A stretch of DNA of 28,528 nucleotides, from positions 1 to 28,528 of IMG/VR virus record IMGVR_UViG_3300025138_000249, one strand, 5' to 3'. The position numbers were made by a program, and so were the translations under genes. This stretch comes from a virus. The notes below the pieces were generated by a model. That model saw nothing but the letters and a program-made list of their open reading frames with translations, did not search any database and was not told the DNA's origin. Each line of letters starts with the position of its first letter. The stretch's first letter is position 1. This document shows positions 1-28,528 of the stretch, in pieces.

Positions 1-2
1 TA

Positions 3-422
3 ACTTATACAGAAATAGAAAGAGTATCTCAATATAAAATAGGTAAGTTACTTTCTTCTAATTTAACAGCTCCTAATACTTCTTATCCAGCTTATGTAGT
101 TGGTCCAGCTCCGATTACTAGTCCTATTAGCCCAGCGGCAAATGCGGTTCAAGTATATCCAGAGTCTATTACTTCAGATGTTTTATTGACTTATGTTAGA
201 TATCCTCAAACTCCAGCTTGGACATATAATTCTATTGGTGCTGATGGTGATCCTGTATTTGACCCTACTAGTGCTTCTTACCAAGACTTTGAGTTACCGC
301 TTTCAGATGCTATAGATATTACTATTAAGATATGTGAATATGCTGGAATAAGTATCAGAGAACAAGAAGTAGTAAACTTTGAAAAAAGCGAAGAAATCCT
401 ACAAATTAAAACTGAATCTTAA
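3..422 (+). CDS. Virion connector/ring-like protein, 5'-truncated
   Basis: The frame is open from base 3 to the stop at 420-422, so this is the C-terminal ~139 residues of a gene that begins before the window. An apparent start at 186 is only an internal TTG codon. The visible part is Pro/Thr/Ser-rich, then has a segment (FELPLSDAIDITIKICEYAG) followed by IREQEV. This tail end looks like small structural proteins found just upstream of ring/tail genes in Bacteroidetes podoviruses and crAss-like phages; that resemblance is from memory, not a search. Its stop overlaps the next ATG by one base (TAATG), so the two are probably translated together. A connector or ring subunit is inferred from position. 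The function could be another head-tail joining role. Confidence 0.7.
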   Translation, partial: TYTEIERVSQYKIGKLLSSNLTAPNTSYPAYVVGPAPITSPISPAANAVQVYPESITSDVLLTYVRYPQTPAWTYNSIGADGDPVFDPTSASYQDFELPLSDAIDITIKICEYAGISIREQEVVNFEKSEEILQIKTES

Positions 423-1345
423 TGGCCTATATAACTGATAGAAAATATTACACTAATGATGATGTTGTTCCTAAGAATATAAACTGGGGAGATTACCAGT
501 ATGTATCACTAGCCGACATAGTAAATAACTTTGAGCTAATGTATTCAGGAGATGATAAATTAGTAAGCAACACTACTAGGTATAATATATTATTTCATGC
601 CAAAAGAGGTATACAAGAGATTAACTACGATGCGTTAAAGAATATAAAAATATTAGAGTTACAAGTAAGTGATGACTTAAAATATATATTACCTTCTGAC
701 TATGTAAATTATGTGAGAATATCTCTTTATGAAAACGGAGTTTTACGACCCTTAATAGAGAACTTTCAAACTAATTTTTCTTCAGCTTATCTACAGGACC
801 AAGATGCCGAAATACTATTTGACATAAATGGAAATGCACTAAGACCTGAAAACTCCACTATAGATTTACAAAGAATAAAAGGCACTAGACCTACACTATA
901 TTTAAATACAGGACACCCATATCATAATAAAGAAGGTTATTGTTGTGATGGGGAATGGTATTTTGGATTTTCAGTAGGAGGTCATTACGGAATGAATACG
1001 TCACTAGCTAATCAAAATCCTAATTTCAGAATAGATAAAGCTGGTGGTGTAATTAACTTTAGTTCAGAAATGGGTAATAAGTTAGTGGTCTTAGAATACA
1101 TATCAGACGGTATGGAAAATGGAGACGATAATCAAATAGTTATAAATAAACTAGCAGAAGACTACTTATATACTTATATTAGATGGGCGATTTTAGAAAA
1201 CAAAATAAACGTTCAAGAGTACATTATAACTAGAGCTAGAAAAGAAAAAACTGCTAAACTTAGAAACGCCAAAATTAGATTAAGCAACTTGCAACCTGGA
1301 AGACTTTTAATGCCTTTAAGAGGAAGAGCTAAATGGATTAAATGA
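422..1345 (+). CDS. Putative head-tail connector/tail ring protein (307 aa)
   Basis: A 307-aa protein with no signal peptide or membrane segment. Visible features are an N-terminal stretch reading VSLADIVNNFELMYSGDDK, a helical IQEINYDALKNIKILELQV segment, then ILPSDYVNYVRISLYENG. This pattern is familiar from structural proteins directly upstream of the large stabilization/muzzle protein in marine Bacteroidetes phages. A Cys-Cys pair lies near residue 175, and the C-terminus is strongly basic (RITRARKEKTAKLRNAKIR-type composition), which would suit contact with DNA or with the portal vertex. The start ATG overlaps the previous stop by one base, and the end overlaps the next gene as ATGA. A T7 gp11/P22 gp4 or crAss ring-protein role is inferred from order and general resemblance; catalytic activity is not expected. 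Confidence 0.72.
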   Translation: MAYITDRKYYTNDDVVPKNINWGDYQYVSLADIVNNFELMYSGDDKLVSNTTRYNILFHAKRGIQEINYDALKNIKILELQVSDDLKYILPSDYVNYVRISLYENGVLRPLIENFQTNFSSAYLQDQDAEILFDINGNALRPENSTIDLQRIKGTRPTLYLNTGHPYHNKEGYCCDGEWYFGFSVGGHYGMNTSLANQNPNFRIDKAGGVINFSSEMGNKLVVLEYISDGMENGDDNQIVINKLAEDYLYTYIRWAILENKINVQEYIITRARKEKTAKLRNAKIRLSNLQPGRLLMPLRGRAKWIK

Positions 1346-4300
1346 AATTAACAAGAACATTCACCAAGGGGATAATGAATAAGGACCTCGATGAGCGCCT
1401 TATACCCCCTGGAGTATATAGAGACGGACAAAACATAGGTGTATCAACATCTGAGAACTCAAGTGTGGGGTCTGTTCAAAATATGCTTGGTAATACCCAG
1501 GTTGGAGGTGATTTAAGTTATTTAAGTTCTGCTGCTAAAACTATAGGAGCTATTGAAAATCCAGCTGCTGAAGAATTCTATTGGTTTGTTAAAGACACTA
1601 ACTTTGATTATATATTAAGATACAACGAGTCAGCTAATTCTACTGCAATAATCCTTAAAGATACTGCTGGAAGAGTTCTAAAGTTTGATTCTGAATACGT
1701 AATAACTGGAGTAAATATTATTGGAGACCTACTTTTTTGGACAGACAATTTAAACCCTCCTAGAAGAGTAAATATACTTAAGTATTATGCTGCTAACGCA
1801 TTTACTGAAGATGACATATCTGTTATTGTTAAGCCACCTTTAAGTCCTCCTTCGTTAACTCTTGAAAATACTACAGGCGTATTAATACCATCGACATTAA
1901 AAAATGAAGTAAATAATATTAGTGAAAAATATGTAAGATTTGCTTATAGATGGAGATACGAAAACAATGAGTATAGTTCTTTGTCACCTTTCTCATCAAC
2001 AGCATTTTCAGCAACTGACTTTTCTGTGAATTATTCAGATGGTGTATTTACTTCTATGCAAAATGGATTTAATCAAGTTAAGGTAAATATAGATACGGGA
2101 GGTGTTCAAGTAACAGATGTGCAGCTTTTGTACTTTGATGAATTTACTGGGTCAGTTTATGTGATTGAGACCTTTGATAAAAAATTAAATAATTGGCTTA
2201 GTAATAGCAATTTAGATGTAACATTTAATAATAACAAAATATATTCTATACTTAGTGCTGACGAAGTAACTAGACTTTTTGATAATGTTCCAAGAAAAGC
2301 ACAGTCACAAGAAATAATTGGAAGCAGACTTGTTTATGGTAATTATGTCCAAGGTTATAATATACAAGATTCAACAGGAGATGATATAGGTATTGACTTT
2401 AATTTAATTACAGCATCCAGAAGAACAACACTTTCAGGATCACCTAGTTTTAAAAGTGACAGAGATTATGAGGCTGGTATAGTTTACTTAGATGATTATG
2501 GAAGAATGTCTACGGTTCTAACTCCTAATATTTCTAATCCTAATGGTAATAATCAATCTAACACAGCTTATATATCTCCTAATAATTCAGATACAATTAA
2601 TGATTTAAGAGTATATATAAACCACAGACCACCGGAGTTTGCAAGTAAATACAGAATATATTTAAAACAATCTGCCACCAATAATTACTCTACTATTTTC
2701 CCTACAATATTTTATAGAGATGGAACGGATTTTTACTTTAGAATTGAAAGATCGGAAGTAAACAAAATAGATTTGGGCTCTTTTATATATATGAAACAGC
2801 TTAATGGTATAGCTACAAATTCTAATAAACAATTTAAAGTTCAAGAAGTAGAAGTAAAAGAAGAGGGGTTTTTAGGTAATGAAGAAATAGAAGGCTTATA
2901 TTTTAAAATAAGTGATACTTCTGGGGACATATCTATTGACACGTATGAAGGCAATTGGGCTGCTGTAGGGTTAGCAGGCACAAAGCTCGGTGGTAGACAT
3001 AGTTTGGATAGGCAATATATAATAGATCAGGGCACTTTTAACAGAGGTAATGTTGCTTTTAATGGAAAAATGAGCGCCATTGGTCAAATAGACCTTCCTG
3101 TTTTTTATGGAACTTCTTTATCAAATAACAACATAGAGCTTTTAGCCCCAACCCCCTCTGGAAAAATAACTGCTCATGATACGTCTGCCAAGAGAGATGC
3201 TAGAATAAAAATAACCATTACTGCTAATGAAACTTTTAAAGTAGAAAACTTTAGTAATGGTATTTATGAATTATGGTATGAAAATATTGACCTTTCTTTA
3301 TATTATCTTTCAGGAACTAGTTACTTTATAAACAATCCCCCAAGTGCAGTGGGTGTTCCTACTCCTACTCCCGCTTATGATTTACAAATTTATTTGAGAT
3401 TTAATAAAGGGCCTGGATATGTCGTAAACGATTACTTCATAATAAATGTTCACTCTAGATTTGGACTAAGTAATTTTGGGGTTTCTACAGCTCCAACCGG
3501 ATCTTATTCCAATGCAGCTACTAATCAGTTTGGAAGTATAACTGGTGCTCTTAGTCAAGGAGATGCTATATCTGTTTTAACTGGTGGCGACACTCCTTTA
3601 GGTAATAGCTTTCAAATTTTATCAAATGCACCAGATGATATACCCATTAACGCTAATGGTAATAGAATATACCCAGCTTTAGATAAAAGAATAACTGCAG
3701 GAGCTATAATAGAAATGAATATTACTGAAAACTTGTATGATAGTGGTCAAGTTGAAAAAACAAAACTAAGTACAAATATTTTTTATTCAAATAGTAATTA
3801 CCTTAATATTGAGGAGTGGTTTTATCAAGAAGAAATATGGAAAAGTTTTAAACATATAAATTGTCAAGATCAATCAGAAAACAGAGGTGAAAGAATATTT
3901 TTTAGAAGAGTATCACAGAATTATGGAGACTTAAATATGAGTTCAAATTTTCCAGTTGACAATACAACTTCAGGAAGTGGAGATAATCAAAATATATTCT
4001 TACAAGCTTTATCAAGCGGTCCAAATGGAGCTCCATATCTAAACAATAGTGGTGGTTGGTTAAGCTGGGCTCATTTAATTGCTTTTGATTATCCTGTTGC
4101 TGCTTTTATTAGGTCTAGTGAATTAAAAACTCAAACAGCCTCTGGTAGTAATCAAGCTGGAGGTGAAGCTAATGTTAGGGTAATGGAATTGGACTGTGAG
4201 TTTAAAATAGCACAAGCTGTAGTGGGAGCTCCTGTTTTTGAGACTAAACCATCTGAAATAGATAACGGTATATTTTATGAGATGCCTTATACATTTGATA

Positions 4301-7254
4301 TTGACAAAGTGAACAATGCTCATATAGCAAACCAACAAAGTCAATATAATGGAAACCCTGCAATAGTAAGTTTAAATCAAAATTCATATAATCCTGGGGA
4401 CTTCACAACTACTCAAGCACAAAATTCTGCTTTTAACTGTTTCTCTTTTGGAAATGGAGTCGAAGCAACTAGAATAAAAGGGCAATTTAATTCTGCATTT
4501 TTAATATATAGTCCAAGGGTTAGTACAAGTATAGAAGATTACAGGGAAGAACATTTAACAGCCAGTTTAACATATAGTGGTGTGTTTACAGAATATACTA
4601 ACGTTAATAATCTTAATGAATTTAATTTGTCACTGGCAAACTTTAAAGATGTAAATAAAGAATACGGACCCATTCAGAAATTATATTCTCGTGATACGGA
4701 TTTAGTTTTATTTCAGGAAGATAAAGTGTCTAGAGTTTTGTTTGGTAAAAACTTATTATCTGATTCTATAGGTGGAGGAAGTATAGCTTCTATACCACAA
4801 GTACTAGGGACTCAAATAACTTATACTGGAGAATATGGAATTAGTGAAAATCCAGAAAGTTTTGCTAGTTGGGGCAACAATATGTATTTTACAGACTCTA
4901 AAAGAGGAGCTGTATTGCAACTAGGGTTAAATGGCATTTTCGAGATATCTAATTTAGGAATGAACAACTATTTTAAGGATTTATTTAGAAGCAACTTAAA
5001 CACACAAAAGCTAGGGGCAATGGACCCGCATAAAGAACAGTATGTCTTATCTTCTAACACTACTCCAGCGCCACCATGCAACTTTTCTTTTTCTGCTAAT
5101 TTTGTTCCTCAAATAGGTAAAAACGGGTCTACAGAAACATTAGAAATAACATCTAGTAAAGCTTGGACCATAACAGCAATAGACACTGGGAGCGGAGTGA
5201 ATTGGATAACTATAAATGGTTCAAGTCCTTCCTATGGTAACTCAAGAAGTGAAATAGTTAATTTGGTTTTTCAAGCTAATTCAAGTACATCAAATAGATT
5301 TTTTCAGTTACAAATTGCTGGATGTGGATCATCAACGACTAATATAAACTTCACTCAGTCTGGACAAGGTAAGTTGACTACAGGGGTAATAGGGGTAGGA
5401 AATACAAATAAATCGGGTAGAGTAGCTATTTCTTCAAATGCAAATAGACAAACAGGAAGCTTGACTTATGACTTTACATCAAATACATCTGGTGCGTTTG
5501 CTTCAATTGATCAACAGATGCTAGATGATGACGAAGCTTTTATTTTTGGAAGTACCACTGGAACAGAAGGTTTTGGACGCAATCCATCCACAGGAGACGA
5601 TGTGACTTTAACAGCTTCTAGATTAGGAGCAGTTGACAGGGATGCTTTTGATCCATCATTAGGTACTAAAATGTACTACTTGCTTACCAATACTGAATAC
5701 TTACAAAGTCAAGTTGATGAAATAATAGCTAACCCTAGTACTGTTGAGCTAACCCCTGTATTAACAGGAAACAATTGGACTGGTACTATATCTAATTTTT
5801 CAAGATCAGGTTTTGACCACTTTTATACTTTAATAGATTACAGGGGAAAAATAACGGCTGGAGCAACATCTGAATTTGCAATTCCAATCCAAACTAATAC
5901 TGCTGCAGGAAATTCTACAACTAGGTTAGATTTTGGAGATAAAGAAGGTAGGATATCCTTGGCTTATACTCCGGTTTCTGGCACAGGAGCTACTGGAAAC
6001 ATATTTAATATTAGGTTAAACGGAACTATAGTTGTTTCTTCAGGTGCTACAGCTACAACTACTGCTGGAACGTTAGAATTTGTAAAAACAACAGAAACCG
6101 CTATTTACGATGCTGAGATAATACATTATGGAGAAGGTGAAAATATAACTGGAGAAGGTATTAATAAAATAGCTAAAATGGATATTACTAATCCTACTCT
6201 TACTGAATTTACTTATGAAAACTCTGCTTCATCACTGGTAACTACTGACGCTAACTATGTTTGTAGATCAGGGGCGTTGCCAAGTACTACTAAGTATCAT
6301 AACGGTTCTAATCCATTACCTGAATCAGGGGATATTTTATATGAGAATCCTAATGGAACAGTTAGAATAGGAGATGATGCATACCACAGATATGGAAGTA
6401 ACACCTCCCCTTCAACGCCAGCTGCTCCATTAAATTATTATCTAAGTGTTTTGGGGGATGGAACGGTAGATACAACAGATTTATGTGCAACTTGTGCTGA
6501 AACAGCAGTTCCTGTAATAACTTTACCTTCAACAATAAACATAAATCAAGGGACATTTAATTCTATAAATATTCAAACAACAAACGACCCTATATTTTAT
6601 AATGTTGTAGGAACTTGCAATGAGCTTCAAGTAACGGCTGGTGCAGATGGCGCAACTATAAGTTGGTCAGATTGTCAAAGTATATCTAGGTCTGCTTCTA
6701 TTCAACCAAATGACACTATAGTTATTGAAGTGACTGGAACTACTTATACAACTACATCTGGTACTACTACATTTATTAATTCAGGAACTAGTTCAGCTCA
6801 ATTTTTGCCCTCTGGTTTATTCTTTAATCAAGAAGAAGGGGTTATTAGTGGAACACCTATAGAAACAGGGACTTTTACACTGGTGTTTAATGCTCAAAAT
6901 TGTTTTGGAACTAGCTCCAATTCGACTATAACAATTAGCGTAACTGAAGAAGGTCAAAGAACGTTTGAAATGGATGGTTCTCAATTCACAACAAGCTCTA
7001 GTAGCGCATGTGGAATAGTGCCTGGACAATTAAACTCTACTTTATTTTACCATAGCGGATCTACTGTTTATCCAAAAGTAAATGACATTGTTACTGTGCC
7101 TACCCTCGGACAAGGCGGAACTGGAGAAACAAGTGTTTTTAGAGGAGGATACGTTTGGTATAAAGCACCTTGGGATATAGTAGGAACTGGTAACGGAACA
7201 GCTTTATTAATAGACGATAGAGGTGTAATAGTAGAAATATATACATGTCCTTAA
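1342..7254 (+). CDS. Giant tail hub/stabilization (muzzle-type) protein with BACON and He_PIG domains
   Basis: A 1970-aa tail protein. Its N-terminus (FTKGIMNKDLDERLIPPGVY, then RDGQNI and SVGSVQNMLGN) carries the conserved opening of phage stabilization proteins related to P22 gp10 and the crAss muzzle. Residues ~1126-1240 (DKVSRVLFG, GEYGISENPESF, DPHKEQYVLS) are the usual end of that core. Residues ~1250-1340 are a BACON domain, with W1275, W1288 (NWITING) and a closing NINFTQSG strand; the family is common in Bacteroidetes and thought to bind glycans. Residues ~1822-1868 are an Ig-like He_PIG domain (LPSGLFF, GVISGTP, TGTFTLVF). Two Cys-bounded, similar modules follow at 1641-1715 and 1890-1969, the second ending the protein. 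The gene overlaps its upstream neighbour as ATGA. A tail hub or nozzle with C-terminal carbohydrate-binding parts is likely; the receptor role is inference. Confidence 0.8.
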   Translation: MKLTRTFTKGIMNKDLDERLIPPGVYRDGQNIGVSTSENSSVGSVQNMLGNTQVGGDLSYLSSAAKTIGAIENPAAEEFYWFVKDTNFDYILRYNESANSTAIILKDTAGRVLKFDSEYVITGVNIIGDLLFWTDNLNPPRRVNILKYYAANAFTEDDISVIVKPPLSPPSLTLENTTGVLIPSTLKNEVNNISEKYVRFAYRWRYENNEYSSLSPFSSTAFSATDFSVNYSDGVFTSMQNGFNQVKVNIDTGGVQVTDVQLLYFDEFTGSVYVIETFDKKLNNWLSNSNLDVTFNNNKIYSILSADEVTRLFDNVPRKAQSQEIIGSRLVYGNYVQGYNIQDSTGDDIGIDFNLITASRRTTLSGSPSFKSDRDYEAGIVYLDDYGRMSTVLTPNISNPNGNNQSNTAYISPNNSDTINDLRVYINHRPPEFASKYRIYLKQSATNNYSTIFPTIFYRDGTDFYFRIERSEVNKIDLGSFIYMKQLNGIATNSNKQFKVQEVEVKEEGFLGNEEIEGLYFKISDTSGDISIDTYEGNWAAVGLAGTKLGGRHSLDRQYIIDQGTFNRGNVAFNGKMSAIGQIDLPVFYGTSLSNNNIELLAPTPSGKITAHDTSAKRDARIKITITANETFKVENFSNGIYELWYENIDLSLYYLSGTSYFINNPPSAVGVPTPTPAYDLQIYLRFNKGPGYVVNDYFIINVHSRFGLSNFGVSTAPTGSYSNAATNQFGSITGALSQGDAISVLTGGDTPLGNSFQILSNAPDDIPINANGNRIYPALDKRITAGAIIEMNITENLYDSGQVEKTKLSTNIFYSNSNYLNIEEWFYQEEIWKSFKHINCQDQSENRGERIFFRRVSQNYGDLNMSSNFPVDNTTSGSGDNQNIFLQALSSGPNGAPYLNNSGGWLSWAHLIAFDYPVAAFIRSSELKTQTASGSNQAGGEANVRVMELDCEFKIAQAVVGAPVFETKPSEIDNGIFYEMPYTFDIDKVNNAHIANQQSQYNGNPAIVSLNQNSYNPGDFTTTQAQNSAFNCFSFGNGVEATRIKGQFNSAFLIYSPRVSTSIEDYREEHLTASLTYSGVFTEYTNVNNLNEFNLSLANFKDVNKEYGPIQKLYSRDTDLVLFQEDKVSRVLFGKNLLSDSIGGGSIASIPQVLGTQITYTGEYGISENPESFASWGNNMYFTDSKRGAVLQLGLNGIFEISNLGMNNYFKDLFRSNLNTQKLGAMDPHKEQYVLSSNTTPAPPCNFSFSANFVPQIGKNGSTETLEITSSKAWTITAIDTGSGVNWITINGSSPSYGNSRSEIVNLVFQANSSTSNRFFQLQIAGCGSSTTNINFTQSGQGKLTTGVIGVGNTNKSGRVAISSNANRQTGSLTYDFTSNTSGAFASIDQQMLDDDEAFIFGSTTGTEGFGRNPSTGDDVTLTASRLGAVDRDAFDPSLGTKMYYLLTNTEYLQSQVDEIIANPSTVELTPVLTGNNWTGTISNFSRSGFDHFYTLIDYRGKITAGATSEFAIPIQTNTAAGNSTTRLDFGDKEGRISLAYTPVSGTGATGNIFNIRLNGTIVVSSGATATTTAGTLEFVKTTETAIYDAEIIHYGEGENITGEGINKIAKMDITNPTLTEFTYENSASSLVTTDANYVCRSGALPSTTKYHNGSNPLPESGDILYENPNGTVRIGDDAYHRYGSNTSPSTPAAPLNYYLSVLGDGTVDTTDLCATCAETAVPVITLPSTININQGTFNSINIQTTNDPIFYNVVGTCNELQVTAGADGATISWSDCQSISRSASIQPNDTIVIEVTGTTYTTTSGTTTFINSGTSSAQFLPSGLFFNQEEGVISGTPIETGTFTLVFNAQNCFGTSSNSTITISVTEEGQRTFEMDGSQFTTSSSSACGIVPGQLNSTLFYHSGSTVYPKVNDIVTVPTLGQGGTGETSVFRGGYVWYKAPWDIVGTGNGTALLIDDRGVIVEIYTCP

Positions 7255-7263
7255 ATAAATAAT

Positions 7264-8049
7264 ATGTCAGAAGTAACATTAACATATGGACCCTCAGTAA
7301 AAGGATGGACTTCTTTTCACTCTTTTATTCCTGAATGGATGGTGGGTATGAATAGTAATTTTTATACGTTTTATCAAGGAAAACCCTGGAAACACCATAG
7401 TAACACTACTAGAAATCAATATTACGCAACTGACTCTATTGCTTCTTCTGTAGTTAAATTTGTATTTAATGACGGACCTATTGAAACTAAGATGTTTAAA
7501 ACCATTGAACTAGAGGGTACTAAAAGTTGGAAAGCTGACATGGTAAGTGACCTACATTCAGCAAAAATAGAATCTCAGTACTTTGTTCCTAAAGAGGGAT
7601 CGTTTTTTGCTAACGTTAGAAGAACGGTGGAATCAGGATTAAATGTAGATTTCTCTCAAATATCAACTCAAGGTTTAGGATCTAGCTCAACTGTAGCATC
7701 AATTGGCAACGTTTTAACTATTACGTTTACTTTTCAACCTACACAACAACTAAATCCTATAGTGGATATAGGGGATATTGCTTACTTTAAAGACGGATCT
7801 GGAAACTTGTTAGAGATGGGTGCAATAACTGGATTATCTAATTCTGATGTGTTTGGCTCTGGATTTATTGAAGTTACTAATCCTACTAACACTCCTGTAG
7901 CTACTAATTTTGTTTTTGCAGTAAAGAATAGTGTAGCTGAATCTTACGGTCTTAGAGGTCATTATAACGAGGTTACTTTGACAAACTCTGATCAAACTAA
8001 AACTAATTTATTTGCAGTCAGTAGTGAAATATTTAAGAGTTATCCTTAA
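7264..8049 (+). CDS. Virion structural protein, tail domain with KGWTSFHSFIPEWM motif
   Basis: A 261-aa protein starting 9 bp after the giant tail gene. Residues ~8-70 hold KGWTSFHSFIPEWMVGMN, then FYTFYQGKPWKHH. Established pattern, from memory: this 'KGW.SF.SF.PE' block appears in large tail/stabilization proteins of podoviruses and crAss-like phages, usually inside the same polypeptide as the DERL...GN N-terminus found in the upstream gene. The remainder is beta-rich and Ser/Thr/Asn-rich, with no catalytic motif or membrane segment. I infer a part of the tail hub that is encoded separately here. It is the last gene before the promoter-like site at 8032-8062. Confidence is high that it is a virion protein and moderate about the exact place. 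Confidence 0.72.
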   Translation: MSEVTLTYGPSVKGWTSFHSFIPEWMVGMNSNFYTFYQGKPWKHHSNTTRNQYYATDSIASSVVKFVFNDGPIETKMFKTIELEGTKSWKADMVSDLHSAKIESQYFVPKEGSFFANVRRTVESGLNVDFSQISTQGLGSSSTVASIGNVLTITFTFQPTQQLNPIVDIGDIAYFKDGSGNLLEMGAITGLSNSDVFGSGFIEVTNPTNTPVATNFVFAVKNSVAESYGLRGHYNEVTLTNSDQTKTNLFAVSSEIFKSYP

Positions 8050-8062
8050 TTTAGTATCTTTG
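8032..8062 (+). promoter_or_regulatory. Bacteroidetes-type promoter-like site
   Basis: TTTA at 8032-8035, a 19-base spacer, then TATCTTTG at 8055-8062, matching the Bacteroidetes form TTTG...TAnnTTTG with one change in the upstream box. It lies at the end of the 261-aa gene and would begin transcripts just before the ATG at 8079, giving a leader of roughly 10 bases. It would drive the three ejection-protein genes separately from the tail genes. The second candidate in this window (26961-26991, minus strand) has the same 19-base spacer. Confidence 0.5.
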
Positions 8063-8078
8063 TGGTAAAGTGAATTTT

Positions 8079-9107
8079 ATGTCCAGAATTAAAACTTATT
8101 TCGTTTTTTTATATCACTGTTTTTTAGCTATATTAAATATATACTTATTTGATTGCATTTTCTCTTTTGGGTTTGGTGATTCTTATCTAGCAATAGCTCC
8201 ATTTGTTGTTCCAGCGGCAATTAGTTTATTTAAGTTAGGGGCTAATTATCTTCAAAAACAAGAAGCGCAGGGTGCTTTTGCTGATGCTACTGCTGAAGCT
8301 GTGAGACTAGGTCAAGATATTGAAAAAAGAAAGTTCATTAATAGATACGAGGCTTTACAAGCTCCCCTCACAGGTACTAAGCTTCAAATGGAACAAGTTC
8401 AAAGGTCAGCTCAGTCCACAACAGAGTCTCTTCAAGAGGGAGGGCAAAGAGCTTCGATTGGAGGTGCTGGAAGAGTACAACAAGGAGTGACAGATGCATC
8501 GGCAAAAGTAGCCGCTAGGTTAGATGACATCCAATTAAAGATAGATGATAAGTTTATGTCTCAAGAACAGAGAATAGGTATAATGAATGAAAAAAAAGAT
8601 TTACAGTTACAATACCAAAGATTAGCTGGAGCTCAAAGAGCTGCTACTGCTGCTGGAGACCAAATAGCAGATAATAACGCAGCGATGATAGGTGCTGTAG
8701 GAGGACTTGTTTCTGCAGGAATTCAAGGTGCAGGATTATACAGTGATACAAAGAAATTAGCTGACTCAGCAGGGTTGTCTGTAAAAGATTATAAAAATCA
8801 ATTATTATTGAATCCTCCTCCAGCAGAAACAACAACAACAACCACAAAGGCAGATGGAAGTTCTGAGACTACTACTACTAAAAGAGCTCCTACTGGTAGA
8901 GAGAAAGCTGAAGAAGCATCACAAGATCTCACTAAGGAAGCTGTAAATGATCTCTCAGGAGCTCCTGAATACAACATAAGTCCAAATGACCCTAGATATA
9001 CGCCTCAATACGATCCTAATAACGATCTTTATATTCCGCCAGAATTTAGAGTTTTTGGAATGGGTGGCGTGCCTGTAGACCAAAGAACTTTACCTCAATA
9101 CCAATAA
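8079..9107 (+). CDS. Internal virion (ejection) protein, T7 gp14-like position
   Basis: A 342-aa protein. I prefer the ATG at 8079 over the in-frame GTG at 8070, because 8079 gives an ordinary start and a short leader from the promoter-like site upstream. Residues ~7-35 are a strong hydrophobic segment, with a second from ~38-55 (AIAPFVVPAAISLFKLGANY), so it could insert in a membrane. The middle (~60-190) is Ala/Gln/Glu-rich, helical and probably coiled coil. A second Gly/Ala-rich hydrophobic stretch (AAMIGAVGGLVSAGIQGAGL) follows at ~205-225, then a Thr-rich linker and a Pro/Tyr-rich tail. Order and build match the small ejection protein gp14 of T7, which makes the outer-membrane part of the ejection channel. 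That role is inferred from position and composition. Confidence 0.62.
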   Translation: MSRIKTYFVFLYHCFLAILNIYLFDCIFSFGFGDSYLAIAPFVVPAAISLFKLGANYLQKQEAQGAFADATAEAVRLGQDIEKRKFINRYEALQAPLTGTKLQMEQVQRSAQSTTESLQEGGQRASIGGAGRVQQGVTDASAKVAARLDDIQLKIDDKFMSQEQRIGIMNEKKDLQLQYQRLAGAQRAATAAGDQIADNNAAMIGAVGGLVSAGIQGAGLYSDTKKLADSAGLSVKDYKNQLLLNPPPAETTTTTTKADGSSETTTTKRAPTGREKAEEASQDLTKEAVNDLSGAPEYNISPNDPRYTPQYDPNNDLYIPPEFRVFGMGGVPVDQRTLPQYQ

Positions 9108-9111
9108 CTTT

Positions 9112-11082
9112 ATGAGTAGTAAAATTATAGAATACGCAGGTTATGTAGCTCCCAAAGCAACGGATTGGGATACTGTCTTAGGAGAAGTGGAAACTGAGCT
9201 TGTTGGTCAGGTAAATAAAAGAGTAAAGCAGAGAGAAACAGATTTAAACATTCAGCAAGAAACAGAAGCTGCTATTAATGACTTTACAACAGGAGTAAGT
9301 CAAGATTTCACAGATTATGTATCAAGAGGTGTAGAGGCTAATAGAAATCTTATGATGACCTATACCAATCAACTACGTAGTAATAAAATAAATTCCACAC
9401 AGTATAAAATGCTGATGAATAGGGTTACTAACGATTGGAAGCAGTTTGGAGAGTTTTCTAATGACTTTGAGAAAAGGTTAGCGGAAATGGAAACCAGAAA
9501 CAAAGATGGCAAATCATCTGTTATTGAATTATGGAATGGTGAACGAATCGCAAGTGCTGCAGATTTTAAAAACAAACAATTAATTCCTAATGCTAGTAGT
9601 GGTAGTTTATACTCTGTTAGTTTTGATAAAGAGGGTAATCCTATAAAAAAGGATATAATCCACATGAATCAGCTTAATAACTTCAGAGCTCAATTAGTTG
9701 ATAAACAAGATTTGCAAGCAACGATTAAAAGCATTACTGATAAGGCTGGAGATTTTAAAAGTGTTATAGGAGATGAACCAATAGAGTCTGTAGAAGGAAT
9801 ATCAAAAAGATTAGCGGAAAGAGACCCTAAACTACTTCAAGATTATAACAATTTGATAGATGGCATATACAACACAGTTTTAACTGGACCACCTAATCAA
9901 GTAGCTAGTAATTTAGCAGACAACATATTAAATAATAAAAACCAAAAGTACTTTACTTATCAAGAGGGAGATTTAGATAAAGGAGGTAGATTTGAGGGAA
10001 GAGACGCTGAAGACGGGGTTAAAATGATTCAAGAAAGTGATGGAAACTGGGGAGCTCAACTAACAGATGGTCAAAAACAAAGGCTAAGAGAGAAGTCTAA
10101 AGCAATAGCTGATACTCAGTTAGGTTTTAAAGAAGTTTATTTAAAAGATAAATTAGATAGAGAGAAGCTAGATTTAGAGGAGGCAAAATTAGAAGAAGCT
10201 AAAAGAAAGGAAATAGCTGCTGAAAAAAACAAATTAAAGTTAGCCAGAATTAAAAAATCAAAGCCTGGGGAAACTCCTAAAGAACCAGATTACAAGCCTT
10301 ATACTCAGTTATTAGAATCGTTTGATGCTAAAGATGCTTCTCGTATTATAGCTAACCCTAAAGTAGTGGACGCTGTTTATAGTAAAAATGGGACCGAATT
10401 AGTTGTTACTCTAAAAGGAACAGATAAAACTCCAGGTGGAACTGAAACTTATTCAACTACCGACAAAGAAGGTCAGAAAGCAATTTCTAGATTAATGAAC
10501 ATTGATTCTAAAGTGTCAGATTTAGAAATAGATGAGTTATTTGATAAAGATTATAATAGTTACGTAGATGACGAAGGTAATATACTAAAGCAAGAGGACA
10601 GGAAGCAAGTAGCAAGAGACGAGGTAATTGTTATAGATGAAGCAGACTTTAAGCAAAAAATAACAGTTGGAGATAAATCAGAAACTTACAGTTTTGATAA
10701 TTTTATAAATGCGGATTGGGGAGACAACGCGCCAAAAAAAGTTCAGTACGTTAAAGACCTTGCTTTAAATTCTGGCATTTTAGACTTGAAAGATATTGAC
10801 AATTTAGATATAGAAGTAGTTGATAAAGGTACAGGTAATATGGGTGCTGATGATTTCATGAAAATTACTTATACTATGCCTGATGGTAGAGTAATAGAAT
10901 CTAACACATTAGACAATGATCCAGCATTATTAAAAGGAAAAAGTCCAAAAGAAAATAAAGACATATTTGAAAACTTCCTACAAGAATTAAGAAGAGAACT
11001 TTATTTTAAAGGAGAGGCTCCAAAAGATAAAAAAACAGAAGAGAAAGTTGGAACTAATGTGGAAATTGATGAAAATCTATAA
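9112..11082 (+). CDS. Internal virion (ejection) protein, T7 gp15-like position
   Basis: A 656-aa soluble, mostly helical protein beginning 4 bp after the previous stop. The N-terminal half has long charged helices (residues ~20-130). Residues ~340-385 are a Lys/Glu/Leu coiled coil (KDKLDREKLDLEEAKLEEAK) that passes into a basic Lys-rich stretch. The C-terminal third alternates acidic and beta-like segments. I see no enzyme motif. It is the second of three consecutive proteins rising in size from 342 to 656 to 2403 aa, as gp14-gp15-gp16 do in T7-like phages, so I infer a periplasmic part of the ejection conduit or a capsid cargo protein. It has no domain that I recognise by name; the call rests on context. 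Confidence 0.58.
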   Translation: MSSKIIEYAGYVAPKATDWDTVLGEVETELVGQVNKRVKQRETDLNIQQETEAAINDFTTGVSQDFTDYVSRGVEANRNLMMTYTNQLRSNKINSTQYKMLMNRVTNDWKQFGEFSNDFEKRLAEMETRNKDGKSSVIELWNGERIASAADFKNKQLIPNASSGSLYSVSFDKEGNPIKKDIIHMNQLNNFRAQLVDKQDLQATIKSITDKAGDFKSVIGDEPIESVEGISKRLAERDPKLLQDYNNLIDGIYNTVLTGPPNQVASNLADNILNNKNQKYFTYQEGDLDKGGRFEGRDAEDGVKMIQESDGNWGAQLTDGQKQRLREKSKAIADTQLGFKEVYLKDKLDREKLDLEEAKLEEAKRKEIAAEKNKLKLARIKKSKPGETPKEPDYKPYTQLLESFDAKDASRIIANPKVVDAVYSKNGTELVVTLKGTDKTPGGTETYSTTDKEGQKAISRLMNIDSKVSDLEIDELFDKDYNSYVDDEGNILKQEDRKQVARDEVIVIDEADFKQKITVGDKSETYSFDNFINADWGDNAPKKVQYVKDLALNSGILDLKDIDNLDIEVVDKGTGNMGADDFMKITYTMPDGRVIESNTLDNDPALLKGKSPKENKDIFENFLQELRRELYFKGEAPKDKKTEEKVGTNVEIDENL

Positions 11083-11088
11083 AGCAAT

Positions 11089-14000
11089 ATGAGTGACGTT
11101 AATGAAGATTTAATTAGAAATTTATACGCTAAGTATGCTCCGGATGTAGATGTAGATTCTAAAATAGAGCACATTCAAACTACTTATGGAGATAATCAAG
11201 ACTCTTTTGTAGAAAGTTTTTATAGAAAATATTCCCCCGACACAGAAGTTTCTAGTAAATTAGACTACATAAACTCAAAGTACCCAGTAGATGAGGTAAA
11301 AAAAAAAGAAGAAACCGAAGAAATCGAAGAAGAAGAACTGGTTTCAGATTCTCAAGAGGAAGTTACGGAATCTACTACCGAGGTCGGAAACGAGAGTACT
11401 TCGCAGGCATCAGTTTTAGAAGAAGAAGTTAAAACTCCTAGTGGAACAGAAGTTGTTGTAGAAGAACAAATACCAGGGATATCAGGAACGTCCACACCAG
11501 GTATAATAAAAGACCCAAGTATGCTCCCTGCATCAGAAGTAGAGCAAGAGGTATTTACTGAATCCATAAGTGAGATAAATAAAGACTCCGATTTAAAAAA
11601 CATTCAAGAAACTACAATGAGGAAGGTAGTAGGAACAGACCCTCAAGGAGAAGTGATGAGTGTGAACAAGCCTGGTATAAGTAATACTGAGGCTCTTTCT
11701 ATTCAAGAAAATAAAGTCACCGACTTTGCTAACCTTTATATTAAAGCAGATGAAGACAGATTTGTAGATGAAGAAAAAGTAGAGGATAATATTAATACTT
11801 CGAATCTTTATAAGAATAAAAGAAAGCTAGAGGCAGACATAAAAAATATTGACATGGAGATGAGAAGTCTTCTGCAGTTTAGCACAGGAGAAAAAATAAT
11901 CCCTGTAAAAGTAGAGGAGCTCAGAGGAGAGGATAAAACCAATTACCAGAATTTCAAGCTTCAGAAAGAGAGTCTAAGTAAGGAGTTAGATAAGGTAACT
12001 AAAGAATGGTCCAAGACATCTAATCCTTTATTAGAATCTGATGACAAGTCTCAAAAAATCTACGATCCATTTACCGGGCAATTTATACTTAAGATAAACG
12101 CACCTGCACCTGTTATTCAATATACAGACAATGTTAATGCTGAGGCTAGAAAAATCTCTGAGACTACAGGAGAAGAAGAGTTATTAAAGATAAGAACCGA
12201 TTTGTATTATGACATTTTAAACTTAAGTAAGCAAGTAAAAAGAAACAAGAAAGACGTACTAGAAGAAAGAACTTTTTTAGGAAGCATAGTTGATGAAGGT
12301 ACAGGTTTAGTTAATAAAGCAGCGAACTTTATTGGTGTAGAGTTTGATAATCCCAGGGACAAAAATATTGAGCTACAGTTAGAGCGTTTTCCTGATGAGA
12401 AAGATAATAATTTTAAAGGGGTAATTCCCCAAATAATGAGTGAGCATCCACTTGCTAAACAGCTTAATGAAAAGGTTAGACAATTTGACGCAGTTAACAG
12501 AGCCGTAGAATTAAATAAGTTTCCACCAGTACAAGATAATGAATCTTTAATAGATATATCTGGTGTAGAATCAGGTTTTGTATCTACTCTTTTTGGTGAA
12601 GAATATGGTAAAAACCCTGACATCTCTTTTGGTTCTGGAAGCAATGATTTTAGAGTTAAAGTCACTCAAGCTCAACCATTAGCAAATGTATTAAAAGAAA
12701 AAGGTTTTAGTGGAGAGGCAATAGATGAATTACAAAAAGCATCTGAATTAACCTTTGGTGAAGAGGCACAAGAGCTTACGGGTAATATTGGAGGAATGGT
12801 GTTAGAGCTTTATGGAACAGGTGGGGCGGTACTAAAATCTACTAAAATACCTAAAGTATTAGAAACGTTTTCTGTATTAAGCAAAAAGAAATATGGTACT
12901 TGGGCCGGGTTAGCTGCAGATGTTTTAGCTGGAGGAGCAACTGAAGGAACTAAGTTTGGATTAACGGGAGTTATGCTTGATAAGCAAGAGGAATACGACC
13001 CTAAATTAGGAATTGCTTTCGGAGTTCTTAGCCCACTAGCAAGTGTTGGAAGTTCTTTATTAAGTAAGTTACCTGCCGCGAAAGTAGTAGACGATGTGTT
13101 AAGTGCTTCAATGCCTGGATACAATACTGGAAAGTTTGTGGTTGGTAAAGGGGCAGAAGCAGCTGTTGGTGTTAACGTAATTTATGGAGCAGATTTATTT
13201 GATAAAATAGTTTTTGATGGAAAACAATCAGGGATAGCTTGGGATGAAGTAGTATATGGTAAAACACCTGAAGATCCAGAGGGAGTAGATCCCTTAAGAA
13301 AAGCTTCTCAGTTATGGGGTGTAATGTTGGCTACAGGTTTGGCTCAAAAAAATACTTATAGAAAATTTCACGATGCTTTAGGTAAAGATATTTTAGAGGC
13401 TAGAGGAAGAAAGATAGATTGGAAATGGGTTAAGTCACAAGCGCCTAAGCCTCCTGAAGGAGAAGCATATACTGAAAACATGTTAATCGAAAGTGGTATA
13501 GAGGCAGTTAACAAAAACGGAACAGCTGCTGACAAGAGTAAGTTAGTTGACATAATGCAAGATGTAAGCTACAACGAAAATTTAAATGCTGCTAAAGAAC
13601 AAATTCAAGATGTAACTAATCAGAGAGATAAGCAAGAGAAACAAAACAGTGGTCTTAAAAAAATAACAAAAGACGTTGTAAAAGGAGAGGTAGAACCAAC
13701 TGAAGTCAATTTAGATGCAGGTGAAATAAATAGTTTTATTAGCTCTACTCCAGCAGAACTAAAGAATATAAGTAACTCGGTAAAGTCTCAAGTAAAGAAT
13801 AATAACATAACTGCTGCTGAAGGTCAAGATGTAATTAATAAAGTTTCGGAAGTATTAAAGAATAGTTCTGAAATAGGAGTTCAAAATAGTAAGACTAAGT
13901 CTGTCGTAATAGAAAAGATAAATGAGCTAGAAGGAATAAAGGCAGAAGCAGAAGAATTAGATAAACTAAAATTTAGGGATGAGGCAACTCAGAAAGAACT

Positions 14001-17000
14001 GAATAGTTTAAATGAAAGGTCTAATGAAATAGAATCAGAACTTAAAACAATATCAGAGACCCCAGAGACAACTTCAGAGTTACTAACTGACTTAGCTACT
14101 AACAAAAATAGAAGAGAGAAAACATTAAGAGACATCAAGTGGCAAGAAGATAATGTAGAATTGGTTAGCGAAATTGAAGCAAAGAGAAGAGGAGGATTAA
14201 ACACTAATCAAGCTTTAAAAGAATTATCTAAAGAATACGAAACTAAAGAAGTAGATGAGGTTGAAACAATTAAAGACTCTCAGATACCTTTAAGTAAAGA
14301 TATTTACACCATTAGAACAGAGCCAGGTGAAGGTGTTAGAACTGTGGAAGTAACTGTTAAAAAGGATGGGAGCAGGACAGTAGAACAAAAAGTAGATGGT
14401 GTAACAACAGCAGGTAGTCAAAACATACCATCAACAAATACCGTTTCTAATATGGATTTTGTCAGCCTTTCTTTTGGAGAGGTAGTCGGAACTCCAGAGA
14501 CATTACCAATGGAAAAGGTTATGAATTCTAAGATGAAGGATAAATTAACTAAGAAACAAAAACAAGATTTAGGAATAAGCAAAGAAGTGAGTTTAGAAGC
14601 TGCTCCAGAACCGGTAGAACTCGAAGTCCTTGAAACAGATTTAACTATATACAAGGGGACTGGTGGCAAGAGAAATGCAGATGGAACTATAAAAACCAGA
14701 CATCCAGATGTTGAAGGTAAATTCTACTCTGAAGATATATCCACCGCTGAAAAATACAAAGGAGAGAAAGAAGTTATAAGTGACATAATACCTAAAGGAG
14801 CAACTATAGAAACTGTTGAGATTGACGGTTCTAAATTTTCCCCAGGTAAAGCTTATGATCAAGCAGAAACTGATGCTATAAATGCCTCAAAAGCAGACGT
14901 AGTTAAGTTAATTACTAATGATCAAAACGGAGGGAGACAAACTCAGATAATAATTAAAACTAAAAAAGATGCCGTTCAAAAGCCAAGCACAAAGGAAGTG
15001 GATGTACGCCAACAAGCCGAAGATGGCGGAGCAGTGGCAAAAGGAGACAAAGTCGAAGTCGCTTCCGAAGAAGTTAAAGAAGAAGCGAAAGAAAAAGCGA
15101 AAGAAAAAATAGTAGAGACACTTGAGAAAGACTTAGCTAGAGAAGAAGCTAGTGAGTTTAAAAGTGAAGAGGTTGTTAAAGATTTAAAAGAAAAACTAGC
15201 AGGTTACAAAACACAAGCTCCTAAAAAAATAAAACCTACTCAAAAACCTAAAGCTAAGTCTAAAGCAAAACCAAAAACAGAGTTGCAAGAATTGGCTCAA
15301 CAACTAAAAAGAGATTCTAAAGTAAGTGAAAGAGCACTAGACTTAAATAAAGAAACTATTACTAAGATTGATGAGATACTAAAAGACTTAGAAAAAGAAT
15401 ACAAAGAGTTAGGATTACCTAAACAAAAGTATACACCAGCTCAAGTAAGAAGAATAATAAAAAGCTCTGTTGATACTAAACTAACACAGGATAAAATAGA
15501 TGAAATAATAGAGGGTGTTAATCAAATACTAGATCCTATAATTAGAAAAGATAATATTAGATACTTAAAAAATACTCTATATTCTCCAAAGAAACTACCT
15601 AAAATAAGTGTTGAATCCAGAAAAAAGTTAAAGGAAATAAGAGACGATTTAAAAGTAGGAGACTTAAAGAACAAAACCACTGAAGAACTCAAAGCACTTA
15701 GCGAAGTAGTTACAGAAATAATTACAGAAGGCAAGGCAAGTCAAGATGCACTTCAACGTTTGCAAAATATAACTAGATATAAGAAGCAGGCAGATGTTTC
15801 TAAGGATCTTTATAAAAAAGAAGAGTTTAAAGAGATAAGTACTATAGAAGAATTAGATAAGTTTTTTAATGACAATCCTAATGGATTCGTATTACTAAAT
15901 GATACTTATGAAGTTACTCCAGGTAATTACAAAAGCTTCTTAAATGACAATCCATTCTTACCTATCGAAGGTACTAAAGCTTATACCTCTATTGATTTAA
16001 AACAAGTTCAAAGAGACTATGTAAGAAATCCTATACGTGTATTAAGAGGTAAAATAAATCCAGCTAACCAAATAGCAACGATAGAAAACTTAATGAAACC
16101 TTTATGGCGTGGGGCACCTAAAGTTAGGGAGATACTTGAGCCGGTTGTAAAACAAATTAAAAATGCTTATACCAATAATCAGGTAGCTAGAAGAAAGTAT
16201 ACGAACATGTACAACAACTACTTGGCTGATATATTTGGAAGTAAGAAAAAAGGAGTTAAAGAACTATCAAAAACTGTAGACGGATTACTTAACCCTACTT
16301 CAAAAGTAGTAAGCAAAAGAGGAACTACAATAAACAATGGTCAGGTAGGTAGGTATATAGCCATACAAAATCTTTACAAGAAAAGAGCTACCCAAATGAG
16401 AGAAGATGCTCAAGAATTAAAAGGTACAGCTAAAGATAATTTACTAAATAAAGCAGATAAGTTTGATAAAATATTAGAGAGATCAGGCGTTAATGAAAAA
16501 GAGTTTGATAAGTATATAGAAGCTAATCCTAAGATAAAAGAGTTTGGAGATAATCTTTATAAAGTTTTTGAAGAAATGGCCCCTGACTTCGCACCTACTT
16601 ATGAAAAAGCTACCAACATGGTGTTTGAAGAAGAGTTATATGTACCTGATAATAAAGCAGGGAAAGTAGATGAAACTGGTATAGTTGGTGCTACAGAAAG
16701 ATTAAAAACTTTAGACGAAGGTGGTGACTTTATAACAAGAAGTGCTCTTTCAAACAGGATGAAAGAAAGAACTGACAACGCTGATCCAATTGATTTGTAT
16801 TTAGATGCTACCAATATGTTTATCTCTTATGTCAGAAGTATGAGTCACGCAAAGGAAATGATGCCGATTGCTGAAAGTATTAATGAGGTATTTAATAAAC
16901 CAAACATAGGAGCTATATACCAAAAATTAGGGAAGGCTAAGTTTGAATCTTTAATGGAAGCTTTAGATAGCCAAATTAATTTAAACGCAGATCCTGTCAA

Positions 17001-18300
17001 GTCGATAGAAAAAATTATTTTAGAGTTAAATAGATTTGGAATAGTAAGCACTTTAGCCTTATCTGTAAAGAATATTCCAAAACAGGCTGTTTCTTTTATA
17101 AACTATTCTGTAGCTGGATATAAAGATGGTATTAATCCTGTTGATTGGGCCCTTGGATTTCCAAAAATGTTATCTACAAAAAATGGTAGAGAAATTGCAG
17201 TTAGAATATTACAAAGTCCTTATATTAAAGAAAGAATTGGAAAAACTCAAGTAGATCCTTTGTTAAGTAAAGCTATTGATGGGCTAGATAAAAATTCTAC
17301 ATACAATACAATTACAAGTACCTTACAAAAAATAGCTATGTCTCCAATAATAATGGGTGATGCTATTGGTGTAGTTAGTGGAGGTGTTCCTTTTGCTGTA
17401 GCTGTTCATAAGCAGAAAATGAGAGAAGGAATGAGTTTTGAAGATGCCTGGGACTACACTTATAAAAGGTTTGTTGAAGAATCTAATGAGTCTCAGCAGA
17501 CATCAGCTGACTATGCTTTAGGAAAAGTAGCTAGAAGTAAATTAGGTAAGTTATTTGTTACTTATAAAACAGCTCAGACTTCAGCTATGAATAAATTCTT
17601 AGGAGCTTATGAGGATGCTAGAGATTGGAAAAACTTAAATAATAACCAGAAAAAACAAACAATAGCTGATGCTATATTCTTTAGTGTAATATGGTCCATT
17701 CCTTTCTTGGCGGTTGGTAATGGAGCTGTAAACGCATTTATTAATGATGAAGGTGATGAAGTTAAAGAAAGAAAATCTGTAGAACTACTTTTAGACGCTA
17801 TAAATTCCAACTTGCAAGGGCTTGGTTTACCAGGCTTTGTTCTTAGTACAATTTACAATAAAATAACTGAAAAACCTGATTCTTTTAATGATGTATCTGT
17901 AGTTAATGTTTATGAAAATATTGGGAAAGCTTTAGGGTATGTTTTTGAAAATCTTTTTGAGAAAAAGAATCCATTTGATTTTGATAACTATACTAAGTCC
18001 GAAAAGAAAAATATAATAAAAGTTCTAGGATTTAAAAACGCTAATGATCTTTATAAAAACTTTAATGATGGTCAAAAGAGCGTTTATGACGCAATAATGA
18101 ATTATCAAGAAGGAAAAGTATATCCAAATAGACTAAGAGATTATATGTTAGGTGTGGACCCTGATGAAGAAAAGATAGTGACACCAATGAGAAGAGGTTA
18201 TAGAACTAGCAGAACTAGCAGAACTAGCAGAACTAGCAGAACTAGCAGAACTAACAGAACTAGCAGAACTAGCAGAACTAGCAGAACTAGCAGGAATTAA
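11089..18300 (+). CDS. Giant ejection/polyvalent-type protein with ADP-ribosyltransferase-like segment and RTS-repeat tail
   Basis: A 2403-aa protein, the largest gene here. The N-terminus has two copies of a ~30-residue unit (LYAKYAPDVDVDSKIEHI; FYRKYSPDTEVSSKLDYI), then a Glu-rich linker. Residues ~560-710 are Gly/Ala-rich and hydrophobic. Residues ~1185-1297 resemble the ADP-ribosyltransferase-like fold of phage polyvalent proteins: LTIYKGTGG, then GKFYSEDISTAEKY, then NGGRQTQIIIK. Lys/Glu coiled coils follow. The C-terminal third has features of large polyvalent/ejection proteins: SVKNIPKQAVSF near 1990, IIMGDAIGVVSGG near 2087, ESNESQQTSA near 2130, KLGKLFVTYKTA near 2152, and a hydrophobic segment at ~2190-2217. 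The last 33 residues are Arg-Thr-Ser repeats. It is in the gp16 position of the ejection set, but I see no lytic transglycosylase motif. An ejected protein with a possible host-acting domain is inference. Confidence 0.68.
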   Translation: MSDVNEDLIRNLYAKYAPDVDVDSKIEHIQTTYGDNQDSFVESFYRKYSPDTEVSSKLDYINSKYPVDEVKKKEETEEIEEEELVSDSQEEVTESTTEVGNESTSQASVLEEEVKTPSGTEVVVEEQIPGISGTSTPGIIKDPSMLPASEVEQEVFTESISEINKDSDLKNIQETTMRKVVGTDPQGEVMSVNKPGISNTEALSIQENKVTDFANLYIKADEDRFVDEEKVEDNINTSNLYKNKRKLEADIKNIDMEMRSLLQFSTGEKIIPVKVEELRGEDKTNYQNFKLQKESLSKELDKVTKEWSKTSNPLLESDDKSQKIYDPFTGQFILKINAPAPVIQYTDNVNAEARKISETTGEEELLKIRTDLYYDILNLSKQVKRNKKDVLEERTFLGSIVDEGTGLVNKAANFIGVEFDNPRDKNIELQLERFPDEKDNNFKGVIPQIMSEHPLAKQLNEKVRQFDAVNRAVELNKFPPVQDNESLIDISGVESGFVSTLFGEEYGKNPDISFGSGSNDFRVKVTQAQPLANVLKEKGFSGEAIDELQKASELTFGEEAQELTGNIGGMVLELYGTGGAVLKSTKIPKVLETFSVLSKKKYGTWAGLAADVLAGGATEGTKFGLTGVMLDKQEEYDPKLGIAFGVLSPLASVGSSLLSKLPAAKVVDDVLSASMPGYNTGKFVVGKGAEAAVGVNVIYGADLFDKIVFDGKQSGIAWDEVVYGKTPEDPEGVDPLRKASQLWGVMLATGLAQKNTYRKFHDALGKDILEARGRKIDWKWVKSQAPKPPEGEAYTENMLIESGIEAVNKNGTAADKSKLVDIMQDVSYNENLNAAKEQIQDVTNQRDKQEKQNSGLKKITKDVVKGEVEPTEVNLDAGEINSFISSTPAELKNISNSVKSQVKNNNITAAEGQDVINKVSEVLKNSSEIGVQNSKTKSVVIEKINELEGIKAEAEELDKLKFRDEATQKELNSLNERSNEIESELKTISETPETTSELLTDLATNKNRREKTLRDIKWQEDNVELVSEIEAKRRGGLNTNQALKELSKEYETKEVDEVETIKDSQIPLSKDIYTIRTEPGEGVRTVEVTVKKDGSRTVEQKVDGVTTAGSQNIPSTNTVSNMDFVSLSFGEVVGTPETLPMEKVMNSKMKDKLTKKQKQDLGISKEVSLEAAPEPVELEVLETDLTIYKGTGGKRNADGTIKTRHPDVEGKFYSEDISTAEKYKGEKEVISDIIPKGATIETVEIDGSKFSPGKAYDQAETDAINASKADVVKLITNDQNGGRQTQIIIKTKKDAVQKPSTKEVDVRQQAEDGGAVAKGDKVEVASEEVKEEAKEKAKEKIVETLEKDLAREEASEFKSEEVVKDLKEKLAGYKTQAPKKIKPTQKPKAKSKAKPKTELQELAQQLKRDSKVSERALDLNKETITKIDEILKDLEKEYKELGLPKQKYTPAQVRRIIKSSVDTKLTQDKIDEIIEGVNQILDPIIRKDNIRYLKNTLYSPKKLPKISVESRKKLKEIRDDLKVGDLKNKTTEELKALSEVVTEIITEGKASQDALQRLQNITRYKKQADVSKDLYKKEEFKEISTIEELDKFFNDNPNGFVLLNDTYEVTPGNYKSFLNDNPFLPIEGTKAYTSIDLKQVQRDYVRNPIRVLRGKINPANQIATIENLMKPLWRGAPKVREILEPVVKQIKNAYTNNQVARRKYTNMYNNYLADIFGSKKKGVKELSKTVDGLLNPTSKVVSKRGTTINNGQVGRYIAIQNLYKKRATQMREDAQELKGTAKDNLLNKADKFDKILERSGVNEKEFDKYIEANPKIKEFGDNLYKVFEEMAPDFAPTYEKATNMVFEEELYVPDNKAGKVDETGIVGATERLKTLDEGGDFITRSALSNRMKERTDNADPIDLYLDATNMFISYVRSMSHAKEMMPIAESINEVFNKPNIGAIYQKLGKAKFESLMEALDSQINLNADPVKSIEKIILELNRFGIVSTLALSVKNIPKQAVSFINYSVAGYKDGINPVDWALGFPKMLSTKNGREIAVRILQSPYIKERIGKTQVDPLLSKAIDGLDKNSTYNTITSTLQKIAMSPIIMGDAIGVVSGGVPFAVAVHKQKMREGMSFEDAWDYTYKRFVEESNESQQTSADYALGKVARSKLGKLFVTYKTAQTSAMNKFLGAYEDARDWKNLNNNQKKQTIADAIFFSVIWSIPFLAVGNGAVNAFINDEGDEVKERKSVELLLDAINSNLQGLGLPGFVLSTIYNKITEKPDSFNDVSVVNVYENIGKALGYVFENLFEKKNPFDFDNYTKSEKKNIIKVLGFKNANDLYKNFNDGQKSVYDAIMNYQEGKVYPNRLRDYMLGVDPDEEKIVTPMRRGYRTSRTSRTSRTSRTSRTNRTSRTSRTSRTSRN
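18202..18291 (+). repeat. 9-bp tandem repeat, 10 copies (AGAACTAGC)
   Basis: Ten head-to-tail copies of AGAACTAGC. Nine are identical; the sixth is AGAACTAAC. The unit is in frame with the 2403-aa gene and encodes Arg-Thr-Ser (Arg-Thr-Asn in the sixth), ending in Arg-Asn-stop. Copy-number changes would lengthen or shorten the basic tail without breaking the frame. The near-perfect identity points to recent expansion by slippage. Confidence 0.95.
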
Positions 18301-18683
18301 AAGTGACTTTCAGCGTGGCATCTAGAGCATAGCACCAAACATTTATCCATTTCTTCTTTAATTTTTTCTATAGACATTCCTCTGTGAACTCCGTTACTAA
18401 CTTCAAATGATTTATTGTCCTGGTGATGATGAAATTGTAGTGCTTGAGTTTTAAATGACTTATGAGTTCTTTTAGAGTATCCACAGCACGAGCACTCCAT
18501 GTTAGATTTTATATCTTTTAACCAATCCCTATTGAAATATCTTCGGTGTGCTTTAACACCCTCATAACAATCTTTACACTGCCTTCTTAAATACTTCTTT
18601 CCGTTCTTCACACCAGCAGAGTAGTAGTCTGTTGAGGGCTTTAGCTCCTTACATACCACACACTCTTTGTTGTTCACACTCAT
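18297..18683 (-). CDS. HNH endonuclease with N-terminal zinc ribbon
   Basis: A 128-aa protein with two zinc-binding parts. The N-terminal ribbon has C8, C11, C36 and C39. The HNH part has C64/C67, the FHHH triplet at 85-87 as the catalytic His region, and C119-x2-C122-H123, the usual zinc-bound form of HNH nucleases. This is a common small phage architecture, seen in free-standing homing-type nucleases and in packaging-associated HNH proteins. The gene is the last of the minus-strand block. Its stop overlaps the stop of the convergent 2403-aa gene inside TTAA, and its ATG overlaps the previous gene as ATGA. With no terminase nearby I favour a homing or DNA-processing role; the exact target is unknown. 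Confidence 0.82.
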   Translation of the reverse strand: MSVNNKECVVCKELKPSTDYYSAGVKNGKKYLRRQCKDCYEGVKAHRRYFNRDWLKDIKSNMECSCCGYSKRTHKSFKTQALQFHHHQDNKSFEVSNGVHRGMSIEKIKEEMDKCLVLCSRCHAESHF

Positions 18684-18862
18684 ACTTTAATGGATGAACC
18701 TACTTCTTTTAGCTTTATTATTAGAGAGTCTATTTTACATTGAGCAGTATAATACTCCTCATCAATTAAAGATTCATAGATGTCATCGGTTAGATCATTT
18801 ATTTCCTTCATGACAAAGTTGACATGATTTATTTTATGGAAATGAACGCCTAACTTTTTCAT
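18680..18862 (-). CDS. Small hypothetical protein (60 aa)
   Basis: I do not recognise this protein. It is 60 aa, His- and Lys-bearing at the start (KKLGVHFHKINHVNF), with an acidic helical middle (INDLTDDIYESLIDEEYY) and no Cys pair or membrane segment. The start at 18862 leaves a 2-bp gap after the upstream stop; a later in-frame ATG at residue 18 is possible. It overlaps the HNH start by ATGA, so it is translated as part of the operon. Confidence 0.55.
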   Translation of the reverse strand: MKKLGVHFHKINHVNFVMKEINDLTDDIYESLIDEEYYTAQCKIDSLIIKLKEVGSSIKV

Positions 18863-18864
18863 TC

Positions 18865-19056
18865 TTAAATCTTAACTAGAGAATTTACATCTACCTTAAA
18901 CATCTTTACATCTTTTTCTTTATCGTAAGAAACTAATGCATAATCAGGGGTAAGGTTCTTAATGTATATCCTTTTTCCTTCGTGAGTTAATCTTCTTTTC
19001 ATTAAGTCAAGGTCAATACCTTCTTCAAATGTAAACATATTTTTGTAATTATCCAT
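18865..19056 (-). CDS. Small hypothetical protein (63 aa)
   Basis: Not recognised. The 63-aa protein has a short acidic N-terminus, a basic helix (LMKRRLTHEGKRIYIKNL) and a C-terminal beta-like half (YALVSYDKEKDVKMFKVDV). Its ATG overlaps the stop of the helix-turn-helix gene by one base (TAATG), so it is probably co-translated. No function can be given. Confidence 0.58.
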   Translation of the reverse strand: MDNYKNMFTFEEGIDLDLMKRRLTHEGKRIYIKNLTPDYALVSYDKEKDVKMFKVDVNSLVKI

Positions 19057-19361
19057 TAATTTACTTTTAAATAAACATCAATTTCACTTTGAGATAAATC
19101 CTCCCACTTGTATTGAGGGTATGTTCCATACATATTTTCGTCTTCATTGTAAGCTTCTTCCTTACACCCTAAATGTATAGGAATAACTTTATCTTTTTGC
19201 AAGTCCCATTTTGTAAAATATTTTCTTACCACATTAACCGATAGGTCTAGCTTTTCAGCTATAGCTGGTATAGTAATCCCTGTCTGTGCTAGTAGTATTA
19301 TATGTTTTCTGTGGAATTCTGTAAGAAATTTTTTGCCTTTTCTCTTGTATACATACTTCAT
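19056..19361 (-). CDS. Small helix-turn-helix protein (101 aa)
   Basis: A 101-aa protein with a basic start (YKRKGKKF) and a clear helix-turn-helix at ~18-58: an activator helix (HRKHIILLAQTGITIPAIAEK), then LDLSVNVVRKYFTKWDL as the recognition helix. The fold is of the kind used by small phage regulators, resolvase-type HTH proteins and some small terminase subunits. The C-terminal half is acidic and aromatic (MYGTYPQYKWEDLSQ), perhaps for self-association. It sits among operon genes with ATGA overlap upstream and TAATG overlap downstream. A transcription regulator is the simplest reading; no target site is evident. Confidence 0.66.
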   Translation of the reverse strand: MKYVYKRKGKKFLTEFHRKHIILLAQTGITIPAIAEKLDLSVNVVRKYFTKWDLQKDKVIPIHLGCKEEAYNEDENMYGTYPQYKWEDLSQSEIDVYLKVN

Positions 19362-19666
19362 ATTATTTCTCTTATTCTCGTTTTCTCTAATGTAATCTTT
19401 CGGTTTTCTAAAATTAAATCCAAATATCTATCTGAATCTATCACCTTATAATCATCTACAATATAATCAAATTCTTTAGAATCACTTGCTTTTTCAAAAA
19501 AAATCTCCAAATAAAATACTTCTCCTCGTTTATTAAACACATGACCTAAGCTTAAGTCTGTGTCAATATTATTATTTACTCTTTCCATTACATATATTAT
19601 ATCATCCCAAGCTATGTGTGTTTCGTGGTCCGCTTCAATGTTATCAATAAACTCAAAGGTTATCAT
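19358..19666 (-). CDS. Hypothetical acidic protein (102 aa)
   Basis: Not recognised. I choose the ATG at 19666 (MITFEF...), 7 bases after the VRR-NUC stop. A longer version from 19714 (118 aa) would overlap VRR-NUC by 41 bases, more than any other pair in this operon. The protein is acidic, alternates beta and helix (HIAWDDIIYVMERVNNN, FYLEIFFEKAS), and has no Cys motif or membrane segment. Its end overlaps the HTH gene as ATGA. Confidence 0.55.
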   Translation of the reverse strand: MITFEFIDNIEADHETHIAWDDIIYVMERVNNNIDTDLSLGHVFNKRGEVFYLEIFFEKASDSKEFDYIVDDYKVIDSDRYLDLILENRKITLEKTRIREII

Positions 19667-19673
19667 TATATGC

Positions 19674-19922
19674 TTAGGATCCTTGGCCGTTGTATATTTC
19701 TGTATTGCATCCATGTTGTTCTAGTTCTTGTAAACGATATTCTTGTAGTCTTGACAACCTGCCCTTTGGAGTCTTCACTTCTGAAAATAAAACATCAGAC
19801 CCCGGTGGTATGGCTATCAAGTCAGGAATACCGTTCTTGTTAGTTTTTATTAATTTAATTACGTAGAAGCCCTGGCTTTCTAACTCTTTAATTCTCTTTG
19901 CTTGTATCTGTTGCTCTGTCAT
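19674..19922 (-). CDS. VRR-NUC domain nuclease (82 aa)
   Basis: An 82-aa minimal VRR-NUC nuclease (PD-(D/E)XK superfamily). Visible motifs: E3 in the first helix, G31-x-PDLIAI with catalytic D34, FSEVK with E48 and K50, and GRLSRLQ with Q60. The length is typical of stand-alone phage VRR-NUC proteins, which are known or proposed to cut structured DNA such as Holliday junctions. It lies in the replication/recombination operon between the DUF1599 gene and an unknown. The ATG overlaps a 5-codon ORF (19919-19936) as ATGA. Family call is strong; DNA substrate is inferred. Confidence 0.87.
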   Translation of the reverse strand: MTEQQIQAKRIKELESQGFYVIKLIKTNKNGIPDLIAIPPGSDVLFSEVKTPKGRLSRLQEYRLQELEQHGCNTEIYNGQGS

Positions 19923-19947
19923 TTACTTTTATTCATTTTATTTTATT

Positions 19948-20283
19948 TTATTTTTTCCACTTGTTACGACCAACTAAAAGTCCAATGATACCATAGTTAG
20001 CTATATCTATAAATGTATCTTCTTGACCTTCACCAGGAACATAATTCTTTCCGCTAATAACTAAGTTCTTTAACCTGCTTATTTTATCAGTTAGCCTTAT
20101 AGCTAGTCCAGTTAGCGAAAACTTTTTATCATTGTCATTATTGAGATCACCACCCAATGCGATGTTACTCAACCCATAATCCATTTGCTTTCTAGCAAAC
20201 AACTCATACATCTCTTGCTGTATGTTTTTAAACTCCTGAGATAACTCTGGATATTCTCTTTCAAATATTTCTATGTCTTTCAT
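19948..20283 (-). CDS. DUF1599 / nucleotide-modification-associated (Nmad1-type) protein
   Basis: A 111-aa all-helical protein with the DUF1599 pattern: a helix ending RKQMDYG with LSNIALGG after it, then GLAIRLTDKISRLKNL, then DTFIDIANYGIIGLLVGR. The family resembles MazG-like all-alpha nucleotide pyrophosphatases and has been linked to phage nucleotide modification. I see the Glu and Asp residues that would hold metal but cannot prove activity. Its leader is a perfect run of AAAAT units with no Shine-Dalgarno. A role in the nucleotide pool or in modified-base supply is inference; a C5 methyltransferase is encoded in the same block. Confidence 0.75.
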   Translation of the reverse strand: MKDIEIFEREYPELSQEFKNIQQEMYELFARKQMDYGLSNIALGGDLNNDNDKKFSLTGLAIRLTDKISRLKNLVISGKNYVPGEGQEDTFIDIANYGIIGLLVGRNKWKK

Positions 20284-20284
20284 T

Positions 20285-20449
20285 TTATTTTATTTTATTT
20301 TTATAACTTAAGTACGCTCCTTCAATATTAAATCCGCATCCACATTTTTCATGATCACCCTTAAAATAACTAACATACTCTTCCCTTGGTATACAGTACC
20401 AATTATTATTATAAGGATTGAAGTGGTATATTAAATTAAACTGTTCCAT
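20285..20449 (-). CDS. Small hypothetical protein with Cys-Gly-Cys motif (54 aa)
   Basis: An ORF of 54 codons. It fills the gap between the HNH and DUF1599 genes: its ATG lies inside the end of the HNH gene (19-bp overlap) and its stop is one base before the DUF1599 ATG. The product is aromatic and Asn-rich at the start (NPYNNNWYCIPREEY), with HEKCGCGFN in the middle; C19, C37, C39 and H34 could bind a metal. The tight fit into the operon supports a real gene. No family is recognised. Confidence 0.6.
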   Translation of the reverse strand: MEQFNLIYHFNPYNNNWYCIPREEYVSYFKGDHEKCGCGFNIEGAYLSYKNKIK

Positions 20450-20934
20450 CCTTTTTTTAGATTATCAATAGCCCATAAAGCCTGAAGGTTAGTATAATGA
20501 CATAACTCGTATGTTTCTTTTTCTGTATTAGCCAGAGCTAATGGTTTAATATGATCTATATGCCATTCTCCATAATTATCCCAACTCATTCCTTCTTTAA
20601 AATTATTACTAATATGAACTCTCACCTCGTTATATGAACATCCTAATATATCTGTAGTGTTACCTATCTTATTAACAATACTTTTTCTTATTCTACCCCT
20701 TAAATTTAGTTTCATCTTGTACAAAGGGTCGTTGTCTCTTCTGTTTTTTTCCCTTTTATTTATATCAGCTCTATGTTTCTTAGCGTAATCGGAATTGTAA
20801 GCAGAAATATGTTCTTTATTATTAAGTCTCCACTCTTTAATAGCTGACGTTTTAGCATCTCTATGCTTTTCCTTATTCCTTTCGTAATGCATACGCAAGT
20901 ACTCTTTCTGTTTTTCTTTGTCTTTATATGGCAT
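20431..20934 (-). CDS. HNH endonuclease, free-standing
   Basis: A 167-aa protein from ATG 20934; an ATG two codons earlier (20940) is also possible. The first ~75 residues are basic with repeated YxxxN/K-rich helices (KEKQKEYLRMHYERNKEKH) of the sort that bind DNA in phage HNH proteins. The C-terminal ~60 residues hold the catalytic ββα part: EWHIDHIKPLA (His127-Asp129-His130, numbered from 20940), CHYTNLQALW (N151) and N160 in DNLKKG. Such genes are frequent as homing-type insertions in phage genomes. It starts inside the end of the SF2 helicase gene. No intron is visible. Nuclease identity is firm; mobility is inference. Confidence 0.85.
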   Translation of the reverse strand: MPYKDKEKQKEYLRMHYERNKEKHRDAKTSAIKEWRLNNKEHISAYNSDYAKKHRADINKREKNRRDNDPLYKMKLNLRGRIRKSIVNKIGNTTDILGCSYNEVRVHISNNFKEGMSWDNYGEWHIDHIKPLALANTEKETYELCHYTNLQALWAIDNLKKGWNSLI

Positions 20935-22156
20935 AATCATTTTTAAAATGCTTTAGTGTGTAATCTTTTTTATTATTAACTGCTTGATATATCTTTTTTT
21001 CTATACCATTTTTAGAGAACACCCAATATATTTTATTATTCATTCTTTCTTTAGTAGTCATTCTATCTCTACTTTGCCAGTAACTAGTAGCACTAAAGTC
21101 TATATTGTAATATACTAAATACTTTGCCTCTTTCAAAGATATTCCTTCACGACCACTAACTATTTGTAGTGCAATATTTTTATCAGTAGTGTTAAACTCT
21201 TCTAACTCTGTAGTTAAATTATCTCCATAAATTTCTTTTAGTGCCTTTAACTCAGCTGTAAATTTGTAAAATATACCTATCTTTTTATCCTTAAATCTAT
21301 CTTTAATAAACCTAGCTTTACTATAATCTAACACTACACTTTTCTTTGATTCAAATATAACTGTCCCCGAAAATATCTGATGTAGTTTCTGCATTAACTT
21401 TACTCCAGTGTCACCAAGAACAACTTCGTCTGACCCTTGTAATATCTTATCTTTTTTTAATCTCTTGCATAGATCATAAGTTCTTTGCTCCATATCCACT
21501 TCTAATATTTCTTCATTAATAACAGACTTAAACCCTGCTTGTTGCTGAGTAAAGGAAATTGTATATGGCTTCATTACATCTATAACTTTATTATTATTAG
21601 CCTGAGAATAATCAGTAGCTACTTTATAACCATAATGTATTTGTCTTTTAACTACATAGTCATCAGACCATCTATAAAAGTTCTTATACTCACTAAAAGG
21701 ATTAGTCAGACACCCATAAACTTGGTGGTACATTTGAGAAAAACTTTCTGGAGTTGGTGTACCAGACATCAATATTAACTTAGACTTCCATGTTTTTAAG
21801 TCAGCTTTTAATCTCTTAGCCCTAGAAGATGGCTTTGGAAACGCACCTAACGAATGAGACTCATCAGCAATAATTATGTCAGGGTTAAAACCTAAGTTTA
21901 CCTTATGTGCGCTCTCATAATTAATAACCTGAAGTTCAAAAGAAGGACTCATCATTTTATAATCATCCTCAATACTAGATATAGCTTTCTTTTTTGTTAA
22001 GAATAAAACTCTTTCTGCTCCTAACTCCTCACATATACCTAATGAAGTAAGTGTTTTTCCGGTCCTTACCTCCATAGATAAATATAATAGGCCGTACTTT
22101 TCTAGTATCACTGATCCTTGACCAATGATTTTCTCCTGATAATCTCTAAATTTCAT
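20924..22156 (-). CDS. SF2 (SNF2/DEAD-like) DNA helicase
   Basis: A 410-aa helicase of superfamily 2. Motifs in order: Q-like RDYQ at 4-7, Walker A RTGKT at 31-35, DESH (motif II) at 98-101, SGTP (motif III) at 131-134, and QSRDR (motif VI) at 361-365 with arginine fingers. Motif V-like SGREGISL lies just before it. The length is that of compact phage SNF2-like helicases. It probably unwinds or remodels DNA during replication, recombination or transcription. It follows a 90-aa acidic gene by 3 bp and overlaps the HNH start. Family call is strong; precise role is not fixed by sequence. Confidence 0.9.
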   Translation of the reverse strand: MKFRDYQEKIIGQGSVILEKYGLLYLSMEVRTGKTLTSLGICEELGAERVLFLTKKKAISSIEDDYKMMSPSFELQVINYESAHKVNLGFNPDIIIADESHSLGAFPKPSSRAKRLKADLKTWKSKLILMSGTPTPESFSQMYHQVYGCLTNPFSEYKNFYRWSDDYVVKRQIHYGYKVATDYSQANNNKVIDVMKPYTISFTQQQAGFKSVINEEILEVDMEQRTYDLCKRLKKDKILQGSDEVVLGDTGVKLMQKLHQIFSGTVIFESKKSVVLDYSKARFIKDRFKDKKIGIFYKFTAELKALKEIYGDNLTTELEEFNTTDKNIALQIVSGREGISLKEAKYLVYYNIDFSATSYWQSRDRMTTKERMNNKIYWVFSKNGIEKKIYQAVNNKKDYTLKHFKNDYAI

Positions 22157-22159
22157 TCT

Positions 22160-22432
22160 CTATTTTCTGTTTCTCTTTTTATGTGCCTCCATTGTATATA
22201 ACAACTCTTGACATTTTTCGTATTCCTCGTACTCTTCAAAGTGATCTATCATTAGTAGGTAAACATCTTCATTATATTCAGGATAACCTTCTGAAGGATC
22301 AAATAAAAAAACCGGCATAACAGACATGTCATCTATGATTTCCTCAATATGTTTTTTGTGTGTTAGAACATTGTAACTGTTGATTATCATTTGATCTAAA
22401 TGTTTGTAAAAAATGTCTTCGTCTATGTCCAT
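22160..22432 (-). CDS. Hypothetical acidic protein (90 aa)
   Basis: Not recognised. The 90-aa product is strongly acidic and helical (MDIDEDIFYKHLDQMI, DHFEEYEEYEKCQELLY) with a basic end (AHKKRNRK). It lies between primase-helicase and SF2 helicase, overlapping the former by 10 bases and 3 bases from the latter. It might be a partner of one of them, but this rests on position only. Confidence 0.62.
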   Translation of the reverse strand: MDIDEDIFYKHLDQMIINSYNVLTHKKHIEEIIDDMSVMPVFLFDPSEGYPEYNEDVYLLMIDHFEEYEEYEKCQELLYTMEAHKKRNRK

Positions 22433-24795
22433 ATTGAGGTTTGTGTTATTGGTTCTTTAAATGTAAAATATACACCAGTGTTGTTCCTTCCTTGTTCAGC
22501 TTCAAATCCTGTTAAATGTTTACTGGCAATTCTCATCCACTTATTCCACTTGCTATGAGATAGTTTACTGTAATCAGGATTTTGTAAGACAAATTCTATT
22601 CTAACAGAGTTACTATTTATCTTGACATCAAAAGGAAAGAGCTCTTTGTTTTCTTGTATAAAGGTAACGAATTCTCTGCTAGTGGATGCTTCAAACTTTC
22701 TGTTCTTTAAATTCTTAAACGGTGCTGACACTAAACCTTCTCTAAGATATAACTGTAGACATTTTATCATATAGTTGTCAAAAGCACACCACTCATCATC
22801 ACTCCATTGTGAAAAGAATAATTTTTTAAACTCATCATGAGGTGTATAAACTTTAGAGTAATGAGCATAAAATTCTAACTCCCACTTTCTTCTTTCAAAA
22901 GAATTACCTGTTCCTCTTATGGCATAGTTAGTTGTAATAACAACCTTTGGAGATTTTTCAAATGGTATTTTTATAGCATCCTTGTTTTTCTTTTCTAATG
23001 TTATTCCTTCTGTAATTATACTAAACAATCTTTCAAACTCGAAACCTTTTTTTACATCATCAAACGTTAAAATCTGTGTGTCTACGGATACCAACTGATA
23101 TGCAAATGATCTTTCAAAGAAAAAAGATTTACCATCTATTGTTACATTCTTCTTTAGTTGAGATATTCCCTGGACAAATAGTCCCTTGCCTGTTCCTCCT
23201 TCAGGTTCCTCTGAATCATTCTCGTCATGTATTATTACTGCCGGACAATACCCTGCGTTCTTATGACCTTGTAATAAAAAACCTATCGTACTTTCAACTG
23301 ACTTAACTCTAGTTTCATTTTGATTACTTATGTTTGATATAAACTTTGAGTAGTCGCAATCAGTATCATCACAATATTCGAAGTCTCTAGATATAACCTG
23401 CTCTTTCCAAATAAAACCATCCAAAGAATCGTAATTTATTTTATGCAATTTGTCATTTGTAATTTTTAATGCTACATTTTTAAAGTATAAGTAAGACTCG
23501 TACTCTGTATTTTCAATGAAGTATATTTTTTTGTAAGAAAGTAAAGAAAGGAAGTCTTCCTTAAAGTATTTGGTTCTTTCTGCAAAGTGGTTATATATAG
23601 ATAGGTCTTCTAGTTCTAATAAATAATTTAAGACGTAATCTTTTATTAAGTCATCTGTAGTATTATCTATTATGTTAGACTTTATTACTATAAATATGTA
23701 GTTAGTGCTTCCTTCTGGCGTGTACTTATAAAACCCATGCTTTTCTAAAAACTCTTTAAACTTAAATGGTATTATGCTTACTACACCCTTTTCTGACTTA
23801 ACCCAAAACTCTGATCCCTCGCTACTTGTTTCTTCTTTTTTAATTACGGTATCTACAGAATCAGAATCATATCCTTTTGTTTTTAATAAAGTTCTTATTT
23901 CTTTTTTAGGTACACCAGTCTTTAGTTTTTTTCTAATTACATCTATTGTATCTGTGTCCTCAAAGAATCTAGTGTTAAAGTTAGATACATTTTGATATGC
24001 ACTATTGATAGTTGTTGTCATCTCATTGAATGAAAATCCATCAGTTACGTATTGACTTAATATAAACGAAGCCTGGCTTTTATCTATTCCAAAATCATTT
24101 AATGATGAAGCTAGTATATATATATTATTATTTCTTTGACCATCTATCATCCCATAATTATTCTCCCACCATTTTTTTAACCTATCTACTATCGTATCTT
24201 GACTAGTTAATACTAAGGTTGGTTCGTGACTCTTATAATCATGTTGCTCGTGATTTAAAACCTCTGTACTTGTATATATCTTACTATCCTTGTTTATATA
24301 TATTTTATTGTCATAACTTTCGTAACAAACTCTTGAAATATTTTTACAAGTAATATCAAATTCTTTACAGTTGTAATAGTCTTGTAGGGATAGAAAGTAT
24401 TTTATGTGGTTGTCGATCTCTTCAGGTACTCTTACCAGTACTTTAAGACCATTTCCACTAGGGGATATAAACACACTATGAGTGTGAACATCGTTTTTAA
24501 TCTCTTCTTTTTTATTTAGTAAATCTTTTTTAGATTCAAAGCCATCAAAATCTAAGCATATAATTCCACTATGTTTTAATATTGACTTATCTTTTCTGTC
24601 GCTAAACTCCCCACTAAAGCAAATAGCTGGTAGTTGTTGTTTTATTTTGTTTCTTAATTCTTTGTCTTTCTCTTTTCTTATTCTCTCTATTAGTTCCTTT
24701 GACTTACCTTCTCTAATTCTATCTAAAATAAAGTCTACATCTCTATAGAAAGGAACTGAAGTGTCTTTAACACTCTTGAATATTGTCACTTTCAT
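22423..24795 (-). CDS. Primase-helicase: VirE-N/BT4734-type N-terminus with SF3-like helicase
   Basis: A 790-aa replication protein. Residues ~1-180 match the BT4734-like/VirE N-terminal family, related to archaeo-eukaryotic primases: an acidic LDFDGF (D82, D84), SPSGNGLK at 111-118, and ISRVCYESYD at ~153-162. Residues ~205-270 look like a PriCT-type linker (WWENNYGMIDGQRNN...). The C-terminal part is a D5/SF3-like ATPase: Walker A EGGTGKG with K537, Walker B ILTFDDV with D579-D580, and a sensor KVVITTNYA, followed by an Arg pair (FERRKWELEF). It should unwind the fork and make primers. It is preceded by a 109-bp gap with a structured RNA candidate. The catalytic order is seen; priming activity is known of the fold and inferred here. 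Confidence 0.88.
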   Translation of the reverse strand: MKVTIFKSVKDTSVPFYRDVDFILDRIREGKSKELIERIRKEKDKELRNKIKQQLPAICFSGEFSDRKDKSILKHSGIICLDFDGFESKKDLLNKKEEIKNDVHTHSVFISPSGNGLKVLVRVPEEIDNHIKYFLSLQDYYNCKEFDITCKNISRVCYESYDNKIYINKDSKIYTSTEVLNHEQHDYKSHEPTLVLTSQDTIVDRLKKWWENNYGMIDGQRNNNIYILASSLNDFGIDKSQASFILSQYVTDGFSFNEMTTTINSAYQNVSNFNTRFFEDTDTIDVIRKKLKTGVPKKEIRTLLKTKGYDSDSVDTVIKKEETSSEGSEFWVKSEKGVVSIIPFKFKEFLEKHGFYKYTPEGSTNYIFIVIKSNIIDNTTDDLIKDYVLNYLLELEDLSIYNHFAERTKYFKEDFLSLLSYKKIYFIENTEYESYLYFKNVALKITNDKLHKINYDSLDGFIWKEQVISRDFEYCDDTDCDYSKFISNISNQNETRVKSVESTIGFLLQGHKNAGYCPAVIIHDENDSEEPEGGTGKGLFVQGISQLKKNVTIDGKSFFFERSFAYQLVSVDTQILTFDDVKKGFEFERLFSIITEGITLEKKNKDAIKIPFEKSPKVVITTNYAIRGTGNSFERRKWELEFYAHYSKVYTPHDEFKKLFFSQWSDDEWCAFDNYMIKCLQLYLREGLVSAPFKNLKNRKFEASTSREFVTFIQENKELFPFDVKINSNSVRIEFVLQNPDYSKLSHSKWNKWMRIASKHLTGFEAEQGRNNTGVYFTFKEPITQTSIWT

Positions 24796-24836
24796 TGGCT
24801 ATAATTTTTATACTCGTTAATAACATGGTAAATAAA

Positions 24837-24895
24837 GAGAGGTGTATGAACCACAACATTTATTGGCGCAGTCCTTACGGATACTGCCACCTCTC
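24837..24895 (-). ncRNA. Candidate structured RNA element (three-helix fold) upstream of primase-helicase
   Basis: In the gap between the SSB-like gene and primase-helicase. On the minus strand, an 8-bp perfect outer stem pairs GAGAGGTG (24895-24888) with CACCTCTC (24844-24837). Directly inside is a hairpin (24887-24868) of GCAG/CTGC and TCC/GGA with a 2-base bulge, closed by a GTAA tetraloop (GNRA type). A 4-bp GCCA/TGGU-type stem may form in the rest. The GNRA loop appears only on the minus strand, which is the transcribed sense. It is not a tRNA. A terminator is possible, since TTTATTT follows, but the enclosed span of 43 bases is unusual. I know no named family that fits. Confidence 0.5.
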
Positions 24896-24904
24896 AATAC
24901 TAAT

Positions 24905-25189
24905 TTAAAATGGTAAGTCGGCTGATGCAGTACTTGCTTTTGGCGCAGTATTCTCTTTCTCTGCCACAGCTATAGTGCCGTCAGTCCAAACAACTTTACC
25001 GTTGCCAACATAGTTTCTTTTTTTCCCAGCATCTTTCTCGTCTTTACTCATGCTTTCGTAAGTCCCTACGTTGTTTCCGTATTTACTTTCGTTATCTAAT
25101 ACGGTAGTTATCTGTAAAAATTTACCGTCTTTTAATCTTGACTTATCTACTTTAGTTAAATCAATGTAATGGTTTATTATTGAAGCCAT
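24905..25189 (-). CDS. Single-stranded-DNA-binding-like protein (94 aa)
   Basis: The start is ATG 25189 (MASIINHYIDL...); an upstream in-frame ATG would run far into the exonuclease gene. The leader is A-rich (AAAAACAAAAACAAAT). The 94-aa product has KSRLKDGKFLQITTVLD, YVGNGKVVW, and a Thr/Ala-rich linker ending in ADLPF, like the acidic Asp-x-Pro-Phe tail of bacterial SSB. It follows a RecE-like exonuclease and annealing protein and precedes primase-helicase, the place for an SSB. I do not see a clear OB-fold signature, so ssDNA binding is inferred from tail and context. Confidence 0.6.
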   Translation of the reverse strand: MASIINHYIDLTKVDKSRLKDGKFLQITTVLDNESKYGNNVGTYESMSKDEKDAGKKRNYVGNGKVVWTDGTIAVAEKENTAPKASTASADLPF

Positions 25190-25211
25190 ATTTGTTTTTG
25201 TTTTTATTGGT

Positions 25212-25955
25212 TTATAATTGTTCTGTATGATAATATTGATTGATATCTTCTGGAGCTCCTTCAACAAAGAACTTTTCGTAAATCTCAATCGCTTTGAATA
25301 CTTTTTGTTTTCCGTATTCGAGAAATGTTTCTGAACAGTGAAATATCCCTGTCTTATATGTATTCTTTTCTACTACTATAAATATCATTGGCCTTCCAAA
25401 GAACTGACTATATATCCAAGCTTGACTATCATAGTTGTACTTTCTTGCTGAGTATTTAAACTCATCTATCTTTGATGTAGTCTTTAAATCAATAATCATA
25501 TCCGATGCAACAATATCTGCTTTCCCTTTCCATAGATGACCTCCTATTTCTTTAATAGCTGGAACCTCAAACTGATTCCCTGCTTTGTAAATCATATCAT
25601 AGAAATCTAAGTTCATTCTTATTGCTTTAGCCATATTAGATAACATCTCTACTTCTTTAGTTAGTATAGCTTGTTTGCCTAATTCCTTGTAAGCTTTAGT
25701 AGTTCTAGTTGAGGCATCCACGATATCAAACTCACTAAGTTTTTGAGGTTCCAATAGTTCAGTATGAAAATATCTTCCAAGTAGCATAGCTATTGTTGGT
25801 TTACCCTTCCCTCTAAAATCTTTTGGATTGTTTAAGAGTGATCCTATGTCTGAGTTAGATAAAAAGTTTCTGCCAAAATCTCCATAGTAATACTTGTCCT
25901 CTCTTAGCTTCTCTATTTCTTTTGTGTACTTTTGATTAATTTCATCTAGTATCAT
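25212..25955 (-). CDS. RecE-like PD-(D/E)XK exonuclease
   Basis: A 247-aa protein of the exodeoxyribonuclease VIII-like group (PDDEXK_12 type). Motifs: H64 in GRYFHTELLEP, E134-E137 region (VPAIKE), GKADIV with D147, IDLKTT with D156 and K158, and YDSQAWIYS with Q178 and Y182, the usual order for lambda Exo/RecE-like 5'-3' exonucleases. It overlaps the annealing protein gene as ATGA, giving the classic nuclease plus annealase pair for end resection and strand annealing. No truncation is evident. Confidence 0.87.
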   Translation of the reverse strand: MILDEINQKYTKEIEKLREDKYYYGDFGRNFLSNSDIGSLLNNPKDFRGKGKPTIAMLLGRYFHTELLEPQKLSEFDIVDASTRTTKAYKELGKQAILTKEVEMLSNMAKAIRMNLDFYDMIYKAGNQFEVPAIKEIGGHLWKGKADIVASDMIIDLKTTSKIDEFKYSARKYNYDSQAWIYSQFFGRPMIFIVVEKNTYKTGIFHCSETFLEYGKQKVFKAIEIYEKFFVEGAPEDINQYYHTEQL

Positions 25956-26545
25956 GACTTTATAAATTTAGATAGTTCATCAACTACTACTGGATTAATC
26001 TTATATTTCTGAGATAGTATTTTAATGATACCTGGCATCCCTAGTTCTTTGTTGTCAATCATCCAAGCAATTACCTTTTGCCAGTTGTCATCTTCAATCT
26101 CTAAATTAATTAGCTTAGGTTTTTTTATTACTGGTGCAGTTTCAACTAAGTCTTCTCCAGCATATACAGATAAACCTAGTCCATGTAAGGCCAATGCTTT
26201 TACAGTTGATCTTTGTATAGATGAGTTTACTTCAAAGCTAGTAATGTTATCTAGTTGTATAGACTTTGGCCTACCCGATGTATTCATTATAGGTAAGTAA
26301 TCTATATACTCTAGTTCATCAATGGTTACTCCTACTTTTACCCAAGCCGTTTTGCCATCAGTAAAATAGTTCATGCCATTTTCAGATTCATATACTTTTC
26401 TTGTTAATTCTGGATATAACTTCTTTGCAAAAGCCCATGCATGAGCCCAACTTAGATATGTTAATTGTCCCTTTTTCTCTACTTTATCAGAAACGTTGAC
26501 AGCCGAAAGCTTATCAAACGCTGACTTTTTCGTTTGTGTTGCCAT
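25952..26545 (-). CDS. Single-strand annealing protein, DUF1071 (Sak3-like)
   Basis: A 197-aa protein with the DUF1071 signature: FDKLSAVNVSDKVEKKGQL, then TYLSWAHAWAFAKKLYPE at 29-46, TAWVKVGVTID, YLPIMN, and the closing block SIQRSTVKALALHGLGLSVY with GEDL at 109-133. DUF1071 proteins are Rad52-like phage annealing proteins (Sak3 group). A C-terminal ~60-residue helical extension follows. It should anneal ssDNA made by the neighbouring exonuclease. The leader is A/T-rich (AATTAAATAAAATAATG). Confidence 0.87.
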   Translation of the reverse strand: MATQTKKSAFDKLSAVNVSDKVEKKGQLTYLSWAHAWAFAKKLYPELTRKVYESENGMNYFTDGKTAWVKVGVTIDELEYIDYLPIMNTSGRPKSIQLDNITSFEVNSSIQRSTVKALALHGLGLSVYAGEDLVETAPVIKKPKLINLEIEDDNWQKVIAWMIDNKELGMPGIIKILSQKYKINPVVVDELSKFIKS

Positions 26546-26565
26546 TATTTTATTTAATTTAATTA

Positions 26566-26943
26566 TTATTTACTCTTTGGGTTCCAGTTTTTTATGTATT
26601 TAGCAAGGTCTGGATCCTTCTTTATTTTCTTCTCAGTTTCTTTAATTCCATATATTATCGTAGAGTTAGTAGTTTCAAAGCCATCTGCTTTCATACATCT
26701 AACTATTGCTGATAATCTATAGCCATTAAGTTTTGCTAGGTAGTATATTAAGTATCTTGCCGATGTGACATGATTATCTTTAGTCTTATTAAATAATTCA
26801 TTTTTATGTGTTCTTGTAGTCGTACATACATCATAAACTATTTCATCAAAAATTTCGTAATTTAACATCATTGTATTGTATTTTATTTGATTTTCTGTAG
26901 GTGGGTAATTTACCTCTGCCCACATATCTTTCGTTCTCGTCAT
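26566..26943 (-). CDS. DnaA domain IV-like DNA-binding protein (125 aa)
   Basis: A 125-aa protein whose residues ~35-112 resemble the C-terminal DNA-binding domain of DnaA: HVTSARYLIYYLAKLNGYRL (compare 'aR.ia.yl'), SAIVRCMKADG, then a TTNSTIIYGIKETEKKI block in place of DnaA 'rdHtTV..a..ki'. The AAA+ ATPase part is absent; the protein is too short to hold one. It lies first behind the promoter-like site at 26961-26991, ahead of recombination and priming genes. It could mark the phage origin or regulate the operon. The helix pattern is clear; origin binding is inference, and no repeated box is obvious nearby. Confidence 0.76.
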   Translation of the reverse strand: MTRTKDMWAEVNYPPTENQIKYNTMMLNYEIFDEIVYDVCTTTRTHKNELFNKTKDNHVTSARYLIYYLAKLNGYRLSAIVRCMKADGFETTNSTIIYGIKETEKKIKKDPDLAKYIKNWNPKSK

Positions 26944-26960
26944 GTTGTTTAATAATTATT

Positions 26961-26991
26961 CAAAACTAATACAATTTTACTTTAATCCAAA
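26961..26991 (-). promoter_or_regulatory. Bacteroidetes-type promoter
   Basis: On the minus strand, TTTG at 26991-26988, a 19-base spacer, then TAGTTTTG at 26968-26961. This matches TTTG-N19-TAnnTTTG, the primary sigma-factor form of Bacteroidetes, at both boxes. It spans the end of the 91-aa gene and the gap before the DnaA-like gene. A transcript would start near 26955 and reach the ATG at 26943. It would drive the recombination-replication genes. No operator-like dyad is evident. Confidence 0.68.
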
Positions 26992-27252
26992 TATTTTTCT
27001 GATATTTTCTCCCAAAGTATAATTATTAGGTAGTTTCTCGGTTAGTTTCTCTATTTCATTAATAAGTTGTAATGATCCTACTGCCATTTGCTTTTCAGAT
27101 TGAGTACCATAATTAAGTTTTTTATGGCCTTCTTCTATAATCTCTGTTATCTTTTCTTTAACTTTAGAGGTTTGGTTGTTTTTTTCATATGAATTATCAT
27201 ACCCAAATGTTTTATTTTGCCTTAGTTCGTTAAGTGTTCTTTTTTTTTGCAT
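26977..27252 (-). CDS. Hypothetical protein (91 aa)
   Basis: Not recognised. The 91-aa product is charged and helical, with a basic, Asn-rich start (QKKRTLNELRQNK), then KVKEKITEIIEEGHKKLNYG, and LQLINEIEKLTEKLPNNY. No Cys pair, enzyme motif or membrane segment is visible. It lies upstream of the DnaA-like gene, and the -33 part of that gene's promoter falls in its 3' end. An 84-bp gap precedes it, so it may have its own leader. Confidence 0.6.
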   Translation of the reverse strand: MQKKRTLNELRQNKTFGYDNSYEKNNQTSKVKEKITEIIEEGHKKLNYGTQSEKQMAVGSLQLINEIEKLTEKLPNNYTLGENIRKIFGLK

Positions 27253-27336
27253 AATATATTTATTTAGTCCTTTTCCTTAAAACACCTTCCCTCAAAGATG
27301 AGTGTGAACAGTATATAGTTACTGCAATGTAATAAT

Positions 27337-27483
27337 TTATTCTCTTGAATCATTAAAACTATTGACAGTTTCTTTTAGATCATTCAGTATAGCAAATGTT
27401 TCTTCTACTGTAATTTTTGAGGTTTCTAATTGTAATTCCTCTAGTAAGTTTTTAAGTAAAATTATTTTTCTTGCGTATTCCAT
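27337..27483 (-). CDS. Small hypothetical protein (48 aa)
   Basis: A 48-aa ORF with codon use like its neighbours. The product is Leu/Glu-rich and helical (KNLLEELQLETSKITVEET), probably one or two helices. Its ATG lies inside the end of the 39-aa ORF (22-bp overlap), as elsewhere in this operon. No family is known to me. Confidence 0.5.
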   Translation of the reverse strand: MEYARKIILLKNLLEELQLETSKITVEETFAILNDLKETVNSFNDSRE

Positions 27484-27581
27484 TTGTCCATTATTTGCTC
27501 GTTAGTACTATCATCTATATAATATATATAATCATTGATTTGTATGTATACTGCCTCTTTTGATATCATTTCTATTTTCAT
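27462..27581 (-). CDS. Very small hypothetical protein (39 aa)
   Basis: A 39-aa ORF from ATG 27581 to the stop at 27462. It is beta-like and Tyr/Ile-rich in the middle (AVYIQINDYIYYIDDS). It starts 4 bases after the membrane-protein gene stop and overlaps the next gene by 22 bases. The spacing supports a gene, but at this length chance is a real alternative. Confidence 0.42.
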   Translation of the reverse strand: MKIEMISKEAVYIQINDYIYYIDDSTNEQIMDKWNTQEK

Positions 27582-27585
27582 TGTT

Positions 27586-27747
27586 TTAAAATTTATAAGT
27601 TATTCCTATAGCTACAAAGAATCCTCCGGTTGCTATTGCTAATGTATTGGGGTTAAAGTCAAACTGTGGTGCGTGAGGATGTCTTATCATATAAGTAGTT
27701 CCAGCAGTCATTAAACTTAACCCTCCTATTATTGCTAATTTTTTCAT
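27586..27747 (-). CDS. Small membrane protein (53 aa)
   Basis: A 53-aa ORF with two hydrophobic stretches: ~4-20 (LAIIGGLSLMTAGTTY) and ~37-50 (LAIATGGFFVAIGITY), parted by a polar loop RHPHAPQFDFNPN. It fits a two-pass inner-membrane protein with both ends on the same side. The leader is A/T-rich (AATTTAAATTAAAAATG-type). Small two-pass phage proteins can be holin-like or superinfection factors, but there is no endolysin nearby and no evidence for either. Confidence 0.58.
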   Translation of the reverse strand: MKKLAIIGGLSLMTAGTTYMIRHPHAPQFDFNPNTLAIATGGFFVAIGITYKF

Positions 27748-27771
27748 TTTTAATTTATTTAATTTATTGAT

Positions 27772-28392
27772 TTACTTGGTTCTGTATTTTAATATTTCTA
27801 TACATAATTCGTGAGGGATTTTACTTCTTTCATAATTTCCTTTCATTCCTTGAGTACCTGTCTGCGAACCTCTAGGTGCTGAAACGTGGCAGGGCATACC
27901 ATTTTTACACATTGGTCTGGGTTTCCAATTTAAATTGTTAGTCCATATGTCAGTTGGTTTCATTCTAGTATCTCCATACTGACAATACGTGACTGTGTTT
28001 TTATAAAGTCCATCCACTACACTTAATTTTCTTAATTTACCTCTTGGATTTTCCATATACCAAATTAAGTTAGGGTTGATACTTTTAAATACATTTATTA
28101 TATATAAAGTTGCACTCACTATTTCTACTCCAAACATTGCGTTATCGCTTTTCGGTGTGTTGTCCTTATTCCAATGTTTCCCAATACTAGCTACACTAAA
28201 ATAAGTACAAGGTGGACTTGCCCATATAATATCAGGAACAAAAGGAACTTTATCTATATCAAAATCCCTAATGTCTGTAACATAGTCTATACCTTGAAAA
28301 TCATTAATGTCTGAAGAATAAACTTCATAACCTAACTCTTCACAAGCCTTGCCTACACTACGTGAGCCTGCAAATAATTCTAACACTTTCAT
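27772..28392 (-). CDS. Small C5-cytosine DNA methyltransferase
   Basis: A 206-aa SAM-dependent methyltransferase. Motif I is VLELFAGSRSVGKA (F7-S10), followed by the acidic DIN near 28-30; motif IV is ASPPCTYFS with catalytic C62; motif VI is WYMENPRG with E114. A later QYGDTRMKPTDIWTN block is common in phage members. Bacterial C5 enzymes usually have ~300 or more residues; here there is little room for a target-recognition domain, and only a Cys-bearing loop (MCKNGMPCHV) is extra. It probably methylates phage DNA, perhaps against host restriction; sequence specificity cannot be read. It overlaps the preceding gene as ATGA. Confidence 0.83.
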   Translation of the reverse strand: MKVLELFAGSRSVGKACEELGYEVYSSDINDFQGIDYVTDIRDFDIDKVPFVPDIIWASPPCTYFSVASIGKHWNKDNTPKSDNAMFGVEIVSATLYIINVFKSINPNLIWYMENPRGKLRKLSVVDGLYKNTVTYCQYGDTRMKPTDIWTNNLNWKPRPMCKNGMPCHVSAPRGSQTGTQGMKGNYERSKIPHELCIEILKYRTK

Positions 28393-28528
28393 TCTTTATT
28401 TTTTTTTACCCATTCTAAAACTAACTCGTTTAAATTTTCTTTTATTTGTTCTAACCTATAGTTTTGACTTGGTGTTATATCTCCATATTCTAAATTAACT
28501 TCTTCAGATACTGAGTCAAAAATAAATT
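28389..28528 (-). CDS. Small hypothetical phage protein, 5'-truncated
   Basis: The C-terminal ~45 residues of a gene that begins beyond the window. The visible end reads GDITPSQNYRLEQIKENLNE then LVLEWVKKNKE. Short phage proteins with a 'GDITP.Q..rl..i...l..lv..Wv..n' ending are widespread and of unknown function; this resemblance is from memory. Its TGA overlaps the methyltransferase ATG, so the two are co-translated. Confidence 0.6.
   Translation of the reverse strand, partial: FIFDSVSEEVNLEYGDITPSQNYRLEQIKENLNELVLEWVKKNKE

Follow-up and report, generated by a model that had tools for sequence, protein, structure and literature searches.

The gap between an SSB-like gene and a primase-helicase gene on the minus strand of our window (the whole stretch of viral DNA that was analysed, a 28.5-kb virus record) holds a real RNA structure at positions 24837-24895. 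We interpret this element, with moderate confidence, as a leaky intrinsic (Rho-independent) terminator or attenuator that bears a c4-2-like apical domain and closes the recombination/SSB gene cluster at its 3′ end. The element is a modest variation on known parts and not a new RNA class. Among the roles offered in the original prediction, that of an odd terminator fits best, and cis-regulation of the primase is possible only as attenuation.

Genomic setting and architecture of the element

The plus-strand genes of the window include matches to Crassvirus muzzle protein domains, and a minus-strand block encodes replication and recombination functions, namely a Sak-type annealing protein, an exonuclease, a small SSB-like protein, and the primase-helicase. 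Upstream of the annealing protein, a small protein (26566-26943, minus strand) has a weak match to the DnaA C-terminal domain (E 4e-4, under the curated cut-off). The gene directly upstream of the element (24905-25189, minus strand; start codon approximate) was recognised as an ORF whose product ends in the acidic tip ADLPF. This protein had no Pfam or PHROG match, and "SSB-like" is used here as a putative label, given by its acidic tip and position only. Downstream lies the primase-helicase (22423-24795, minus strand; ORF and domain match) with a BT4734-like N domain. The intervening gap of 109 nt is, as had been claimed, the largest within the minus-strand block 18297-27252; a larger gap of 333 nt is found farther upstream. 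The element begins 9 nt past the SSB stop and ends 41 nt short of the primase ATG, which agrees with the spacing originally described.

In the minus-strand RNA, three stems form a three-way junction that is followed by UUUAUUU. P1 is a continuous 8-bp stem, evident from sequence, fold, and stem scan, in which the 5′ arm GAGAGGUG (24888-24895) pairs with the 3′ arm CACCUCUC (24837-24844). P2 (GCAGUAUCCGUAAGGACUGC, 24868-24887) is predicted to fold into a 7-bp hairpin with a 2-nt bulge and a GUAA tetraloop, and matches P2 of c4-2 RNA in our core-model alignment (see below). P3 (24850-24867) consists of the 4-bp arms GCCA (24867-24864) and UGGU (24853-24850) around the 10-nt loop AUAAAUGUUG, and has an equivalent in the relative L003. 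The P3/P1 junction UCAUA (24845-24849) occupies the place of AGGA in c4-2, and the U-rich tract UUUAUUU (24830-24836) provides a terminator-type tail. All three stems of the original prediction are thus present where they had been placed, and a scan for tRNA and tmRNA found none. The claim that the structure forms on the minus strand only was partly borne out: P1 and P2 fold on the plus strand too, and only the GNRA loop and the U-run set the minus strand apart (gap fold energies of -20.5 kcal/mol on the plus strand vs. -25.0 kcal/mol on the minus strand). A 30-codon hydrophobic minus-strand ORF (MLWFIHLSLFTMLL...), read by eye, starts within the P3 loop at ~24859 and extends over the start of the primase gene; no ATG corresponds to it in L003, so it is probably a chance ORF.

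The element folds at -21.7 kcal/mol (z -3.4; 1 of 200 shuffles as stable), and the whole gap is less striking (z -1.9). Searching the window for perfect 8-bp stems that contain five or more GC pairs and enclose no more than 60 nt returned P1 (5 GC pairs) as the sole instance, and U occupies 6 of the 8 bases after the stem. A P1-type stem with a U-rich tail arose in 1 of 2000 shuffles of the gap. With regard to the interior, P2 and P3 together are not unusually stable, given that 333 of 2000 shuffled interiors reached an energy as low. The exact interior layout appeared in 4 of 2000 shuffled interiors for the window and in 0 of 2000 for L003, and with the GNRA loop included it appeared in 0 of 2000 for both.

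Conservation of the structure

The primase of L003 is 72% identical to that of the window, and the same junction precedes it: P1, P2 with a 2-nt bulge and a GNRA loop (GCGA), P3 with a 10-nt loop, and a CAU-containing junction. The UA bulge of P2 is also kept. By hand count, 6 of the 19 pairs changed on both sides yet remained paired, 12 were unchanged, and 1 was broken (A-G in P2), although two sequences are too few for a covariation statistic. The both-sided changes fall in P1, P2, and P3, which supports a selected structured RNA. Judged from these sequences, the structure is partly conserved: the interiors of four other close relatives (L004, L005, L086, and L087) differ from that of the window, and a pattern scan for more orthologues of the junction after SSB recovered known ones and simple hairpins only.

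It is possible, albeit unlikely, that the element is a plain intrinsic terminator whose branched interior is neutral and whose likeness to c4-2 is coincidental. This would be consistent with an interior no more stable than shuffles, with interiors that are simple loops in some relatives and branched in others (as is also seen in the unrelated L287 group), and with a detailed branched head that is common to the window and L003 only; it fits poorly with the retention of layout, UA bulge, and GNRA loop in L003 despite both-sided changes, with the rarity of the layout in shuffles (0-4 of 2000), and with the independent score of a c4-2 core model reported below.

Hairpins were also observed near primase genes elsewhere. 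The hairpin that immediately precedes the primase in L287 (3940-3990, minus strand), from an unrelated phage group, shows a c4-like core that lacks the inner loop. In L309-L319 of this group, the hairpin ahead of the primase match varies between simple loops and three-way junctions, even among relatives as close as 92%. At the same place, relatives of the L287 primase carry branched and simple hairpins, among which no further c4-like core was seen. In many distant relatives of the window's primase (L010, L020, L022, L023, L026-L028, L033, L034, L036, L040-L043, and others), the region ~100-150 nt ahead of the primase match holds, just before the gene, a T-rich tract, a CTGATAATCAG-type block, and direct repeats in two or three copies (of types such as TCGACATAAA, TCAACACAAA, or GTCACAAA). 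These features are possible replication origins or initiator sites.

A probable terminator at the 3′ end of the SSB-like gene

Relatives were gathered separately for the primase and for the SSB-like gene, and 80 viral relatives of the latter were kept. A hairpin followed by a U-run was found after the SSB-like stop in 50 of 60 relatives, each matched by at most 1 of 20 shuffles. The same arrangement follows the SSB-like gene in many relatives with a non-primase next gene (next genes judged from sequence). Primases that have no SSB-like gene in front (e.g., L006, L165, and L167) lack the element and have a different upstream region. Since the hairpin tracks the SSB-like stop whatever the next gene, the element belongs to the 3′ end of SSB, and its presence after SSB in relatives supports an intrinsic terminator with read-through. 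Both the GC-rich stem with its U-rich run on the transcribed strand and the shared position after the gene are as expected of intrinsic terminators.

The five closest relatives (L003, L004, L005, L086, and L087) keep the G-rich/C-rich stem and the U-rich tail, and their interiors vary. The tail reads UUUAUUUUUU in L003, UUUUUUAUUU in L004 and L005, UUUUAUUU in L086, and UUUUUU in L087. In all five, only about 14-18 nt separate the end of the stem from the primase ATG, and the U-rich tract is thus part of the translation start region too. This proximity would suit a post-transcriptional intercistronic RNA, i.e., a processing or stability hairpin, or a structure by the primase ribosome entry site, that acts without termination; we consider such a role very improbable, given that the hairpin follows SSB even when the next gene is unrelated and is missing before primases without SSB.

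Several points speak against the terminator reading. The U-run of the window is interrupted (UUUAUUU), the branched loop of 43 nt far exceeds that of ordinary intrinsic terminators, a standard terminator scan (loop of 3-8 nt) did not call the element, and in detail L003 alone has the same branched head. No promoter is recognised behind the element, and complete termination there would silence the primase; leakiness must therefore be assumed. In L003 and L087, where the stem ends ~14 nt from the primase ATG, there is no room for a promoter, and the primase seems to depend on read-through.

From the sequence, the predicted fold, the position, and the comparative pattern, we infer termination at this site, an efficiency that would be partial, and perhaps an extra role for the branched head. 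The GC-rich P1 and the U-run would form the terminator, with the three-way-junction domain (P2 with its GNRA loop, and P3) in place of the usual short loop. This branched domain would fold first and bring the P1 arms together. Through termination, the Sak-exonuclease-SSB transcript would gain a stable 3′ end, transcription past the element would yield primase-helicase, and the element may thereby set the ratio of the two.

Likeness to c4-2 RNA

An Rfam scan of the window over all families at curated cut-offs gave no match. Below the cut-offs, c4-2 (RF02944, clan CL00128; curated gathering score of 41 bits) matched the element at 32.2 bits (E 2.4e-5; 201 nt, all families); the single-family E-value in the record of the window was 8e-7, or ~0.003 if multiplied by 4227 families. 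The Rfam 15 paper names the c4-2 family in a table only. We built a c4-2 core model from twelve true c4-2 RNAs (ten from searched genomes and two from viral contigs), leaving the window out; 98.3% of cells in the alignment are paired, and seven pairs show both-sided changes. With this model, the window reached 26.7 bits (E 0.0012 for the 253 kb searched), and the next match that had not been chosen beforehand reached 12.3. Its top match was L287 (39.6), which had been found earlier by a core pattern and is therefore not independent. L003 reached 8.4 bits only, and neither L003 nor L004, L005, L086, or L087 had an Rfam c4-2 match.

The element shares with c4-2 RNA a three-way junction with a GGUG/CACC base, a P2 with a 2-nt 5′ bulge (UA) and a GNRA loop, a 4-bp P3 with a 9-10-nt loop, a U-rich 3′ tail, an intergenic position, and an occurrence in Bacteroidota-linked elements. 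In contrast to c4-2, the window lacks the UAU/CUAA inner loop of P1, the AGGA junction (UCAUA instead), and two-sided target copies. The element falls outside the c4-2 family, having a sub-threshold score, neither inner loop nor AGGA, no significant flanking target, and a counterpart in L003 that reaches just 8.4 bits. The original description of the RNA as undescribed holds only in part, as its core resembles Rfam c4-2 and its position is that of the usual terminator after the SSB gene.

A search for RF02944 in ~300 genomes from each of two phyla found it in 8 of 296 genomes of the Bacteroidota set (centred on a Cytophagales MAG), seven of them above the cut-off with 3-6 copies, and returned two weak matches in 299 genomes of the other phylum. 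In L269-L280, true c4-2 RNAs (Bacteroidota) are located at ~1501-1580 of each sequence within repeated cassettes, in the order promoter-like TATATTTG, target copy, short leader ORF, c4-2, U-run, second target copy, and a 77-79-aa ORF that is conserved and has a FYWLNELAEILDPYL-like end. The loop and the targets co-vary between copies. By analogy, these cassettes may represent a C4/CI-like antisense system, for which joint change of loop and target would be expected. The viral contig L284 carries a c4-2 RNA (~6990-7085, minus strand; 66 bits) with target copies to either side; a 99-aa ORF and an anti-repressor gene come next, which makes the arrangement C4/ant-like.

Possible antisense pairing

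C4 and CI RNA share a two-part layout of complementarity with their targets (PMC5320573, PMC4825925). C4 represses ant in phage P1, and CI RNA the replication operon of phage P4. On this model, the element could give rise to a c4-clan antisense small RNA that represses its target, possibly the primase-helicase start, by pairing the P3 loop and the P3/P1 junction with two separate parts of it. As positive controls, nine true c4-2 loci were put through the two-part test: in eight, a bipartite site complementary to the P3 loop and junction was present on each side of the RNA (at most 3 of 300 shuffles), and the viral c4-2 of L284 gave the same result. In the window, the best two-part site was the primase start (-14.4 kcal/mol), where the junction UUCAU would pair with AUGAA and the loop AAUGUUGU with ACAAUAUU. 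The sub-threshold Rfam and core-model scores, the shared layout, the occurrence of c4-2 in Bacteroidota and viral contigs, and the order of the proposed target (b-spacer-a, as in real c4-2 targets) are in line with such a role. Nonetheless, the pairing does not stand out from chance: 82-89 of 1000 shuffles attained it, as did 11% of the gene starts of other phages. Upstream of the element there was no significant antisense target, L003 had no target in the same two-part test, and a plain search of the window for duplexes with the P3 loop and junction ranked the primase start only within the best 16% of minus-strand windows. Taken with the missing inner loop and AGGA, these results leave the antisense reading of the element unsupported, and we regard it as improbable.

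Pairing of the RNA with many start codons of its own phage was also considered (p 2e-6 at first against other AUGs) and was rejected, as phages without the RNA pair nearly as well (means of -4.8 to -11.4; window -9.1). No start-codon pairing of the element beyond chance was found.

Significance and comparison with known systems

If the branched head is functional, the c4 group of phage RNAs would reach replication control in phages with crAss-like structural genes, and the element would offer a concrete switch between recombination and priming functions. To our knowledge, no such RNA switch is known in the lineage with crAss-like structural genes. If the head has no function, the terminator position linked to SSB would tolerate large structured inserts that can be mistaken for new RNA classes.

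The element has the GC-rich stem, the U-run right past the stop, and the gene position of intrinsic terminators after phage SSB-like genes, but differs from them in its 43-nt loop that holds two further hairpins, vs. 3-8 nt. With the C4 antisense RNA of phages P1/P7 (RF01695) and the CI RNA of phage P4, it shares three stems and a variable loop; unlike C4 RNA, the window has no reported RF01695 match and no significant complementary target. P4 CI RNA controls replication genes through premature termination (PMC4825925), and the gene that follows our element is a primase-helicase. By analogy with this system, a stripped-down c4-clan RNA fused with a terminator might control the primase-helicase in a phage with crAss-like structural genes, a prospect that we consider rather doubtful.
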